Shown here in pieces: positions 1 through 64,000 of a DNA stretch of 64,000 nt. The notes under the pieces are model-generated. The model made no database searches. It was not told the origin of the DNA and saw only the letters and a list, made by a program, of their open reading frames with translations. The position numbers and the translations under genes were made by a program. Position 1 is the stretch's first letter, and each line of letters starts with the position of its first letter. The DNA comes from Gimesia alba. Its GTDB lineage: Bacteria; Planctomycetota; Planctomycetia; Planctomycetales; Planctomycetaceae. The DNA lies in NCBI RefSeq assembly GCF_007744675.1, contig NZ_CP036269.1, positions 248,001 through 312,000 of the forward strand. Direction: 5' to 3'.

Positions 1-1413
1 CTGCGTCAGTAGCGATGAGACGTTGAATGATTTAGTCGTGTAGGGGCGATAGTAATAGCCCGCTCCGGAAACAGGCTCATCAAGGGGATACCGCACGTTG
101 GCGTAGACCCAGAGTGGCTGTTCGACGTTGCCCAGTGGCAGCGCCGCTGTCCAGACGCCGTCGGCTTTGGTGGCCGGGGCATGGCGCCAGAAGCGGTGCA
201 TGGTCTCCAGCCTGTTTTGGGGGCGTTCATTCATTTTACCCTGTTGGGTATAAAAGATATCCACAGAGAGAACGGGCCTGGAGCGATCTGGCTGCACTTT
301 GAAATGGGGCACGCCGTCTTCGGTCTTGAGCGAGAGTGTTGTTTTTGGTGTCTGCGGAAACGAAAACGAATTTTTCAAATGCTGATCCATCCAGAGCAGC
401 GTCGCGACTTCGTAATCGGGCGTGTCCTGGTGATTGTGGTGCGGCGAACAAGTGACGCGCCACTCGCTGCTGCTGATTTCGTTGACTGCATCAGGCAGGT
501 TGCCCAGACGCCCGTGAAAATCGTTCGCGGGGCTGAGGAAGATAATCGGACATGAAATGTGCTTCAGACTGACGTCATCACCCAGCGTCGCACGAAAGAG
601 CGGACTTTGATTATACCGGTCGCTGACGCCTCCACAGGACGGCGCGGCGGCCTTGACGCGCGGGTCGGGTGCGGTCATGACCGTGAGCTTGCCACCCATG
701 GAGTGTCCATAAACGCCCAGTCGATCCGGATCGACCATCGGCTGCTGTTCCAGAAACGTCAATGCGCGGCGTGCGGCGAGCGCACACAGAAACCAGCCGC
801 TATTGCGAGGCGACTCAACCTTATCGAGGGTCCATGCCGCCGGTTTGGCACTGGGAAAGACGTTGCCGGGATTTTTCCCCGGGGCGTGATAGCCGTCGAG
901 GGCGCCCCAGTCGGTGGTGACTTTGTAGTGAGGGTCGTCTGTCTTGCCGTCCCAGAACAGCTTGACTTCTGCCGGCGTCACTCGGTAGTCGGGGGCACTG
1001 ATGCGTCCTGCCCAGGCAATCGAGACCGTGGCGTATCCCCGCTTCGCATTCATGAGACAGGCCTGGTGATCGGCGTATTGTCCCCCACCATGAATCTGGA
1101 CCAGTCCTGGCAGAGTTTTCGTACTGTTGGCTGCGCTCTTGGGAAATCCAAAAATTGCCGCCAGTCGGGCAGTCTGTCCTTTGAAGACGCCGATGCGAAA
1201 TCGTATCACGCGCAGAATCACGCCCTCTTCTTCCCACTCTTTAAGCACCTCGACTTCGAGCGGTTCACGGCGCGGATCAAAGCCGGCCCACATTTCATCG
1301 AAATTCTGCGGTGCCTTTCCGTTTTTCAACGGGGGCAGCGTTTCGGTTTCCTGTCCTGAAACAACAGAAGCTGAAAGCAGAATCAGGATCAACAGAGATG
1401 TGCACAATTTCAT
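1..1413 (-). CDS. Secreted alpha/beta hydrolase (acetylxylan esterase / dienelactone hydrolase-like), 3' end outside the window
   Basis: The frame is open from the ATG at 1413 to the window edge (471 codons), so the C-terminus is missing. The N-terminus MKLCTSLLLILILLSA is a signal peptide, so the enzyme is probably exported. The nucleophile elbow G-H-S-M-G-G with Ser about residue 238 and the upstream oxyanion-type segment QIHGGGQYADH are typical of alpha/beta hydrolases acting on carbohydrate esters. A histidine-rich stretch (SPHHNHQDT) near residue 325 may supply the catalytic His. It lies 47 bp downstream of an SGNH hydrolase on the same strand, so the two probably form a polysaccharide-deacylation pair. 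The family is clear; the substrate is inferred. Confidence 0.85.
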   Translation of the reverse strand, partial: MKLCTSLLILILLSASVVSGQETETLPPLKNGKAPQNFDEMWAGFDPRREPLEVEVLKEWEEEGVILRVIRFRIGVFKGQTARLAAIFGFPKSAANSTKTLPGLVQIHGGGQYADHQACLMNAKRGYATVSIAWAGRISAPDYRVTPAEVKLFWDGKTDDPHYKVTTDWGALDGYHAPGKNPGNVFPSAKPAAWTLDKVESPRNSGWFLCALAARRALTFLEQQPMVDPDRLGVYGHSMGGKLTVMTAPDPRVKAAAPSCGGVSDRYNQSPLFRATLGDDVSLKHISCPIIFLSPANDFHGRLGNLPDAVNEISSSEWRVTCSPHHNHQDTPDYEVATLLWMDQHLKNSFSFPQTPKTTLSLKTEDGVPHFKVQPDRSRPVLSVDIFYTQQGKMNERPQNRLETMHRFWRHAPATKADGVWTAALPLGNVEQPLWVYANVRYPLDEPVSGAGYYYRPYTTKSFNVSSLLTQ

Positions 1414-1460
1414 TTTGGTGTCTCGCTCTGAGATGGGATGTCATGCTGAAGGAGGGCATG

Positions 1461-2177
1461 TCAGTTTTTGTCAGTCTGCTTTTTCTTTAACGCAGCTTTG
1501 ATCTCGTTGGCAACCTGTTTTGCAAGTTGGGCCGAGCCTGCTTTTTTAAAGTGCACGTTGCCTGGTCCGGTCCAGAGCGCGGCGTCAAATCCGGATGCGA
1601 GTTTGTGCAGATCATTGATCCTGACGCCGTGTTGTTTCATGATTTTTTCGGCGACGGCGTTGTACTTCAAGTCGTCGCCAACGACGCGACCTGCTTCCCC
1701 TTCAGGCACCGGGGTTGTGGTGGCCCAGACCAGCGTCGCGCCGGTTTTTTCGAGTTGTTGCACTAACGCTTCCAGATTTTTCTCGTATTCTTTTAAGGGG
1801 ACGGCGATGGTGCCATTCACCTTGTCGCGGTGTCCCTGGACTTTCGAATCCGGGTGCCGATAGCAGAGGTCGTGCAAGCCCCAGTTGAAATGAATCACGT
1901 CCCAGTCCGTCTTTCCCAGCCAGCGTTTGAGGTTTTGTTTCCCCCGGTTCGTATCGCCGCAATTCGCTTTCACGCGTTCTACATTCGCGACGCCTTGAAG
2001 TAACTCGATGGTGGGTTTCGTGTACCCGATCGAAATCGAGTCACCAATGATCAGAACGTGTGGCAGGTTGGGATCAGCTTTGGTGGTTTGCTTCTCCTGG
2101 GCTGTGACGATGGAAGTCAAGCACAGGAGCATGAGGGACGCTGTTTGAAGTCTGACGTATTTATTTAGTCGATTCAT
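1461..2177 (-). CDS. Secreted SGNH/GDSL hydrolase
   Basis: 238 residues. A signal peptide ends near residue 26 (LTSIVTAQ). Block I IIGDSISIGYT carries the putative nucleophile Ser47; the block II Gly lies in CGDTNRG (about 73-79); block III is represented by FNWGLHD with Asn98; block V His209 lies in GPGNVHF. These match SGNH esterases. The usual Asp three residues before the catalytic His is Gly here, so the triad may be a dyad or use another acid. It probably acts on acyl esters of polysaccharides outside the cytoplasm and is likely cotranscribed with the esterase downstream. Confidence 0.85.
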   Translation of the reverse strand: MNRLNKYVRLQTASLMLLCLTSIVTAQEKQTTKADPNLPHVLIIGDSISIGYTKPTIELLQGVANVERVKANCGDTNRGKQNLKRWLGKTDWDVIHFNWGLHDLCYRHPDSKVQGHRDKVNGTIAVPLKEYEKNLEALVQQLEKTGATLVWATTTPVPEGEAGRVVGDDLKYNAVAEKIMKQHGVRINDLHKLASGFDAALWTGPGNVHFKKAGSAQLAKQVANEIKAALKKKQTDKN

Positions 2178-2267
2178 GCTTTTTTTCCTGATAAGGATGA
2201 ATTTCGAATCCGATTACATTTAGTATCAGCAACGCCCCCATCTGGGTCAAGCAGGACTTCCACTGAA

Positions 2268-2798
2268 TCAATGATCTTCATCAGTCCGCCGGAGAAATAT
2301 GGCTCGTCTCACTGGGACTCCAGATGAATTCCGTCCGAAGACCTGAATTCCCCGAAATCTTTGATTGTTGATGACTAGATCTGTAACCCAGTGAATTCTG
2401 AACCAACAATTGTGGATTCGGAAATTCAACCAGTTATGCTCTGACTTTAAGTAACCTTGAACGCGACGCTGTTTCAAGAATTTACAGAATTGTTGCGCAT
2501 CCAGTTCATGTTTATGGTGAGTTTCCGGCCACTTCGCATGTTCCACATATTCTTGAAACTGATTGATGGCATCTCGACCAAGGCTACTCCAGGTTTGTGG
2601 AATGATATGAGCTACCTGAGATCGCCGTTTGCTGAGAAGTGCTTCTGCCTGACGGTCTAATTGATCGCAATCGAGTGAGGCGATGATCTTTGCTTCCTCG
2701 TCCGAAAGTCCCTGTTTGGTGATGAATGCGGAGACGTTTGAGCGTAACTGGTCGCGCAGGATCTGATTCTGTAAAAGAAGTGCGAGAACTCTAATCAT
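2268..2798 (-). CDS. BufC/HvfC-like (DUF2063-type) partner of the DUF692 enzyme
   Basis: 176 residues if started at the ATG at 2798, which lies in ATGATTAG and overlaps the DUF692 stop by 8 nt. This is a strong sign of translational coupling; a longer open frame back to 2882 only shadows the DUF692 gene. The central part has the family-like pattern L-x-KR-x(2)-V-x(3)-IP-x-T-x(2)-LG, then F-x-EY-x-H-x(2)-WPE and H-x(2)-DA-x-F-x(2)-FL, resembling proteins that dock the substrate peptide to MNIO enzymes. No signal peptide or membrane segment is visible, so it should be cytoplasmic. The resemblance is from memory of the family and no search was run. The role in substrate recognition is inferred from context. 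Confidence 0.65.
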   Translation of the reverse strand: MIRVLALLLQNQILRDQLRSNVSAFITKQGLSDEEAKIIASLDCDQLDRQAEALLSKRRSQVAHIIPQTWSSLGRDAINQFQEYVEHAKWPETHHKHELDAQQFCKFLKQRRVQGYLKSEHNWLNFRIHNCWFRIHWVTDLVINNQRFRGIQVFGRNSSGVPVRRAIFLRRTDEDH

Positions 2799-3600
2799 TT
2801 CGGGCGCGCTCACAGGTTTCTTCCAGACGAAGCAATTCCGCTGACAGATCCGTTGGTGCTGGAATTGCCATGTCTCGTTCAAGTATGACTGCTTCTACTG
2901 GCGCATAGCGCACGACCTCGCTGAGAAGATCGTAAAGATTGTCTTGAATCGGTTCACAATGACGATCGTGATAAATGCCATTCTGGATCGAATAGCCGAC
3001 GATATGCACCTGTCGAATGAAGTCCGGCTCGACTTCATGTAACCATTTGACTGGATCAAAACAATGGTTTTGACCGTTGATCAACAGATTGGTGACATCC
3101 AGGAGCAGCCCACTCCCGGCTCGCTCGCATAGACGGTTCAGGAATTCCGGCTCAGTATAATCTCCAGGAATTCGCAGGTACGATGTGATATTCTCTAAGA
3201 GCAAAGGCCTTTGACAGCGGTCCATGACTTCACGCGCATGGTCGGCCAGGATGGTTAAAGAACTTTCCGTCATCGGCAATGGATTGAGGTGCCCCAGGTC
3301 AACGTCGTCAGTCTTCGTAAAGGCGATATGCTCGGTGATCCATTTTGCATTGGCGTGGTCAGCAACTCTCTGAAATTGTCTCAATGTTGAGTTATCAAGC
3401 GGACCGGGAGTTCCCAGGGAGAGTCCCAGACCATGGACAGAGACCAGGTAGTCTTTGGCAAGTTGTGACAGAGTTGATGTGTCAGAATCGAAGAAATGTT
3501 CGGCTGTGACTTCAACGCAATCCAGTTCTATCGGGTCCGACAGTACCCAGTCCGCTAATGGCTTACGAAATCCGACTCCAATCAGAGGGACCTCGATCAT
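2791..3600 (-). CDS. DUF692 / MNIO-family (BufB/MbnB-like) iron enzyme
   Basis: 269 residues from the ATG at 3600. The start is set by a strong GGAGGTGA ribosome site that lies inside the last codons of the upstream gene; a longer open frame to 3747 would encode only the low-complexity shadow of the Cys tail. Family landmarks in order: GVGFRKPLADW, VEVTAEHFFD, VHGLGLSLGTPG, ITEHIAF, LLENITSY, GLLLDVTNLLINGQN, QVHIVGYS, HDRHCEP and ILERDMAIP. These contain the His/Glu/Asp residues that hold the two or three irons of the TIM-barrel MNIO enzymes, which oxidise cysteines in peptide substrates. Context makes the Cys tail of the preceding gene the natural substrate (inference). Confidence 0.85.
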   Translation of the reverse strand: MIEVPLIGVGFRKPLADWVLSDPIELDCVEVTAEHFFDSDTSTLSQLAKDYLVSVHGLGLSLGTPGPLDNSTLRQFQRVADHANAKWITEHIAFTKTDDVDLGHLNPLPMTESSLTILADHAREVMDRCQRPLLLENITSYLRIPGDYTEPEFLNRLCERAGSGLLLDVTNLLINGQNHCFDPVKWLHEVEPDFIRQVHIVGYSIQNGIYHDRHCEPIQDNLYDLLSEVVRYAPVEAVILERDMAIPAPTDLSAELLRLEETCERARND

Positions 3601-3610
3601 TTCGTTGTTG

Positions 3611-4366
3611 TCAGTCACCTCCACAGCCTCCGCATCCACCACCGCCACAGCCTCCCCCACAGCTGCTACCGCAACTGCTGCCACAGCTGCTGCCGCAACT
3701 GCTGCATCCACTATTCGACCAATGATTCGATTTCCCAGAGCCGGCATAAGAGAAGATCAGGAAGACGAATGGTCCAAACAACATCATCCCAAAAAGTCCA
3801 CCAAATTTGTGCATACCGTGGTAGCTCCCATACCCAAGTCGAATTAAAGCGGTACTCTCGTAAGCCAGGATGAAAACAAGCAGCAGGCCCGGAGTGAGCT
3901 GTGATTTCAGTCTCACATAGATACACAAAACGGCAATTCCCACTCCCAGAAAAAAGAAATATAGTAGAAAAGTCTCCCCGTTCCACCCTATTTGTAAGAT
4001 ACTGATGCCGATCACGAGAACAGAACAAAGTACGATCCAGGTTCGCATGATTGGGTCTTGGGGCAAAAGATTGATGAACGAAGCCCCGATGAGACTGAGT
4101 CTGCCTGGCTCCTTTGCCGGAGGTTGTGGTTCGGGGTGCTCGTCTTTATTTTTAGCGTTACAGACGACACAAACGGGATTTTTCCGGTCTAATTTCGAAA
4201 AACAGACAGAGCACCACTTAGGATTATTTGAGGCCCGGCGTTCGAGCAGTAAATCTTCTTTGCAGTTGCGACACTTGACTTGCTTACCTTCGAGGTCAGC
4301 ACGAACGAGATATTTTTTACCACACTTGCAGGTCACTTTGAACTTTGCCGAAGTGGTTTTGCTCAT
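3611..4366 (-). CDS. Four-TM zinc-ribbon membrane protein with Gly/Ser/Cys-rich C-terminal tail (putative modified tail)
   Basis: 251 residues. Two N-terminal Cys pairs sets (C13, C15, C32, C35 and C52, C55, C66, C69) look like zinc ribbons. Four hydrophobic helices follow at about 109-127, 132-152, 159-178 and 188-207. Residues 221-251 are almost only Gly, Ser and Cys with eight Cys spaced C-x2-C-x3-C-x3-C-x3-C-x3-C-x4-C-x2-C, ending GGCGGD. This architecture recalls TIGR04222-type membrane proteins with low-complexity Gly-Cys ends, but the zinc-ribbon front is different. Its ATG overlaps the upstream stop (ATGA) and DUF692 starts 10 bp downstream, so the tail is the likely target of that enzyme. 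I do not know a characterised homologue. Confidence 0.8.
   Translation of the reverse strand: MSKTTSAKFKVTCKCGKKYLVRADLEGKQVKCRNCKEDLLLERRASNNPKWCSVCFSKLDRKNPVCVVCNAKNKDEHPEPQPPAKEPGRLSLIGASFINLLPQDPIMRTWIVLCSVLVIGISILQIGWNGETFLLYFFFLGVGIAVLCIYVRLKSQLTPGLLLVFILAYESTALIRLGYGSYHGMHKFGGLFGMMLFGPFVFLIFSYAGSGKSNHWSNSGCSSCGSSCGSSCGSSCGGGCGGGGCGGCGGD
3614..3706 (-). other. Eight-cysteine Gly/Ser/Cys tail segment
   Basis: Codes residues 221-251 of the four-TM protein. It is built from CGSS repeats followed by CGGG/CGG units. Serine and glycine codons vary between units (agc/agt, ggc/ggt/gga), so the repeat has been kept at protein level and is not a simple recent DNA expansion. Confidence 0.85.
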
Positions 4367-5124
4367 TGTGTTGCCTCCATTTGGTCGACCAAATGCGTGG
4401 TTTCATGGATCAGGGACATAAAACCGCTATAGATTTTCTTTAGTTCTTCTGACGAAGGCATCTGCTGCAATCTGCGGAATTCAAGGATCTTCCTGATTAC
4501 CGCGACATCGATTTGAAATTCATCACCAAACTCATCCAGAACGTCACTGTCCTCTTCTGGAACGATACCCGTCTTGACCAGCAGGCAGGCATTCACATTG
4601 TTGAGAAAAGAATTTGCAGTCTCCAACAACGTCTGCAGCAACTGTTCTGGTTTATGCCGTCGATGCAAGTAAATAGTACGAAGCCGGATCATGATATTTT
4701 TTAATTCCTGTTCGCACCGTAATCGTAAATGCTCATCTGAGATGTCAAGATCAGAGATCACGTCTTGTCCATGTAACAAGGTGTGATACTGCTTGATATT
4801 GTGAAACTTGACCGGGAAGACGTCACAGGAAGAGATTAAATCATCCTGGGTCAGAATCATGGTCGCGAGTGGAACTTGCTTTTCGAATTTAGCAATTGCA
4901 TCAGCGATGCTATCCAGCAAGTCACAGTCAATCCGATTCAGGACCAGCATCAGGTTGAGTTTACTATGTTTCGAGTCAAACTGCTGCTGTTTGACAAAAT
5001 CGCCAAAAACGATTACGGACGTCAGTTCATTAGCTAGCGTAGTGGTAAGCACGTCTCGCAATTCATGCAGGATTTTAACGATGCATGAGTGATCAAGAGT
5101 ACGATGACGTGAAAAAAAATTCAT
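4363..5124 (-). CDS. Degenerate nucleotidyltransferase-like protein, first gene of the DUF692 operon
   Basis: 253 residues; ATG at 5124 preceded by AAGGA with 7-nt spacing. Residues 37-62 (VIVFGDFVKQQQFD then KLNLMLVL) resemble the Gly-Ser and Asp-x-Asp strand of minimal nucleotidyltransferases, but the usual GS is GD and the D-x-D pair reads N-L/L-x, so catalysis is doubtful. The rest is helical with charged segments, like NTase-HEPN fusions. The last codons overlap the next start by 4 nt (ATGA), so it is cotranslated with the Cys-tail membrane protein. The function is unknown; a regulatory or ligand-sensing role in the operon is a guess. Confidence 0.7.
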   Translation of the reverse strand: MNFFSRHRTLDHSCIVKILHELRDVLTTTLANELTSVIVFGDFVKQQQFDSKHSKLNLMLVLNRIDCDLLDSIADAIAKFEKQVPLATMILTQDDLISSCDVFPVKFHNIKQYHTLLHGQDVISDLDISDEHLRLRCEQELKNIMIRLRTIYLHRRHKPEQLLQTLLETANSFLNNVNACLLVKTGIVPEEDSDVLDEFGDEFQIDVAVIRKILEFRRLQQMPSSEELKKIYSGFMSLIHETTHLVDQMEATQ

Positions 5125-5557
5125 GTGGGTTCCTTCAGGTGGAAAAGCTATTTTGTCGATACCGCTTCACCAATGGAACCTGGTCATGAGGTTCAGTTCC
5201 TGGTGAGGTCACCAGATTCATGCGACTGCTCCAATCTCGATGAATAGTGAGATGATAATTTGGCTGTAAAGCGGCGTCGATGGGACAACGAGGATTCTAC
5301 GTTTGGAGTTCAAATAAAACATGATTTTTTGAACTTTTAGTTTGAATTCGAATTGAATTTCGCTGGTTAGCACTCTTTGAGCAATCATCGCAACCGATTT
5401 TGTGGATTCCGGGGTGAGTCAATACTGGGCGCAGTGAAGCTGGAAATGCTGTAAAACTGTTTGAAGGTGGTCGAAGATCGGAATCAGGAAATAGCCCTCG
5501 GATATCGTTTCAGAAATATTGCGAACCAATGTGAGCAGACCACTGTCTTTCATCGGC
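5125..5557. other. Intergenic region between the DUF692 operon and the RNA island
   Basis: 433 bp without a convincing gene. It must hold the promoter of the minus-strand DUF692 operon and perhaps that of the tRNA/Y RNA island on the plus strand. It is AT-rich around 5300-5360, but no well-spaced -35/-10 pair stands out. Confidence 0.5.
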
Positions 5558-5586
5558 AGCCGGCGATTGTGGTTTCGTCGGCTTTT
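5558..5586 (+). terminator. Terminator-like hairpin just before the tRNA trio
   Basis: AGCCGGCG (5558-5565) pairs with CGTCGGCT (5576-5583) with one G-U pair, followed by a short T run to 5586. It could terminate an RNA starting upstream or be a processing hairpin in a precursor for the tRNAs that begin 10 bp later. Confidence 0.45.
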
Positions 5587-5595
5587 CAAAAGCAT

Positions 5596-5666
5596 GCCTT
5601 GCGAGTGTGATGGAGGCACGATGGTCTTCGAAACCATCAGACGGGGTTCGACTCCCTGGCGAGGTA
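5596..5666 (+). tRNA. tRNA-Arg(UCG)
   Basis: Full cloverleaf by hand. The acceptor 5596-5602 pairs with 5659-5665 (two G-U pairs). The D stem is GTGT/GCAC. The anticodon stem ATGGT/ACCAT has loop CTTCGAA at 5626-5632 giving anticodon TCG. The T arm is CGGGG-TTCGACT-CCCTG. The discriminator is A and no CCA is encoded. It could be a working tRNA or a tRNA mimic, given the Ro60/Y RNA context. Confidence 0.7.
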
Positions 5667-5679
5667 CTGAAAATAATTT

Positions 5680-5752
5680 GTCCCTGGAGTGTGCCGGATT
5701 CGCACGCGAGCCCGCGAAGCTCGTAGATCAGGTTCAATTCCTGACAGGGGCA
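5680..5752 (+). tRNA. tRNA or tRNA mimic with anticodon GCG (Arg) and an unusual C33
   Basis: The acceptor GTCCCTG (5680-5686) pairs with CAGGGGC (5745-5751). The anticodon stem CGAGC/GCTCG encloses loop CCGCGAA (5712-5718), giving GCG at 5714-5716. The universally conserved U33 is C. The T arm is TCAGG-TTCAATT-CCTGA, perfectly paired. The D stem reuses GTGT/GCAC as in the first tRNA. No CCA is encoded. The fold is good, but C33 makes decoding uncertain. Confidence 0.55.
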
Positions 5753-5758
5753 TTGACT

Positions 5759-5830
5759 GACGCCGGAACCTGATGGTCGGGCGGCTGCCTGCAAAGCAGT
5801 TGGAACTGGGTTCGACTCCCACTGGCGTCT
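5759..5830 (+). tRNA. tRNA-Cys(GCA)
   Basis: The acceptor GACGCCG (5759-5765) pairs with TGGCGTC (5823-5829). The anticodon stem GCTGC/GCAGT has loop CTGCAAA with anticodon GCA at 5791-5793. The T arm is CTGGG-TTCGACT-CCCAC with one mismatch at the base. The discriminator is U, as expected for tRNA-Cys. The D arm is short and irregular. It starts 7 bp after the previous tRNA, so the three are surely one transcript. Confidence 0.65.
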
Positions 5831-5922
5831 TCAACCGACCAACTGCAGGCTCGGACTACATCTTATTATCACTAAGAACCCGTGTCTGAGCAAATCTTTC
5901 GTTGGAAGGTTGTTTAAAATAG

Positions 5923-5939
5923 CCCAACAGTCTGTTGGG
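5923..5939 (+). repeat. Short hairpin between tRNA trio and Y RNAs
   Basis: CCCAACA (5923-5929) pairs with TGTTGGG (5933-5939) across a 3-nt loop. No T tract follows, so it is not a classic terminator; it may be a processing site. The rest of 5831-5955 shows nothing recognisable. Confidence 0.35.
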
Positions 5940-5955
5940 ATAACATGATCACTTT

Positions 5956-6109
5956 AAAACGTGACCGACTGCCTTACTGGAGTACATGGATCATACCCCG
6001 GTGGTTGTGGGTTCGAGTCCCACCGGCGCTATTTTGTAAAGCGTGTCGCGCCGTAGCTCAAAGGTAGAGCACCGTAAGTCTCTGGTACAACACTTCGTCG
6101 GTCTGTTTT
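5956..6109 (+). ncRNA. Y RNA 1 (YrlA-like, tRNA-like module)
   Basis: The ends pair: AAAAC-GT-GACCGAC (5956-5969) with GTCGGTC-T-GTTTT (6097-6109). Just inside are CGACTGCC on the 5' side and ACACTTCGTCG on the 3' side, shared with two neighbours. The interior is a permuted tRNA: T arm GTGGG-TTCGAGT-CCCAC, then an acceptor-like stem CGGCGC/GCGCCG closed by an 18-nt loop, then D arm TAGCTC...GAGCA. This is the plan of bacterial Y RNAs, which bind Ro60 through the end stem and mimic tRNA. The U run after the stem may terminate transcription. The Ro60 gene lies downstream on the same strand. Confidence 0.8.
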
Positions 6110-6159
6110 AAAATTGAATATCGACTTTCTGAGAGGATGACCACGTCACAAGAAAAAAC

Positions 6160-6308
6160 AAGATCGACTGCCGAATGGGAGTACATAGGGAACCAAAGGT
6201 TGTGGGTTCAATTCCCACCAGCGCTTCATGTTTAAGCATGTCGCGTTGTAGCTCAACTGGCAGAGCATTGGCAAAAAAACTCTGGTTCAACAACTTCGTC
6301 GATCTTTT
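6160..6308 (+). ncRNA. Y RNA 2 (YrlA-like, tRNA-like module)
   Basis: The end stem AAGATCGAC (6160-6168) pairs with GTCGATCTT (6298-6306). Relative to Y RNA 1, paired positions change together (GACC/GGTC to GATC/GATC), so the stem is supported by covariation. The T arm is GTGGG-TTCAATT-CCCAC; the acceptor-like stem CAGCGC/GCGTTG shows further compensation; the D arm is TAGCTC-AACTGGCA-GAGCA. The conserved CGACTGCC and CAACTTCGTCG blocks flank it. The U tract follows at 6305-6308. Confidence 0.8.
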
Positions 6309-6319
6309 ATAAGGCAACA

Positions 6320-6464
6320 CACTCGACTGCCGGCGTGGAGTACATGGTTTAAGCTGGTTCGATCCCTGCCCGGCCGCCTGATGTAATGCTGTATGCGGCC
6401 GGCCCCTGCGATCCGCGCGTGCGCGACGTCACAGGGAAAACTCTGCCCACCACTTCGTCGAGTG
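6320..6464 (+). ncRNA. Y RNA 3 (divergent tRNA-like module)
   Basis: The end stem CACTCGAC (6320-6327) pairs with GTCGAGTG (6457-6464), a third covarying version. It keeps CGACTGCC, TGGAGTACATGG and CCACTTCGTCG. The T arm is weak (TTCGATC loop) and the acceptor-like stem is a strong CCGGCCGC/GCGGCCGG hairpin. The TAGCTC...GAGC D arm of the other two is absent and replaced by a CCCTG...CAGGG stem capped by GCGCGTGCGC. It is probably a Y RNA with a different effector module. Confidence 0.7.
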
Positions 6465-6481
6465 CATTTGTTGGGTCATTA

Positions 6482-6525
6482 AAGGGGTCTGGTCTCCTTT
6501 AAAAAGAGACCAGTCTCCTTTAATA
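6482..6525 (+). promoter_or_regulatory. Leader hairpin upstream of the Ro60 gene
   Basis: CTGGTCTC (6489-6496) and GAGACCAG (6506-6513) form a perfect 8-bp stem. The segment TCTCCTTTAA occurs twice around it and could also pair with the AAGGAGG ribosome site at 6542-6548. It might therefore be an attenuator or translational switch. It also resembles, imperfectly, the AAAGGGGTC-type inverted repeats that flank the Y1 transposase near 22.5 kb, so it may instead be a REP relic. Confidence 0.4.
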
Positions 6526-6553
6526 CACACCTTTATTTTGGAAGGAGGTCATG

Positions 6554-8164
6554 ATGGCCAACAAAACTTTATTTTCCAGTCGTAACAGTAAATTACCACG
6601 TACCGATTCGTTTAACGAAGCAGGAGGCCGTGCGTACCAGTTGGCGCCGAAGCAGGCACTGGCGCAGATGGCAGCAACCGGTTGCTTCAACGGTGTGTTC
6701 TACGCGAGCGCGAAGGATCAACTCGATACGATGCGCAAGCTGATCGATCAGATCGACGACAATCGCTATCTGGCGCAGCTGGCGGTTTATGCGCGAGAGC
6801 GTGCTTTCATGAAAGACATGCCGGCGGCGCTGCTGGTGGTTCTGTCCAAGCGGGATACCGAATTGATGCACCGTGTGTTCGATCGGGTGGTCGACAATGG
6901 TCGCGTGCTGCGCACCATGTTCCAGATGATCCGTTCGGGACAGTTTGGTCGTACGAGTCTGTCGTCCAGTCTGCAGCGTGCGTACCAGCGCTGGTTGAAC
7001 GAAGCGTCGGTAGGCAAGTTGCTCTCGGCTTCGATCGGCAACGATCCGAGTCTGCGCGACGTACTGCGAATGGCGCGACCTACGCCAAAGGACAACGCAC
7101 GACGTGCGCTCTTCGGTTGGTTGACGGGTAAGGAGCTGGAAAAGTGGGCTCCTGCGACGGCAGCCGACTTACCGCGACAGGTACAGGCGCTGATCGCGTT
7201 TCGTCAGGCAGAAACCGATGCAGCACAGGCGGAGATTGTGAAAGATCTGTCCGTGCGTTGGGATCTGCTGGCGGATGCAGCCAAAGGGCCGCTGACCTGG
7301 AAGGCGATCGCCCGCCAGATGGGACCGCAGGCACTGCGAATGAACCTCAACACGCTGCTGCGTCACGAGGTATTCAACGACAGTGTGCTGGTAGATTACG
7401 TGGCCGATCGACTGGCGGATGAAGACGAAATCCGTCGTTCGCGGCAGTTTCCTTACCAGTACCTGGCGGCGTATCTGAACGTGGCTCCGGTAATTTCGCA
7501 CAAGATCAAGGCGGCGCTGCATGCCGCAGCCGAGATCGCCTGCGGGAACGTGCCGGAGTTGACGGGGCCTGTGGTCATCGGTCTGGATACGTCCGGTTCG
7601 ATGAGTAGTTCCGTGACCGGTTGGCAGGCCCGTGGTGCGTCGAGCAAGATGCGCTGTGTGGATGCGGCAGCGCTGTTTGCGGCAGCGATTCTGCGGCGTA
7701 ACCCGGACAGCGTGGTGATTCCGTTCGATACCCGTGCTTACGATGCACGCTTTGATGCGTCCGACTCAATTCTGAGTCTGTCAGAGCGGTTGGCGAAGTA
7801 CGGCGGCGGTGGAACCGACTGTTCGGTTCCGCTTCGCGAAGCCAACGCACGACTGTGCAACCGCGCGTTTGCCGGCTGTGTGCTGGTGAGCGATAACGAG
7901 AGCTGGGTCGGCGCGGGCCGCCGTGGTGCGACCGGCGTGATGTCCGAATGGCAGACGTTCGTGAAGAACCAGAAACGGCTCGGCGTGACCGATCCGAAAC
8001 TGGTTTGTATCGACATCCAGCCATACGGTTCATCACAGGCTCCCGAGCGGGGCGACATCCTGAACATCGGCGGCTTCAGTGACGCGGTGTTCAACGTGGT
8101 TTCCTCGTTTGTTGGGAACGATGCCAGCCGGTTCGTGGCGGAGATCGAATCGATCGCAGTCTGA
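6554..8164 (+). CDS. rsr: Ro60 orthologue (TROVE domain + vWA), RNA-binding ring protein
   Basis: 536 residues from the ATG at 6554. That start is chosen because AAGGAGG at 6542-6548 sits at proper spacing; an ATG three bases earlier would be too close. The N-terminal two thirds is a helical TROVE domain ([18 protein letters not shown]..., [31 protein letters not shown]). The C-terminal part is a von Willebrand A fold with MIDAS motif DTSGS at about 345-349. Ro60 rings bind Y RNAs on the outside and misfolded RNAs in the central hole, working in RNA quality control with exonucleases. Three Y RNAs lie directly upstream on the same strand. No RtcB/RtcA repair genes are seen nearby. Confidence 0.92.
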
Positions 8165-8189
8165 TCAAGGATGTTGTTGAACAGGGAGA

Positions 8190-8223
8190 CCCCTGGTTTG
8201 AGAAATCGAGCCAGGGGCTTTTT
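8190..8223 (+). terminator. Rho-independent terminator of the Ro60 gene
   Basis: CCCCTGG (8190-8196) pairs with CCAGGGG (8211-8217), followed by CTTTTT. The loop contains GAGAAATCGA, which recurs in the terminator at 16163. Confidence 0.85.
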
Positions 8224-8270
8224 GTTTCTGAAGATGTTGTTGTTTCACACTTGTTTTATAGTGTATTTAG

Positions 8271-8487
8271 GGTGTCGGTGTGCCACTGTCGGCTTGCCCG
8301 ACAGTGAGAAGACTCACTTTGATTCAAATCGATTTTGACTGTCGTGATAGACAATTTTGATTAAGTGTTCGACAATGAGTTTGGCTTTGTATCAACTGCC
8401 TTCTTGCCTTTATCAGAGCAGGGGGAGACCGGGCTGAACCCTGGATCGTAAACACTGTTGGGCAAGCCAACAGTGGCACCCAGTGTC
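8271..8487. repeat. MITE-like element with inverted hairpin ends
   Basis: The left end holds hairpin CACTGTCGG/CCGACAGTG (8284-8306, loop CTTGC). The right end holds its inverted, slightly diverged copy CACTGTTGG/CCAACAGTG (8453-8475, loop GCAAG). Flanking bases GGTGTCGGTGTGC on the left and GGCACCCAGTGTC on the right extend the terminal inverted repeat. The roughly 215-bp interior has no open frame. It is either a non-autonomous mobile element or a pair of interspersed palindromes. Confidence 0.5.
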
Positions 8488-8506
8488 TTACTCACCAAGG
8501 AAAAAT

Positions 8507-9055
8507 ATGCTGACAATATCACTCAAGGAGTTCGCACTGACTGGTGAATTTGGGCCAGTCAAAATCGGAATGCACAAGGATGAAGCTATTGCGCTGCTGG
8601 GGAAACCTGGTTGTGAGTCTGATTTTGGTCGTAGTATTACCGGTGGATTTCTTTATGGATGGTATGAGTTTTTTTATGATAATGACACCAGGGAAATACA
8701 CTCAATTCAGAACGATCATCTTCAGGCTGATTGCCTCAATCATGGCGATATGTTTTTATATCAAAACAGTCATTTCCGAGTCGACACCTGGTTTTTAAAG
8801 GCGGGGCAGGACTTTGCATTCCAGGATGTCATAAATATTCTGCATGATGAAAAAATCCCTTTTCGAATTGTGAGACGATTGGGAGAAGATAGAGAAATGA
8901 TCGAATTTAAAAGTGGCGTCCTTTTCTCATTTAATGAGAGATGTGATACAAAAACAGGTGAAGTCACTGGCGAAATGGTACTCTTCGCGATCAATCATTG
9001 CCCACTTCACCATGTACCGGAGCTTTATGAAGTGGTGTATCAAAGCGGGGAATAG
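8507..9055 (+). CDS. Hypothetical protein, possible immunity-type or BamE-like fold
   Basis: 182 residues from the ATG at 8507, which has AAGGAA at good spacing; an alternative alternate-codon start at 8483 lies in the repeat end. The segment FGPVKIGMHKDEAIALLGKP resembles the G-x-s-x-x-e-v-x-x-LLG-x-P start of small BamE/SmpA-like and some immunity proteins. No signal peptide or membrane helix is seen, so it is probably cytoplasmic. The lower GC than the neighbouring Ro60 gene suggests acquired DNA. Function unknown. Confidence 0.65.
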   Translation: MLTISLKEFALTGEFGPVKIGMHKDEAIALLGKPGCESDFGRSITGGFLYGWYEFFYDNDTREIHSIQNDHLQADCLNHGDMFLYQNSHFRVDTWFLKAGQDFAFQDVINILHDEKIPFRIVRRLGEDREMIEFKSGVLFSFNERCDTKTGEVTGEMVLFAINHCPLHHVPELYEVVYQSGE

Positions 9056-9087
9056 TTAAGAAGGGATCTCTCTTTTCTGGTACGTCT

Positions 9088-9381
9088 ATGGAATTGACCT
9101 ATACACAACTTAAAATTGTAGAGCAATTGCTGTCTGCGCTAGCAGGTGAGCCGTCGCGGGAATTCACGTACGTTACAGAGTGGCTGGGGTATCTTCCGTT
9201 TGGGCAATATCACTGGATTGAAGTAGCGGGCCAGGACTTGTCAACGACATTTCCAACGGAGTGGCAGTTCTCTGATCTGGAGGCTCTGGAAAGGGCGGGG
9301 CACCTGTGTCGGGTGAGTGAGTGGCAAAATCCAAATGACGAACTGCACCGTAGAATTATTTATGAGATTCGAAAAATTTAA
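9088..9381 (+). CDS. Small hypothetical protein
   Basis: 97 residues, acidic, beginning MELTYTQLKIVEQLL and rich in aromatic and charged residues. It starts 32 bp after the previous gene on the same strand, so the two are probably cotranscribed. No family recognised. The arrangement of short, soluble, unrelated genes is typical of immunity-gene clusters, but no toxin gene is present in the window. Confidence 0.5.
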   Translation: MELTYTQLKIVEQLLSALAGEPSREFTYVTEWLGYLPFGQYHWIEVAGQDLSTTFPTEWQFSDLEALERAGHLCRVSEWQNPNDELHRRIIYEIRKI

Positions 9382-9448
9382 CCCGCAGTTCAAGCGGAAG
9401 CTTTCTCTCTTCTTAAAAAGTCCAGTCTCTTTTTTTATTCATCCGAAT

Positions 9449-9691
9449 TTACTTTTTCCCAAGTTTTTTCAAATCATCGACATGAACTATGGGGACTCCT
9501 GCGTTATGCATTCGGAGCATAACCTCTTGGGAAATATCCGAGTCCTCTATGATCTCATAACAGCCGCTCTCTTTGTGATAAATCAAGCATTTGGTCCAAT
9601 CAGAACTGTTATGCTCCGATGACACAAGCAGGAACTCGGAACCTTCGATATCCCAGTATTCTGCATATTCTGTCAGCTTCTTGTCATCCAA
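9449..9691 (-). CDS. Small hypothetical protein (TTG start)
   Basis: 80 residues starting at a TTG at 9691 preceded by GAGGGA; an ATG nearby is out of frame. The acidic protein has the pattern W-x-IEGSEFLLVSSEHN and CYEIIEDSDIS, resembling SUKH/SMI1-type immunity proteins only loosely. It begins 2 bp after the stop of the upstream minus-strand gene, so the pair is one operon. Function unknown. Confidence 0.5.
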   Translation of the reverse strand: MDDKKLTEYAEYWDIEGSEFLLVSSEHNSSDWTKCLIYHKESGCYEIIEDSDISQEVMLRMHNAGVPIVHVDDLKKLGKK

Positions 9692-9693
9692 GA

Positions 9694-10257
9694 TTATTTC
9701 CCTCGAAAATCTTCTGCCACTTCAACCACATCCGGATTATCGTGCTGGGCTGCTCGATCTAATAATCGATTCAGTAGGCCATCATCGAGTTCAGAATACA
9801 ATTCAGCAAATCTTCGGTAGTATTCCTCAGGTTCGGTTTTTACATAGTGATCAGTTTCATCCGAAAGAATCTGGTTGACGATCGGTTCAATATGCTCAAT
9901 CACCCATTTTCGAGGCATTGTTTTGATTACAGCACGATTTAAGCCAATGGATCTGTGTGCAACAGATGCTAGCTTAACAAGTATTTCGAATACATTCTTT
10001 TTTAAATCATCATCTTGTGACAACAGAAGAATTGAAAACGTGATACCGTGTTCTGTCTGTAATCCGTATTGAATCACTTCCAACTGATTCTCTATTGCAT
10101 TCCATTCAGCTAAGATCACTGACATCGCTCTCTGATGCAAAGACTTAATTCTCGTCCAGCGTTCTTTGTCGTCCTCACTGGTCATGGATTTCATCCATTC
10201 TGTTTTTATGATTTCTCTCAGGGAGAAAAAAGTGTGCTCTAAAAATCTCTTTCGCAA
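9694..10257 (-). CDS. Hypothetical helical protein
   Basis: Up to 187 residues from a TTG at 10257; in-frame ATGs at 10194 and 10185 are possible alternatives and no ribosome site decides between them. The sequence is helical and charged, with no membrane segment. The HEAT-like C-terminal part (YYRRFAELYSELDDGLLNRLLDRAAQHDNPDVVEVAEDF) would fit a small immunity or scaffold protein. Paired with the 80-residue gene downstream. Confidence 0.5.
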   Translation of the reverse strand: MRKRFLEHTFFSLREIIKTEWMKSMTSEDDKERWTRIKSLHQRAMSVILAEWNAIENQLEVIQYGLQTEHGITFSILLLSQDDDLKKNVFEILVKLASVAHRSIGLNRAVIKTMPRKWVIEHIEPIVNQILSDETDHYVKTEPEEYYRRFAELYSELDDGLLNRLLDRAAQHDNPDVVEVAEDFRGK

Positions 10258-10466
10258 TGGTTTGATGAATAATGGCAGAATTCTGTTCTACCATCAATCA
10301 AAGGTTCCTCTCCCTTATTTCTATCCCCGATTAGGACGATTGGCGCAGTTTATACCCAGATTCAATTTACGGCACGATACATCAGTTATAAACTACGTCT
10401 AGAAGAGACTTAACCAGGGTGTTGAGTGATCTCTCCACCAGACACGATCTACAGCAGGGCACTGAT

Positions 10467-11093
10467 ATGGCAAAGAAAGTCCGTAAGAAAACGAAGCAGG
10501 AGATGGCAGACCCCGTTTTCCGCAAACGTGTGTCATCACAATCAGAGGTGCTGTTGCGTGCTTATGCGGAATGCGAGAAGTTATCTCCATCGCGACTTCA
10601 ATTCATATATGATCTGACTGGGGGGGGCTGGATCAGTCGCTTTGAAAATCTTGATGACGATGCCGCATTCGAAAAGGAATCTCGCCGGTGGACCAAGCTA
10701 CGTCGGGAGTTTCTGAATACCGTTGAGAAGCCCAGGGAAATACATTGCTTCACTTGTCTTTATAACGCCGACGAGGGCATAAAACCGCTCATTCGCATGA
10801 TGAAGCATCCGTCCTGCGATGCCGGGTCCGCCTTGCGAATGTTCTGGGTCTATGACCCGGTCTACTATTCTGATTACAGAACCATTTCTGAATGCCCTGA
10901 TAACGAAGGGCAGGACGTAATGAGGATGCTGAGGGCGATCAAGCGTCGATTCAAGCAGAGCGACTTTAAAACTCGCAAGTTTTACTTCGACCCGGAGCCA
11001 TGGCTGCAGGCTGATCATGTCGACCTGGAAGCACTGCAGTTACCCGATGCGATGCTGACAGCTATCCCCAAGTCCTCGCGCGGTGTTAAATAA
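10467..11093 (+). CDS. DUF4274 domain protein
   Basis: 208 residues from ATG 10467 (MAKKVRKKTKQEM); the open frame continues upstream but without a better start. The central segment HCFTCLYNADEGIKPL then MMKHPSCDAGSALRMFW matches the DUF4274 pattern of an N/D-D/E-G core followed by a D-x-G-[TS]-A-L block. These proteins often sit in immunity or polymorphic-toxin loci. The basic N-terminus could bind nucleic acid. Domain call from memory. Confidence 0.6.
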   Translation: MAKKVRKKTKQEMADPVFRKRVSSQSEVLLRAYAECEKLSPSRLQFIYDLTGGGWISRFENLDDDAAFEKESRRWTKLRREFLNTVEKPREIHCFTCLYNADEGIKPLIRMMKHPSCDAGSALRMFWVYDPVYYSDYRTISECPDNEGQDVMRMLRAIKRRFKQSDFKTRKFYFDPEPWLQADHVDLEALQLPDAMLTAIPKSSRGVK

Positions 11094-11161
11094 CGATCTC
11101 GTCCTCCGCGATGCTATTTCTGTAGGACATAACTATCACAATGGAACAGAGGAAAAACTAA

Positions 11162-11908
11162 ATGCCCGATCGGCGGCAACATCGTGGTTCGCATCCGCAG
11201 GATCGGGGTCTGTTTGATCTCGATGCCGCGCCCGCGTTGCTCAGGGCGACGGGGGATCTGAACTGGCTGTTGACCCGCGGCTATGCGTCAGCGTCTGCAC
11301 TTAAACTGGTCGGTGATCGGTATGCGTTGAATGCGCGGCAACGTCTGGCCGTGGCCCGTTGTGCCTGCGGTGAAGAGGATGCCACCCGACGACAACAACA
11401 CCAGGTTCAGACTCAAGACCTGGCGCAGCAGGAATTGTGGATTGATGGTTACAACGTGTTGACGTCGCTGGAGGCGGCGTTGTCGGGCGGGGTGATCTTA
11501 CATGCGCACGATGGCTGCTTTCGTGACATGGCCAGCATGCACGGCAGCTATCGCAAGGTGGCCGAGACGATTCCCGCGATTCAAATTCTGGGAACGCTGA
11601 TGGCGGAATGGAATGTCGCTGTCTGTCGCTGGCTGCTGGATCAGCCGGTTTCCAACAGTGGGCGTCTGAAGACGATGCTGCGCGAAATCAGTGAGGAACG
11701 CGGCTGGAACTGGGAGATCGACCTGGTGCCTGACCCCGATCCCGTGTTGATCGGCTCGGATCAGATCGTGGCCTCCGCCGACAGCCAGATTCTCAACCAG
11801 GCAGAGCGCTGGTTCAATCTGGCGCGCGTCGCCATCGACGCACGCGTTCCCGACGCCTGGATTGTGGATCTATCGGGGGAGGGAGTTGAGAGAACGTCGG
11901 AGACATAA
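11162..11908 (+). CDS. DUF434 protein with PIN/NYN-like segment
   Basis: 248 residues. The N-terminal half carries LTRGYASASALKLVGDRYAL then RQRLAVARCACG, the DUF434 signature. The second half starts LWIDGYNVLTSLEAAL followed by HDGCFRDMA and ends in VDLSGE, which resembles the Asp-containing first strand and acidic sites of NYN/PIN RNases. A function in RNA processing would fit the RNA-quality-control island 3 kb upstream, but the orphan genes between them weaken an operon claim. High GC, unlike the genes just before it. Confidence 0.7.
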   Translation: MPDRRQHRGSHPQDRGLFDLDAAPALLRATGDLNWLLTRGYASASALKLVGDRYALNARQRLAVARCACGEEDATRRQQHQVQTQDLAQQELWIDGYNVLTSLEAALSGGVILHAHDGCFRDMASMHGSYRKVAETIPAIQILGTLMAEWNVAVCRWLLDQPVSNSGRLKTMLREISEERGWNWEIDLVPDPDPVLIGSDQIVASADSQILNQAERWFNLARVAIDARVPDAWIVDLSGEGVERTSET

Positions 11909-11921
11909 GGAGACATAAATA

Positions 11922-11957
11922 GAAAAAGAAAGCTTCCTGGCAACTTTCTTTTTCTAT
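11922..11957. terminator. Bidirectional terminator after the DUF434 gene
   Basis: GAAAAAGAAAG (11922-11932) pairs with CTTTCTTTTTC (11944-11954). The stem itself supplies the T tract on both strands. Confidence 0.75.
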
Positions 11958-12409
11958 CTGCACAGCAGACTACCGTTCGGATACATGGGTAACAGTATCA
12001 CCGGGACGATAAAAAATGACTTTCCGGAAAAGGAAGTCAGACTCCGTTAAAAAAAGTGTTCAGCAATATTTGCCATGCAATATCGGGCGTAAGTCTCATT
12101 CTTATAGTAGCTTATGGGGAATCGGGCTGGCTGGGCTTCCCTCTGCTGAATTTCTTAACATAACTCCGTTACCCCATTGTTTTTAGATCTGTCACGGAGC
12201 TTCAATTGACGCTCCCCTGTATCCATCGGTATTGTAGAGTTTGGCGTATGAATGGTGAAGAAATGGGTATCCACCACGGTTACCCCGCGCCGACGCTTAA
12301 CTGCCTGGTTTTCAAACCAAAAGAAGCCTGCCACCTTGCGTCGTAGTAACACGATGCTCATCCCCCCGCGAAAAATCAACGAAATCAACGTACTGAAAAG
12401 GATACTGGA
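11958..12409. other. Intergenic region before the SGNH-dehydrogenase gene
   Basis: 452 bp with no open frame that has a ribosome site. It should contain the promoter of the large plus-strand gene. Nothing else recognisable. Confidence 0.4.
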
Positions 12410-15400
12410 ATGCGACTTTGTCTTGTTATAGCCGCTCTCACGCTCAGCAATTTATATTCAACCGTCAGGGCTGCAGAGCCTTTTGAACTGAAAAAAAATG
12501 AGCGCATCGTCGCCGTCGGAAACTCGCTGGCCGAACGCATGAACCTCTACGGAAATTTCGAGACGCTGCTTCATACGCGTTTCCCGGAAAAGGAGATCAT
12601 TTTTCGGAACTTTGGCTGGCCCGCCGATGAAGTTGGCATTCAACAGCGCCCCAGTAATTACACGGCGATTGACGATCCGCTGGAAGTTTACGGCCCCGAA
12701 ACGTTTTTCTGTTTCTTCGGTTTTAATGAATCCTTCGCCGGCGATTCGAAAGAAAGTCTGGATGCCTTCGTCGCGAAGTACCGCGCTTATATCGCCGAGC
12801 AGACCAAACGCTTCACCAAAGAAGGCCGTAAGCCGCGCTTCGTGCTGATCAGCCCGATTGCCTTTGAAGCAACGGGGAATCCACTGCAGCCATCAGGTGT
12901 GAAAGAAAACAAAAATCTGGCCGCATATACCGCGGCGATCAAAAAACTGGCAAAGGAAGACGGGCATCGTTTTGTCGACCTGTTTACCGATACCAAACCG
13001 CTGTTCGACAAGGAACCCGGCAACCAGTATACATCAAATGGTGCTCACGCTAACGAAAAGGGCGACCGGGTGATTGGCGAACTGCTGGATGCCAGTCTTT
13101 TCGTTTCGCGTCATCCGCTGGGAACGGGAACGTCTCAATTCGAGTTGGTTCGCAAATGGGTGAATGACAAATCCTGGTTCCACGCGCAAGACTATCGGAT
13201 GCTCAACGGCTGGTACGTTTACGGCGGTCGTCGGACCTGGGACATGGAAACCTTTCCCGGCGAGTATCAGAAGATTCGCAAGATGGTAGCGGTCCGTGAC
13301 CACTATATCTGGGAGCTGGCCGCTGGTGGAGTCGTGCCGGATCAGCCCGATGATTCGAAGACGGGGGAAGTCTTCATTCCGGAAACCATGTTCGGCAGCC
13401 GCAGCGATTCGTTTCGTGAAATGCGAGAGCCTAAAGAGCTGAAGTATCCGACGCCCGAAGAGTCCATCAAGATGATGACGGTTCCCGAAGGTTTTAAGGT
13501 TGAACTGTTTGCTTCCGAGCGGGAGTTCCCCGAACTGGCGAATCCGAATCAGATTGCCTTTGATAACAAAGGACGTCTGTGGGTTTCGTGCATGGCCAAT
13601 TATCCGCAGTGGATGCCCGGCGCGGGACGCCCCAGCGACCGCCTGTTGATCTTTGAAGATACCGACGGCGATGGTCGTGCCGACAAGTGCACCCCTTTTT
13701 ATGACAAATTGATTTGCCCGACCGGTTTTGAATTCTGGAACGGCGGCGTGCTGGTCGTGGATGAACCGCGCATTCTGTTCCTCAAAGATACGGACGGCGA
13801 TGACAAAGCCGATCTGGTCGAACAGATTGTGGATGGTATCGCCACCGACGACACGCACCATACGGTGGGGGCGTGGGAATATTCCAACGGCGGCTTGCTG
13901 CACATGCTCGAAGGGGTCGCCCTGTCGACGACTCTGGAAACACCCTACGGTGCCTTTCGTAATAAAGATACCGCCGGCTGTTATACGCTCGATCCACGCA
14001 GCCTGAAGTTCCGTCACTTCCGCACACCTGGTTACGGTAACCCGTGGTGTCTCGTCTTCGACAAGTGGGGCAATGGTATGGTGGGTGATGGTACCAACGC
14101 CAAACAGCACTGGACGAGTCCCTTGTCCGGTCTGGAAGTCAATACGCGGCGGACGCTTGAACCCAACTTTGATAACCAGGGAATGCGTCCCGCGGTCGGA
14201 AATGAATTCCTGATCTCGCGGCACCTGCCCGATGCGATGCAGGATCAGTTTATCTATGCCTGTGTGATCAACATGCACGGCATGCCGCGATTCAATTTGC
14301 GTGATCAGAAAGACGGCGCCGGTTTTGAGGGGGAGCGTGTTGACGATTTGCTTTCCTCGACCGATATGATTTTCCGTCCCGTTGATCCTAAAGTCGGTCC
14401 GGATGGTGCGATCTGGTTTGGCGACTGGTGCAATGCGTTGATTGGTCATATGCAGTACTCACAACGCGATCCAAACCGCGACCACAAACACGGGCGTGTT
14501 TATCGTCTGGTCAATACAAAGAAGCCACTGCTCAAACCTGTGACTCAAGCCGGCAAATCCATCGAGGAATTGCTGGAGCAGTTGCAGGCTTACGAACTGC
14601 GGACCCGTTATCGTGCCCGCCGCGAACTCTGGGACCGCGATCAGGATCAGGTGCTGGCGGCTGTCAGCAAATGGGTGGATGGAGTGAGCGATCCGATGCA
14701 GTTATGTGAAGCGATGTGGGTGCAGGAAAGTTTCCGTGCCGTCGATCCGAAACTCGTCGATCGCATTCTGGCTTCAGACGAATACCGTGCCCGGGCGGCT
14801 GCAATTCATGTTCTCGTGAATGAAATGGATCGCCAGCCGAAGCTGATGGAGTATCTGGCGAAAGCGATTAATGATCCTCATCCGCGTGTGCGACTGGAAG
14901 CGGTTCGCGGCTTGAGTTTCTTCCCTTCAGTGGAAGCAACCGAGCTCGCGTTAAAGGCAGCCGACCAGAAACGCGATTACTGGATCGATTACACACTGGA
15001 ACATACGCTGCATGCCTTGAAGCCCGCCTGGGAAGCGGCTGAAAAGAAACCCGACTTTCTGGCCAATTCTTCTGACGCGGCGAAGAAGTACCTCGACCGC
15101 TATAAGAAAATGACGGGGCCGGGTGGTGCTGCGGTGAAGCCGCTGGAGATGGCGGAATCCGTCGAATCTTCACCAGCGAAACGGAAAGCAGCAATCCGCG
15201 AACTGGCGAAATTGTCGGGCGGCAACGCCGACCGGGGGCAAGGCGTGTTTAAGCAGGTCTGCTCGGCCTGTCACAAGATTGGTGATCTGGGCAAAAAGTT
15301 TGGACCCGATCTGAGCGACATCGGTCAGCGGGTGAGTAAAATCGAAATGATGACCTCGATCCTGATGCCGAACGACAAGATTTCGAAAGGTTATGAAACC

Positions 15401-16117
15401 GTCGCCATTCTGACGGAAGAAGGTGAAGTGCATACCGGCTTCATTCTTTCCGAAACCGATGAGACGATTACACTCGGACTGGCGAAGGGGAAAAAGATCG
15501 ATATCGCGAAAGACGAAATCGATATCCGTAAGCCGATGAAGTCCAGTTCGATGCCCGAAGGGTTGATCAAAACGATCGCGCCGATCGAGTTTCTGGACTT
15601 GGTGGCATATCTGTCGAAGCAACGTCAGATCGCCGCTGTGAAAGATAAGGACGGCTGGATCAGTGCGAAGCAGAAAACGATCAAGCTGCGGAAGCACAAC
15701 GGATTTCAGGAAATCTCGCGCGATGCGGCGATCAAATTCGGTGGCAAATTCGGGAACAATACCTGGAACAAAGATGCGTACCTGTTTCTGACGGATGTGC
15801 CGGCGGAGTCGTTCGATTTCGCGTTCCATTCGGACCACGATACCGACTCGCCTTCCGTGACGATTCGCCTCGAACAGGATTCCGAAGTTCGTTCCATCTG
15901 GCTAAGGAATCGGGGCGGCCTGCAGGAACGCGCCAAAGGCCTGACCGTCTGGATTTCTTCTGATGGCACCAACTATGAAAAAGTCTGGACGGCCGACAAA
16001 GTCGCCCCGCAATGGATGGTCGAACTGCCCGAAGGAACCCGCGCGAAGTTCGTCAAGGTCGGCCTCGAAGGCAAGGGTACCCTGCACCTGCATCAAGCCG
16101 CGATTTACGGTAAATAA
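12410..16117 (+). CDS. SGNH domain fused to PVC-type dehydrogenase, HEAT repeats and cytochrome c
   Basis: 1235 residues. A signal peptide (about 1-21, ends TVRAAE) exports it. Residues 25-240 form an SGNH-like domain (VGNSLAERM, NGAHANEKG). Residues about 345-720 form the PVC-type membrane-bound dehydrogenase beta-propeller (VPEGFKVELFASE, VGPDGAIWFGDWCN). HEAT-like repeats follow. A class I cytochrome c motif CSACH lies at 951-955, then a domain ending in DLVAYLSKQR. About 150 further residues at the C-terminus resemble a discoidin/F5-F8-like sandwich. Such proteins are thought to oxidise sugars in the periplasm; the substrate is unknown. Monocistronic, with a terminator 46 bp after the stop. 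Confidence 0.88.
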   Translation: MRLCLVIAALTLSNLYSTVRAAEPFELKKNERIVAVGNSLAERMNLYGNFETLLHTRFPEKEIIFRNFGWPADEVGIQQRPSNYTAIDDPLEVYGPETFFCFFGFNESFAGDSKESLDAFVAKYRAYIAEQTKRFTKEGRKPRFVLISPIAFEATGNPLQPSGVKENKNLAAYTAAIKKLAKEDGHRFVDLFTDTKPLFDKEPGNQYTSNGAHANEKGDRVIGELLDASLFVSRHPLGTGTSQFELVRKWVNDKSWFHAQDYRMLNGWYVYGGRRTWDMETFPGEYQKIRKMVAVRDHYIWELAAGGVVPDQPDDSKTGEVFIPETMFGSRSDSFREMREPKELKYPTPEESIKMMTVPEGFKVELFASEREFPELANPNQIAFDNKGRLWVSCMANYPQWMPGAGRPSDRLLIFEDTDGDGRADKCTPFYDKLICPTGFEFWNGGVLVVDEPRILFLKDTDGDDKADLVEQIVDGIATDDTHHTVGAWEYSNGGLLHMLEGVALSTTLETPYGAFRNKDTAGCYTLDPRSLKFRHFRTPGYGNPWCLVFDKWGNGMVGDGTNAKQHWTSPLSGLEVNTRRTLEPNFDNQGMRPAVGNEFLISRHLPDAMQDQFIYACVINMHGMPRFNLRDQKDGAGFEGERVDDLLSSTDMIFRPVDPKVGPDGAIWFGDWCNALIGHMQYSQRDPNRDHKHGRVYRLVNTKKPLLKPVTQAGKSIEELLEQLQAYELRTRYRARRELWDRDQDQVLAAVSKWVDGVSDPMQLCEAMWVQESFRAVDPKLVDRILASDEYRARAAAIHVLVNEMDRQPKLMEYLAKAINDPHPRVRLEAVRGLSFFPSVEATELALKAADQKRDYWIDYTLEHTLHALKPAWEAAEKKPDFLANSSDAAKKYLDRYKKMTGPGGAAVKPLEMAESVESSPAKRKAAIRELAKLSGGNADRGQGVFKQVCSACHKIGDLGKKFGPDLSDIGQRVSKIEMMTSILMPNDKISKGYETVAILTEEGEVHTGFILSETDETITLGLAKGKKIDIAKDEIDIRKPMKSSSMPEGLIKTIAPIEFLDLVAYLSKQRQIAAVKDKDGWISAKQKTIKLRKHNGFQEISRDAAIKFGGKFGNNTWNKDAYLFLTDVPAESFDFAFHSDHDTDSPSVTIRLEQDSEVRSIWLRNRGGLQERAKGLTVWISSDGTNYEKVWTADKVAPQWMVELPEGTRAKFVKVGLEGKGTLHLHQAAIYGK

Positions 16118-16162
16118 ACTGAACCGCCCGCAAGGCCGCGATAGTAATCGTTGAGCAAGAAA

Positions 16163-16198
16163 CACCCCTGAACTGAGAAATCGATCAGGGGTGCTTTT
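16163..16198 (+). terminator. Terminator of the SGNH-dehydrogenase gene
   Basis: CACCCCTGA (16163-16171) pairs with TCAGGGGTG (16185-16193), followed by CTTTT. The loop ACTGAGAAATCGA is nearly the same as in the Ro60 terminator. Confidence 0.85.
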
Positions 16199-16277
16199 GC
16201 CCCCTTTTGTCTTCTGCCTCCTGTTTGTCGGCTCTGATAGAACAAGAGAGGCTATGGTTTAATGTGTTGCGCCTGCT

Positions 16278-17174
16278 CTAGAACTCGCCGACGACTTCAC
16301 CATTAGAGCGGGTTGAGAGGCTCAGGAAGGTGGGGTAGTCAAGACTGGTCGAGAGAAAACGGACGGCACCGTCTCCCATCAGGAAATGCGTGCCTCCCGT
16401 GTGCCAGCTCCAGAAGGAGAGAACACTCTGGTTTGTATCAGGTGGCAGATCGGGCGGCGCCAGTCCGCGTTCGGTGGCAATGTATTGTTCGCATTCCGTT
16501 CCGCCGCAGATGGGCCAGCCCCAACCCCAGTCTGAAGGAATTCCTCGCTCGCCCACCAGAAACGTTGTGGAGAGACCATCGGTCACATCTCCGAATCGGG
16601 TTCGGCTTTTGGTATAGAGGGTTCCGTCGCCGTTGAGAATGCCATTAAACGGACACGTGCCAGAACTGCTTTCCTTGCTCCCGCTGACGCCCAGGTAGTC
16701 GGAGGGGTAGAGACGGCCTGTATTGTAGGAGTTGGGAGTGGGACCTGTTGGGCCTGAAAGGAGTTGAATTTGCGAATTGGGATCGCTCGGGCAGGTCACA
16801 ATCGGGAGCAGAATCGAACTGGGATCTGGTAATCCGGCGGTCTGCTGATTGATGATGTACTGGGCACAGTCAGTATGTTCAAAATCAATGGTGTCATAGA
16901 CGTTGGCCTGATCGATGAAGGGGAGCAGGTGGGCCACGAAGCCCCAGGCCAGACCGGTTCCCCGCAAACTTCCCGGTGGCAAAACCTGGTGAGTGCTATG
17001 ATAGTTGTGCAGCGCCAGTCCGTATTGCTTGAGATTATTCTTACACTGTGACCGTCTCGCCGCTTCCCGCGCCTGTTGCACAGCAGGCAGAAGCAATGCG
17101 ATCAAAATCGCGATGACCGCAATGACCACCAGCAATTCAATGAGTGTAAATCCGCGGGATTTGCGATGGTTCAT
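16278..17174 (-). CDS. DUF1559 pseudopilin-like protein
   Basis: 298 residues. Starts [21 protein letters not shown], the type IV prepilin cleavage motif (G/FTLIE) and hydrophobic helix, followed by [29 protein letters not shown]. The C-terminal block [18 protein letters not shown] is the H-x9-DG hallmark of the planctomycete family, and the protein ends GEVVGEF. Processed by prepilin peptidase and probably surface-exposed; exact role unknown. Its ATG lies 3 bp after the stop of a lipoprotein gene, so the two form an operon. Confidence 0.92.
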   Translation of the reverse strand: MNHRKSRGFTLIELLVVIAVIAILIALLLPAVQQAREAARRSQCKNNLKQYGLALHNYHSTHQVLPPGSLRGTGLAWGFVAHLLPFIDQANVYDTIDFEHTDCAQYIINQQTAGLPDPSSILLPIVTCPSDPNSQIQLLSGPTGPTPNSYNTGRLYPSDYLGVSGSKESSSGTCPFNGILNGDGTLYTKSRTRFGDVTDGLSTTFLVGERGIPSDWGWGWPICGGTECEQYIATERGLAPPDLPPDTNQSVLSFWSWHTGGTHFLMGDGAVRFLSTSLDYPTFLSLSTRSNGEVVGEF

Positions 17175-17177
17175 TCG

Positions 17178-17639
17178 TTACTTTCCCGCTTGTTCAAGAG
17201 TTTCAGAGGGGATTTGCGAAGTCGCATCCAGTGTGAAATCGGAGTTGATTTCCTGCTCCTGATCCGGGGAGGGAACCGTTCTCTGGAAGCGCCACCTCTG
17301 CGGCAATACTTTTTGTGCAGAGGCCCCCTTGCGCAGTGGAACATGCCTTTCAATGAGGACCGAGTATTCTCCGGGGAACGGCCCATTTTCTTTTGTGAAC
17401 GAATATGTTCCCTGCTTGACCCGTCCTGATGTGACCGGCAAGTTTGTTTCTGATGATGCCGGACGAAAAGAGATCGTGCCCTGAAAATCCTGAAGGCCTT
17501 CAATCTTTCCGGAGAATGACATCCGCCCTGTCTCCTCACCGCAGCCGGCACAAAACAGGCTCAGCAATCCACAGAGAAAAACGGTGGAATAACAATGAAC
17601 GCCACGATGCCTGTCGAAGGCCAGATCATTGTTTTCCAT
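17178..17639 (-). CDS. Lipoprotein partner of the DUF1559 gene
   Basis: 153 residues from ATG 17639; the open frame extends to 17720 but the signal peptide fits the later start. The N-terminus has a hydrophobic helix and lipobox LFCAGC, so it is exported and lipidated. The mature part (MSFSGKIEGLQDFQGTISFRP..., VTSGRVKQGTYSFTKENGP, PGEYSVLI) looks like the Ig-like, carboxypeptidase-regulatory type fold found next to many DUF1559 genes. It precedes the DUF1559 gene by 3 bp. Confidence 0.75.
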   Translation of the reverse strand: MENNDLAFDRHRGVHCYSTVFLCGLLSLFCAGCGEETGRMSFSGKIEGLQDFQGTISFRPASSETNLPVTSGRVKQGTYSFTKENGPFPGEYSVLIERHVPLRKGASAQKVLPQRWRFQRTVPSPDQEQEINSDFTLDATSQIPSETLEQAGK

Positions 17640-17830
17640 TTCATGCCCTAAGCTTATCGTCCCACGTTTTTCACGGTGAAGCTGTGGAAATGCCCATTGA
17701 GAGTTTTTCGGATCGTCCAATCATATAAGTGTATATACATGTTACTGGGCAGAACAGTCAGGTCAAGCGACCTGAGTTTTGACGTCGTCCCTGCGGAATT
17801 CTGGCATGGCGTTGAGTGTCAGCCGCGATT

Positions 17831-17860
17831 AAAAGGTGCCATTCGTCGCTGACACCTTTT
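17831..17860. terminator. Terminator of ppk2
   Basis: AAAAGGTG (17831-17838) pairs with CACCTTTT (17853-17860). On the minus strand the hairpin follows the ppk2 stop by 18 bp. Confidence 0.7.
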
Positions 17861-17878
17861 TCTCTCTTAAGTAGAATC

Positions 17879-18916
17879 TTAATCGATTCCCAGTGCAGAG
17901 CGATGGAAACGCATCACGATATTCGGATCGGGAATGAGTGAGATCTGAGACTCGTCTTTCCCTGCGTAATCCAGCAAAGACAGGACATAGCGGATGCTTT
18001 CCAGTCTGGCGAACTTTTTCTTGTTTGCCTGCACGATAATCCAGGGGCTGAAACTGGTATGTGTCCGTCCAAACATGGACTCCTTGTATTTGGTGTATTC
18101 TTCCCATAACGTCTGGGCTTGCTGATCAAGCGGGCTGAACTTCCACTGTTTGAGCGGATTCGTCCGTCGCGATTCAAACCGGGCGAGCTGGATTTCTTTC
18201 GAGATGGAAAACCAGAATTTTACCAGTTGTACGCCATCTTCCATTAACATATGTTCGAATTCGGGAACCTGGCGCATAAATTGTTCGTATTGTTCGGGCG
18301 AACAAAATCCATTCACAGGCTCGACAACCGCCCGGTTGTACCAGCTGCGGTCGAATAAGACGATTTCTCCGGGGTTCGGAAGATGTCGAATGTACCGCTG
18401 GAAATACCACTGCCCCGTTTCTTCCTGAGTTGGCTTGGGAAGCGCAACTACACGCATCGCCCGCGGGTTGAGATGCTCAATGAAGCGGCGGATTGTTCCC
18501 CCTTTTCCTGCGGCATCGCGACCTTCAAAAATAATCGCGACCCGCTTACCTGTTTCCTGAACCCAGCGCTGCATTTTTACGAGTTCGATTTGAAGATATT
18601 CCAAGTCGAATTCGTATTTGATTGATCGTTTGATCTTCCCCACGCTGACCTTCTTCGACCGCAACAGTTGGATAAACTCGCGCGAAGAGTGTAGATCGGA
18701 TAATTCGTCCTGCAGCAGAACGTTCTCGGGAATTGGCATCACATCGGCACTCTCAAGTGCTTCAGCAAGAATCGAAACCAAATCCGTCTTTGAAAGTTCC
18801 GAGTCAGCCTTGATCAGAAACTGGGAGCCTTCACCTTTATCCGTATTTTTGGATAAGGTGCCATTGCCAGATGTGGGACTGTCCTTAACGGCAGTCTGTG
18901 ATTGATTTGCCATCAT
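17879..18916 (-). CDS. ppk2: Polyphosphate kinase 2
   Basis: 345 residues; ATG at 18916, or the next codon at 18913, after a weak AGCAGG. The core has Walker A GRDAAGKGG, the motif TQEETGQWYFQRYIRHLP and the Walker B/lid region VLFDRSWYNRAVVEPVNGF, all of PPK2. The enzyme moves phosphate between polyphosphate and nucleotides in the cytoplasm. About 70 residues at the N-terminus are low-similarity and charged. The gene is alone between hcp and a terminator. Confidence 0.93.
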   Translation of the reverse strand: MMANQSQTAVKDSPTSGNGTLSKNTDKGEGSQFLIKADSELSKTDLVSILAEALESADVMPIPENVLLQDELSDLHSSREFIQLLRSKKVSVGKIKRSIKYEFDLEYLQIELVKMQRWVQETGKRVAIIFEGRDAAGKGGTIRRFIEHLNPRAMRVVALPKPTQEETGQWYFQRYIRHLPNPGEIVLFDRSWYNRAVVEPVNGFCSPEQYEQFMRQVPEFEHMLMEDGVQLVKFWFSISKEIQLARFESRRTNPLKQWKFSPLDQQAQTLWEEYTKYKESMFGRTHTSFSPWIIVQANKKKFARLESIRYVLSLLDYAGKDESQISLIPDPNIVMRFHRSALGID

Positions 18917-19013
18917 TTACCTGCTTGCTAACGGTTCCTGAGAATCAACAAAGAATGAGTTTGCTATTTGGCATTCTGAGTGAAAAGAAGTTCTGAAGTA
19001 CTTCCCTTTATAC

Positions 19014-20303
19014 TCAATTTGCGCTTAATTGAAACAATTCTTTTGGAGGTTCCGCTTCGATCAGCTTGAGATCAAATTTCTCCTGCAGGATCTGAAACAC
19101 GTTTGGCGTGATAAATGCCGGTGGCTCGGGACCAAGACGAATCCCTTTGATTCCGAGATGAAGCAGTGTAAGTAGAACGGCGACTGCCTTTTGTTCAAAC
19201 CAGGAAATGACAAGTGTCAACGGGAGATCGTTCACACCGCACTCAAACGATTCTGCTAACGCCGATGCTACTTTTATCGCTCCGTAAGCGTCGTTGCATT
19301 GACCCATGTCGAGTAGTCGTGGCAAGCCCGCCACAGTTCCGTAGTCATAATCGCGAATGCGGAATTTCCCACAACCCAAAGTCAGGATGACCGATTCCTG
19401 CGGTGCCTGCTGTGCAACTTGTGTGAAGTAGTTTCTCCCCGATTCCGCGCCGTCGCAGCCACCAATCAGATAGAAGTGTTTGATTTCTCCCGATTTGACC
19501 GCATCGATGATCTTGTCGGCAATTCCCAGAATCACACCATGATGAAAACCAATCGTCGACTCTCCGACCTGCTGTTCCGCCAGGGGTGCGCATTCAAGCG
19601 CTTTCTGGATGACCGGAGCAAAATCATTGTCCGGCACGCGAGTCCCTCCCGGAACTGCTGTAATTCGCGTTGTAAATAAACGGTCAGCGTACGATTCCCA
19701 CGGAATCAGTACACAGTTCGTCGTCGCCACAACGGGGCCGGAGAACTGGGTGAACTCTAATTGTTGATTCTGCCAGGCTGTCCCGAAATGCCCCGCCAGA
19801 TGCGCATGTTTTTTGAGTTCCGGATAACTGTGAGCGGGCAACATTTCTCCATGAGTATAGACATTGATCCCCATGCCTTTTGTCTGTTCCAGTAGATCGG
19901 AAAGGTCGAGAAGATCATGGCCGGTCACCAGAATTCCCGGTCCCGCTTTCGTGCCTTCATGCACGGTCGTCGGTTCCGGAGTTCCAAACTTTTCCGCATG
20001 CCCTTCATCCAGCATCTGCATGACCCGCAAATTCATGCGGCCACATTCCAACACGAGTTCCAGCAAAGACTCAAGATCAAAATTGACATTCGTCATCGTG
20101 GCGAAGAGCGCTTCTTCTATAAAAGCGCTGACCTCATCATCAGTCTTTCCCAGGCGGCGGGCATGGTTTGCGTATGCAGCCATCCCTTTGACCCCATACA
20201 ACAGTGTTTCCTGTAACGATTGCATGTCGGGATCTTTGCCACAGACTCCGATATCTGTGCAACCGGTTCCCTGGGATGTTTGCTCGCATTGATTACAGAA
20301 CAT
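19014..20303 (-). CDS. hcp: Hybrid cluster protein (hydroxylamine/NO reductase), short form
   Basis: 429 residues. The N-terminal cluster is C3-x2-C6-x8-C15-x5-C21 for a [4Fe-4S] centre. The hybrid-cluster ligands appear in VTGHD, TTNCVLIP, GGCDGAES, LGCGKF and SWFEQKAV. It is about 120 residues shorter than the enterobacterial enzyme, fitting the short (class III-like) form that lacks part of the first helical domain. It reduces nitric oxide and hydroxylamine under nitrosative stress. GGAG precedes the ATG. The promoter overlaps that of a divergent protoglobin gene, suggesting shared control. Confidence 0.93.
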   Translation of the reverse strand: MFCNQCEQTSQGTGCTDIGVCGKDPDMQSLQETLLYGVKGMAAYANHARRLGKTDDEVSAFIEEALFATMTNVNFDLESLLELVLECGRMNLRVMQMLDEGHAEKFGTPEPTTVHEGTKAGPGILVTGHDLLDLSDLLEQTKGMGINVYTHGEMLPAHSYPELKKHAHLAGHFGTAWQNQQLEFTQFSGPVVATTNCVLIPWESYADRLFTTRITAVPGGTRVPDNDFAPVIQKALECAPLAEQQVGESTIGFHHGVILGIADKIIDAVKSGEIKHFYLIGGCDGAESGRNYFTQVAQQAPQESVILTLGCGKFRIRDYDYGTVAGLPRLLDMGQCNDAYGAIKVASALAESFECGVNDLPLTLVISWFEQKAVAVLLTLLHLGIKGIRLGPEPPAFITPNVFQILQEKFDLKLIEAEPPKELFQLSAN

Positions 20304-20380
20304 GGTAACTCCTCTCTGCCGGGCGTGGGATTGTCATAACATTGATTGTCAGTTTTAGAATGTGTTTTCTCTTTCGTGAG

Positions 20381-20410
20381 ATCATAAACGGGGCTATAAT
20401 AGGATGTCAA
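20381..20410 (-). promoter_or_regulatory. Promoter of hcp
   Basis: On the minus strand TTGACA (20410-20405), an 18-bp spacer and TATGAT (20386-20381). Both boxes are near consensus. The predicted start is near 20373, giving a 70-nt leader. Confidence 0.6.
20395..20400 (+). promoter_or_regulatory. Likely -10 box of the protoglobin gene
   Basis: Perfect TATAAT on the plus strand, with a weak -35. It lies inside the hcp promoter, so the two divergent promoters overlap and could be controlled by one regulator. A GATGTC direct repeat (20403-20408 and 20417-20422) follows. Confidence 0.45.
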
Positions 20411-20446
20411 GATCTAGATGTCCAAATTAAGAAAAGGTAATACAGA

Positions 20447-21052
20447 ATGGACCATATTGATGAGTCACTTCTTGAGAGTGATCTTGTTTATCGATTTGAG
20501 TATTTCAAAGACTTCATCGGTTTTAGTGAAAACGATGTGATTGCGATCCGGAGTACGATTGCTCAACTGGCACCACACATCGGCAAGTTAGTTGATGCGA
20601 CTTACGAGAAATTGCTCAGTTATGACGCAACGGCTCGTCACTTTGTCCCACGTCAACATGGCTATGAGGGCGCTGTTCCCGATTCATTGGATTCTCTTTC
20701 GGATCAGAGTGCCCAGATCAAATTTCGGAAAGACCACCTGCAGAGATATTTCATGCAGCTTCTGGGGCATGCCTATGATTCGAAAATCGTCCTTTATCTG
20801 GACATGGTAGGGAAGATTCATACTCCCAAGGCGGGGAATCAACAGATCGATGTTCCCCTGATTCAAATGAATGTGCTGCTCGGTCTTATCTCAGATAAAT
20901 TAACCGAGACTTTGCTGGAGCTGGATCTTGCCCCTGATCAGAAAATCGCTGCGCTGCGTGCATTTAATAAACTGCTCTGGATCCAGAATGACTTTATTTC
21001 CCGTCATTATGTCACAATTCCCGAGGCAGTCTCTAGCGATGAGGCAGTATAA
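20447..21052 (+). CDS. Protoglobin / globin-sensor-like heme protein
   Basis: 201 residues, the usual size of a stand-alone protoglobin. The segments YRFEYFKDFIGFSENDV, YEKLLSYDATARHF and RKDHLQRYFMQLL match the protoglobin fold. The proximal heme ligand is probably His125 in MVGKIHTP. No output domain follows, so it is a carrier, oxidase or NO-binding protein rather than a chemotaxis sensor. It is divergent from hcp, with overlapping promoters, pointing to nitric oxide or oxygen metabolism. Cytoplasmic. Confidence 0.85.
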   Translation: MDHIDESLLESDLVYRFEYFKDFIGFSENDVIAIRSTIAQLAPHIGKLVDATYEKLLSYDATARHFVPRQHGYEGAVPDSLDSLSDQSAQIKFRKDHLQRYFMQLLGHAYDSKIVLYLDMVGKIHTPKAGNQQIDVPLIQMNVLLGLISDKLTETLLELDLAPDQKIAALRAFNKLLWIQNDFISRHYVTIPEAVSSDEAV

Positions 21053-21221
21053 AGGCGTCAGAGAAGACGGCTTTTTGCCCTTTGAAATAATCGCCACGAA
21101 TATCTGAAAAACAGTTCTTTTGTACATTGATTTTCTGAGTATGATACCTCAACATGCTGTCACTCGTTCAGATCACCAATTCTGAATATGCCCCCCAAAA
21201 ACATCCTCACTAGAGGGCATC

Positions 21222-21623
21222 TCAAAACCTTTTTAATAGTGTAAATAAACACCCAAGAATTACAAAGCTTTCGTAGAGGTAATCGTGATATTCCCAGCGC
21301 GTGACAATGCGACGATAGTTGTGGAGCCAGGCAATACTGCGTTCCACAATCCAACGTCGTTTGAAGCGTGGAAGCTTTCGACCATCTTGCGTCGGCGGTT
21401 TGACTCTCGATTTTCGATGCGGGCAGATCAGATCGATATTCTTTTCCATCAGCCGTTTGCGCAACGAGTCCGAATCGGCGGCTTTGTCATAAACAAGTCG
21501 CTCGGGTTGTCGATTTTGCAATGTGATTTTTTCAAGCAGCGGTTCGATCAGCTTGACTTCGCTACGACGGGCCGATTCTGTGTCGATCGCCACAGGTGTC
21601 CCGTGACGATCGACAAAAATCAT
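21222..21623 (-). CDS. IS5 transposase, C-terminal part (orfB)
   Basis: 133 residues in the listed frame, starting MIFVDRHGTPVAID. It carries the second catalytic Asp region (LVYDKAADSD) and the Glu in RRWIVERSIAWLHNYRRI. The frame continues upstream without its own good start (GPTRRGKGTKV precedes the ATG), so it is made by -1 frameshifting from orfA at the A7 run (21671-21677). The fusion would give the normal full transposase. Confidence 0.85.
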   Translation of the reverse strand: MIFVDRHGTPVAIDTESARRSEVKLIEPLLEKITLQNRQPERLVYDKAADSDSLRKRLMEKNIDLICPHRKSRVKPPTQDGRKLPRFKRRWIVERSIAWLHNYRRIVTRWEYHDYLYESFVILGCLFTLLKRF

Positions 21624-22066
21624 GACCTTTGTGCCTTTGCCACGACGAGTCGGGCCAACTCTTCTACCCCTTTTTTTGCCGAGGCAAAAGTGCCATCAGC
21701 AAAGGTTTCCGAGAAATCAATCTGGCCAGCATCATCCATTCGTTCCAAGATGATTTGCCAGGCAGATAAGAGCCGCCCTTCGATCGTCCATTGCTGGAAA
21801 CGTCGATGGCACGTCGCTTTTGAGGGATACTCTCTTGGTAAATCTTTCCATCGTGCTCCTGTCACCAAAATCCAGAGAATGCCTTCCAGGCAATCTCGTG
21901 GATGGGCTTTTGGACGTCCTCCCTTTTTGGAAGGGGGAGTCCAGGGAAACAGTTTTGCGACTAAAGACCATTGTTTATCGGTCAAAACGACCGGGCGTTC
22001 CGTCCTGGACGCTGTTTTTGTGGAAACCCGTTTTCGTTTGGGCCACCAGACCAGCGTCATATACAT
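21620..22066 (-). CDS. IS5 transposase, N-terminal part (orfA)
   Basis: 148 residues. Has the IS5-type N-terminus LTDKQWSLVAKLFP, GRPKAHPRDCLEGILWILVTGARWKDLP and the first catalytic Asp in FADGTFASAKKG. It ends by stop at 21620-21622, overlapping orfB. After GCA-AAA-AAA a -1 slip joins it to RGRRVGPTRRGKGTKVM of orfB, the expected IS5 sequence. Confidence 0.85.
   Translation of the reverse strand: MYMTLVWWPKRKRVSTKTASRTERPVVLTDKQWSLVAKLFPWTPPSKKGGRPKAHPRDCLEGILWILVTGARWKDLPREYPSKATCHRRFQQWTIEGRLLSAWQIILERMDDAGQIDFSETFADGTFASAKKGVEELARLVVAKAQRS
21671..21677 (-). other. Programmed -1 frameshift site of the IS
   Basis: A seven-A run on the coding strand (T7 on plus), followed by GGGG. It lies in the frame A-AAA-AAA required for tandem tRNA slippage. 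Confidence 0.7.
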
Positions 22067-22173
22067 AAGAAATTCTCCTTTCAGGAGAACACTTCATGCA
22101 AAAGACGCGCCAAACCGTTCACTTTTTTTGACGTTATGAGACAACCTCTAGTACCTTTGGAGTTAATTCATCT

Positions 22174-22488
22174 ATGATCGTAGTTCTATTAGACGCTGTT
22201 GCTCTCATCTTGCTTTTAAAAATTATGGACGACGCTGATGTCAGTTTATTTACTGCATTTTTCGTTGCGCTAGGCGCGTCAATTGGAACGATGGCCTTGG
22301 CTTTTGGTCTGGGAATGTTGATAGGAGTGGCCGGAATCGCTGTTGCCGCAGTCATCGTGGTCGCACTATTGGGTGTAGTTATCTCGGCGCTATTTGGAAT
22401 CGAAATCAAGCGGTCTTTTCTAATCGGTGGAATCTTCATGTTTATTCACATTGGTATCAGCATAGGTTTACAATTGTTATTCCGGTAG
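22174..22488 (+). CDS. Small integral membrane protein
   Basis: 104 residues, nearly all hydrophobic, with three to four helices (VVLLDAVALILLL, FFVALGASIGTMAL, GVAGIAVAAVIVVALLGVVI, GGIFMFIHIGISIGLQLL). No known family. It begins 26 bp from the IS end, so its original promoter region has been altered. Between two mobile elements, it may be a genuine small gene or the remnant of an operon. Confidence 0.55.
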   Translation: MIVVLLDAVALILLLKIMDDADVSLFTAFFVALGASIGTMALAFGLGMLIGVAGIAVAAVIVVALLGVVISALFGIEIKRSFLIGGIFMFIHIGISIGLQLLFR

Positions 22489-22492
22489 ACAT

Positions 22493-22514
22493 AAAAAGGG
22501 GTCAGGACTCTTTT
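22493..22514. repeat. Left 22-bp inverted repeat of the RAYT unit
   Basis: AAAAAGGGGTCAGGACTC followed by TTTT. It is the exact reverse complement of 23221-23242, and again of 23632-23653. Confidence 0.9.
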
Positions 22515-22552
22515 CTCTTTTCATTCTCACTGGTTTCTGCTAGACTTGGGGC

Positions 22553-23233
22553 ATGCCTAGAGCCAAACGAATATGTCCTGCCGGTGAGGTGTTTCATGTG
22601 CTGAACCGGTCTGTTGCGCGGCTGACTCTGTTTGAGAAGCCCGACGATTATGCTGCGTTCATGCGAGTGGTAGAAGAGACGTGGCAGAAGAATCCGCTGC
22701 CGATCTTTGCGATGTCGGTGATGCCCAACTACTGGCACTTTGTCGTGCGGCCCAAGACGGATACCCAGTTGACGGACTTCTTCCGACTGCTCACTGTCAC
22801 CCACACAATGCGCTGGCACGCTCACTATGCGACCGGTGGCACCGGGCACCTTTACCAGGGGCGCTTTAAGTCGTTCCCGATTCAGTCGGACGAACATTTA
22901 CTGACCGTCATGCGTTACGTGGAACGCAACCCCTTGCGGGCGAATCTGGTTCAGAAGGCAGAGGAGTGGGAGTACGGTTCCGCCTGGGCTCGGCAACAAA
23001 AAACGGCCGCACCGGAATGGCTGGCGACGCCGAAGAATCCACGGCTGCCACGAAACTGGCGGGCACTGGTCAATAAACCCCAGACCGATGCCGAGCTGGC
23101 CGCCCTCCGAAAATGCATCGTCCGCGGCACTCCTTTCGGCAACGAAAAATGGACCAGCAACACTGCCAAAAGGCTTTCATTGGAGAGCACCACCCGTCCC
23201 CGAGGCAGGCCACGCACCAGAAAAGAGTCCTGA
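22553..23233 (+). CDS. REP-associated tyrosine (Y1/IS200-like) transposase
   Basis: 226 residues. The Y1_Tnp (RAYT) pattern is clear: IFHVLNRSVAR-like start (VFHVLNRS), FMRVVEETW, then AMSVMPNYWHFVV where the HUH pair of normal RAYTs (N-H-V-H) is N-Y-W-H, then TGHLYQGRFKSFPI and the tyrosine in MRYVERNPLRANLV. RAYTs move REP palindromes and are usually single-copy. Flanked by perfect 22-bp inverted repeats; the right one contains the stop codon. The altered HUH motif may limit activity, though this YWH form appears common in this subgroup (recollection). Confidence 0.85.
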   Translation: MPRAKRICPAGEVFHVLNRSVARLTLFEKPDDYAAFMRVVEETWQKNPLPIFAMSVMPNYWHFVVRPKTDTQLTDFFRLLTVTHTMRWHAHYATGGTGHLYQGRFKSFPIQSDEHLLTVMRYVERNPLRANLVQKAEEWEYGSAWARQQKTAAPEWLATPKNPRLPRNWRALVNKPQTDAELAALRKCIVRGTPFGNEKWTSNTAKRLSLESTTRPRGRPRTRKES

Positions 23234-23250
23234 CCCCTTTTTAGTTATCC
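22840..23250. repeat. 411-bp tandem duplication, copy 1
   Basis: 3' two thirds of the RAYT gene with its right inverted repeat. It is repeated immediately downstream (23251-23661) with no difference visible. The end of each unit is TTAGTTATC. Confidence 0.85.
23221..23242. repeat. Right 22-bp inverted repeat of the RAYT unit
   Basis: AAAAGAGTCCTGACCCC followed by T5. It includes the last two sense codons and stop of the transposase gene. Confidence 0.9.
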
Positions 23251-23661
23251 CACCGGGCACCTTTACCAGGGGCGCTTTAAGTCGTTCCCGATTCAGTCGG
23301 ACGAACATTTACTGACCGTCATGCGTTACGTGGAACGCAACCCCTTGCGGGCGAATCTGGTTCAGAAGGCAGAGGAGTGGGAGTACGGTTCCGCCTGGGC
23401 TCGGCAACAAAAAACGGCCGCACCGGAATGGCTGGCGACGCCGAAGAATCCACGGCTGCCACGAAACTGGCGGGCACTGGTCAATAAACCCCAGACCGAT
23501 GCCGAGCTGGCCGCCCTCCGAAAATGCATCGTCCGCGGCACTCCTTTCGGCAACGAAAAATGGACCAGCAACACTGCCAAAAGGCTTTCATTGGAGAGCA
23601 CCACCCGTCCCCGAGGCAGGCCACGCACCAGAAAAGAGTCCTGACCCCTTTTTAGTTATCT
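23251..23661 (+). pseudogene. Truncated RAYT copy (tandem duplicate)
   Basis: Second 411-bp unit. It encodes only the C-terminal part (an open frame 23321-23644, 107 residues beginning at MRYVERNPLRAN), lacking the N-terminal motifs, so it cannot be an active transposase. It again ends with the 22-bp repeat (23632-23653). The identity to copy 1 means a very recent event or an assembly duplication. Confidence 0.85.
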
Positions 23662-24626
23662 TTTTTAGTTATCCGACGATTTCCCTTATCCGACGAGCGA
23701 CAGGTGTTGAAAGTTCATCTAAGCTGGTCTGGTGATATCTGGTAGGGTTGGTTTGCCGTTGGTTTGTTTTCGCACTCTGGTTGTAAACGGCGGTTGATGC
23801 CGACCTGCTCACTTTTTTGCAGGCCGCTCTGGTTCCAATTTCGCGGTGATTTGAAATGGAATGTCGCCAGGCGGGCGGCCACATAGGGCCGCTCCCTACT
23901 TTTGGTGGATGAATTTATGTTCTGCTTTTGTCAGATCATCTGTTGGTTTGCTGCTCGCTGCGTGCGGCCCGGATTTGTCTTGGGATTTGTCTCCGGGCTT
24001 ACTCGTGGTTGGAATGAAAATACAAAATCGGTGATGCAGATCATCTGCAAGGGCGTGAGGTGGTCAAGAGGCAAGGAAATTTTGATGTGGTGCGAACGGT
24101 GGTTGGCAGTGTGTCGCAAGAGGCGGAGAGTTTACCTGACGGTGTCGGAAATGCGCCGATGTGTGTCGACCCGCATAACTTTTGGAGGATTCCATTTGAA
24201 AAATTGCTCTGAAACCAGCGGTTTTTTGCAGGTGCGGTTAAAACCGGTTTCACAGTTTCACCTGAACCAGCAGTGCTCACGCGCGCGACGCGCAACAAGG
24301 GTTATCGCGGGTAGCACGGGGCGGTCAAGTGCAATTTGTGTACGGAAAATTTCAAAATCCCTGGTCTGTGGGCCGTTTTTCCGTGATCCATTTCTGGCTT
24401 CCCTTCGTCATAGAGTGTAGTATATACTTGTATTGTTCTGTTATGAAAATTGTGTAAACAGGGGAAAATTTGATTCTCTCTGACTTAAAAATAGAGAAAG
24501 CCGTTTCTTCCCGTTAGAATTTAGACTAAATTCAACTCCTTATGGTATCACATTTTATACAGGCCTAAGACCGACACTCCGGTCAACTTCATTTGATACA
24601 TCAGCTCCATTTTGAGGAACAACAGC
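23662..24626. other. 965-bp gene-poor region
   Basis: No convincing gene: a 172-codon open frame (23902-24420) has no ribosome site and an unnatural Cys/Arg/Trp-rich composition. GCGGCC (23875-23880) and GGGCCGC (23886-23892) make a hairpin inside a stretch that looks like an interspersed palindromic repeat. TGTAGTATATACTTGTAT near 24415 is AT-rich and may belong to the promoter of the ATPase gene. Confidence 0.45.
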
Positions 24627-26438
24627 GTGAAATTTTTCTGGGCGTGTCTTTTCGTAATGCTCTGCCTTACGGGATTCTTAACAGACATCCAAGCGCAACC
24701 GGTTCCAGATAGCGGCCGCGATACTGAAGAGACAAATCGCGTGGTCGCTGTTTCGAATGCGGGAGAATATCCGCCGCTACCGGTCCCGTTTTTTCGAGGC
24801 AATGGTCAAGCGAACTATATGCAGGGGTTTTATTTCCATTTCTGGAAATTTCTGCTGGTAGTATTGCTGTTCCTGCTGTGGGCCAAAACCTCGTATTGGG
24901 TTGATGAGGACAGTCGTGGATTAAAGATTGATACCGAGTTTTGGAGTTCGATCGTCCTGGTAGCCGGTGGACTCGGTTTTCTGTTCGTTTTCTGTATGCC
25001 CAGCTTTCTGCTTGGCTTTTTTATCCTGGCAGCAGCTTATGGTGCGCCGCTGGGGATGTATATTCGTGAGCGAAATGCCAAAGTTCCTGCTTCCAGCCGG
25101 GTGATGACTCCGGATCATATTCGGAACTTAACGCTGCGTTATCTGGCCCGGATGGGGATTCGGGTGGGCGGCAAGAAGACACAGCAGGCAGCGGTCGGCC
25201 CCGAAATTCGGTTTATCGGGAGGTCGGCAACCGGGCGGGGTGATGATCCTGCCAGTTCTCGCCGCGTGGAAAATTCACGTGGTTTCCTGGCTGCCAAAGA
25301 GCTGGTATATGATGCGGTCATGCGTCGCGCGACTGACGTGCATCTGGAGCCAAAAGAGGATGAGGTAGGAGTGCGTCTGCGTATTGACGGTGTGATGTAC
25401 CCTACTGAAGGATTTGACCGTTCGATTGGTGAAGCAGTTCTGAATATTTTCAAGGTGCTGGGAGCGATGGATATTACCGAGAAGCGTCGTCCGCAGGACG
25501 GCAGTTTCCGCGCCATCATGCCCGATCGTGAAATTGACTTTCGTCTCGCCAGTCAGGGAACCCGGCACGGCGAAAAAATGAGTTTGCGTATCCTGGACCA
25601 GACGAATTCGATCGCCTCGTTAACAGAGTTGGGGATTCGAAAACAGCTGGTTGATAAGCTGAGTTCGATCGTCAAACAGCCACATGGTCTGTTTTTATGC
25701 TGTGGTCCTACGGGTGCGGGTAAATCAACTACCTTGTTTGCGGCTTTGCATGAAATTGATCCTTATCAGCGCAATATTATTACGATTGAAGATCCTGTCG
25801 AATATCGGATCGATAATGTTTCACAGATTGAAATCAACCAGAAGGCCGGCCAGACGTTTGCCGAGTCTTTAAGAAGTATTTTGCGTCAAGACCCGGACGT
25901 GGTCATGATCGGCGAAATTCGAGATGCGGAGACGGCGCGGATTGCCTGTCAGGCGGCGAATACCGGTCATATGGTGTTTTCCACGGTGCACGCCAACGAT
26001 ACCTTTACTGCCTTGTATCGATTGCTCGACCTGGAAATCGAGCCGTTCATGCTGGCCAGTTCACTCTCGGCTCTGCTGGCACAGCGCTTGGCGCGGCGGC
26101 TGTGTCCTGACTGTAAAGAAGCGTATCAACCGAATCCGGAGTTTTTGAAGAAAGCGAATCTGCCGCCTGATAAGGTCAAATGTTTTTACCGGCAGCCGAA
26201 AAATCCGGAAATTGTCTGCCCCACATGTGGTGGTCTGGGATACAGAGGTCGGATTAGTGTTGTCGAGCTTCTGGAATTCAATGAGCGGATGCGTGATATG
26301 ATTCGTGATACTTCCGGTATGTCTCAACTCAAGGCACAGGCACGAAAGAACGGCATGTTGTATATGAAAGAGGAAGGTCTGCGGCTTGTCGTGAAGGGAG
26401 TCACATCCATTGACGAATTATTGCGGGTAGTGAAGTGA
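24627..26438 (+). CDS. Membrane-tethered GspE/PilB-type secretion ATPase
   Basis: 603 residues from GTG 24627, preceded by GAGG with 9-nt spacing (a TTG at 24612 is in frame but less likely). Unlike normal cytoplasmic GspE/PilB it starts with a signal-like helix (residues 1-25) and has three more hydrophobic helices up to about residue 145. The ATPase follows: DVHLEPKEDEVGVRLRIDG, Walker A GPTGAGKST near 360, IEDPVEYRI, DPDVVMIGEIRDAETA, HANDT and the zinc tetracysteine C-P-D-C ... C-P-T-C. It powers pilus or type II secretion assembly. A CvpA-like membrane gene follows at 92 bp. Confidence 0.9.
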   Translation: MKFFWACLFVMLCLTGFLTDIQAQPVPDSGRDTEETNRVVAVSNAGEYPPLPVPFFRGNGQANYMQGFYFHFWKFLLVVLLFLLWAKTSYWVDEDSRGLKIDTEFWSSIVLVAGGLGFLFVFCMPSFLLGFFILAAAYGAPLGMYIRERNAKVPASSRVMTPDHIRNLTLRYLARMGIRVGGKKTQQAAVGPEIRFIGRSATGRGDDPASSRRVENSRGFLAAKELVYDAVMRRATDVHLEPKEDEVGVRLRIDGVMYPTEGFDRSIGEAVLNIFKVLGAMDITEKRRPQDGSFRAIMPDREIDFRLASQGTRHGEKMSLRILDQTNSIASLTELGIRKQLVDKLSSIVKQPHGLFLCCGPTGAGKSTTLFAALHEIDPYQRNIITIEDPVEYRIDNVSQIEINQKAGQTFAESLRSILRQDPDVVMIGEIRDAETARIACQAANTGHMVFSTVHANDTFTALYRLLDLEIEPFMLASSLSALLAQRLARRLCPDCKEAYQPNPEFLKKANLPPDKVKCFYRQPKNPEIVCPTCGGLGYRGRISVVELLEFNERMRDMIRDTSGMSQLKAQARKNGMLYMKEEGLRLVVKGVTSIDELLRVVK

Positions 26439-26529
26439 CCTCGCGAGATGTCTTTTGCTGCCTGAGCTGGTTTTAAATTGATTTACACTATCATTTTGGT
26501 TTTGATCTGATTCATTCTGGACTTCGACT

Positions 26530-27195
26530 ATGATCGACATATTGTTACTGGCAATCTTGGGAATTGTGACCTGGTGTGTTGCCAGTGAAGGGGCCTGGGG
26601 CGCCGCGTTTATTTTTGTCTCGGTACTTCTCGCCGGTTTACTTGCGATGAATTATTTCGAACCTCTGGCAACGTTTTTGACGAATAATGTTGCCAGTTCG
26701 GGGACCTGGCGTCTGCGCTGGGACAGTATTGCGCTGGTTGGCCTGTTTGTGGGATTTATTTTTCTCTTTCGCGAGATCACAGTCCGGATTGCGCCCACTT
26801 ATATGCAGGTTCATCCGCTGGTCCATGAAATTGCACGTTGGGGATTTGCCGCGATGACCGGTTATATTGCGATGGCATTTTTGCTGACCGCGTTACACAC
26901 CACTCCTCTGCCTCGTGAGTTTGCCGGTTTTACTCCCGAACGAAATAACTTTTTTGGAGTGGTCGCCCCTGATCGTCAATGGCTGGGGTTCACTCAATAT
27001 GTTTCAGAAAAGTCGATGCGCAACGGTGCGATGGGGCATCTGTTTGACGGTCCTGAATACAGTTTCCCTCAGCAATCAAACAATATTTGGCCTTCGTTTC
27101 CGATTCGATATGCCTCACGCCGGGGGAGCGGAGCGTCTGCAGGGGTAGCTCCTGCCAAACCCGCTTCCGAAGAGAAAGCCAGCCGCTCCTTTTAG
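26530..27195 (+). CDS. CvpA-like membrane protein
   Basis: 221 residues with four hydrophobic helices (IDILLLAILGIVTWCVASEG, AAFIFVSVLLAGLLAM, SIALVGLFVGFIFLF, GFAAMTGYIAMAFLL), laid out like CvpA, and a polar C-terminal tail of about 90 residues rich in Pro, Ser and Ala. No ribosome site stands out; the start is the first ATG. It is probably cotranscribed with the ATPase gene. Function in planctomycetes unknown. Confidence 0.7.
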   Translation: MIDILLLAILGIVTWCVASEGAWGAAFIFVSVLLAGLLAMNYFEPLATFLTNNVASSGTWRLRWDSIALVGLFVGFIFLFREITVRIAPTYMQVHPLVHEIARWGFAAMTGYIAMAFLLTALHTTPLPREFAGFTPERNNFFGVVAPDRQWLGFTQYVSEKSMRNGAMGHLFDGPEYSFPQQSNNIWPSFPIRYASRRGSGASAGVAPAKPASEEKASRSF

Positions 27196-27199
27196 GTGG

Positions 27200-27820
27200 T
27201 CAGGCACTCTCGCGCTGGAAGAGGTCGACCAACTGTGGGATGAATCGTTCAAAGGCCCGTGCGCGGTGGCTGAGATGCTGTTTGACAATGGGTGCTAATT
27301 CGCCGAATGTCTTATGCAGCTCAATGATTTCGAAATAGGGGTCGTAACCAAATCCGTTCTGGCCGCGCGGTGCTTCGGTCATGCGACCTCGACAGCGGGC
27401 TTCCACCTGCAGGCAGATCTCGCCTTTCGGATTCGACAGTGCGACGTTACAGACATAGGCGGCGGTTCGTTTTTCTTGAGGGACGCCTGCCAGTTCCTGG
27501 ATCATTTTCGCGTTATTCTTTTCATCAGTGGCATCTTCACCGCTGAAACGGGCAGAATAAATTCCCGGTGCGCCGTTCAGAGCATCGATCATCAAACCAC
27601 TGTCTTCGCCAATCGTCCACTGTGAAATTGTGCGGGCGGTCTCAGATGCTTTTTTGGCAGCATTCTCTGCGAAGGTACTGCCATCCTCCACAACTTCCTG
27701 AGCTTCCGGATAGTCGGCGACACTTTGGACCTGGATGCCATGCGGTTGCAGTAACTCGGAAATCTCAGCTGCTTTTTTTTGATTACGGCTGGCTAGAACA
27801 ATGACGGGGTGTTGTGACAT
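27200..27820 (-). CDS. rdgB: XTP/dITP diphosphatase (RdgB/HAM1)
   Basis: 206 residues. The signature VLASRNQKKAAEISELL, then STFAENAAKKASETA, GEDSGLMIDALNGAPGIYSARFSGEDA and GFGYDPYF, FGEL, LSHRARA. It removes damaged purine triphosphates (ITP, XTP) from the nucleotide pool, in the cytoplasm, as a dimer. It converges on the CvpA-like gene with only 4 bp between them. Confidence 0.95.
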   Translation of the reverse strand: MSQHPVIVLASRNQKKAAEISELLQPHGIQVQSVADYPEAQEVVEDGSTFAENAAKKASETARTISQWTIGEDSGLMIDALNGAPGIYSARFSGEDATDEKNNAKMIQELAGVPQEKRTAAYVCNVALSNPKGEICLQVEARCRGRMTEAPRGQNGFGYDPYFEIIELHKTFGELAPIVKQHLSHRARAFERFIPQLVDLFQRESA

Positions 27821-27889
27821 GATCGCGTGGAATTTCTAGAGGATCGATAACAGACATACCAGGTCGGAGCAGGCGGTGTTACCGCGCAA

Positions 27890-27946
27890 AAAAGAAGCCT
27901 TCCCGACTTCAGGCACTGTAACAGGCCGTATTGACAGAGGGAAGGC
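27890..27946 (-). terminator. Terminator of the SPOR-like gene
   Basis: GCCTTCCC (27897-27904) and GGGAAGGC (27939-27946) pair. Read on the minus strand the hairpin is followed by TTCTTTTTT. Confidence 0.6.
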
Positions 27947-27978
27947 TACCACGATAATCTGATTCAGCCGGATTTGAA

Positions 27979-29052
27979 TTACCGGGCTTTGGGGTTTTGA
28001 ATCAACGTTGGTTTGGGATCAAACACCCATGATGCGGCCGGTGGTGACTGTGGAGTTTTGCCGGGAATCACGAAGTACTCTGCGGTCATCGTTTCCACGT
28101 TTGTTTCGGGATGCGGTTTCAGTTTGGAACCGAACAGTTTGGCGTAAGAGGCAATCCGAGGATCGTCTGCTGAATCAAAGGAGCCTACTGTCACGATGGA
28201 TCGATATTTTTCATGCAGGACATAAGCATCAATATTCCGTGCAGAGCCGGCAGGGAACCCATAGCTTTTGGCGTTTCGTAATGCTTTCGCCAGGGTCCAG
28301 GCATTTTCTGCTGCCTGATCCAGACTGTTGCTGACTTTTAAGTCGCTGCTGGAGGCATTCTGGAAGCGGGAAGTTGCTGTTTTGGTGACGGAGTTACCAT
28401 AAAATGAAGCGACCACCAGAGAATATTTTCCTTTGTTTTTCAGAAGAGAATATTCAATTCCGGAGTTCAGTTTGGCGATCAGTGGGTCCTGTTTTCGCTG
28501 TGCGACTTCCTGTGGTGAAAGCAGCGGGTTGATCGTGAGAAACGCACCACTGAGCGGACCTGGTTGTCCGGGCGTTTTATTATAAACGCCATTTTCGGTC
28601 AGGACTTCGGGGTGAAAGTTTTTGATGTATTTCAAAGTCTTCTGGGCAACGTTGTCTTCACTGTCAGAATAATTGCCTGCGATTACAGAAATCATGGCGC
28701 GCTGTGCTGCATAGCTGCGGCGTTCTTCTCGGCCGAGGCGGTCCAGTGTATTGAAGCGTTGAATGACAGATTCCTGGCTGAAGGTGTAAGCCGGAATCCC
28801 GCGTTTCCGTAGTTCGTAAACCAGTTCATCGGCGGCTTCCTGAGCACTCAAACCTTTTGAGCGTCGGCTTTCAGGAATGTCTCGCAGACTGGCGACCATG
28901 ATCATCCAAGGTCCATGCCGTTTGGTGAGCTTGTATTTCTTACCTTGAACGGCTTCAATTCTGGCATCTGCTTCGGGTACAATTCCCGTCACGCAGATGG
29001 CGATTGCGAATGTGATGATCAGGCTTTTCTTGAACAGTTGCAGGGTCCGCAT
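27979..29052 (-). CDS. Secreted SPOR-like hypothetical protein
   Basis: 357 residues from ATG 29052 with AAGGGA at 7-nt spacing; the open frame extends to 29124 but that would hide the signal peptide (ITFAIAICVTGIVPEADA). Three segments (WMIMVASLRD, YSLVVASFYGNS, YRSIVTVGSFDSADD) have the short beta-strand pattern of SPOR repeats, which bind denuded peptidoglycan; this is only a resemblance. Planctomycetes have thin or atypical walls, so the ligand is unclear. Monocistronic with a terminator. Confidence 0.6.
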   Translation of the reverse strand: MRTLQLFKKSLIITFAIAICVTGIVPEADARIEAVQGKKYKLTKRHGPWMIMVASLRDIPESRRSKGLSAQEAADELVYELRKRGIPAYTFSQESVIQRFNTLDRLGREERRSYAAQRAMISVIAGNYSDSEDNVAQKTLKYIKNFHPEVLTENGVYNKTPGQPGPLSGAFLTINPLLSPQEVAQRKQDPLIAKLNSGIEYSLLKNKGKYSLVVASFYGNSVTKTATSRFQNASSSDLKVSNSLDQAAENAWTLAKALRNAKSYGFPAGSARNIDAYVLHEKYRSIVTVGSFDSADDPRIASYAKLFGSKLKPHPETNVETMTAEYFVIPGKTPQSPPAASWVFDPKPTLIQNPKAR

Positions 29053-29418
29053 ATCAGTATCCCTTCTGAAAGCGTCCGAACCGGATGGTTTGAATTTAAG
29101 TGAAGAGGCGCTGTTTCCTCCCAACTTCCTGTTGGGGAAATGACCTCGAAAATAGACTGTATTTGCAGTGTTGATGTTGAGCTGCCTCAGACATGTGGCG
29201 GGAGTCTAGCACTTCTGTAAAATTGAGTCTAGAGGTGATTTATCCGGCCCGTTTCTAAGCCGGAATTGACGTAAAAAGAATGGCATGAGTAAGAGAATTT
29301 CAATTCTGGTTTCCAATCGGGGTGGATGTTTCATACAATCTAAGTGTATATGGAATAACAGGATAAGCTTGGTGATAACTTCCCTTCAGGGAGCCGACAG
29401 AAATCAGGGCGAGAGCAG
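29053..29418. other. Divergent intergenic region
   Basis: 366 bp between the secreted protein (minus) and the phosphoesterase (plus). No gene; an AT-rich stretch at 29320-29360 (ATACAATCTAAGTGTATATGG) could hold a promoter, but no clear pair is seen. Confidence 0.35.
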
Positions 29419-30111
29419 ATGCGTGTGCTTGTGATATCGGATATTCATTCAAACTGGGCGGCGCTCTCTGCCATCCAGGAAGAGTTCGATTACTGCCTCT
29501 GCATCGGTGATCTGGTTGATTATGGTACGGACCCATTACCCTGCATTGAATGGGTCAAGCAGAACGTGACTGCCTGCGTGCGCGGGAATCATGATCATGC
29601 AGTGGCGCAGCGCGTGGAAGCCAAAGGGACCACCGGCTTTCGTAAACTGGCCTGTTTCACGCGGCCTCTGCATTGGGAACTATTGGATCGTGTCAGAATG
29701 AAATATCTGGCGCGACTGCCGATTTCGCAGCAGGTGACCATCGAAGGCACCACATTTTATCTGGTGCATGGAACGCCCCGTGATCCCCTGGATGAATATC
29801 TGGGCGATAATCAGGCCGCCTGGAATGCGCGGTTACAGGGCATCAATGCCGATTTTATTTGTGTCGGCCATACCCATATTCCTTTTCACCTTGATCTGGG
29901 TGAGAAGCAGGTGGTCAATCCGGGAAGTGTCGGGCAGCCACGGGATGGAGACCCCCGTTGCTCCTACGCGATCATTGAAGACGGAAAAGTCACCCTGAAG
30001 CGGAAAGAATACGATATTCCAGCAGCGATTCGTCAGATGGAAGAAATGGGACTGACCGGAGAATCGCTGGAAATGGCTTCCAGCGTCCTCCTGAATGGTC
30101 GTCTGTCCTGA
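29419..30111 (+). CDS. YfcE/MJ0936-type metallophosphoesterase
   Basis: 230 residues. Dimetal motifs in order: SDIHSN, GDLVDYG, RGNHDH, VHGTPRDP and GHTHIPF. The Asp/His/Asn ligands fit calcineurin-like phosphoesterases acting on phosphodiesters. The extra C-terminal residues (about 190-230) are helical. Alone on the plus strand; cytoplasmic. The substrate cannot be told. Confidence 0.88.
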   Translation: MRVLVISDIHSNWAALSAIQEEFDYCLCIGDLVDYGTDPLPCIEWVKQNVTACVRGNHDHAVAQRVEAKGTTGFRKLACFTRPLHWELLDRVRMKYLARLPISQQVTIEGTTFYLVHGTPRDPLDEYLGDNQAAWNARLQGINADFICVGHTHIPFHLDLGEKQVVNPGSVGQPRDGDPRCSYAIIEDGKVTLKRKEYDIPAAIRQMEEMGLTGESLEMASSVLLNGRLS

Positions 30112-30159
30112 TTTTGCTAGGTAGCGTTTCTAAATTTGAACGGTGGCTACCCAAGACGT

Positions 30160-30199
30160 CCAACCGGGGCTAACGCCCTGCGGCTAGTGGCTTTTTTTG
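30160..30199. repeat. Interspersed palindromic repeat with T tract
   Basis: CCAACCGGGGCTAACGCCC then TGCGGCTAGTGGC and T7. It looks like the widespread planctomycete GGGCGTTAGCCCCGGTTG-type repeat (recollection). It may also terminate transcription from the plus-strand phosphoesterase gene. Confidence 0.4.
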
Positions 30200-30312
30200 C
30201 GGTCATAGTCCAAGAAACAAAGGCAATATCACAGCATCGGCTACGGTTTGATCTTACATAACTCACTCTATCGATCGCAAAATCACGCTCAAAACTATTA
30301 AATAAACACTAC

Positions 30313-31770
30313 CTAGGCCTGTGGTTCGGTCATGCTCATGGGATCGAGGGCTTCTTTGAGCGTTTCTTCAGGCAGAATTTTTTGCTCGGAACATAATTCC
30401 CGAATGGTCTTGCCTGACTTGAAGGCTTCTTTGGCGAGCGCCGAGGCTTTCTCGTAACCAATATGCGGGTTCAAGCTGGTCACCATCGAGAGGCTGTTTT
30501 CGACGGCTGCATTGCAGGCTTCTTTATTCGCTTCCATATTGTCAGAGCAGAGTCTCACAAATTCGTTGCTGGAATTGGCGAGCAGGTGAATGCTTTCCAG
30601 AGCCGTGAATCCCATCACGGGCATCATGATATTCAGCTGGAACTGTCCACCGGCGGCCCCCGACATGGTAATCGTCTGGTCGTTGCCGATGACGCGGGTA
30701 CTGGCCTGCATCATGCTTTCGCACATTACTGGATTGACTTTTCCGGGCATGATCGAGCTGCCGGGTTGGAGGTCGGGGATTTTGACTTCATAGAAACCGC
30801 AGCGAGGACCGGAGCCGAGCCAGCGGATATTATTGGAAACATTGAACAGCGTGGTCGCGATGGTTTTCAGTTCGGCGTGGCATTCCACCAGGCCGTCCCG
30901 TTGTGCATTCGCTTCAAAGTGATTGGCTGCTTCGACGAAGGCAATCCCCGTCAGTTTTGCGAGTTCTGCACTCACGCGGTGACCAAATTCGGGGTGGGTG
31001 TTAATTCCCGAGCCGACCGCGGTGCCGCCGACGGGCAATTCATAGACGGCTGCCGCTGCTCGCTTGGCACGTTCGACACAGAGTTCCAGTTGACGGGCAA
31101 AGCCGCCAAATTCCTGTCCCAGTCGGAGCGGCGTGGCATCGGCCAGGTGTGTGCGGCCGATTTTGATAATCTGATCCCAGTCTTTGGCTTTTTGTGCCAG
31201 GCTGGCGGCGAATTTTTCGAGGCCCGGGATCAAATGATTGTGAATGCTGGAAGCGACGGCGACATGGATGGCGGTCGGAAAAGTATCGTTGGTACTTTGA
31301 CCCATATTGACGTGGTCGTTCGGGTGCACGGACTTTTCCGGAGCAAACCGGTCTTCCCCGAGAATCTCAATCGCCCGATTGCTGATGACTTCGTTAACAT
31401 TCATATTGCTCGACGTTCCCGAGCCAGTCTGGTAGACATCGATGGGGAACTGGTCGTCAAATTTGCCTTCAGCCACTTCGGTCGCCGCTGCGATCAGGGC
31501 TTTGATTTGTGTGTCGTTGAGAGGGTTTTTACCGGTTCCGGCCAGCTTTCCGATATCACGATTGGCATGAGCGGCCGCCAGTTTGACCTGTCCCATGGCA
31601 TGAATCAGGCTGGGGGGCAGGGTATTGCCGGAGATTTGAAAATTCTCGACGGCCCGTTGTGTTTGTGCGCCGTAATAGGCGTCTGCTGGAACCTGCACTT
31701 CACCCATTGAATCACGTTCGGTTCGAAACCCGGACATTGGTTTGCTTCCTGTCTCTGCTAGAGTTGCCAA
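30313..31770 (-). CDS. fumC: Class II fumarate hydratase
   Basis: 485 residues, the usual length of FumC plus a short N-terminal extension. Signatures: DSMGEVQVPADAYYGAQTQRA, SSNMNVNEV, HPNDHVNMGQSTND, GRTHLADATPL and the family motif GSSIMPGKVNP. It converts fumarate to malate in the TCA cycle as an iron-free tetramer. It lies downstream of a PVC dehydrogenase gene but is separated by a terminator. A 415-codon frame on the other strand is its shadow. Confidence 0.97.
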   Translation of the reverse strand: MATLAETGSKPMSGFRTERDSMGEVQVPADAYYGAQTQRAVENFQISGNTLPPSLIHAMGQVKLAAAHANRDIGKLAGTGKNPLNDTQIKALIAAATEVAEGKFDDQFPIDVYQTGSGTSSNMNVNEVISNRAIEILGEDRFAPEKSVHPNDHVNMGQSTNDTFPTAIHVAVASSIHNHLIPGLEKFAASLAQKAKDWDQIIKIGRTHLADATPLRLGQEFGGFARQLELCVERAKRAAAAVYELPVGGTAVGSGINTHPEFGHRVSAELAKLTGIAFVEAANHFEANAQRDGLVECHAELKTIATTLFNVSNNIRWLGSGPRCGFYEVKIPDLQPGSSIMPGKVNPVMCESMMQASTRVIGNDQTITMSGAAGGQFQLNIMMPVMGFTALESIHLLANSSNEFVRLCSDNMEANKEACNAAVENSLSMVTSLNPHIGYEKASALAKEAFKSGKTIRELCSEQKILPEETLKEALDPMSMTEPQA

Positions 31771-31884
31771 GTGTCTGATCAGGCCTGGAATGACACGTTG
31801 TCTGAGTGGACCGCATGCTCGTTGGCGTGCTCGTCGCGACTTCCTGTCAGTTCAAGATTGATTGACTACTAGAGTAAATATAAA

Positions 31885-31918
31885 AAGAGCCGGCTCTCAA
31901 ATGGTTTTGAAAGCCGGC
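31885..31918 (-). terminator. Terminator of the PVC dehydrogenase gene
   Basis: GCCGGCT-C-TCAAA and TTTGA-A-AGCCGGC form a long stem (31889-31918) followed, on the minus strand, by CTTTTTA. Confidence 0.8.
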
Positions 31919-31978
31919 CTTAATTCTAGCAAGTTGTCCTGTATTCTCAATCGCCGTTCGATTTCAGACCAAAAATGC

Positions 31979-34900
31979 TTATGGCAGAGGCTGTGAGCTC
32001 CGCAGATAGCTGAACAGGTCACGAACTTCTTTTTCGGAGAGCTTGTCGAGCAGTCCTTCCGGCATTAACGATTTCTTCTGCGGCAGCATTTCGTCAATGT
32101 TATCGCGTTCGATGGTGATACTCTGCCCATCGGCACTGCGGATCACTATGACATTGTTATCCTGATCCGCCAGGAAGCCGTTCACGGTTCGCCCATCCTC
32201 AGTGATGATCAGGAATGTTTCAAAGCCTTCACGGATCTCTGCGGAGGGATTGACAATATTCACGAGCATCCGATTAACATCATCACGTTTGAAGGCGGTC
32301 AAGTCGGGACCAATTTCGCCTCCTTCGCCGAACAGTTTGTGGCATTTACCACAGTTCTTCTGAAAGAGCTTTTCTCCCGCGTAGCGGTCTGGCTCTTCTT
32401 TGCTGTTTTGCAACAGTTTTTGACTGTCGGCGATCTGCTTTTGCATTTGTTCGGTGGTGGCGCCGGCGATCGAACCGAAGTGCTTCGAGATCAGATCTGC
32501 AATGGCCTCATCGCTGTAAACGGTCATCTTTCGCGCCGTTTCGATGGAGACCGTCTCTTTATTGATTTTACCGGCATCGATGGCAGTCAAAAATTCGAGC
32601 GCCCATGGTTTCCGGATCGAAACCAGGGTCTGGGCTGCACTTCGTAAATCGTCAGACATATCCGGATACTGGACACTGACGACTTTGCCGATGGTCGCAT
32701 CCGGGTATTGCTGCAGGGCGTTGATGGAGGCAATCTGCATCTGCAGGTCGCTGGAGTTTTTGATGATATTCAACAGAACGGGTACGCAGGTGGGAACTTT
32801 CACTTCACCCAGGATCTGAATCAGGTCCAGCCGCTTTTGATTGTCGGCTTTGGGATCGGCGACGATCTTGAGTGCCTTGGTGATGGCGGCTTTATCGCCT
32901 TGACGCATTCCCAGAGACATGGATTGCCCGCCGTATTTAGACATTGCCGCGATCAGTTCTTTGGGGAAACTGGTTTTGGAGCGGCCTTTCATTGCCGTCT
33001 CAAAGCCGGACATCAGGATTTCTGCATGCGATTTTTCGGGGGCTAACTCCAGGAGTTTGGCGCAGACCATCAGGTCGTTGCGAGAACCCGTTGAGGCGTA
33101 CCGCCGCATGATGCGTTCCAGGATATATTTTTCGACGATCGGATACTGCCAGACTTCGGCTTTCGAAAAATAAGCCAGTAATGCGTCGCGGTCTTTCTCG
33201 GCTCGCTTTTCCAGTGACCACCAGAGAATCAGCGGCACATGGACGTCATCCAGATCTTCGGATCGACTGAGCAGATTAAAGGCGATTGGCAGCCCGGTTT
33301 CTGCAGGAAGTCGCTTCGATGAACTGGCGAGTTGGCTACGGACCTGCACGTGTGGTTCGGTTAATGCGAGCGCGATCAATTGTTGACCAATTTTCGCAGG
33401 TACCTGATTTTCATCACACAACAATCTGATCGTCCAGGCACGCACGAATGGATCCTGGTGTTGCAGTGCTTTTGCTGCGACAGTTTCATTCAAGCCGCCA
33501 CTCAGATTCAGTGCCCAGAGTGCTTCCAGCGCCGATTGTCCGTCTGAGGAAAACAGTTTTTGTTTCAACGCGGGAATGACGGATGCATCTTTGCGATCGC
33601 CGAACAATCGCAGGGCCTGCTGGCGATACCACTTGTTGGGGTGGTCGAGAACGTCAACTAATTCCAACGAAGATTTCTTGCCCAGATCAAAGGGAGCAAG
33701 GGGTTTCGCATCTTTGGCTGTGAGTCGATAGATGCGGCCGTCTCCTTTTTCGACCTGACCTGCATAGTGCTGGCCGTGGGCGATTTGATGTTCGTACATG
33801 TCACAAAAATAAATCGCGCCATCGGGGCCGACTTTGATGTCGACGGGACGGAACCGTTTGTCGGTTGTCGCTACGGGGCGTTGCAGATCTTCGGTTTGAT
33901 AAGACGAACCGTCCGCAGTGATTTTGCTTTCGACCACGCGACCTTGCAGTGGCTCTACGCCAAACAGATGCCCCCAGTATTTTTTCGGGAGTGTGTCTGC
34001 TTCGTAGATGATGAAGTTGTGTGTGAAGCGGGGAACCTTGGCGTGTTTCATCGCCTGGAAGTAACCGAACGCATAAGGATTGGAAAGCGGGCCGTGCTTG
34101 CCAAAACCTTTCTGGTAGTAGCTGCCTTGCGTGTAGTGAAAGCCGCGTGTGTTTCCACCGTTGTGTCCGGAATAGAGTCGGCCTTTTTTATCAAACTCGA
34201 CGCCGAACGCATTCCCGCCCCCCTCGGCGAAGATTTCGTAAATTTTCTTTTCAGGATGATACCGCCAGATCAACTGGCCCAGCGATTGGATGGCTTCGCT
34301 GTCTTTCTGCCCCGGCTTTTTGACTTTGCCCGAGACCGTACTTCCCTGTGAAGAATAGAGCCATCCATCCGGTCCCCAGCGGAGACTGTTGACGACCGAG
34401 TGGGTATCTTCCATGCCGAAGCCTTCGAGATGCACGACCGGATCGCCGTCTGGAACGTCGTCGTTGTCTTGATCGGGATAGAACAGCAGATAGGGAGGGT
34501 TTAAAACCCAGACGCCGCCACGTCCTTTGACAAACGAAGAGGCAATATTTAAGCCGTCAACGAATGTTTTGTGTTTGTCATATTTGCCATCGCCGTTGGT
34601 ATCTTCGTGAATAGTAATTTTGTCTGCACCCTTTTCATGATGCGGCGGAGGCAGAGGCACTTTATCGTAGACAGAGCGGTGGTGTTTGTCCTTGCTCAAA
34701 ATGCGTAAACCTTCCGGGTATGGATACTGCAAGTAGTTGATAACCCACATCCGGCCGCGTTCGTCGAAATTCTGAAAGATGGGTTGCTTCACAAAAGGTT
34801 CGGCAAGCACCTGTTCGATTTTGAGATCTTCGGGAACCGTGAATTGTTTCAGTGAGTCGGCAGGGTTGAAGAATTCTCCGCCCGTGTTTTTCGGAGGGGG

Positions 34901-34981
34901 CACCGGCGGCGCCGACTGGGCTATGATCAGTGAGGATAAGGTGATTGTGATCGTCGCCAGTAAGAACAATCGCTGGTTCAT
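31979..34981 (-). CDS. PVC-type dehydrogenase with HEAT repeats and cytochrome c
   Basis: 1000 residues. Signal peptide MNQRLFLLATITITLSSLIIAQ. Beta-propeller dehydrogenase region about 45-435 (VPEDLKIEQVLAEPF, VGPDGAIYFCDMYEHQIAHG). HEAT repeats follow to about 850. The heme motif CGKCH lies at 877-881, with LFGEGGEIGPDLTAF and a C-terminal tail ending LFSYLRSSQ. It is the same family as the large protein at 12410 but lacks its SGNH and C-terminal sandwich domains. A periplasmic sugar or alcohol oxidation role is supposed. Confidence 0.9.
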   Translation of the reverse strand: MNQRLFLLATITITLSSLIIAQSAPPVPPPKNTGGEFFNPADSLKQFTVPEDLKIEQVLAEPFVKQPIFQNFDERGRMWVINYLQYPYPEGLRILSKDKHHRSVYDKVPLPPPHHEKGADKITIHEDTNGDGKYDKHKTFVDGLNIASSFVKGRGGVWVLNPPYLLFYPDQDNDDVPDGDPVVHLEGFGMEDTHSVVNSLRWGPDGWLYSSQGSTVSGKVKKPGQKDSEAIQSLGQLIWRYHPEKKIYEIFAEGGGNAFGVEFDKKGRLYSGHNGGNTRGFHYTQGSYYQKGFGKHGPLSNPYAFGYFQAMKHAKVPRFTHNFIIYEADTLPKKYWGHLFGVEPLQGRVVESKITADGSSYQTEDLQRPVATTDKRFRPVDIKVGPDGAIYFCDMYEHQIAHGQHYAGQVEKGDGRIYRLTAKDAKPLAPFDLGKKSSLELVDVLDHPNKWYRQQALRLFGDRKDASVIPALKQKLFSSDGQSALEALWALNLSGGLNETVAAKALQHQDPFVRAWTIRLLCDENQVPAKIGQQLIALALTEPHVQVRSQLASSSKRLPAETGLPIAFNLLSRSEDLDDVHVPLILWWSLEKRAEKDRDALLAYFSKAEVWQYPIVEKYILERIMRRYASTGSRNDLMVCAKLLELAPEKSHAEILMSGFETAMKGRSKTSFPKELIAAMSKYGGQSMSLGMRQGDKAAITKALKIVADPKADNQKRLDLIQILGEVKVPTCVPVLLNIIKNSSDLQMQIASINALQQYPDATIGKVVSVQYPDMSDDLRSAAQTLVSIRKPWALEFLTAIDAGKINKETVSIETARKMTVYSDEAIADLISKHFGSIAGATTEQMQKQIADSQKLLQNSKEEPDRYAGEKLFQKNCGKCHKLFGEGGEIGPDLTAFKRDDVNRMLVNIVNPSAEIREGFETFLIITEDGRTVNGFLADQDNNVIVIRSADGQSITIERDNIDEMLPQKKSLMPEGLLDKLSEKEVRDLFSYLRSSQPLP

Positions 34982-35319
34982 TGTTCTTGATCCTTTATGT
35001 CTATGATTCAGTGAATCTTTTCAGATAACGGGTGGGAATATCGCGTTTTTTTCTGGTGAGCCGATTCCGGTTCATTTTATAAAGTAAACTCAGAATCTTA
35101 CTCTTAGTCTGTAGAGAGCGAGTGGCAAAATCAAGCATCAAGGGCTGATTCCCTGTTGGTTTCTTTGATTGTGTAAGCCTGTATCTTGAGTGCTGAGATA
35201 GAAAATCAGAACTCCACAGTAGATCTCGGCTGCTGCTTTTCTTTACGATGAAGTGACGCGCTTTTCTCAATCCTAAAACGCACTTTTCCACAAATCGTTC
35301 AAAATCAGGACCGTTTCCG
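34982..35319. other. Divergent intergenic region
   Basis: 338 bp between the PVC dehydrogenase (minus) and the SMP-30 gene (plus); promoters for both are expected but I see no clear boxes. Confidence 0.35.
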
Positions 35320-36249
35320 ATGTTTAAACACTCTACGATTCTCCTCGTCATGATTTCTTTCTCTGTCTGTTTGCTCGAAGCCTTTAGTCAGGAGCCGAAG
35401 GCGGAAACGCATCCCGTCCCGCCGACTGTGGCCGAGAATGCGAAGCTGCAGGAAGAGTATGCCGCGAAGGCATTTTTTGAAGGCCCGATCTGGGACCCGG
35501 TGGGTAAGAAGCTGTACTTCACCTCATTTGTTGATAAAGACACTAAAATTTTGCGTCTGGATGAGCGGGGTAAAGCCAGCATCTGGCTGGATCAGACAAA
35601 AGGCATCAATGGAACGTATCTCTCTAACAAGGGACGGATGCTTGGTGCACAGGCCTATGGTCAGCATGTGATGAGCTATGGCTTTGGTGAGTCTGGTCCC
35701 AGTGACACGATCATCGTGGCTCAAAACTCCAAGTGGAATCAGCCGAATGATGTTTGTCAAACGCCGAACGGAAACATTTATTTTACGGACCCCGATTTCA
35801 AAAATCGCAAAACGAGTGCCGTGTACGTCAAGACGACTGATGGGGACGTTAAGAAAATCATCACTGACATGCCGGTGCCCAACGGCGTGATCGCCGCCAA
35901 TGATGGAAAGACACTCTACGTGGGTGATAGTCACGAAAAACTCTGGCGGAGTTACCCGACCAAGGAAGATGGCACAGTTGGAGCAGGCAAGATCTTTTTC
36001 AATCCCGATACTGAGCGAAAGGATTCCCCGGATGGAATGAGTATCGACGAGAAAGGGAATCTGTATCTGTCAGGGCGGGGAGGTGTCTGGGTTGCCAGCC
36101 CGGCAGGGAAGTCGCTCGGTTTAATCCCGATCCCGGAATTTTGTTCGAACGTGACGTTTGGGGGAGTGGATGGCAAGACCTTGTATTTTACTTGTGCAAA
36201 TAAAGTTTACAGTTTGCAGATGAATGTGAAAGGCGGGCAGTTTCGCTGA
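35320..36249 (+). CDS. Secreted SMP-30/gluconolactonase-like protein
   Basis: 309 residues. Signal peptide to about residue 24 (LLEAFSQEP). Six-bladed propeller motifs: EGPIWDPVGKKLYFT, KWNQPNDVCQTPNGNIYFTDP, MPVPNGVIAANDGKTLYVGDS and DSPDGMSIDEKGNLYLSG, with the Glu, Asn and Asp metal ligands of the SMP-30 fold. Likely a lactonase for aldonolactones. A secreted lactonase next to a PVC sugar dehydrogenase on the opposite strand would make a sensible pair (inference). Confidence 0.9.
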   Translation: MFKHSTILLVMISFSVCLLEAFSQEPKAETHPVPPTVAENAKLQEEYAAKAFFEGPIWDPVGKKLYFTSFVDKDTKILRLDERGKASIWLDQTKGINGTYLSNKGRMLGAQAYGQHVMSYGFGESGPSDTIIVAQNSKWNQPNDVCQTPNGNIYFTDPDFKNRKTSAVYVKTTDGDVKKIITDMPVPNGVIAANDGKTLYVGDSHEKLWRSYPTKEDGTVGAGKIFFNPDTERKDSPDGMSIDEKGNLYLSGRGGVWVASPAGKSLGLIPIPEFCSNVTFGGVDGKTLYFTCANKVYSLQMNVKGGQFR

Positions 36250-36271
36250 TCGAGCTGGCTTCAATGAAACG

Positions 36272-36309
36272 AAAACAGGCGATGTCCGTTTGAAGACATC
36301 GCCTGTTTT
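36272..36309. terminator. Bidirectional terminator between SMP-30 gene and pilT
   Basis: AAAACAGGCGATGTC (36272-36286) pairs perfectly with GACATCGCCTGTTTT (36295-36309). Confidence 0.9.
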
Positions 36310-36334
36310 ATTTGTTGATCGGGGAAGACGCGGC

Positions 36335-37489
36335 TTACAGAATGGCGGCGCCTTTGACGTCGATTCCCTTCAGGGTCATCTTCAATTCTTCCACGTTCGG
36401 TGAAATTTCGAAGGCATCGGCCCGACTGATAAATTCCTGGTCGATGAACCCTTTTAAGCTGTCGTTAAACTGCTGCATGCCTTCGTCCTTACCGATCCGG
36501 ATGGCGGCGGCCAGTTTTTCATCCTGTTCTTCCAGGACCAGTTTTCGCACGGTGGGATTGAAGGTCATAATTTCCACAATCGGCACACGGCCCGGTGCAT
36601 CGACAATGGTCTTTAACAGTTTTTGTGCAACGATGGCACGCATGTTAAATGCCAAACTGCCTCGCAGTGCTTTATGCATATCCTGCGGGAACAGGTCGAG
36701 AATACGGCCGATACAACTGGGAGCGTTGGATGCGTGAATTGTTCCAAACACAAGGTGCCCTGTTTCCGCAGCGTGGATCGCTGTCGAGAATGTTTCCATG
36801 TCACGCATTTCGCCCACCAGCATGATGTCGGGGTCTTGACGTACGGCATGTTTCATCGCGATTTCAAAGTCTTTCACATCAATGCCGACTTCGCGTTGAT
36901 TGATCAGACATTTATTCTGTGTGTATACGAATTCGATCGGGTCTTCAATGGTCAGAATGTGTTTGCGATAGTTGTCGTTGACCCAGTTCAACATCGAAGC
37001 AATTGTTGTACTTTTACCACTACCGGTCACCCCGGCCAAGAGCACCATCCCCTGGTCGAACTTACAAAGCGATTCCATCACGGGAGGCAGGTACAGCCCT
37101 TCAAAGTTGGGAATCGAGCGTTCGATTTTACGGGAGACCATACCCGGAAAGCCCAGCTGGATGAATAAGTTCACACGGAAACGCCAGGCTTCACCCTCAT
37201 GTTCAACCACATAAGAAAAGTCGGCTCCCCCTTCATCAACGAAAATTTTCTTGTTTCGCTCATCCATCATCGGATCAAACAAGGCCATCATCTGATCCCG
37301 GTCAATGGGGGGCATCTGCAGTTCGCGCAGAGTTCCTTTCACACGCAGGATGGGTGCCTTGCCGACCTGCATATGCAAGTCGGAGCCGCCATGTTTGATT
37401 AACTGACGGAAGACTTTGTCGACCTCATTTTCAGCACGACCTGTGATCGGTGAAATGTCTTTTGCTTTCGCAGGAACGGTAGTCGCCAT
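36335..37489 (-). CDS. pilT: Twitching motility ATPase PilT
   Basis: 384 residues from ATG 37489 (GGAG, 7-nt spacing); the open frame begins two codons earlier at a TTG. Motifs: SDLHMQVGKAPILRV, Walker A GVTGSGKST, IEDPIEFVY, Walker B QDPDIMLVGEMRDMET, HASNA and FDLFPQ-type helix (ILDLFPQDM). It retracts type IV pili. Together with the GspE/PilB-like ATPase and the many pseudopilins in this window it implies an active pilus or secretion machine, though its own operon neighbours are unrelated. Confidence 0.95.
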   Translation of the reverse strand: MATTVPAKAKDISPITGRAENEVDKVFRQLIKHGGSDLHMQVGKAPILRVKGTLRELQMPPIDRDQMMALFDPMMDERNKKIFVDEGGADFSYVVEHEGEAWRFRVNLFIQLGFPGMVSRKIERSIPNFEGLYLPPVMESLCKFDQGMVLLAGVTGSGKSTTIASMLNWVNDNYRKHILTIEDPIEFVYTQNKCLINQREVGIDVKDFEIAMKHAVRQDPDIMLVGEMRDMETFSTAIHAAETGHLVFGTIHASNAPSCIGRILDLFPQDMHKALRGSLAFNMRAIVAQKLLKTIVDAPGRVPIVEIMTFNPTVRKLVLEEQDEKLAAAIRIGKDEGMQQFNDSLKGFIDQEFISRADAFEISPNVEELKMTLKGIDVKGAAIL

Positions 37490-37725
37490 TAACAAACTCC
37501 ACTTATCAAATAATCTGTTCGGCTACACGATCCTGTAGCTGAGTAGAAATGAAATGCTGACTGGATTCAGGGAAGGAACCCACGCGGATTGCCTCGCTGC
37601 CTCAATTGGTCTCAATTCGACCGATACTACTATTTTGATTACTCTGGAAGAACATGCAAGGCCCTTTTGACACGATAGGGGTAAATTTGTCACTCTTGGG
37701 ATGTATCAGGTCTGGTTGTGTTATT

Positions 37726-38523
37726 CTATTGTCCCGGAGTCAGAGAAACCGTACTTTTGAAACGAATGGGAATGCCGCGTTCTGCTAAATAGTGTTTTGT
37801 TTCATCAACGGGATGAGTGCCATAATGAAAGATGCTGGCTGCTAACGCAGCGCTGGCTTTGCCTTCTGTCAGCACTTGATACAAGTGTTCGGGGCAGCCG
37901 GCACCACCACTGGCGACGACAGGGATCGTGACGGCTTCAGCGACGGCTTTCGTCATCGGCAGGTCGTAGCCATCTTTGGTGCCGTCGGCATCCATGGATG
38001 TCAAAACGATTTCTCCTGCGCCCAGATCTTCTACTTTTTGAGCCCATTCGATTGCCTGCAGGCCGGTAGGAACACGCCCGCCATTAACGTGCACTTCCCA
38101 GAATTCTGTTCCGTCTTTTTGAACCCGCTTGGGATCGATATTCACAACGATACATTGACTACCGAATCGTAAAGCAGCTTCCCGGATCAATTCTGGATCT
38201 TTGACTGCGGAAGAATTGATCGAGACCTTATCACAGCCGGCATTTAACAAGGCGCGAATATCTTCCAGGGTTCGAATGCCACCGCCAACGGTAAGAGGCA
38301 TGAAAATCACTTCAGATGTCCGCCGAACAATATCCAGAATGATTTCGCGTTCTTCGTGGCTGGCGGTGATATCCAGGAAAACCAGTTCGTCAGCGCCCTG
38401 TTCTTCATACCGCGCAGCAACTTCAACCGGGTCTCCTGCATCCTGCAGATTTACAAAATTAACCCCTTTAACAACCCGGCCTGCATGGACATCAAGGCAG
38501 GGAATGATTCGTTTTGCCAGCAT
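37726..38523 (-). CDS. hisF: Imidazole glycerol phosphate synthase, cyclase subunit
   Basis: 265 residues. The TIM barrel begins [23 protein letters not shown], with the catalytic Asp in CLDV and the second in NIDPKR. Other motifs: [50 protein letters not shown] and VVASGGAG. It uses ammonia from HisH to make imidazole glycerol phosphate and AICAR in histidine synthesis. hisH is not adjacent. Confidence 0.97.
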
Positions 38524-38929
38524 TAATAATAACCTCAGAGTTGATACAGAGAGTGACTACGCTCCATCAGATTTGAAAATCCAGCGTAGAGATAAAGTAT
38601 AACTTCCCAGGTACGTAGATTAAACCTAGGCTCTACCGATTGATTACATTCAAGCCCTAAAGTATCTGGAGTAAATGACATAAGTGGGCCAGACGGGTGT
38701 AGGATGAGTAGTAGATTTCTGTCACTGCCTTTTGTGGTAAATGAAGAAACCTTTCAAAATGCCAGTGACCAATATTGACTAGCATAACGGGCCGAATAGA
38801 CTTAAGTTAAGTTGGTTTATAATTAGCGAGGTCGTTATTTAATAATTTTTAGTATTAGCATTACTGATTTATTGAGATCATAAGAGACGTTCTTCCTAGA
38901 TATTTAATATGGACGATTAGGATGTGAGC
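38524..38929. other. Intergenic region before the DUF1559 array
   Basis: 406 bp. A perfect TATAAT (38818-38823) on the plus strand lies about 107 bp before the first array gene, without an obvious -35. No gene. Confidence 0.4.
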
Positions 38930-39919
38930 ATGAACCGAAAATTTCACATGCACAAGCTTGGTTTTACGTTGATCGAGTTGCTCGTGGTGATTGCCATCAT
39001 CGCGATTCTGATCGCACTCTTATTACCTGCAGTCCAACAGGCGCGTGAAGCCGCCAGAAGATCTACGTGTAAGAACAACCTGAAACAAATTGGATTGGCC
39101 TTGCATAACTATCATGACACACATCGCGTATTCCCCTATGCAACTGCCAATCCCGGCAACTGCGTTCCCAGTTCTTCAACGATCACAATCACAAACCATA
39201 CCGGCTGGCTGTACCTGTTGCCCTTTATGGATCAGGCTCCTTTGTATAACCAGTTCAATTTCAGTGCTGCGACCGGAGACCATAATAAAAGCCCCAATCC
39301 ACTTGCAGGTGGAGGAGCAGTGGCGAGTGGAAATGCCGTTTTAGGTACCAATCTGATTCCAATTCTGTATTGCCCTTCGGATGATGGTGGTGCCACGTAT
39401 GCCTCTGCCAGTTCAAATTATGGAACCGGGGCTGCCAACTCCGCAAGAACCAGCTATGGGTTTAGCGTGAGCATCGGCGAATTCTGGGGAGGTGGTTGTA
39501 CTTACTGGACCAATGAAAGCAAAACGAATCGTGCGATGTTTGGTACGAACTCGAATTGTCAAATTCGTGATGTCAAAGATGGGATGAGTAATTCAGTCGC
39601 TGTTGCCGAAACCACTCTGGATGTTGACGATGGTGAATGTCAGTCATGGGCTGCTTCTTCACACGTCGGCATGGGGACCAATTTAAAATCCAGCCGGGGA
39701 ATCAATGAATTTCGCTGCTGTACCTGGAGGACTCCTCCTATGGCGCAATTTCAACCAGGTCGTCTCGGAGAATGGGGAGACCCGGGCAGCACACATACCG
39801 GTGGAATGCATGTTCTGATGGGCGATGGCGCTGTGCGTTTCATCAGCGAAAATATTGATACAACGACCCGAAATAACCTGGCTAATATTTCTGATGGAAA
39901 TCCGCTCGGCGAGTTTTAG
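38930..39919 (+). CDS. DUF1559 pseudopilin-like protein, array member 1
   Basis: 329 residues from ATG 38930 (AGGA, 7-nt spacing; a GTG two codons earlier is too close). Prepilin motif [40 protein letters not shown], and the C-terminal [19 protein letters not shown]; ends NPLGEF. Very similar to the next gene over most of its length, including the [20 protein letters not shown] block and [14 protein letters not shown], so they are a tandem duplication. No lipoprotein gene lies directly after it. Confidence 0.92.
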
Positions 39920-40045
39920 GTAAAGAGATAAAAGACTGCGAATTTCTGATTACGTACTTATAAATCATTTCTGTTTATTGAAGGGAACGAAAACAGCCTC
40001 ACAAGAATTCCCTTTTCTGTGTTTTATTTTCTTAGGAGATACAAG

Positions 40046-41029
40046 ATGAAGCCTAATGCAAAAATGCGTGGTTTCACACTGATTGAACTTTTGGTTGTAA
40101 TAGCCATCATCGCAATTTTGATTGCGCTATTACTTCCTGCAGTCCAACAGGCGCGTGAAGCGGCCAGAAGGTCCACATGTAAGAACAACCTGAAGCAGGT
40201 GGGTCTGGCGTTACACAACTATCATGACACACATCGTGTGTTCCCTTATGCGACAGCTAATCCAGGCACCTGTAATCCGGGCACGGGTACTGTCATTACC
40301 AACCACACTGGTTGGCTTTATCTGCTACCATTTCTGGACCAGGCACCACTTTACAATCAGTATAATTTCAGTGCTGCTTCCGGAGACCGCAGAGATGGTT
40401 CTGTTACTAATCCGCTGGCCGGTGGGGGAGCAGTCGCGAGTGGAAATGCCGTTTTAGGTACCAACATTATTACCGTTCTGATTTGCCCCTCAGATGACGG
40501 TGGCGCACAATATGGCCCTGCCAGCACTGCATATGGAACGGGTGCAGCGAACTCAGCCCGAACCAGTTATGGCTTTAGTGTGACCAACGCGCACGATACC
40601 GGAGGGTGTAATTATTGGACCCAGGAAGGCAAAACCACACGTGCCATGTTTGGCTTGAACTCAAAATGTCAAATTCGAGATGTCAAGGATGGCACAAGCA
40701 ATTCCGTCGCCGTGGCGGAAACCACTCTGGATGTTGACGATGGTGAATGCCAGTCATGGGCAGCAGCCTCGCATGTCGGGCTGGGTACCAATTTAAAATC
40801 CAGCCGGGGAATCAACGAATTTCGTTGTTGTACCTGGAGATCTCCACCAATGGCGCAATATCAACCAGGTCGTCTCGGAGAATGGGGTGACCCGGGCAGT
40901 ACGCACACGGGCGGAATGCATGTCTTAATGGGTGATGGAGCTGTGCGATTCATCAGCGAAAATATTGACACAACCACTCGGAACAATCTTGCCAATATTG
41001 CAGATGGAAATACGATTGGTGAGTTCTAA
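40046..41029 (+). CDS. DUF1559 pseudopilin-like protein, array member 2
   Basis: 327 residues from ATG 40046 with AGGAG at 7-nt spacing. Near-duplicate of array member 1: same NPGTCNPG-type region, same [16 protein letters not shown] and [18 protein letters not shown] blocks, same end IGEF. A hairpin and a lipoprotein gene follow, so this copy leads a two-gene unit. Confidence 0.92.
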   Translation: MKPNAKMRGFTLIELLVVIAIIAILIALLLPAVQQAREAARRSTCKNNLKQVGLALHNYHDTHRVFPYATANPGTCNPGTGTVITNHTGWLYLLPFLDQAPLYNQYNFSAASGDRRDGSVTNPLAGGGAVASGNAVLGTNIITVLICPSDDGGAQYGPASTAYGTGAANSARTSYGFSVTNAHDTGGCNYWTQEGKTTRAMFGLNSKCQIRDVKDGTSNSVAVAETTLDVDDGECQSWAAASHVGLGTNLKSSRGINEFRCCTWRSPPMAQYQPGRLGEWGDPGSTHTGGMHVLMGDGAVRFISENIDTTTRNNLANIADGNTIGEF

Positions 41030-41050
41030 ATCTGACTGTATTGACCTCTG

Positions 41051-41085
41051 TCTCCTTCCTGTCAGAAAATAAGGCAGGAAGGAGA
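41051..41085 (+). terminator. Strong hairpin after array member 2
   Basis: TCTCCTTCCTG (41051-41061) pairs perfectly with CAGGAAGGAGA (41075-41085). Only a weak T tract follows, so partial read-through into the lipoprotein gene is likely. Confidence 0.6.
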
Positions 41086-41207
41086 TACGTTTCTTATCGG
41101 TATTTTCTCCAACCCTAAAAATGCGCTAGTTGCTGCCTCCTTTCTTTGCAGCGGGTTGAATCAGGAAGAAGCCATTCTCTTCAGGTGTTTTTTGAAAGTA
41201 TAAGTAG

Positions 41208-41666
41208 ATGCTGAAATGGAATAAACAATTCATCATTATTGCATTGATGGTAGGTCTGGTGACCGGTTGTGGAGGAAGTGCATCAGAAGTTCCTGATGAA
41301 TTGATTCCTGTTACCGGAACGGTCAAGCTGGACGGAAAACCCACCGCCAATATTACCGTCGTTTTTAATCCAGGGAAAAAAACCGCAGGCACTGGCGGTT
41401 ATGGGGTCACCGATAGTGAAGGGAAGTATTCAGTTACGCACCGGAGCAACAAACCCGGAATTGAACCGGGCGAATACATCGTCACATTTTCTAAGATGGG
41501 GCTTCCCGATGGGAGTCCGATCCCGGAGGGCAAAGATGCTGCCGACGTGGGAGCAGTCCAGTTGCTTCCGGAGAAGTATACCAATCCCAATCGTGAAATG
41601 AATCTTACGATGGCAACGGTCAAAGCTCCCAGTGCTCAACTTGATTTTGAAATCACCTCGAAATAA
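41208..41666 (+). CDS. Lipoprotein, carboxypeptidase-regulatory/Ig-like fold
   Basis: 152 residues. Lipobox LVTGCGG with acylated Cys21. The mature part (IPVTGTVKLDGKPTANITVVFNP, GYGVTDSEGKYSVTH, PGEYIVTFSKMG) is a single transthyretin-like beta-sandwich typical of lipoproteins next to DUF1559 genes. It is homologous to the lipoprotein at 43385 (shared DG-x-P, AADVGAV-x-LP). Probably anchored in a membrane and exposed to the periplasm; role unknown. Confidence 0.85.
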   Translation: MLKWNKQFIIIALMVGLVTGCGGSASEVPDELIPVTGTVKLDGKPTANITVVFNPGKKTAGTGGYGVTDSEGKYSVTHRSNKPGIEPGEYIVTFSKMGLPDGSPIPEGKDAADVGAVQLLPEKYTNPNREMNLTMATVKAPSAQLDFEITSK

Positions 41667-41738
41667 TCTGCTGGAAGCACCCAGAATTCGGGCCTCTGTT
41701 ACATGATTTGAATATGACTGCACTGGTCCCTGGAAGGA

Positions 41739-41768
41739 GGGCAGGCCATCAAAAGGCCTGCCCTTTTT
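41739..41768 (+). terminator. Terminator of the first lipoprotein unit
   Basis: GGGCAGGCC (41739-41747) pairs with GGCCTGCCC (41755-41763), then T5. Confidence 0.9.
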
Positions 41769-41942
41769 ACGTTGATAGATCTTCGTCAGTCTCTAGAAAG
41801 TGGGTTTCCTCAAGGAAGACAGACTTCCATCAGATCTCCATTTTGGTTCGACAGATTGGGTGATATGCCTCAAAGGAAAATGGGAGTTTAACAGGCAGAA
41901 ATAGGAATATTCATTTAAAATTAACGATCTTCATTAATTATG

Positions 41943-41972
41943 TTGACAAATAAGAAGTTTCATCTACATAAT
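41943..41972 (+). promoter_or_regulatory. Promoter of array member 3
   Basis: TTGACA (41943-41948), 18-bp spacer, CATAAT (41967-41972). The start near 41979 gives a long leader of about 270 nt before the ATG at 42250. TTGACAAAT recurs in the two minus-strand units. Confidence 0.55.
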
Positions 41973-42249
41973 TGGAGATGTTGAGTATTATCAACGCGCT
42001 TTTCACCCTGTCTAATGCTGAATTACTTAGTAAGTCTAGATATCTAATTGTTTGTGTTTGATTCAAATCCCACAAATTCTACGTGGGTGGCACTAACGAA
42101 TTTAGACTGTGTCTTTGAAATAGATTCTTAATTATTTTTCAAGCTGTTCATTTTAAGATCATTTCAAAAGCTCGTTTTCTTTTGTTTGAGCCAAAACACG
42201 TTTGAGTAATTTTATTTCATTTCTTTCTTATTTTTTCCGGAGGTGGAAA

Positions 42250-43254
42250 ATGCAACGACACACAAAGAGACGCGGCTTTACGTTAATTGAGCTCCTGGTC
42301 GTGATCGCCATCATTGCGATTTTGATCGCGCTCTTATTACCAGCGGTTCAGCAGGCACGTGAAGCAGCACGACGTTCAACTTGTAAAAACAATCTGAAAC
42401 AAATCGGGTTAGCTTTACACAACTACCATGATGCCCATTCGACATTCCCGTACGCTGTTTCCCATAGTTCCAGTATTACTTCGAGTTCGGCCAACCATAC
42501 AACAGCCCTCAACCATAAAGGATGGTTGCTCGTGCTGCCTTATATCGATCAGGCTCCTTTATACAATCAGTTTAATTTCAGTCTGGCTGCCAGTACGGCT
42601 CGATTGAACGGTAAGACCGTTCCGGGTGGATTGAATCCAGGGGATCCAGGAAACGCCAATGATTTGGTAGTCACTCGGATTATTCCGGCATTCATGTGTC
42701 CTTCCGATGACAATCAGACACATTACACCAGCACTTCAGATGCCAACTATTCTGTAGCTAGTGGAACATCGACACAAACGGGTGCTTATACAAACTACGA
42801 TTTCAGTGTCAGACGTGCCTCCAGCAGTGCCCCGATTTGGGATCGTGATTCACGAACGACCCGCCGCATGTTTGGATTCGATTCCTGTAGCCGAGTCCGG
42901 GATGTCAAGGACGGTATGAGTAACACGGTTGCGGTCGGGGAAACTCTGCGTTGGACCTATAATGGTGTCTCACAGACATGGGGTTATTCAAAATGGGTGG
43001 GGAACGGCGTCGATCTAACCTACTCACGTGGAATTAACTGGTGGCCCTGCTGCTCATGGGATTCACCACCGTTTCAACGTCCCACAGGACCAGGAAGACT
43101 GGGAGACTGGTCTACCGTTGGTAGCTTACACACAGGCGGAGCTCATGTTTTATTGGGCGATGGTGCAGTCAGATTCATCAGTGAAAACATTGATGCGACG
43201 ACCCGAAATAACCTGGCCTACATTTCTGATGGAAATCCGCTTGGAGAATTCTAA
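42250..43254 (+). CDS. DUF1559 pseudopilin-like protein, array member 3
   Basis: 334 residues from ATG 42250, with GGAGG eight bases upstream; the frame is open further upstream but unsupported. [60 protein letters not shown] and the ending NPLGEF. Middle part distinct from members 1-2 ([17 protein letters not shown] is kept as a shared CC block). Followed by a lipoprotein gene. Confidence 0.92.
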
Positions 43255-43384
43255 GCTCTAATCCGGATAAATTGATCAAAGATAGCCGCGGGTGATGTTA
43301 TCTGACACGCCCGTGGTTTATCTCTTTATTGCTTCCGTTTTAAGTACTTCTTCTGATTTTCAGACTGGACAGGATATTAATGTA

Positions 43385-43825
43385 ATGTGGCATAATCGAC
43401 TACTTTTGAGCTGTTTGTTCTTTTGCCTGGTTGGATGTGGTGGTGCGAGCGAAAACACCTTGGAAGTTTACCCCGTGACTGGGTCTGTGACCGTGGATGG
43501 CGAGGCGTTACCCGCTGTTTCAGTTACTTTTTTCCCTGAAAAGTCAACGAAAGGGAATGGTGGTTTTGGGGCCACGGATGAGTCTGGTAAGTTTACACTC
43601 AAAGATCGTGATCAACGTGATGGCGTTGCAGAAGGAACGTATCGCGTGTTGTTTACCCGTCTGGTCAAGCCTGATGGGACACCGATTGGAAATGATCAGA
43701 TGGCAGCTGATGTCGGCGCCGTGAATCAGCTCCCGGATATTTATAATGATCCGAGTCAATCACCAGTCACTGCGACAGTGGGAAAAACCAACGAACCATT
43801 CAAGTTTGAATTGAAAACGAAGTGA
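43385..43825 (+). CDS. Lipoprotein, paralogue of the one at 41208
   Basis: 146 residues from ATG 43385 (MWHNRLLLSCLFFCL), lipobox CLVGCGG. Same one-domain beta-sandwich (VYPVTGSVTVDGEALPAVSVTFFP, GGFGATDESGKFTL, EGTYRVLFT, AADVGAVNQLPDIY). Located 130 bp after array member 3, repeating the DUF1559-lipoprotein order. Confidence 0.85.
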   Translation: MWHNRLLLSCLFFCLVGCGGASENTLEVYPVTGSVTVDGEALPAVSVTFFPEKSTKGNGGFGATDESGKFTLKDRDQRDGVAEGTYRVLFTRLVKPDGTPIGNDQMAADVGAVNQLPDIYNDPSQSPVTATVGKTNEPFKFELKTK

Positions 43826-43904
43826 ATCAAATCTAGCTTGAGCTGATAGGATGTCTGCCTGAGGCTGAGATACCTTAACGCAATTTAATTGATCCCTGTA
43901 GTCC

Positions 43905-43940
43905 AACAAGGGCAGGTCTCTATAGAGATCTGCCCTTGTT
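43905..43940 (+). terminator. Terminator of the second lipoprotein unit
   Basis: AACAAGGGCAG-G-TCTC and GAGA-T-CTGCCCTTGTT form a near-perfect stem around TATA, then CATTTT. Confidence 0.85.
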
Positions 43941-43945
43941 CATTT

Positions 43946-44249
43946 TAGACACCCGAAATCACAGACGATACGCACCCAGTGCATTCTATAGCCTGCCAAA
44001 TACGGTCTAATCTCTATCGAGAGAACCTTCCCCTGAGTCTATCACACACTCTACTCAACACTCCTTGTCCATGAAGTGTTTTAGAGGAATGAGAGTCCCA
44101 CTCTTTCACATACAGCCCCGCCTCTTCTCTTCCCTGATCTAAGGGAATGATCTCACACTTTCAAATCAGGCATAATATCAGGATGTAAAGGAAAATACTT
44201 AGAAAAAATATACAAGTTTACAAAGAATATGGTTTCAAGAATGAAACTA
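43946..44249. other. Intergenic region between units 3 and 4
   Basis: 304 bp, AT-rich, no gene seen. Confidence 0.35.
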
Positions 44250-44279
44250 TTGACAGTTAGACAGGTACCTCTGTAGACT
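44250..44279 (+). promoter_or_regulatory. Promoter of array member 4
   Basis: TTGACA (44250-44255), 18-bp spacer, TAGACT (44274-44279). The leader would be about 225 nt. Confidence 0.4.
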
Positions 44280-44509
44280 CATAAATTAACCTAATGTATA
44301 TTAATGGACTTTTGTATTAATCAGGCCGAAACGAAGGTAACGGACTGATTGAATGCAGGCGAGTTTAAGAATTCTTGTCTGATGTCTGTTGATGAGTTTG
44401 ATCTAAGAGTCTCTTTTCGTTGATGGAAAATTTCAGCTCAATTCTAGAGCAAGCTGTGTTTTGTCGCGATTGTCATTTCTTATTCTTTATTCTTCTAAGG
44501 AGCAGAGAC

Positions 44510-45571
44510 GTGAAATTGAATTCTTTACAGAGGCGTGGGTTTACGCTGATTGAGTTGTTGGTGGTGATTGCTATTATCGCCATTTTAATTGCTTTACTCC
44601 TGCCTGCAGTGCAACAGGCGCGAGAAGCAGCTCGTCGAACGCAGTGTAAAAATAATCTGAAACAGATTGGTCTGGCGTTGCACAATTATCATGAGACCTT
44701 CGGATTATTCCCTCCGGCACAAATTCGGGGCAGGGTTGGATCGAATGAGTTAGGGAATGCGGCAAGCTGGGGAGCGATGATTCTGCCTTACATGGATCAG
44801 GCACCGCTCTATAATCAGCTCAATTTTAATATTGGAATATTTGAGGGAACGAACAAAACGGTCATTCAGGGATTGAGTGGCATTGCCGGCGTCTTGTGTC
44901 CCAGCGACACTGATCGTGCTCCGGTACGAAGCGTCCACGCTTCAGGTACCCCCAATTACATGACTTCTATCCCCAGTACCAGTTACGCTGGTAGTGCGGG
45001 AGGATTTCAAAACTCCGACAGTAGCACTGCGATTGTCTCTGGTGGATTTTTCACAATGGATCCCGCACGTCCCACTAAAGTTTCCAGTTTCAAAGACGGA
45101 ACTTCAAATACCATTGCCGTCGGTGAAAGATCCTATCAGGTTTGGACCGGTGGTTCCTGGTTGGGACTGCAACACAATACCTACACAACTTCCAGCCCGG
45201 GAAATGATACTGCCTGCTGCTGGGATTGGTTTATGGCAGCCGGTTTCTATCCGATGACCAATCAACTCAAATCAGGCATGACTTCTACCAACTGGCGATT
45301 TGGGAGTACCCATACTGGGGGCGCGCACTTTCTGATGGCTGATGGCGCCGTCCGATTCATCTCGGAGAATATCGAGCATATCGTTTCGACCAGAAGCGGT
45401 TCTACGTGTGCTGTTCAAGGCTGTGGCTGTGAGTGGAGTAATGATCCGAATGCCTGTGCGACCGGTGTTCCGGGTGGTGGATGGAATGATAAATCGTATC
45501 TGGCAAATCATTGGGGCGTTTACCAGAGATTACATCATCGAAACGACGGTTTAACAGTCGGCGAGTTTTAA
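44510..45571 (+). CDS. DUF1559 pseudopilin-like protein, array member 4
   Basis: 353 residues from a GTG at 44510 with AAGGAG at 8-nt spacing (the frame is open back to 44420 but without a ribosome site). [41 protein letters not shown] and [19 protein letters not shown], where the usual G-D-G is A-D-G. After that comes an extra loop with Cys ([20 protein letters not shown]) before the terminal VGEF, not present in its neighbours. Followed by a hairpin and a 56-residue lipoprotein. Confidence 0.9.
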
Positions 45572-45631
45572 ACGAACTGTTGTTCTTGGGGTCAGTCTGG
45601 CTCAGAACACAGATCGAGTACCTTCTCACCT

Positions 45632-45655
45632 GCGCTCCCCATAGAAAAGGAGCGC
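45632..45655 (+). terminator. Hairpin between array member 4 and its small lipoprotein
   Basis: GCGCTCC (45632-45638) pairs with GGAGCGC (45649-45655). The weak T tract suggests partial termination. Confidence 0.5.
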
Positions 45656-45735
45656 GGGTTTCCTGAAAAAATAATCCAGAGAGACGTTTCTTTCAGTGTT
45701 AGGCTGTTGGAACGTGTTAGTCGAAAGGGAGGATC

Positions 45736-45906
45736 ATGAGGCAACTCACCAGCAAATTATCACGCAAGTTCGCGGGTCTCTGTTTTCTATTTATGTGTCT
45801 GATTGTATCTGCCTGTGGAAATGCTAATAACGCAGAGTCCACTCAACCCGACCCCGGATTAAATGCGGAGGGGGCAACAGCAGACTTGGATAAAACGAAG
45901 AAATAA
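45736..45906 (+). CDS. 56-residue lipoprotein
   Basis: Small gene: ATG 45736 after GGGAGG; MRQLTSKLSRKFAGLCFLF, then lipobox IVSACG and a short acidic mature part of about 25 residues ending DLDKTKK. It has a full signal II sequence and ribosome site, so it is real despite its size. The mature part is too short for a fold; it may be an anchor or spacer for the pseudopilin encoded before it. Confidence 0.75.
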   Translation: MRQLTSKLSRKFAGLCFLFMCLIVSACGNANNAESTQPDPGLNAEGATADLDKTKK

Positions 45907-45928
45907 TCCTGGTACGACATGTTGACGC

Positions 45929-45964
45929 AAAAAAGCCAGCTGCTCCCTTATCGATGCAGCTGGC
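45929..45964. terminator. Convergent terminator
   Basis: GCCAGCTGC (45935-45943) pairs with GCAGCTGGC (45956-45964), with A6 before it, giving a T tract for minus-strand transcripts. The same core recurs at 47802. Confidence 0.85.
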
Positions 45965-45987
45965 GAGAAGCTCATTCAGCGTGTTAC

Positions 45988-46143
45988 TCATTCCGGCGGA
46001 AGTAGCAAAGTGCTCTCATCTCCGGTTTGCACAGGTTTTTCATTATCTTCAGGAGTTTCTTTCGAGCTTCCAAAGCATCCTGAAATGGGCAACAGTAAAA
46101 TCATGCTTAACACCAGAGGGTGAACCTTGTGAAACTGATTCAC
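45988..46143 (-). CDS. 51-residue lipoprotein (GTG start), paralogue A
   Basis: GTG start at 46143 after AAAGGAG (6-nt spacing). Signal peptide with lipobox PISGC, then a short acidic mature part containing ETPEDNEKP and the terminal LLLPPE. The paralogue at 47901 has the same length, the same GTG start, GSSK after the Cys and the same LPPE end. Located 94 bp downstream of array member 5. Too small for most gene callers. Confidence 0.8.
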   Translation of the reverse strand: MNQFHKVHPLVLSMILLLPISGCFGSSKETPEDNEKPVQTGDESTLLLPPE

Positions 46144-46237
46144 AATGATCTCCTTTAAAATTTAGCCAGACGAAAAATGTCAAGAGACCAGATCTGATTT
46201 CAAACAGATCATCTCTACTGAGAGATTCAGGACAAAT

Positions 46238-47281
46238 TTAGTACTCGCCTAAGACCTGACCATCGTTGATACGTGTTAGTAATGCATAGGTGTCCTTATC
46301 CATGTTTTCGGTGAGAAAACGCACGGATCCATCACCCAGCAAAACATGAATCCCACCTTCGTGAACGCTGGAAGCCACGTTTACATGATGTCTGTTGTCT
46401 GCAGTGGTCCCGGAACTTGTCATTCCCGGTACATGCACAGGGCCATTAATGTGGTAGCGTGCATTGTTGATATGGTTGGCATCGATATTGGGGTGATTGA
46501 CGGCGAATGTACCATGCCGTCTATAGCCAGCCCAGATAGGGGTGTAGGCATCATCGGTACGCCCGTTGATGGCACCTTCGCAAACGGAAATTGTGTTGCT
46601 GAGACCATCTTTGACATCTTTGATTTTTGCGGCTCCATTGAAACCAAACATGCCTCGATAGCGGATTCCGGTTTTTCCTGATGCCAAATTACTGGAGCTC
46701 GTTTGATAGGCAGACCAGATCGATCCACCGGGCCATCCATTACTATGGCCACCAGCACAAAACAGATAATTTGTTCTGGCATGGTCTGCAAAGTAGTTTG
46801 TTGTATCCGTTCTCACTTCAATCGTCTCACCATCATCAGAAGGGCAAAGAAGCACGGGCAGGATTGTCTTTACCAGATCGCTATTTGCATTCGGCCATCC
46901 ACCTGCGACGCCGGTCCAGTTATAAGTACCATCAAACTGGCCATTGGTGGCGATATTAAAATTGAACTGATTGTAAAGTGGAGCTTGGTCCATAAAAGGG
47001 AGTAACATCAGCCAAGCGGTATGATTTAACGCGAGAGTCTGATTGGTAACATTGGAGCTTCCGGCATTGTCCGTTCCCAATGGGAAGACGCGGTGAGTTT
47101 CATGATAATTGTGCAATGCCAGACCGATTTGTTTTAGATTGTTTTTACACGTGGATCTTCTGGCAGCTTCACGTGCCTGTTGGACTGCGGGTAACAAGAG
47201 AGCAATCAAAATTGCGATGATGGCAATCACCACCAGGAGTTCGATCAGGGTAAAACCCCGTTTTGCTGCAAGCCGTCTCAT
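46238..47281 (-). CDS. DUF1559 pseudopilin-like protein, array member 5
   Basis: 347 residues; GGAG precedes ATG 47281. [40 protein letters not shown] and the C-terminal [19 protein letters not shown]; ends VLGEY instead of GEF. Highly similar to array member 6 (shared [45 protein letters not shown]), showing duplication of the whole DUF1559-lipoprotein unit. Confidence 0.92.
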
Positions 47282-47560
47282 CTTTATCTCCAGATAGAAA
47301 GAATTTCGAGAAAGGAAAATAGAACTCGAACTCTCATCCTGATTTCAAATAGATAGAAAGCAGAAAGTGACACAGCACTTTAAAGAAATAAACAAAAGCG
47401 TACGTTCCTAAGTCTTCATCTTGATATGCTGGGTACTCATTTCATGATAAGAGTACGAAATCTCAACTTTGTCACAGTATATAAATGCCAGAATTGGCAG
47501 ATAATTTAGCTACAGAACAATATAAGGCGAAAGACTGCTCGGATATGTAAGGAATTAAAC
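47282..47560. other. Leader of array member 5
   Basis: 279 bp between the promoter and ATG. It shares sequence blocks (GAACTCTCATCC, TGCCAGAA-TGGCAGA-like) with the leader of member 6. No gene. Confidence 0.4.
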
Positions 47561-47561
47561 T

Positions 47562-47590
47562 CTATTAAAACCAAACAAGTAATTTGTCAA
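47562..47590 (-). promoter_or_regulatory. Promoter of array member 5
   Basis: On the minus strand TTGACAAATTA (-35 at 47590-47585) followed by GTTTTAATAG about 15-17 bp later. The same blocks occur before member 6. Confidence 0.45.
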
Positions 47591-47796
47591 TACGACAAAA
47601 TAGGAAACACTTTTTAGTATCAAGCTTCAGCTGCTACGCAAGAAGAGTATCGTCCTGAGTGATTTATGTTTATAAAAATTCACAATTTTCTAAAAATGTT
47701 GGTAGACATCGAAAGATTGAACCCGAGAAGCGACCCGTGGTATTGAAGAAAATAAGTTTCTCAGACAATTTTTTAACTTTTGATCGAGATGACGTA

Positions 47797-47832
47797 AAAA
47801 AGCCAGCTGCTTCAGGTTAAGAAGCAGCTGGC
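47797..47832 (-). terminator. Terminator of unit 6
   Basis: GCCAGCTGCTT (47802-47812) pairs with AAGCAGCTGGC (47822-47832), T tract on minus. Same core as at 45935. Confidence 0.85.
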
Positions 47833-47900
47833 TAAGTAAAAGAGTGACAAGTAGATAATAGATGAGCGAGGCCCATAAGCTAGAAGCGTGTGTCAATCAC

Positions 47901-48056
47901 TTATTCTGGCGGCAGAGCCAGGGAATCCTCATCTCCGACTTCGACAGGAGTTTCACTTTCATCAGGAGCGCCTTTGGAGCTCCCGGTACAAGCTGTTATT
48001 GAAAATAGAAATACAAGACTTAAGCAAAACGGCAGCATCTTGTGAAACGGTTTCAC
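47901..48056 (-). CDS. 51-residue lipoprotein (GTG start), paralogue B
   Basis: GTG at 48056 after AAAGGAG. The lipobox region ends SITACTGSSKG, followed by acidic DESETP and EVGDEDSLALPPE. Clear paralogue of the 45988-46143 gene with the same start codon and ribosome site. It lies 95 bp after array member 6, the same spacing as in the other unit. Confidence 0.8.
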   Translation of the reverse strand: MKPFHKMLPFCLSLVFLFSITACTGSSKGAPDESETPVEVGDEDSLALPPE

Positions 48057-48151
48057 AATGTTCTCCTTTGACGTAACCAACAGATAATGAATTACTTAGA
48101 GCTGAGACTAAAAATTAATACACGGAGCCCCTGAATGGGAACCAGATTGAA

Positions 48152-49222
48152 TTAATACTCGCCTAAGACTTCGCTATCGTTGATACGTGTCAGTAGTGCG
48201 TAGGTGTTTTTATCCATGTTTTCGCTGAGGAACCGTACGGAGCCATCTCCCATCAAAACATGAATTCCCCCTTCGTGAACACTGGAGGCAACGCCCACAT
48301 GATGACGTCTATCGGCAGTGGAACCGGAACTTGTCATTCCGGGTACATGCAGAGGGCCATTGATGTGGTACCGTGCATTATTGATGTGATTGGCATCAAT
48401 ATTGGGGTGGTTCACAGCGAAGGTGCCATAGCGACGATACCCGGCCCAGATCGGCGTATATGCATCGTTAGTGCGGCCATTGATGGCGCCTTCACAGACA
48501 GCGATTGTTGTACTGGTTCCGTCTTTGACATCCTTGATTTTGGCTGCCCCGTTGTAACCAAACATACCCCGGTAACGAATGCCGGTGCGTCCGTCAGCCA
48601 GATTACTGGCACTGGTTTGGTAGATTGACCAAAGTCTCCCGCCAGACCATCCATTACCATGCCCGCCAGCGCAGAACAGGTAATTGGTTCTCGCATGATT
48701 GGCAATATAGTTGGCTGCGTCAGTCCTGACTTCGATCGTCTCCCCATCATCAGACGGGCAAAGCAGAACGGGTAGAATCGTCTGGACCAGGGAACTATTG
48801 GCATTCGGCCATCCTCCAGCGACTCCTGTAATCGAATTGGGAGTGGAACTCGAAGGGGAGCCAAAATGCCCATTGGTGGCAATGCTCAAATTGAGCTGGT
48901 TGTAAAGCGGTGCCTGATCCATATAAGGCAGTAACATCAACCAGCCAGTGTGATTTAATGCCAGCGTCGGTTGGGGATTGACGTCGACGAAGTTGCCACT
49001 CCCAACATTATTTGCACCAATCGGAAAGACACGGTGACTGTCATGGTAGTTGTGTAGTGCCAGGCCAATCTGTTTCAGATTATTCTTGCACGTCGATCGA
49101 CGGGCTGCTTCGCGTGCCTGTTGCACAGCTGGTAAAAGTAGGGCAATCAAAATCGCGATGATGGCGATTACCACCAGGAGCTCGATCAGGGTAAAACCCC
49201 GTTTTCTTGTGAGCCGTCTCAT
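48152..49222 (-). CDS. DUF1559 pseudopilin-like protein, array member 6
   Basis: 356 residues from ATG 49222 (GGAGG upstream; open frame to 49354 is not translated in my view). [38 protein letters not shown] and end VLGEY. Duplicate of member 5 over nearly all of its length, with differences mainly in the region 60-110. Confidence 0.92.
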
Positions 49223-49528
49223 CTTCACCTCCGGAAAAATAGAGAAATAAGAGAAATGATGACCATCTCGAACTCTCATCCGGCTCTCAAGCGAAGTGAA
49301 TATGAAAATGCACACAGCATTTATAGATGCAAACAAAGAAGAAACCGTGCGCAAACAAATTTCAGTTAGCTGTAAAGAGCGACTAATTTAAAAGATAAGA
49401 GAACGAAATTTGTACTTAACGACGAATTAACTGCCAGAACTGACAGAGAAATATTCACATTTTTTAATGGCGAAAGCCTGTTCGATTTGTTGCATTAAGA
49501 AACTTCATTAAAAGACAAAATATTAATT
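49223..49528. other. Leader of array member 6
   Basis: 306 bp between the promoter box and ATG, resembling the leader of member 5. No gene. Confidence 0.4.
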
Positions 49529-49534
49529 TGTCAA
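49505..49534 (-). promoter_or_regulatory. Promoter of array member 6
   Basis: Minus strand TTGACAAATTA (-35 at 49534-49529), then a TTTTAATG block. Conserved with member 5. Confidence 0.45.
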
Positions 49535-49884
49535 TAATTTAATTGGAGTAATACTGAATTTCTCAGGTTCTATTATTCTACGAAACACATATCTACTGAC
49601 ATGTTTTATGTTTAAGTGAACCAATTGTTTTACAGATATATTTGAGGAATTTGCCTCATGGATTAATGCGATTCTTGTCAGTGATTGTCATCGTTGAGGT
49701 GCCAGACAGGTAAATCAAATGGACAAACGGGTGTTGATTCGGTTCATAAGAAATTAAAATAAAACTACTTAGATCAACTTGTGATGTGAGTTTTGTTACC
49801 ATTCAATCAGGGTACTGTTAATTAAAGATCGAACAATTACAGCGCGATCTGATCTCATCAGATCATTTGTAAGAGGAGAGTGAA
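49535..49884. other. Intergenic region before the sialidase gene
   Basis: 350 bp, AT-rich, no gene. Confidence 0.35.
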
Positions 49885-51060
49885 ATGAAATTCGTGATTT
49901 CCTGGAAGCGGTTGTTACTCTTTTCTGCTTCGATTGGTCTTTGCAGTCAAAGCAGCCTCTTTGCTGACGAAAAAGCTCGGGACGCTCTCCCTGCAACTGC
50001 CCCAGTACAACGTGTCCTGAATCTGCCACCCACAGACAATAATCCACGCAACAGCGAAGGTGACTTTATTACTCTCAAGGATGGGCGGATTCTTTTTGTG
50101 TATACGCACTTTACCGGCGGCGCCGCCGATCACTCCTCGGCTTATCTGGCTGGTCGCTATTCGTCAGACGGTGGCAAAACATGGACAGCTTACGACCAGA
50201 CAATTATTGAAAATGACGGCAAACAGAATATTATGTCAGTCTCGCTACTGCGGTTGCAATCTGGTCAGATTGCTTTGTTCTACGCGCGTAAAAACTCGAT
50301 TCACGATTTAATTCCCGTGATGCGACTCAGTAACGATGAAGGAGCACACTGGAGTGCCCCCGTAGACATTATTCCTGCAGAGCAGGTGGGCTACTATGTT
50401 CTGAATAATGACCGGGTCATCCAATTAAAAAATGGCCGCATTGTGATTCCTCTGGCATTGCATCAAAATCTGAAGGGCTCTGATCGCTTCAATCCCGGTG
50501 CTCGTTTTTTGTGTTACTACTCAGACGATAGTGGCAAGACCTGGCAGCGCGGCGAAGAAGTCGCCGTCGAAAAACAGCCGGGCGATAGACAACCCTATAT
50601 GCAGGAGCCCGGAATTGTCGAACTCAAAGATGGTAGACTGATGGGATTCTGCCGTACCAATGGTGGCAGTCAATTTGTTGCGTATTCACAGGATGGCGGC
50701 AAGTCATTTTCAGAACTCAAGCCATCTGAGATCATTTCGCCGGTTTCCCCTGCTTCGATTGAGCGTATCCCTGCGACAGGTGATTTACTGTTGGTCTGGA
50801 ATAATCATCGAGGGATTGACCCACAACGACGTGGTAAGCGAACACCATTGACCATCGCGATCTCTAAAGACGAAGGCAAAACCTGGCAACAAATTCGTAA
50901 TCTCGAAACCAACCCGAATGGCTGGTATTGCTATACCGCGATCGAATTCACAAAAGACGGTGTTCTGCTTGGACACTGCGCCGGTGACCGCACCAAAAAT
51001 AACGGGTTAGCAGAATCCCAAATCACGTTCATTCCATTATCGGTGATTTACGAAAAGTAA
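49885..51060 (+). CDS. Secreted sialidase-family protein (BNR/Asp-box)
   Basis: 391 residues; AGAGGAGAG precedes the ATG. Signal peptide ends near residue 27 (SSLFADE). At least five Asp-box repeats S-x-D-x-G-x-T-W: SSDGGKTW (93-100), SNDEGAHW, SDDSGKTW, SQDGGKSF and SKDEGKTW. The first blade has RNSEGDFITLKDGRILFVYTHF. The six-bladed propeller fits exo-alpha-sialidases and related glycosidases; the arginine triad was not verified. Acts on glycans outside the cytoplasm. Confidence 0.85.
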   Translation: MKFVISWKRLLLFSASIGLCSQSSLFADEKARDALPATAPVQRVLNLPPTDNNPRNSEGDFITLKDGRILFVYTHFTGGAADHSSAYLAGRYSSDGGKTWTAYDQTIIENDGKQNIMSVSLLRLQSGQIALFYARKNSIHDLIPVMRLSNDEGAHWSAPVDIIPAEQVGYYVLNNDRVIQLKNGRIVIPLALHQNLKGSDRFNPGARFLCYYSDDSGKTWQRGEEVAVEKQPGDRQPYMQEPGIVELKDGRLMGFCRTNGGSQFVAYSQDGGKSFSELKPSEIISPVSPASIERIPATGDLLLVWNNHRGIDPQRRGKRTPLTIAISKDEGKTWQQIRNLETNPNGWYCYTAIEFTKDGVLLGHCAGDRTKNNGLAESQITFIPLSVIYEK

Positions 51061-51218
51061 TGTGTATCTTATCAGGCGGGCAATCAGGGAACGTCCTGGA
51101 TCGAGCCTCAGATTTCGTGATCTAAGGAAAATCGCTTGAATTGTCTATGGCATTATAGGAGACTCAGTGGAAAGCGCTTTTTCGAATTTTGCCTGCCGAA
51201 TTGCTTTGGAGCGATTTT

Positions 51219-52565
51219 ATGAGCCCGTCTTCACTCTCCCGACGTCAGTTTCTCGCAACCGCGATGGCCACTGGAATCGGTTCTGTTACTGCCAGGCAAC
51301 TTGCCGCCGAAAAACTTCCTGCCGTCAAGCAGCCGCGGGCCACCGATGGCGACCAGCGATTCGAACCGAACTGGGATGAGCGGCTTTCAATTTCCGTCGG
51401 CACCAAAGCTGGTGACATTGTCGGCAGCGGTGATAAAGCATTGCAGGCCGCCATCGATTATATCGCCGGCAAAGGGGGCGGCACGGTTCGGATTTTACCA
51501 GGAACGTTCACGTTGCGAAATTCGCTGCATTTGCCTTCCCGGATTCGTCTTTTGGGAAGTGGGCCGGAAACGATCATTACCAAAGGCGCTTCTGAAACCG
51601 TTGCACTCTCGGAAGATTCTGACTGGTACGATCAGGAGATCACGCTCGAGAAATCAGCTGGATTTCAGGTGGGAGACGGCGTGGTATTGATCACGAAAAA
51701 TCCCAACACGGGAAGTCAGGATGTGATTAAGCGCACGCTCGTGGCGCGATCAGGAAACCGCTTCAAATTGAATGACGGACTTCGTAAAAATCTCTGGCTC
51801 TCCGGCAAGCCGACGGCGTCATCTCTCTTTCCTCTCCTGACCAGTGAATATACGAAAAATGTGGTCATTGAAAATCTGACGCTGGATGGCAACCGAGAAA
51901 ATAATACCAATCTGAATGGCAATTATGGCGGTTGTATTTTTCTGCAGGATTGCAATCGTTACTCCATTCGCAATGTGACCACGCGCAATTACAACGGCGA
52001 CGGAATCAGCTTCCAGATCTGTCACGATGTGAAAGTCGAAAATTGCCGCAGTCACGACAATGCCGGTCTCGGCGTGCATCCGGGCTCCGGTTCACAGCGC
52101 CCTCTGATCAAAAACAGTCGCTTTGAAAACAATCATATCGGTCTGTTCTGGTGCTGGGGTGTGAAATACGGACTGGCGGAAAAGAATCAGATGACGGGAA
52201 ACAACTTCGGTATTTCAATAGGTCATAATGATACTGATAACATCATGCGCGAGAATGTGATTTCCAATAGCGGAAAAGTAGGCATTCTGTTTCGCGATGA
52301 CGCCCGCGGGAAAAACTTCTGGGCTAACCGTAATACGGTCGTTAAAAATCAAATTATCAACAGCGGCGCAGAACAGGGAGTCGCCATTGATATCACCGGT
52401 AAAACGTCTGATCTGATCATCACAGACAATACGATTGTCGAAAAGAGAATGCCCATGCAGCGCACGGGAATTCGTATTGGTCCAGACGCCGGAACCGTCA
52501 AGCTGGCCGACAATCAAATTCAAGGCTTTATGAAATCCATCGACGATCAACGCAAAAATACCTGA
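51219..52565 (+). CDS. Tat-exported right-handed beta-helix protein
   Basis: 448 residues from ATG 51219 (GGAG, 7-nt spacing). The N-terminus SLSRRQFLATAMATG is a twin-arginine signal, so the protein is exported folded. Pectate-lyase-like segments: GDKALQAAIDYIAGKGGGTVRILPG, NLTLDGNRENNTNL, NYNGDGISFQICHDVKVENCRSHDNAGLGVHPGSGS, SRFENNHIGLFWCWGV. Likely a polysaccharide lyase or hydrolase. It lies 158 bp after the sialidase-like gene. Confidence 0.85.
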   Translation: MSPSSLSRRQFLATAMATGIGSVTARQLAAEKLPAVKQPRATDGDQRFEPNWDERLSISVGTKAGDIVGSGDKALQAAIDYIAGKGGGTVRILPGTFTLRNSLHLPSRIRLLGSGPETIITKGASETVALSEDSDWYDQEITLEKSAGFQVGDGVVLITKNPNTGSQDVIKRTLVARSGNRFKLNDGLRKNLWLSGKPTASSLFPLLTSEYTKNVVIENLTLDGNRENNTNLNGNYGGCIFLQDCNRYSIRNVTTRNYNGDGISFQICHDVKVENCRSHDNAGLGVHPGSGSQRPLIKNSRFENNHIGLFWCWGVKYGLAEKNQMTGNNFGISIGHNDTDNIMRENVISNSGKVGILFRDDARGKNFWANRNTVVKNQIINSGAEQGVAIDITGKTSDLIITDNTIVEKRMPMQRTGIRIGPDAGTVKLADNQIQGFMKSIDDQRKNT

Positions 52566-52602
52566 TATGGTGGGAAACCTTCACGGCTCCCGTTCGCATT
52601 GG

Positions 52603-53838
52603 CTATTCTGCGGCGATTTCTTCCGACTTCATACATTTCCCGATTTGCTTCACCGCTTGTCGGAGACGTTGTGAGTTCTCGACAATCGCCATCCGCAGAT
52701 AACCTTCTCCGTCTTCGCCAAACCCGCGACCGGGGCTGACCGCAACACCCCCTTCATCGAGCAGCTTCATGGCGAAATCGATCGATCCCATTTGAGCCCA
52801 TGGTTCGGGAATCTTTGCCCAGACAAACATGCCCGCTTTGGGACGTTCGATTTCCCAGCCCAGTCGTTCTAAACCACTACAGAAAACATCCCGGCGATGT
52901 TGGTACTCCGCGGCGATGCTGTCGACGGCGGCTTCACAGTGCCGCATAGCGACGATCGCGGCAATCTGAACCGGCTGAAACAGACCGTAATCGTAGTAGC
53001 CTTTAATGGTCGAGAGAGCCCGCACCATTTCCGAATTACCCGAGCAAAAGCCGATGCGCCAGCCAGCCATGCTATAGCCCTTGCTCATCGTTGTGAATTC
53101 CACGCCGACCTCTGAAGCGCCGGGAGTCGCTAAAAAACTAGGGGCTTTGTAACCGTCGAAGCAAATGTCTGCGTAAGCGAAATCACTGATTACCAGAAAG
53201 GAATATTTACGAGCCAGGCGGACCAGTTCCACATAAAAGTCCTGCTCGATCACCGTGGCGCTCGGATTATGAGGGAAGTTCACCACCACCACGCGCGGTT
53301 TCGGGTAAAGATGCTCGCAGGTATAAGCGATATTCGAAAGAAACTGATCAGGCTCGCGGACGTCGAGTTCAATCACGTTCCCTGCAGCCAGCATCACCGC
53401 ATAGACGTGAACGGGAAAAGAAGGGGACGGCACGATGGCTGTATCGCCGGGGCCCATCAGCGCCAGACACAGATGGCTGAAGCCTTCTTTGGAACCGATA
53501 CAGGCGACAACTTCGGAATCAGGATCCAGCCTCACACCATATTTTTTCCAATACCGAGACGTCACTTCTTTTCTCAGGTTCGCAATTCCGTTGGCGACCG
53601 AATAACGGTGGTTCCGGGGATCAGCGACTGCTTCCGCCATCTTCTCCACAATCAGCGGATCAGGCGGATCGGTCGGATTGCCCATTCCCAGATCGATTAC
53701 GTCAACACCCGCCACACGCTTCTGGTATTTCAGCTTGTTGATCTTTCCGAAAAGGTAGGGGGGTAAACGCTTTACTCTCTCTGCAACGGGGATGGTAAAA
53801 CCATCGTCTGAAGAGGGAACTTCCGATTCGCCACGCAT
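52603..53838 (-). CDS. PLP-dependent aminotransferase class I/II (AlaC-like)
   Basis: 411 residues. The fold-type I PLP motifs are present: [32 protein letters not shown] with substrate Asn, [18 protein letters not shown] and the PLP Lys in [16 protein letters not shown]; Arg in RMAI near the C-terminus. Closest in my recollection to the glutamate-pyruvate aminotransferase AlaC, which makes alanine. Monocistronic. Confidence 0.88.
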
Positions 53839-54018
53839 AATTGAAGCACTGCCTGTATAACAAGGAATATTTGTCGACTATCTATCGGCGGCTCTGTATC
53901 CGCTGCCTTCACATTGAGCAGAGGAAGCACGCCCGACTTAGACTATTTTACGCGATCGCTCTGAAAAATGCGCCTGCGGAATACGAGGATTTTTTCACAG
54001 ACGGCTACAGAACATGAA

Positions 54019-54056
54019 AAAACGCGTGTCAGTAAACCAGGACTGACACGCGTTTT
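54019..54056. terminator. Terminator of the parvulin gene
   Basis: Perfect 14-bp stem AAAACGCGTGTCAG/CTGACACGCGTTTT (54019-54032, 54043-54056), active in either direction. Confidence 0.92.
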
Positions 54057-54089
54057 GGCTATCTGGTTCTCTATTTCAGAGAAATGAGC

Positions 54090-55190
54090 TTATCTACCAG
54101 GTTTGTTGAATCCCTGTGTCGGGTTAGGAATCGCTTGTTTCACCGGACCCTTCACGAAATTCGTGCCTGAAGTCTGGGAAACCCCACCGGTTGTGGTATT
54201 TGTGATATAGTTGTCCACCCGGGTTTCTTCTTTCAGTTTCTTAAACACGAGAGCAACCGCTTCCTGTGTTTGTTCTTCGAGCAATTGTTCCACCAACTGG
54301 TTTTTCACTTCGTTGATGTCAGTCACAACGGGTTCCGTACGGCCTTCACAGAACAGAATGGCATAGCGACTGGGGCCAATCTGAATGATCCCGGAAATCT
54401 CGCCTTCTTTCAGCTTGAAAGCAGCTTTCCAGAGGCTCTCATTGTCAGAGTATTGGGGAATCGGTTGAATGGCTCCACCCAGAGCACGGCTGTTAGGCTC
54501 GATGGATTTCTCACGGGCCTGGCGTTCAAAGTCATCCGGGTTTCGTTTGACGATATCCCAGGTTGTCTGAGCGCGGTGCAGGTTGTCCAGCATGATCATC
54601 CGGGCTTTCACACGTGGGCCGTAATCACGAATAAAGGCTTTCTGAACCTCTTCCTGAGTCAGGTTGGTTTGTTGACCGGCCAGTTTTCGTAACGCCAGCA
54701 TCGGCCAGATGACATTGCGACGATACTGATTCGGATTCATTTTTCGTTCTGCCAGCAACATGTCATACCAGGTTTTGGTATCCAGATTGAAGCGTTTTGC
54801 GATCTTTTCGACTTCGGCGTGAACCTCAGCCTGCTCAACCACCACGCCTGCTTTCTGGCAAGCCTGTTGAATGATGGCCCGGTTCACAACGTTTTCCAGA
54901 ACTTCTGGTCCATACAGAGCCAGGCATTCACGAGCCAGCTCATCTTCGGTGATCACGACACTGCCCACTTTTGCAACCGGCTGGCTGCGGAGCGTTGGTT
55001 GTGCACCGGAAAGTCGTACTGTACCGGCTTTTTTCTCTTCACCAGCAGCACCGTCTTTGGCATTGAAGGTCTGGAAGAAAAGAATGCCAGCGAAAAGAAC
55101 CAGCCCTGTACCGGCTGCGAAAAAGATTATTTTTCGTTTCGAGTTTGTCTTGGCGTTGGTCGCATGCGGGTTTGGGGTTGGGTCGCCCAT
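54090..55190 (-). CDS. Membrane-anchored parvulin-like peptidyl-prolyl isomerase
   Basis: 366 residues. A cytoplasmic N-tail (about 1-22) precedes an anchor helix IIFFAAGTGLVLFAGILFF. A SurA-N-like helical part (EDELARECLALYGPEVLENVVNRAIIQ, NPNQYRRNVIWPMLALRKL) leads to a PpiC region (KARMIMLDN, DFERQAREKSIEPNSRALGG, FKLKEGEISGIIQIGPSRYAILF). Probably folds exported proteins. The tail is rich in Asn/Thr/Gly and may be flexible. Confidence 0.85.
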   Translation of the reverse strand: MGDPTPNPHATNAKTNSKRKIIFFAAGTGLVLFAGILFFQTFNAKDGAAGEEKKAGTVRLSGAQPTLRSQPVAKVGSVVITEDELARECLALYGPEVLENVVNRAIIQQACQKAGVVVEQAEVHAEVEKIAKRFNLDTKTWYDMLLAERKMNPNQYRRNVIWPMLALRKLAGQQTNLTQEEVQKAFIRDYGPRVKARMIMLDNLHRAQTTWDIVKRNPDDFERQAREKSIEPNSRALGGAIQPIPQYSDNESLWKAAFKLKEGEISGIIQIGPSRYAILFCEGRTEPVVTDINEVKNQLVEQLLEEQTQEAVALVFKKLKEETRVDNYITNTTTGGVSQTSGTNFVKGPVKQAIPNPTQGFNKPGR

Positions 55191-55836
55191 TGCTTAAAAT
55201 CTCCATGTTTTGTATCCGACGCGAGGGGATCATGTGATTGCCTGAATTCAGCCCCACCAGCTTACATGCTGGATTCAACAATCCTTTGGGTCCTGGATTG
55301 TTGGGAAACCATTCCGGAACTGAACTGAATCAGCAGGTTCCGGAGTCACCAATCACGTTGATACTTAGTCGTCAGAAGATTTACGAAACTTCCTTGTCTC
55401 AAGCTCTACCATAAGAGCGCGGCGGGAATGTAAAACTTTCAACAAAACAGGTCAACAGCAATTTATAGAAGCGAAAATGTGTATACGTTTAGCCATGTTC
55501 CTGCAGGTCTTATTTGTCTGGAAATCAGCAAATATCAGGGTGTTTTTGCCGATTTCTTTGATCCAGGCCAGTTGCGATGCCGTTTCTAAAAAAAGTGCCC
55601 CTGTTTCAGAAAAATCTGAATCGGTCAGAAGACCAAAGGGTAGAGAAGCCATTAAATAAGTAAAACGGTTCCGATTTGAGAATTATCGGTGGGTCTGTGA
55701 TCTCTTTGATTGCGGGCAAACTGAACAGCGGGTTACAATCAACGATGTGGCACGTTCGCTGCCCGCAATTCACTTTTGCACCATTCTCAAAACGCCAGAT
55801 TCAACAAGCAGTCGTACTAAAAGAGGGGAAATCAAT
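55191..55836. other. 646-bp intergenic region before the SPFH gene
   Basis: No gene; a 60-codon open frame at 55477-55659 has no support. A possible promoter TTGCGG (55710-55715), 18-bp spacer, TACAAT (55734-55739) lies about 100 bp before the SPFH start. Confidence 0.4.
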
Positions 55837-56943
55837 ATGGGATTCTGGATGGATAAATTACGGGCCGAACTCATTGATATCATTGAGTGGATCGATGATT
55901 CGAAGCATGTCCTCACCTGGCGATTTCCCCGCTATCAGAATGAAATTAAAAATGGAGCCGAACTGATTGTGCGACCGGGCCAGATGGCGCTGTTCGTGCA
56001 TCGTGGGCAAGTCGCCGATGTATTTGAGCCCGGACATTATCAGCTTACCACCGATAACCTGCCGATTTTAGGAACGCTGCAAGGCTGGAAGCATGGCTTC
56101 AATAGCCCGTTTCGTTCCGAAGTCTATTTTGTCAATACCACACAGATTACAGACCTGAAGTGGGGCACGCCTAATCCGATTATGCTTCGCGATCCGGAAT
56201 TCGGTCCCATTCGGTTGCGCGCCTTTGGTAACTATTCGCTCAAAGCCAATGATCCACGGATTCTGGTTAAAGAACTCGTAGGCACCGATGGAGAGTTTCA
56301 TTCGAATGAAATCAATGAACTGTTAAGGTCTATCATTCTCAGTTCGTTTGCCGATCTGATCGGCGAATCCAAATATGCTGCACTCGATCTCGCTTCCAAG
56401 TACACGGAAATTTCGACCGAGCTGAAAGCGATGGTCAATGAACGGATTGATGACGAATACGGCCTTGAAGTGCCACAGTTGCTGATTGTGAATATCTCGC
56501 TTCCGGAAACGGTCGAAAAAGCGTTGGATACGCGCACCAGCATGGGCGTCATCGGCGATATGAACCAGTTCCAGCAATATCAGATGGGACAGGCAATGTT
56601 GTCCGCCGCCGAGAACCCGTCCGGCGGAGGTGCCGCCGAAGGTATGGGGCTCGGTATGGGATTCGCGATGGCCAACCGCATGATGGGCGCGCCTGGTATG
56701 GGGGCACCCGGGCAGCCGGCGCCTCCACCACCACCGGCGGCCTGGCATATCGCCGTGAATGGTCAGTCGCAAGGTCCGTTCTCGCTGGATCAGATTTCAC
56801 AGGGAATCGCCGGCGGTCAGATTTCAGGAACGACCCAGGTCTGGTCTGCAGGGATGGCGGGCTGGTTGCCTGCCAGTCAGGTGCCTCAGTTGGCTGGATA
56901 TTTTCAGGCAGCAACACCCCCTCCACCCCCTCCAGCCGGTTAA
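55837..56943 (+). CDS. SPFH-domain protein with C-terminal GYF-like domain
   Basis: 368 residues from ATG 55837 (GAGGGG, 8-nt spacing). No signal peptide. SPFH (stomatin/band 7) domain of the virion-core-like YdjI type: GAELIVRPGQMALFVHRGQVADVFEPGHYQLTTDNLP, GWKHGFNSPF, RLRAFGNYSLKANDPRILV. A Met/Gly/Pro linker follows (GMGLGMGFAMANRMMGAPGMG), then a GYF_2 domain (WHIAVNGQSQGPFSLDQISQGI, WSAGMAGWLPASQV). A role in membrane-associated assemblies is assumed. Confidence 0.88.
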   Translation: MGFWMDKLRAELIDIIEWIDDSKHVLTWRFPRYQNEIKNGAELIVRPGQMALFVHRGQVADVFEPGHYQLTTDNLPILGTLQGWKHGFNSPFRSEVYFVNTTQITDLKWGTPNPIMLRDPEFGPIRLRAFGNYSLKANDPRILVKELVGTDGEFHSNEINELLRSIILSSFADLIGESKYAALDLASKYTEISTELKAMVNERIDDEYGLEVPQLLIVNISLPETVEKALDTRTSMGVIGDMNQFQQYQMGQAMLSAAENPSGGGAAEGMGLGMGFAMANRMMGAPGMGAPGQPAPPPPPAAWHIAVNGQSQGPFSLDQISQGIAGGQISGTTQVWSAGMAGWLPASQVPQLAGYFQAATPPPPPPAG

Positions 56944-57040
56944 GAGAGAGACTGATTTTAATTGATTGTATGAAGAGAGCCATTTTGATTTCGAGATTGA
57001 ATTGCTGCCAACAACAGAATAACCAGAGGCTGGTGTTCGA

Positions 57041-58213
57041 GTGAGAGTCGCACATCTTATCACCCGGATGATCATTGGCGGTGCGCAGCAGAATACGCTC
57101 TATACGGTCGAAGATCAGTTTCGCGATTATCACGACGAAGTCTCGCTCCTGACCGGGCCGACCGAGGGACCCGAAGGAACGCTGATTCCCCGCGCAGAGC
57201 AGGGTGGTTTCGATTTACGAATCGTTCCTCATCTGACACGCAGCATCAGTCCGTGGAATGACTGGCGCGCGTATCGGGAACTGATTGCCGAACTCCGCGA
57301 TTTCCAGCCCGATCTGGTACACACTCATAGTTCGAAAGCCGGCATTCTCGGACGGGCGGCCGCCTGGCATCTGAAACTGCCGACGGTGCATACGATTCAT
57401 GGAGCCGCCTTTCACTTCGGCCAGTCTCCTGTGCATTATCACGCTTATATTGCTGCAGAAAAGTGGGCGGCCCGGCGCTGCGATCGGCTCATTAGTGTGT
57501 GTGATGCGATGACCGATCAATATGTGTCGGCTGGCATCGCCACTCGCGATCGCTACGACACCGTTTACAGCGGAATGGAAGTCGAGCCGTTTCTCACGCC
57601 GTCGCGCCCCCCGGAAGAGGTTCGCCGCGAGTTAGGTATTGCCCCCGAGCACATTGTCATCGGCAAAGTAGCGCGGCTGTTTCATTTGAAAGGACACAAG
57701 TATCTGATTGAAGCCGCCAAACAGGTCGTCGAAGCGCAGCCACAGGTTCGCTTTCTGCTGGTCGGTGATGGAATTCTCAGAGCGGAATTTGAACAACGTA
57801 TCGCCGAGCTGGGGCTCTCAGAACATTTCATCTTCGCCGGTCTGGTGCCTCCCGAGCGGGTGCCGGAACTGATTCATGCGATGGATATCGTCGTGCATAC
57901 CAGCGTCTGGGAAGGGCTGGCCCGCGTGCTGCCTCAAGGACTGATTGCCGGCAAACCGGTGGTTTCGTACGACGTGGATGGTGCCCGGGAGGTGGTGATT
58001 CCCGAGGAAACTGGCTATCTTCTGCCGCCCGAATCAATTGAACCACTCTCGCAGGCATTGATGGAACTTGCCGCAGATCCTGAAAAACGCCGTCGGTTTG
58101 GTCAGACGGGACGAGAACGATTCACCGATCAATTCCGCCACGAAACGATGACGCATCGTCTGCGCGAGATATATCAGCGAGTGCTTGACGAACGCAAGGA
58201 AAACAAGGCGTAA
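57041..58213 (+). CDS. GT4-family glycosyltransferase
   Basis: 390 residues from a GTG at 57041. The GT-B pattern of family 4: MRVAHLITRMIIGGAQQNTL, LVHTHSSKAGILGRAAA, GKVARLFHLKGHKYLIEA, VRFLLVGDGILRAEFE and the nucleotide-sugar site VHTSVWEGLARVLPQGLIAGKPVVSYDVDGAREVV (Glu pair). It probably adds sugars to envelope polysaccharides. Ends just before a convergent terminator. Confidence 0.93.
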   Translation: MRVAHLITRMIIGGAQQNTLYTVEDQFRDYHDEVSLLTGPTEGPEGTLIPRAEQGGFDLRIVPHLTRSISPWNDWRAYRELIAELRDFQPDLVHTHSSKAGILGRAAAWHLKLPTVHTIHGAAFHFGQSPVHYHAYIAAEKWAARRCDRLISVCDAMTDQYVSAGIATRDRYDTVYSGMEVEPFLTPSRPPEEVRRELGIAPEHIVIGKVARLFHLKGHKYLIEAAKQVVEAQPQVRFLLVGDGILRAEFEQRIAELGLSEHFIFAGLVPPERVPELIHAMDIVVHTSVWEGLARVLPQGLIAGKPVVSYDVDGAREVVIPEETGYLLPPESIEPLSQALMELAADPEKRRRFGQTGRERFTDQFRHETMTHRLREIYQRVLDERKENKA

Positions 58214-58254
58214 AAAAACGCAGGATAACAGAGAATCAGTCTGCTATCCTGCGT
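58211..58254. terminator. Convergent terminator
   Basis: ACGCAGGATA (58218-58227) pairs with TATCCTGCGT (58245-58254). A run of A before it gives a T tract for the minus-strand operon. Confidence 0.8.
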
Positions 58255-58271
58255 GTGAATGTCGGCGGTGA

Positions 58272-59492
58272 TTAATTCTGGATCAGAACGTTCACGCCTT
58301 TTTTATTCGAGAGTACGATATCAGGGCGGCCATCGCCGTTCATGTCGGCCATGGAAAACTGGGTGCCCACGCCGGTATCGTTGCCCGCTTCGATTTTGTG
58401 AGGAATGATCTGCGGCGCGGAGTTCTTACCCCGTTTGATTTCATACCAGTACATCACAACCGGATCTTTACCACCCGGATCTTTCCCATTGTGAGCAAAG
58501 AACCGTTTACCGGTGACCATATCCCGCTGTCCGTCGCCATTCATATCAATGAAGTGCATGGCGTGGGTTTGAGAGTAGCTCTTGTCAATCAGGTGCGCTT
58601 TGAATTTGGGTTTGTCTCCTTCTGATACATTCTCAAACCACCAGACGCCAAACGCATGAGCCGAACTGCCAATGATGTCGTTATCACCATCCTGGTCGAG
58701 GTCTTCCACATACAGGTCGGCCATCTTTTCAGGAGGCTCAGAACCGCTGACACTCAATGTAAACGGATGGAATTTCCAGAGCCCTTCACCGAATTCTTTC
58801 GGCCCTTCCCACCAGCCATTGGGAATCAGAACATCCTGACGGCCATCTTTGTTAACATCGCCAACGCCCAGACCGTGGTAATATTTGAACGTGCCGTTTT
58901 TCATGGGATCGCCGGGTTTGCTGATGGGCATGAAGGTCCATTTTTTCGTGGCCTGTTCCGGCGGTGGAATTTCCAGATATCCCATCTGTTGCTCTGGTTG
59001 TGAGCCGAAGATCAGTTCTGGTTTTCCATCCCCATTCAGGTCTTCGAATTTGGGAGTTTCATTACAGATGCTGTGCCAGATCAGGTGTTCTTTCCAGTGA
59101 CCTGATTTATTTTTTGGATTTTCATACCAGTAGAATTCTTTGCCGGGAAAGCTGACGTAAATGAAATCGGTCCAGCCATCCTGGTTGATGTCGTAAGCGA
59201 AGTTGCAGAAGCTGTCACTGTATCCCACGCCAGCAACGAATTTTCCGGGTTTGCGAACTTCGTGCATTTTCCAGTCCGGTGCTTCGTACCAGACATCGCC
59301 GGCAATCACATCCATTTTACCATCTTTATTCACGTCGGCCGCGGCAGATCCTTCCGAACGGAAGGCGGCGTCCAGTTGTTGACGTTGCCAGATTTCGCCG
59401 GCGGAAAGTTCAAGCGAACCTCCCAGCAGAACCAGCAGTGTGGCGACAGAAAAAGTACTCAAGCAGCGATAAGTTTCATGTTTGATTTTCAT
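58272..59492 (-). CDS. Secreted FG-GAP/VCBS repeat protein
   Basis: 406 residues. Signal peptide ends near LELSAGE. Repeated Ca-binding-like D-x-N-x-D-G-x-x-D motifs (DVNKDGKMDV, DINQDGWTDF, DLNGDGKPEL, DVNKDGRQDV, DLDQDGDNDI, DMNGDGQRDM, DMNGDGRPDI) make a seven-bladed propeller of the integrin-like FG-GAP family. Last gene of a four-gene operon; its ATG abuts the previous stop (TAAATG). Confidence 0.88.
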   Translation of the reverse strand: MKIKHETYRCLSTFSVATLLVLLGGSLELSAGEIWQRQQLDAAFRSEGSAAADVNKDGKMDVIAGDVWYEAPDWKMHEVRKPGKFVAGVGYSDSFCNFAYDINQDGWTDFIYVSFPGKEFYWYENPKNKSGHWKEHLIWHSICNETPKFEDLNGDGKPELIFGSQPEQQMGYLEIPPPEQATKKWTFMPISKPGDPMKNGTFKYYHGLGVGDVNKDGRQDVLIPNGWWEGPKEFGEGLWKFHPFTLSVSGSEPPEKMADLYVEDLDQDGDNDIIGSSAHAFGVWWFENVSEGDKPKFKAHLIDKSYSQTHAMHFIDMNGDGQRDMVTGKRFFAHNGKDPGGKDPVVMYWYEIKRGKNSAPQIIPHKIEAGNDTGVGTQFSMADMNGDGRPDIVLSNKKGVNVLIQN

Positions 59493-60599
59493 TTATTTTT
59501 GTCCCGTAGTTAACTTGCGAACGCGGTAAGTTTCACTGTCACCAATATAGACGTTTCCTTCAGGCCCCACATAAACTCCATGCGGTCGTGCCATGCGGCA
59601 CTTCGCGGGATCTCCAGCAGGGCCATCCCCTTTTTTGCCATCTCCCACGGCTGTTTCGATGATGCCATTTATCTTGCGGATCACACGAATCGTATGACTT
59701 TCGGTATCAGCCAGATAAATGTCTCCGTTCGGTGCGACGGAAATTCCTTTCGGGCCTGACAAAGTCGCTTCTTTGGCTGGTCCGCCATGCCCTGTATATC
59801 CTTTTTTACCAGTCCCCGCGATGTGATGTAAAGTCTCATTATCCAAATCGATGCGATACACCTTGTTCCCTTCCCGCAAAGCGAGATACAAAGAGCCTTT
59901 TCCAGAACCTTCAGCGAAGAAATCCAGAGCCCGTGGGCCATTGAGGGGGGTGCCTGAAACCTTCGCGCCATCGGGAGTTGGCTTCCGTGCGCCGGTACCG
60001 GAAAATGTGCTGATGATGCCAGTTTTCAAATCGACGCGGCGAATGCGATGATTGCCGATATCACAGATATACAAATTGTCGTTGTTGTCCAATGCGATCG
60101 AATGCGGTCGTGAAAAAGTCGCTTCTGTCGCCGGTCCTCCATCCCCCGAAAAGCCTTTCTTGCCGGTGCCTGCGACGGTTTCAATCTTACCGGTCTTGGC
60201 ATCCACGCGGCGCACGATGTTATTCACCATTTCCACGAAATACATATTACCCGCTTTGTCAAAGCGAACTTCATACGGCTCATTCAGTTTTGCTTCCAGG
60301 GCTGGCCCTCCATCGCCGTTGTACCCTTTTTGGCCCGAACCGGCGACGGTGGAAATCTTTCCTGTTTTTTCATCAATCCGACGGATGACATGGCTTTTGA
60401 TTTCACAGACATACAACGCCCCGTCCGGGCCGAGTGTGAGGCCATAAGGCTCTCCCACCATCGCTTCCACAGCCGGCCCGCCATCGCCCGTGTGTCCCTG
60501 TTTCCCGGTGCCCGCCAGGGTTTTCACCGTTTGTGCCGAGAGTGGTGATATCAACAGGACGAACAGTAAGATGCTGAAAAGAGAAAGTGTACGCTTCAT
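59493..60599 (-). CDS. Secreted NHL-repeat propeller protein
   Basis: 368 residues. Signal peptide to LSAQT. NHL repeats: LAGTGKQGHTGDGGPAVEAMVGEPYGLTLGPDGALYVCE and five further GTG-x-KG-x-x-G-x-GGPA units, each with an I-R-x-I/V-D. A beta-propeller that may bind other exported proteins. Ends directly at the start of the FG-GAP gene. Confidence 0.9.
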   Translation of the reverse strand: MKRTLSLFSILLFVLLISPLSAQTVKTLAGTGKQGHTGDGGPAVEAMVGEPYGLTLGPDGALYVCEIKSHVIRRIDEKTGKISTVAGSGQKGYNGDGGPALEAKLNEPYEVRFDKAGNMYFVEMVNNIVRRVDAKTGKIETVAGTGKKGFSGDGGPATEATFSRPHSIALDNNDNLYICDIGNHRIRRVDLKTGIISTFSGTGARKPTPDGAKVSGTPLNGPRALDFFAEGSGKGSLYLALREGNKVYRIDLDNETLHHIAGTGKKGYTGHGGPAKEATLSGPKGISVAPNGDIYLADTESHTIRVIRKINGIIETAVGDGKKGDGPAGDPAKCRMARPHGVYVGPEGNVYIGDSETYRVRKLTTGQK

Positions 60600-60629
60600 G
60601 GTGTCATTCCAGATTTCTTAAGTAACAGC

Positions 60630-60971
60630 TTAACGGGGAAGATCATCAAACGGACGTTTCGGGTCATCATGTTTGAAGATCAGATAACGGCCGGCGTTTG
60701 GGTTCTGCTTCAATAATTCCGCTGGTGCAATCATTGCATGTGCTGTGCTTTGCTTATCGACGACCAGCACCTTCACTCCGTCGGCGTGATCTTCCTTTTT
60801 GAAAAACTGGTCGATCAAAATATTTTCCGGCGTTCCCTGCTCATCAATCATCACGACGTATTCCGCCGACGGTTGAGGGACAGCCGGACGTTCTTCTGCA
60901 CAGCTTTGTAGTAGCATCAAACACAGCACAGGCAGCAAATAAGAAAATTTTCGCAACGCAGAGTCGCTCAT
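60630..60971 (-). CDS. Small lipoprotein of the propeller operon
   Basis: 113 residues. Signal peptide with lipobox LLQSCAEE. The mature part has DEQGTPENILIDQFFKKED and PNAGRYLIFKHDDPKRPFDD. Its ATG overlaps the DUF1559 stop by one base (TAATG), and the NHL gene starts 30 bp downstream. This repeats the DUF1559-lipoprotein pairing of the array, with an unrelated lipoprotein. No family recognised. Confidence 0.8.
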   Translation of the reverse strand: MSDSALRKFSYLLPVLCLMLLQSCAEERPAVPQPSAEYVVMIDEQGTPENILIDQFFKKEDHADGVKVLVVDKQSTAHAMIAPAELLKQNPNAGRYLIFKHDDPKRPFDDLPR

Positions 60972-61885
60972 TACTGAACGCCTCCCATGTCGGCTTCCAG
61001 TTTATCTTTGTTGCTAAATAGAACGTTGCTGTCCATCGGACCGAACCAGCCAATTTGAAACTTCTTGGGATCTCCGCCGTAAGCCGAGGTACCCGTACCC
61101 GACATCACCGCAGAGGTAACGCGTCCATCTGCCCAGCCGATGTTGGCAACAGTTCCTGTGTGGCGGAAATGAATCGAGGGATCAGGCCGCCAGGGGGCTT
61201 CCTGGTAGGTGGGAGTCCAGTTATCAATAAAGTACGGTGGTTCGATGAAGCTGTATTCAATGATGTGCAGGTCAGGAAAGCCTTGTGCGAGTGCGGCATC
61301 CGAAAAGGCAACGGTTCGTGCCAGGCTGCCGATTTCCCGCATATTGGTAGCCACCATGTTGCTGATCGGATAAGGATTCTTCCAGGAAGTACCCCCAAGA
61401 TAGGCCTGATTATAACCGTAACCGCCCGTACCACCTTCGAATGCATTCGGCACGGTCCCGTGTGCGGCAAAGTTACCAAATGTGGGGCACTTTTTAATTT
61501 CCGCATTTTGTTCGAGGAATGGCGCCAAGGGGCCCAGGTGTGCCTGGAACTTGGATGTTGCGTCCGCGGTGACCCGCTCTCCATGCCAGCGTTTTTTTCC
61601 TCCAAAACCAGCATGGTGGTCTGCAGCAGCGCGTGGCCAATAGCCGCCGTTCGAGTCGGCATACATATGGCAGGCCAGAACAATTTGCCGGAGATTATTT
61701 TTGCACTGCGCCATTCGAGCAGCTTCGCGCGCCTGCTGTACTGCGGGTAACAGCAATGCAACGAGTACGGCGATGATGGCAATCACCACCAGCAGTTCAA
61801 TCAGAGTAAAGCCGTTTTTACGAACCGGCGTTAAAGAATTCTGTCTGGTTTTGGGAAACACAGAACGCAAATTGAAAAAAGACAT
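60971..61885 (-). CDS. DUF1559 pseudopilin-like protein heading the propeller operon
   Basis: 304 residues; [23 protein letters not shown] leader longer than in the array members, then [24 protein letters not shown] and [20 protein letters not shown]. The C-terminal hallmark is reduced: [23 protein letters not shown], i.e. H-T-G...W-A-D-G, so it is a divergent, T-DG subtype. First of four genes (DUF1559, lipoprotein, NHL, FG-GAP). Confidence 0.9.
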
Positions 61886-62048
61886 TCTTACGGTTATTTC
61901 ATGGTTAGAGAGAAATAGAGAAGGTTTTAAACAGTCTTCCCTATTCTAACCAACTTTTACCGCAGATGTCTTGCCAGCAGGCGGTCTCTCAGCCGGGGAA
62001 ACGGATTTTTCGAAGAAAAAGCAGCTTAGAACAGCCGAAACTCAACAA

Positions 62049-62240
62049 CTACTCAGAACCGGCTTCCGCCTGGTTTTGCTTGGCGATAATCTCGCGTTCT
62101 TTCTTCAGGCACATCGTGATAAATGTTCCTGAGATGACTGCTTGCGCGACCAGATAGACCAGAATATCCGGACCGTTCAGGATGATGCAGGCGCCAAAGG
62201 CAATCACAAACAGAGCGATCAAACGTGTTTTCAGACCCAT
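62049..62240 (-). CDS. Small two-helix membrane protein
   Basis: 63 residues with helices IALFVIAFGACIILNGPDILV and YLVAQAVISGTFITMCL, ending in a charged tail REIIAKQNQAEAGSE. Divergent from the Nif3-like gene. No family recognised; composition and two clean helices favour a real gene, but no strong ribosome site was found. Confidence 0.5.
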   Translation of the reverse strand: MGLKTRLIALFVIAFGACIILNGPDILVYLVAQAVISGTFITMCLKKEREIIAKQNQAEAGSE

Positions 62241-62415
62241 AGTGCTGACCTTGCTTTATTTCGAAGAAATGAATCACATGTTCTTTGGTTTCACCAAGTA
62301 TAGTGCTGTATGATACATTGATCAATTCAGATTTGTGACCCAACGATATCAACTTCCACGATTTTCCCACAGAGTGAGAATTGCAGACTCTCCAGAAAAG
62401 CCGGAGAAATACAAG

Positions 62416-63240
62416 ATGAGCAACGTAGCAGAAATTCAGGATTATCTCGTCAACCTCGCGCCTCCCGATCTGGCCGAAAGCTGGGACAATGTCGGACTGC
62501 TGACCGGAGACCCGGCCCAAAACGTGAATCAAATCATCACTTGTTTAACGCTGACGCCGGATGTGGCTGCAGAAGCCATCGCAGCTGGCGCCGATTTGAT
62601 TATCAGTCATCATCCCATTCTATTTCGACCTGTGCAACAGATTACCTCAACGACGGTTGAAGGCAAAATGCTGCTCGATCTGATTCAGGCGAAAATCTCT
62701 GTTTATAGTCCGCACACCTCATATGATAGCGCTGAGCGAGGCATCAACTGGCAACTGGCGAATTTACTCGGCCTGGAAGAGATCGGCGTTCTCCGGCCCA
62801 TCGTCTCCCTATCAGAAGAGTCGGGAGAACAGCAACGAGGCGCTGGCCGGTATGGAACATTGCCCGCGGAATTCACACTTCCGCAGCTGAATCAGTTAAT
62901 CAAGCAGGCACTGAAAGTGAATTCGTTGCAGTTTGTCGGCGAATCTGATCTGCGGATTCGTCGAATTGGCATCGCGTGCGGGGCCGCTGCGGAATTCTTG
63001 AGAGACGCCCATCGTCATGATTGTCAGGTTCTCCTGACCGGCGAAGCCAGATTCCATGCCTGTCTGGAAGCCCGTGCACTGGGCATGGGATTGATCCTGC
63101 CCGGCCATTACGCCACCGAGCGACCGGCGATGGAGCGAATGGCACTACTCTTACAACAGCAGTTTCCGGAATTGAAAATCGGAGCCAGCCAGCAGGAAAC
63201 CGATCCGCTGCAATGGGACTGTGATGTGGAACCAGCGTGA
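62416..63240 (+). CDS. Nif3-like dinuclear metal protein (DUF34)
   Basis: 274 residues from ATG 62416 (GGAG upstream). Metal ligand motifs: AGADLIISHHPILF, SPHTSYDSAERGINWQLA, ACGAAAEFLRDAHRHDCQVLLTGEARFHACLEA and PGHYATERPAM. These proteins form toroidal hexamers with two metals per subunit; a role as GTP cyclohydrolase type or metal insertase has been suggested but is not settled. Confidence 0.92.
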   Translation: MSNVAEIQDYLVNLAPPDLAESWDNVGLLTGDPAQNVNQIITCLTLTPDVAAEAIAAGADLIISHHPILFRPVQQITSTTVEGKMLLDLIQAKISVYSPHTSYDSAERGINWQLANLLGLEEIGVLRPIVSLSEESGEQQRGAGRYGTLPAEFTLPQLNQLIKQALKVNSLQFVGESDLRIRRIGIACGAAAEFLRDAHRHDCQVLLTGEARFHACLEARALGMGLILPGHYATERPAMERMALLLQQQFPELKIGASQQETDPLQWDCDVEPA

Positions 63241-63447
63241 GCAAAAGTCGTGAATTCCTGCCGGTTTAGATGTCTCTATGTATATTCTCAACCGGTTGCC
63301 ATTGACCTGACCGGCAGATTTCGCCATTATCCCCCCTCTCTCAGTAGTTTAAATTCTCTTTTTTGACACACATTTCGAACAGTGACCGAATTCCTGTGTC
63401 AATTACAGTAAATAAATCTTATACAGCCTTAGACTTAATCGATTTCA

Positions 63448-64000
63448 ATGTCCAAAGTGAAACCCAACCGTTTCGAAGCAGAACGGATTAAAAAGTTAGA
63501 GAAAATCCAATCCCTGGGACTCGATCCTTTTGGGCAGCGATTTGACGGCCACACTCCTATCGCCGAGGCACGCGATCAAGCTCCTGAAGAGTCAGGCGTC
63601 GATGGTGAAGAGGTTCGCATCGCGGGCCGGATTATGCTACGTCGTAAAGCGGGTAAGCTTCGCTTTTATGATATCAAGGACTGGACCGGTAAAATTCAGT
63701 TACTCTTCTCCCGCGGCGATTTGACGGAAGCCCAGTGGGAATTGATGGGCACACTCGATCTCGGCGATCTGATCGGTATTGATGGCTGTCTGCGACGCAC
63801 CGAGACCGGTGAAATTTCGGTCTTTGTCAAAGAACTGACTGTGCTTTGCAAATCACTGGCACAGCCTCCGGAAAAACATCACAGTGTCAAAGACGTCGAA
63901 TTGCTGCTCCGGCAGCGGTCACTCGATCTGATTTACACCGAAGGCGTTCTGGAAAAAATGCTCCAGCGGAGTCAGATTATTGACTCGGTACGACAGACTT
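63448..64000 (+). CDS. lysS: Lysyl-tRNA synthetase (class II), 5' part only
   Basis: ATG 63448; 184 codons up to the window end, so the catalytic domain is missing. The N-terminal OB-fold anticodon-binding region is clear: [68 protein letters not shown], followed by [21 protein letters not shown]. Charges tRNA-Lys in translation. Confidence 0.95.

Follow-up and report, generated by a model that had tools for sequence, protein, structure and literature searches.

A conserved module of four overlapping genes in Gimesia alba joins an MNIO enzyme to a membrane protein whose C-terminal Gly/Ser/Cys tail is the likely substrate of that enzyme. The module lies within the window, by which we mean the whole stretch of DNA analysed (64,000 nt; GCF_007744675.1, NZ_CP036269.1, forward strand 248,001-312,000), and all four open reading frames are on its minus strand in the order gene 1, gene 2, gene 3, gene 4. 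The genes and the parts of gene 2 are listed here in window coordinates.

4363..5124, minus strand: gene 1, 253 aa, NTase-like N domain and HEPN-like helical C domain (AlphaFold model, motif columns)
3611..4366, minus strand: gene 2, 251 aa membrane protein, putative substrate (open reading frame; profile match in 29 of 31 MNIO loci)
4262..4330, minus strand: gene 2, putative zinc ribbon 1 (C13, C15, C32, C35; sequence, similar pairs in most planctomycete homologues)
4160..4213, minus strand: gene 2, putative zinc ribbon 2 (C52, C55, C66, C69; sequence, similar pairs in most planctomycete homologues)
3749..4051, minus strand: gene 2, residues 106-206, transmembrane region with four hydrophobic segments (Kyte-Doolittle)
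3614..3721, minus strand: gene 2, Gly/Ser/Cys tail, 36 residues with 8 Cys, ending CGGCGGD (sequence)
2791..3600, minus strand: gene 3, MNIO (MbnB_TglH_ChrH, formerly DUF692; PF05114 match, ligands kept)
2268..2813, minus strand: gene 4, predicted MNIO partner, PME-type 2 like, probable GTG start at 2813 (AlphaFold model and structure matches)

The four genes form a conserved module

The open reading frame coordinates confirm an earlier, sequence-only reading in which the four genes overlap or nearly touch. Genes 1 and 2 overlap in ATGA, there are ten bases between the end of gene 2 and the gene 3 ATG, and genes 3 and 4 overlap. The ribosome site of gene 3 does lie inside the Cys-tail codons, as had been claimed, with GGAGGTGA falling within the last tail codons of gene 2. 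For gene 4 the start had been placed at the ATG in ATGATTAG; we favour the GTG at 2813 instead because several homologues begin VSxxx or VNxxx.

Using the MNIO alignment as the sole query we retrieved 36 loci from Planctomycetota, Verrucomicrobiota and a few MAGs labelled Proteobacteria, 31 of which include more than 1 kb of upstream sequence. Among these 31, the gene 2 profile, which includes the tail, matched in 29 (weakly or through the tail in L108 and L112) and gene 1 was found in 27, and gene 4 was present in 34 of the 35 loci with downstream sequence. When both strands of the 36 loci were scanned, 31 Cys-tailed open reading frames were recovered, 30 of them beside the MNIO (29 by script and L101 by inspection); none was seen in 16 control loci of the other common local MNIO type. 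Homologues lacking tail Cys would count against the tail as substrate, and an open tail with at least three Cys is missing from only three of the 31 loci: L105 has an MNIO and gene 4 but the nearest 2.4 kb hold no tail gene, at L113 the tail is separated by two genes and has two Cys, and in L115 the tail lies behind a stop. The tail of L088 has three Cys. The automatic tail test overlooked short or Cys-poor tails (L071/L091, L088, L112, L113) as well as L101, which has a wrong start, and L115, with its stop inside the tail. Comparison supports the proposal of one operon that combines an MNIO and a partner, the likeness of the latter being structural only, with a membrane protein bearing a Cys tail.

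A search with the gene 2 core matched two of 343 Planctomycetota genomes, its own and that of L099, both of them rows of the model. Among 337 Verrucomicrobiota genomes it matched the centre genome, also a model row, and gave two borderline matches, one to the TIGR04222 protein L144 (8.6e-4) and the other to a protein with no tail. Within these 343 and 337 genomes, a thin sampling, the searches turned up no gene 2 core that lacked an MNIO. A single-sequence gene 2 search matched 28 of 294 genomes, mostly through the zinc-ribbon stretch only, and was not used for kinship. Absences from VIA-align and Foldseek were not taken as evidence. A tail-less zinc-ribbon membrane protein (L069 11623-12513, identical to L083 1020-1910), gathered by drift of the iterated gene 2 profile, was dropped.

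The MNIO and its predicted partner

Gene 3 encodes an MNIO whose ligands are intact and which is predicted to catalyse iron-dependent oxidation of a substrate. The DUF692/MNIO assignment made earlier holds, with a PF05114 match of 232.5 bits (E 6.5e-69, cut-off 25 bits); the best model, BufB, falls below its cut-off (203.8 vs 310 bits). Nine metal-ligand positions can be aligned to 3bww, TglH and MbnB, namely H56, H91, E136, D168, N171, H199, D212, H214 and E241. Loss of the iron ligands would have spoken against the enzyme, and each of the nine is kept in at least 35 of 38 rows, the departures being L115, L117 and L118, which have a truncated MNIO frame, and L108, which has D168N. Ligand roles were drawn in part from PMC13419390, and the equivalence of residues is our own reading. 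In a tree of 54 rows, from which we excluded six duplicate contigs and four partial loci, the window-type MNIOs form one group (100/100). Three TIGR04222-type MNIOs appear as its weakly supported sister (81/38), and L080 is a long branch. A separate MNIO is encoded in the same genome, beside a small Cys-rich protein.

Gene 4 was placed by structure because its sequence matches are weak: no family could be assigned, and the LigA/SonA and Os1348-type matches cover the first ~50 residues only. Its AlphaFold model (pLDDT 94.8) is nearest to chain A of TglHI (8hci/8hi7; Z 9.7, 170-171 residues aligned, rmsd 3.6), followed by NGO1945 (3dee; Z 8.3, 120 aligned) and chain C of MbnABC (Z 6.3 and 6.2). 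In fact, the top five rows of this ranking are all MNIO partners, after which come Os1348 (Z 5.0) and, from Z 4.0, unrelated proteins; the best Foldseek match is 8hi7_A (prob 1.00, E 2.3e-3). The suggestion that gene 4 is BufC-like therefore stands as a structural likeness to MNIO partners, whereas BufC and DUF2063 signatures are absent from the sequence, and DUF2063 is absent among the families matched by 33 gene 4 homologues. Its place after the MNIO, the lack of DUF2063 and the modelled likeness to NGO1945/TglI make PME-type 2 the closest description of this predicted partner. A viral function for genes 1 and 4 was set aside, the Pfam viral matches being at chance level only.

A Cys-rich tail on a variable membrane anchor

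Gene 2, to which no Pfam or NCBIfam profile matched, comprises two putative zinc ribbons, for which zinc binding is predicted, about four TM segments and the 36-residue tail. A core alignment identifies the last three hydrophobic segments as the conserved part of the transmembrane region. The eight tail Cys described earlier are confirmed and lie 3 to 5 residues apart. The CGGCGG codon pattern occurs at one site in the 64 kb window and at 0 in 100 shuffles; in the 7.77 Mb genome its one site is again the gene 2 tail, but the reversed control pattern also matched once, so that uniqueness in the genome alone is no statistical test. The anchor varies across loci (one TM, three TM, four TM plus zinc ribbons, or six to seven TM) while the tail persists, which argues that the tail is the likely MNIO substrate.

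Relation to TIGR04222 proteins and other systems

The idea of a membrane protein as MNIO substrate has a precedent, having already been put forward for TIGR04222 membrane proteins by Antoine 2025 (PMC12452194), where a periplasmic tail was inferred for them. Gene 2 had been likened to TIGR04222-type proteins; however, the NCBIfam TIGR04222 model (cut-off 43 bits) gives no match to gene 2 of the window or to eight relatives, including L112, L086 and L107. Aligned by hhalign with 15 TIGR04222 rows, including L080 and L004 and chosen without the GPxFLxxY requirement, the gene 2 core scored 93.0% (best of 60 shuffles 56.3%) and TM2-TM3 alone scored 72.4% (best shuffle 10.0%). An earlier set of 9 rows was partly picked by the GPxFLxxY motif, which flatters TM1. 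Each run came out above all shuffles at an only moderate probability, suggesting that gene 2 is a remote relative of TIGR04222 proteins missed by the TIGR04222 model. The TIGR04222 clusters likewise encode a membrane protein with a C-terminal Gly/Ser/Cys tail before the MNIO, some have a partner lacking DUF2063, and the planctomycete examples L077 and L080 also have gene 1. Unlike TIGR04222 proteins, gene 2 lacks the large TM1-TM2 domain and the segment after TM3, carries zinc ribbons in planctomycetes and has a tail that we argue to be cytosolic.

Some of the gene 2 family may be adjamnio-I, described in Table 2 of PMC12452194 as proteins of 122-293 aa with 8-21 Cys in the order adjamnio-I - MNIO - PME-type 2; on this tabulated description the window gene 2 fits in size, Cys count and gene order. 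The bufferins/oxazolins (BufABC, HvfABC) also have an MNIO and partner acting on a Cys-rich substrate. They are marked by a Sec signal peptide, a short precursor and a DUF2063 partner, whereas gene 2 is membrane-embedded with ~4 TM segments and starts with Cys pairs, zinc ribbons replacing the signal peptide, and gene 4 has no DUF2063 signature. For an MNIO with a membrane protein in planctomycetes no literature match was found, a weak absence given that subscription papers lay mostly outside the search. What is new here is the present gene 2 variant, the arguments for a cytosolic tail and the context for gene 1.

The NTase-like gene accompanies Gly-tailed membrane proteins

The AlphaFold model of gene 1 (pLDDT 91.2) agrees with its description as NTase-like, being nearest to AadA/ANT (Z 14.7 against AadA) and having a HEPN-like C domain; residues 132-253 match a HEPN toxin at Z 12.8, which is weaker evidence because the region is helical. 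This predicted fold is shared with AadA/ANT NTases and HEPN-MNT pairs, from which gene 1 differs in gene context and in lacking their acidic pair. A role in defence was set aside, PADLOC giving one weak match to gene 1 (E 0.0024).

Gene 1 is not the unexplained extra it had seemed: besides occurring at 27 of 31 loci, it is associated in its own right with membrane proteins that bear Gly tails. Outside the operon, every one of its 19 top-ranking relatives is followed by such a membrane protein (16 TPM, 2 TIGR04222 and 1 small Cys-tailed). The TPM-domain (PF04536) proteins, encoded directly downstream of the gene 1 homologues, resemble gene 2 in their Gly-rich C-terminal tail after the TM, but they have no Cys in the last 60 residues (16/16). 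Across these 19 genomes, for which similarity to gene 1 was the sole criterion of choice, an MNIO is encoded in 0 of the 16 with a Cys-free TPM partner and in all 3 others, among which it is adjacent to the gene 1 relative only in G065; most of the TPM genomes come from one family, so the correlation is confounded by relatedness. At L049 (G130) a Cys tail lies by gene 1 and the MNIOs are on other contigs, which counts against the tail as substrate. These contexts suggest that gene 1 assists or regulates the membrane protein with the tail, not the oxidation chemistry. The contrast of gene 1 beside Cys-free tails (no MNIO) with gene 1 beside Cys tails (MNIO) offers a natural comparison by which the tail hypothesis can be put to the test.

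Proposed mechanism and alternatives

We tentatively favour, with a confidence a little short of even, a mechanism in which the tail would be oxidised where it stands. Gene 2 would hold a flexible Gly/Ser/Cys tail at the inner membrane, with the cytosolic face as the most likely side; gene 4 would hold the MNIO; the MNIO would oxidise the tail Cys in place, probably to thiooxazole- or oxazolone/thioamide-type groups; the altered tail would bind a soft metal such as copper, or do redox, at the membrane; and gene 1 would serve as a cytosolic helper or regulator. A bolder version, possible but doubtful, holds that the oxidised cytosolic tail is an MNIO product that is never released and forms a metal or redox patch at the membrane's inner face, that gene 1 is an NTase-derived tail handler which also serves Cys-free TPM proteins, and that MNIO chemistry was added to a Gly-tail system that is older. 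In the literature that we found, the named MNIO products are peptides or small proteins; if true, a membrane protein modified in place would extend RiPP-type chemistry beyond metallophores to lasting components of the cell envelope.

We regard it as unlikely, though deserving weight, that the tail is instead an unmodified thiol metal-binding or zinc/Fe-S patch while the MNIO and its partner act on an unlinked substrate. TIGR04222 proteins with 5-7 tail Cys occur in five genomes (G304, G329, G351, G352 and G362; 71-99% complete) without a PF05114 match, so an MNIO is no prerequisite for a Cys tail, and an unlinked precursor is possible. However, the tail gene and the MNIO adjoin almost always and are translationally coupled, and the MNIO is missing in all 16 genomes where the partner of gene 1 has a Cys-free tail.

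Modification before or during insertion, with the tail finally in the periplasm as a tethered bufferin, is in our view quite unlikely. It would accord with the published TIGR04222 topology, given the remote likeness of gene 2 to those proteins, and with the TM2-TM3 loop, which at a mean K+R of 2.03 carries no less positive charge than the loops presumed to be cytosolic (1.63 and 1.23), so that the charge rule is not clean. Two cytosol-type zinc ribbons and an even number of TM segments nevertheless put both ends of gene 2 inside, and the one-TM anchors (L112, L113) have Lys/Arg immediately before the tail. Gene 1, without a signal peptide by eye, is moreover shared with the TPM proteins, in which an Arg-rich stop-transfer precedes the tail (RRR in 13 of 16 partners). 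Taken together, these features make the cytosolic face the most likely site of the gene 2 tail.

An active gene 1 NTase with the tail protein or some other partner as its AMPylation target, the MNIO step being secondary, is very improbable. The fold, the best matches to AadA/ANT adenylyltransferases and a GSxVRG motif kept in many members fit such an activity, but of the canonical GS...DxD/E acidic pair the second residue is absent in all 26 rows that have a residue at that column, the first is kept in 15 of 26, and both are lost in the window. Finally, a functionless low-complexity repeat expansion is barely credible, for although near-identical neighbours differ by one CGSS unit (8 Cys in the window, 7 in L068), the tail persists on different anchors and the CGGC motif terminates 30 of 34 tails compared across phyla, a set that leaves out L113, L115 and the first open reading frame of L108.

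The operon and its conservation

The four-gene operon is real and conserved, and all four minus-strand genes are tightly coupled in the window.

4363-5124, minus strand: gene 1, nucleotidyltransferase/HEPN-like open reading frame
3611-4366, minus strand: gene 2, open reading frame for the tailed membrane protein
2791-3600, minus strand: gene 3, MNIO (DUF692) open reading frame
2268-2813, minus strand: gene 4, open reading frame for the MNIO partner, probable GTG start at 2813
1461-2177, minus strand: GDSL-type hydrolase, downstream of the operon

The anatomy proposed by the sequence-only reading held overall; only its start for gene 4 gave way, as homologues favour the GTG at 2813. The gene 2 tail carries eight Cys, and the codon pattern for its end, CGGCGG, occurs once in the window and once genome-wide, at gene 2, as often as a reversed control pattern (one occurrence). 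The hydrolase showed no sign of membership in the conserved module.

A genome-collection scan using the MNIO alignment alone returned 36 loci, of which six were contigs already used to build that alignment. By name, the 36 come from planctomycetes and verrucomicrobia, apart from a few MAGs that bear a Gamma- or Alphaproteobacteria label. Among the 31 loci with more than 1 kb of upstream sequence, gene 1 was present in 27 (missing from L105, L107, L113 and L117) and the gene 2 profile, which was iterated on these same loci with the tail included and gave weak or tail-driven matches in L108 and L112, matched in 29 (missing from L105 and L113). Gene 4 was found in 34 of 35 loci with downstream sequence. 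When both strands of the 36 loci were surveyed for Cys-tailed open reading frames, 30 of 31 adjoined the MNIO (29 flagged by script, that of L101 by inspection), the remaining one lying in L090; control loci of the other common local MNIO type, each spanning only ~1.5 kb per side, yielded none (0/16). The motif CGGC ends 30 of 34 listed tails, and tandem pairs of gene 2 copies occur in several loci. The module is patchy, being present in 2 of 11 genomes listed for the genus, and an MNIO at least 50% identical to that of the window occurs in 7 of 150 family genomes, the window's own counted.

Several loci depart from this layout. In L112 the tailed protein has one TM segment and eight tail Cys, and a single gene separates it from the MNIO; in L113 it has one TM segment and two tail Cys, with two genes in between. 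Immediately before the MNIO both have lipoprotein-like genes (L112 7354-7962; L113 7449-7973), which are related (26% identity over 107 columns, E 7e-09); in L113 an ion-channel gene also precedes the MNIO. In L073 (10294-11661, same contig as L116) what appears by eye to be a transposase-like frame interrupts gene 1, with genes 2-4 open. The L090 frame (1401-2597, minus strand) encodes a 398-aa protein, apparently without TM segments and ending in GGGCGGGCGGCGGGD, ~2.6 kb from an operon of the gene 1-4 kind; it is possibly a second substrate in trans.

The MNIO and its partner

Gene 3 is an MNIO (PF05114, 232.5 bits) that scored under every cut-off of the BufB, HvfB, ApyH, ChrH and MbnB models. 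Its nine candidate ligands (H56, H91, E136, D168, N171, H199, D212, H214 and E241) could be placed in alignment with 3bww, TglH and MbnB, and each is conserved in at least 35 of 38 MNIO rows; the exceptions are L115, L117 and L118, in which the MNIO reading frame is truncated, and L108, which carries D168N. The ligand roles given to these positions partly follow PMC13419390 and are otherwise presumed. A second, distant MNIO (31% identity to gene 3) adjoins a small Cys-rich protein in the same genome, and forms a separate bufferin/oxazolin-like cluster, whose downstream gene, judged by eye, may be its partner.

L001 (own genome), 503-2973: second MNIO, small Cys-rich precursor-like protein and downstream gene

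Gene 4 matched no family. The top Foldseek match of its AlphaFold model (33 sequences, pLDDT 94.8) was chain A of 8hi7, which is the TglHI chain other than the MNIO (prob 1.00, TM 0.71, E 2.3e-3). VIA-align placed TglHI chain A (Z 9.7) and NGO1945 (Z 8.3) ahead of chain C of two MbnABC complexes (Z 6.3 and 6.2), which we take to be MbnC, followed by Os1348 (Z 5.0) and unrelated rows from 4.0 down. Because Z below 8 may mean merely a common arrangement, weight was placed on TglI and NGO1945; through these matches the modelled protein fits PME-type 2, the DUF2063-less partner class of Antoine 2025 (PMC12452194).

Gene 2 as a probable remote relative of TIGR04222 proteins

Gene 2 matched nothing in Pfam or NCBIfam. 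It comprises two N-terminal Cys pairs, which look like putative zinc ribbons, four hydrophobic segments with the core motif GPxFLxxY ... FExxGxxRxxxGxxxGMHxFxxLxxMM, and the tail; verrucomicrobial versions are mostly short (141-154 aa from a plausible start) and lack the zinc ribbon. Its profile was compared with planctomycete TIGR04222 proteins after tail removal. With nine such proteins, TM1 reached 90.5%, against at most 6.3% in 30 shuffles, and TM2-TM3 reached 73.8%, against at most 1.7% in 60. These nine had been chosen partly by the TM1 motif, and the comparison was therefore rerun with 15 taken without that demand, giving 93.0% versus 56.3% for the core and 72.4% versus 10.0% for TM2-TM3 (the second figure each time being the best of 60 shuffles). 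The gene 2 core model also matched one TIGR04222 protein, that of L144, at a borderline 8.6e-4. From sequence comparison, we read gene 2 as a probable stripped-down remote relative of TIGR04222 proteins, unseen by the TIGR04222 model.

Gene 1 and Gly-tailed membrane proteins

The AlphaFold model of gene 1 (pLDDT 91.2) has the predicted fold of AadA/ANT nucleotidyltransferases (Z 14.7) and a second, HEPN-like domain (Z 12.8), which is a helical bundle and hence weaker evidence. Of the catalytic pair, the first acidic residue is kept in 15 of 26 rows and the second in none of the 26 rows with letters there; the window's gene 1 has neither.

A search of 294 Planctomycetota genomes with gene 1 as the sole query found 41 matches, spread over 38 genomes, from which the 19 best besides the window's own (L049-L067) and two (L081, L082) of 21 weaker ones were examined. 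In all 19 the downstream neighbour is a membrane protein of the Gly-tailed kind: 16 TPM-domain proteins (16/16 assigned by Pfam), two TIGR04222 proteins (L058, same as L080, and L067, broken before any tail) and one small protein with a single TM segment and a Cys-rich tail (L049). In L081 and L082 the adjacent protein looks TPM-like by eye and has a Gly tail. Cys is absent from the last 60 residues of all 16 TPM proteins, the contig stopping within or before the tail in L056 and L060. No MNIO was found in the 16 TPM-partner genomes (four less than 90% complete), and one was found in all three genomes with a non-TPM partner, adjacent only in G065; the TPM cases come mostly from one family, so that relatedness is a confounder. 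This pattern suggests that gene 1 goes with Gly-tailed membrane proteins as a class, the MNIO being added in some lineages with a Cys tail.

Among L049-L067, L079, L081 and L082, homologues of gene 1 immediately precede TPM-domain proteins whose tails are rich in Phe and Gly, with LemA-like genes next in some (by eye). Among the literature matches listed, none described this gene pair.

Tail orientation, and Cys tails without an MNIO

Zinc ribbons are normally cytosolic, and with four TM segments the tail would return to the cytosol. Lys/Arg lie between TM and tail in the one-TM versions (L112, L113), as do RRR in 13 of the 16 TPM partners and RR in the others. Mean Lys/Arg is low before the first core TM (0.43) against 1.63 in the loop after it, a difference that agrees with a cytosolic tail, whereas the TM2-TM3 loop (2.03 versus 1.23 after TM3) does not. 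Overall, a cytosolic gene 2 tail seems the likelier orientation, while periplasmic tails were inferred for TIGR04222 proteins by Antoine 2025 (PMC12452194).

In-place oxidation of the gene 2 tail by the gene 3 MNIO, as the sequence-only reading proposed, must be weighed against TIGR04222 proteins. The 150 family genomes hold 13 matches above cut-off, 12 with a 4-8-Cys tail. An MNIO was sought in 11 TIGR04222 genomes and not found in five (G304, G329, G351, G352 and G362), all with Cys tails (5-7 Cys). Together with the loose MNIO link described within the same paper, these five indicate that Cys tails can exist without an MNIO in TIGR04222 proteins; a never-without rule for gene 2 would go beyond thin sampling.

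A membrane tail as MNIO substrate is already put forward for TIGR04222 there (PMC12452194). The operon is of this MNIO/tailed-membrane-protein kind and may overlap adjamnio-I, a published family of similar size, Cys count and gene order. What is new is the distinct membrane anchor, the argued cytosolic tail and the new gene association of gene 1.

A Ro60-like gene in the window

5596-8164, plus strand: region with a tRNA-bearing stretch before the Ro60-like gene, three tRNA genes (Arg, Arg, Cys) by ARAGORN
6551-8164, plus strand: Ro60-like protein, TROVE and vWA_Ro60

Rfam also called two of the three tRNA genes, and more degenerate tRNA-like pieces, noted by eye, extend up to ~6400. These genes and pieces could be Ro-associated tRNA-like RNAs.
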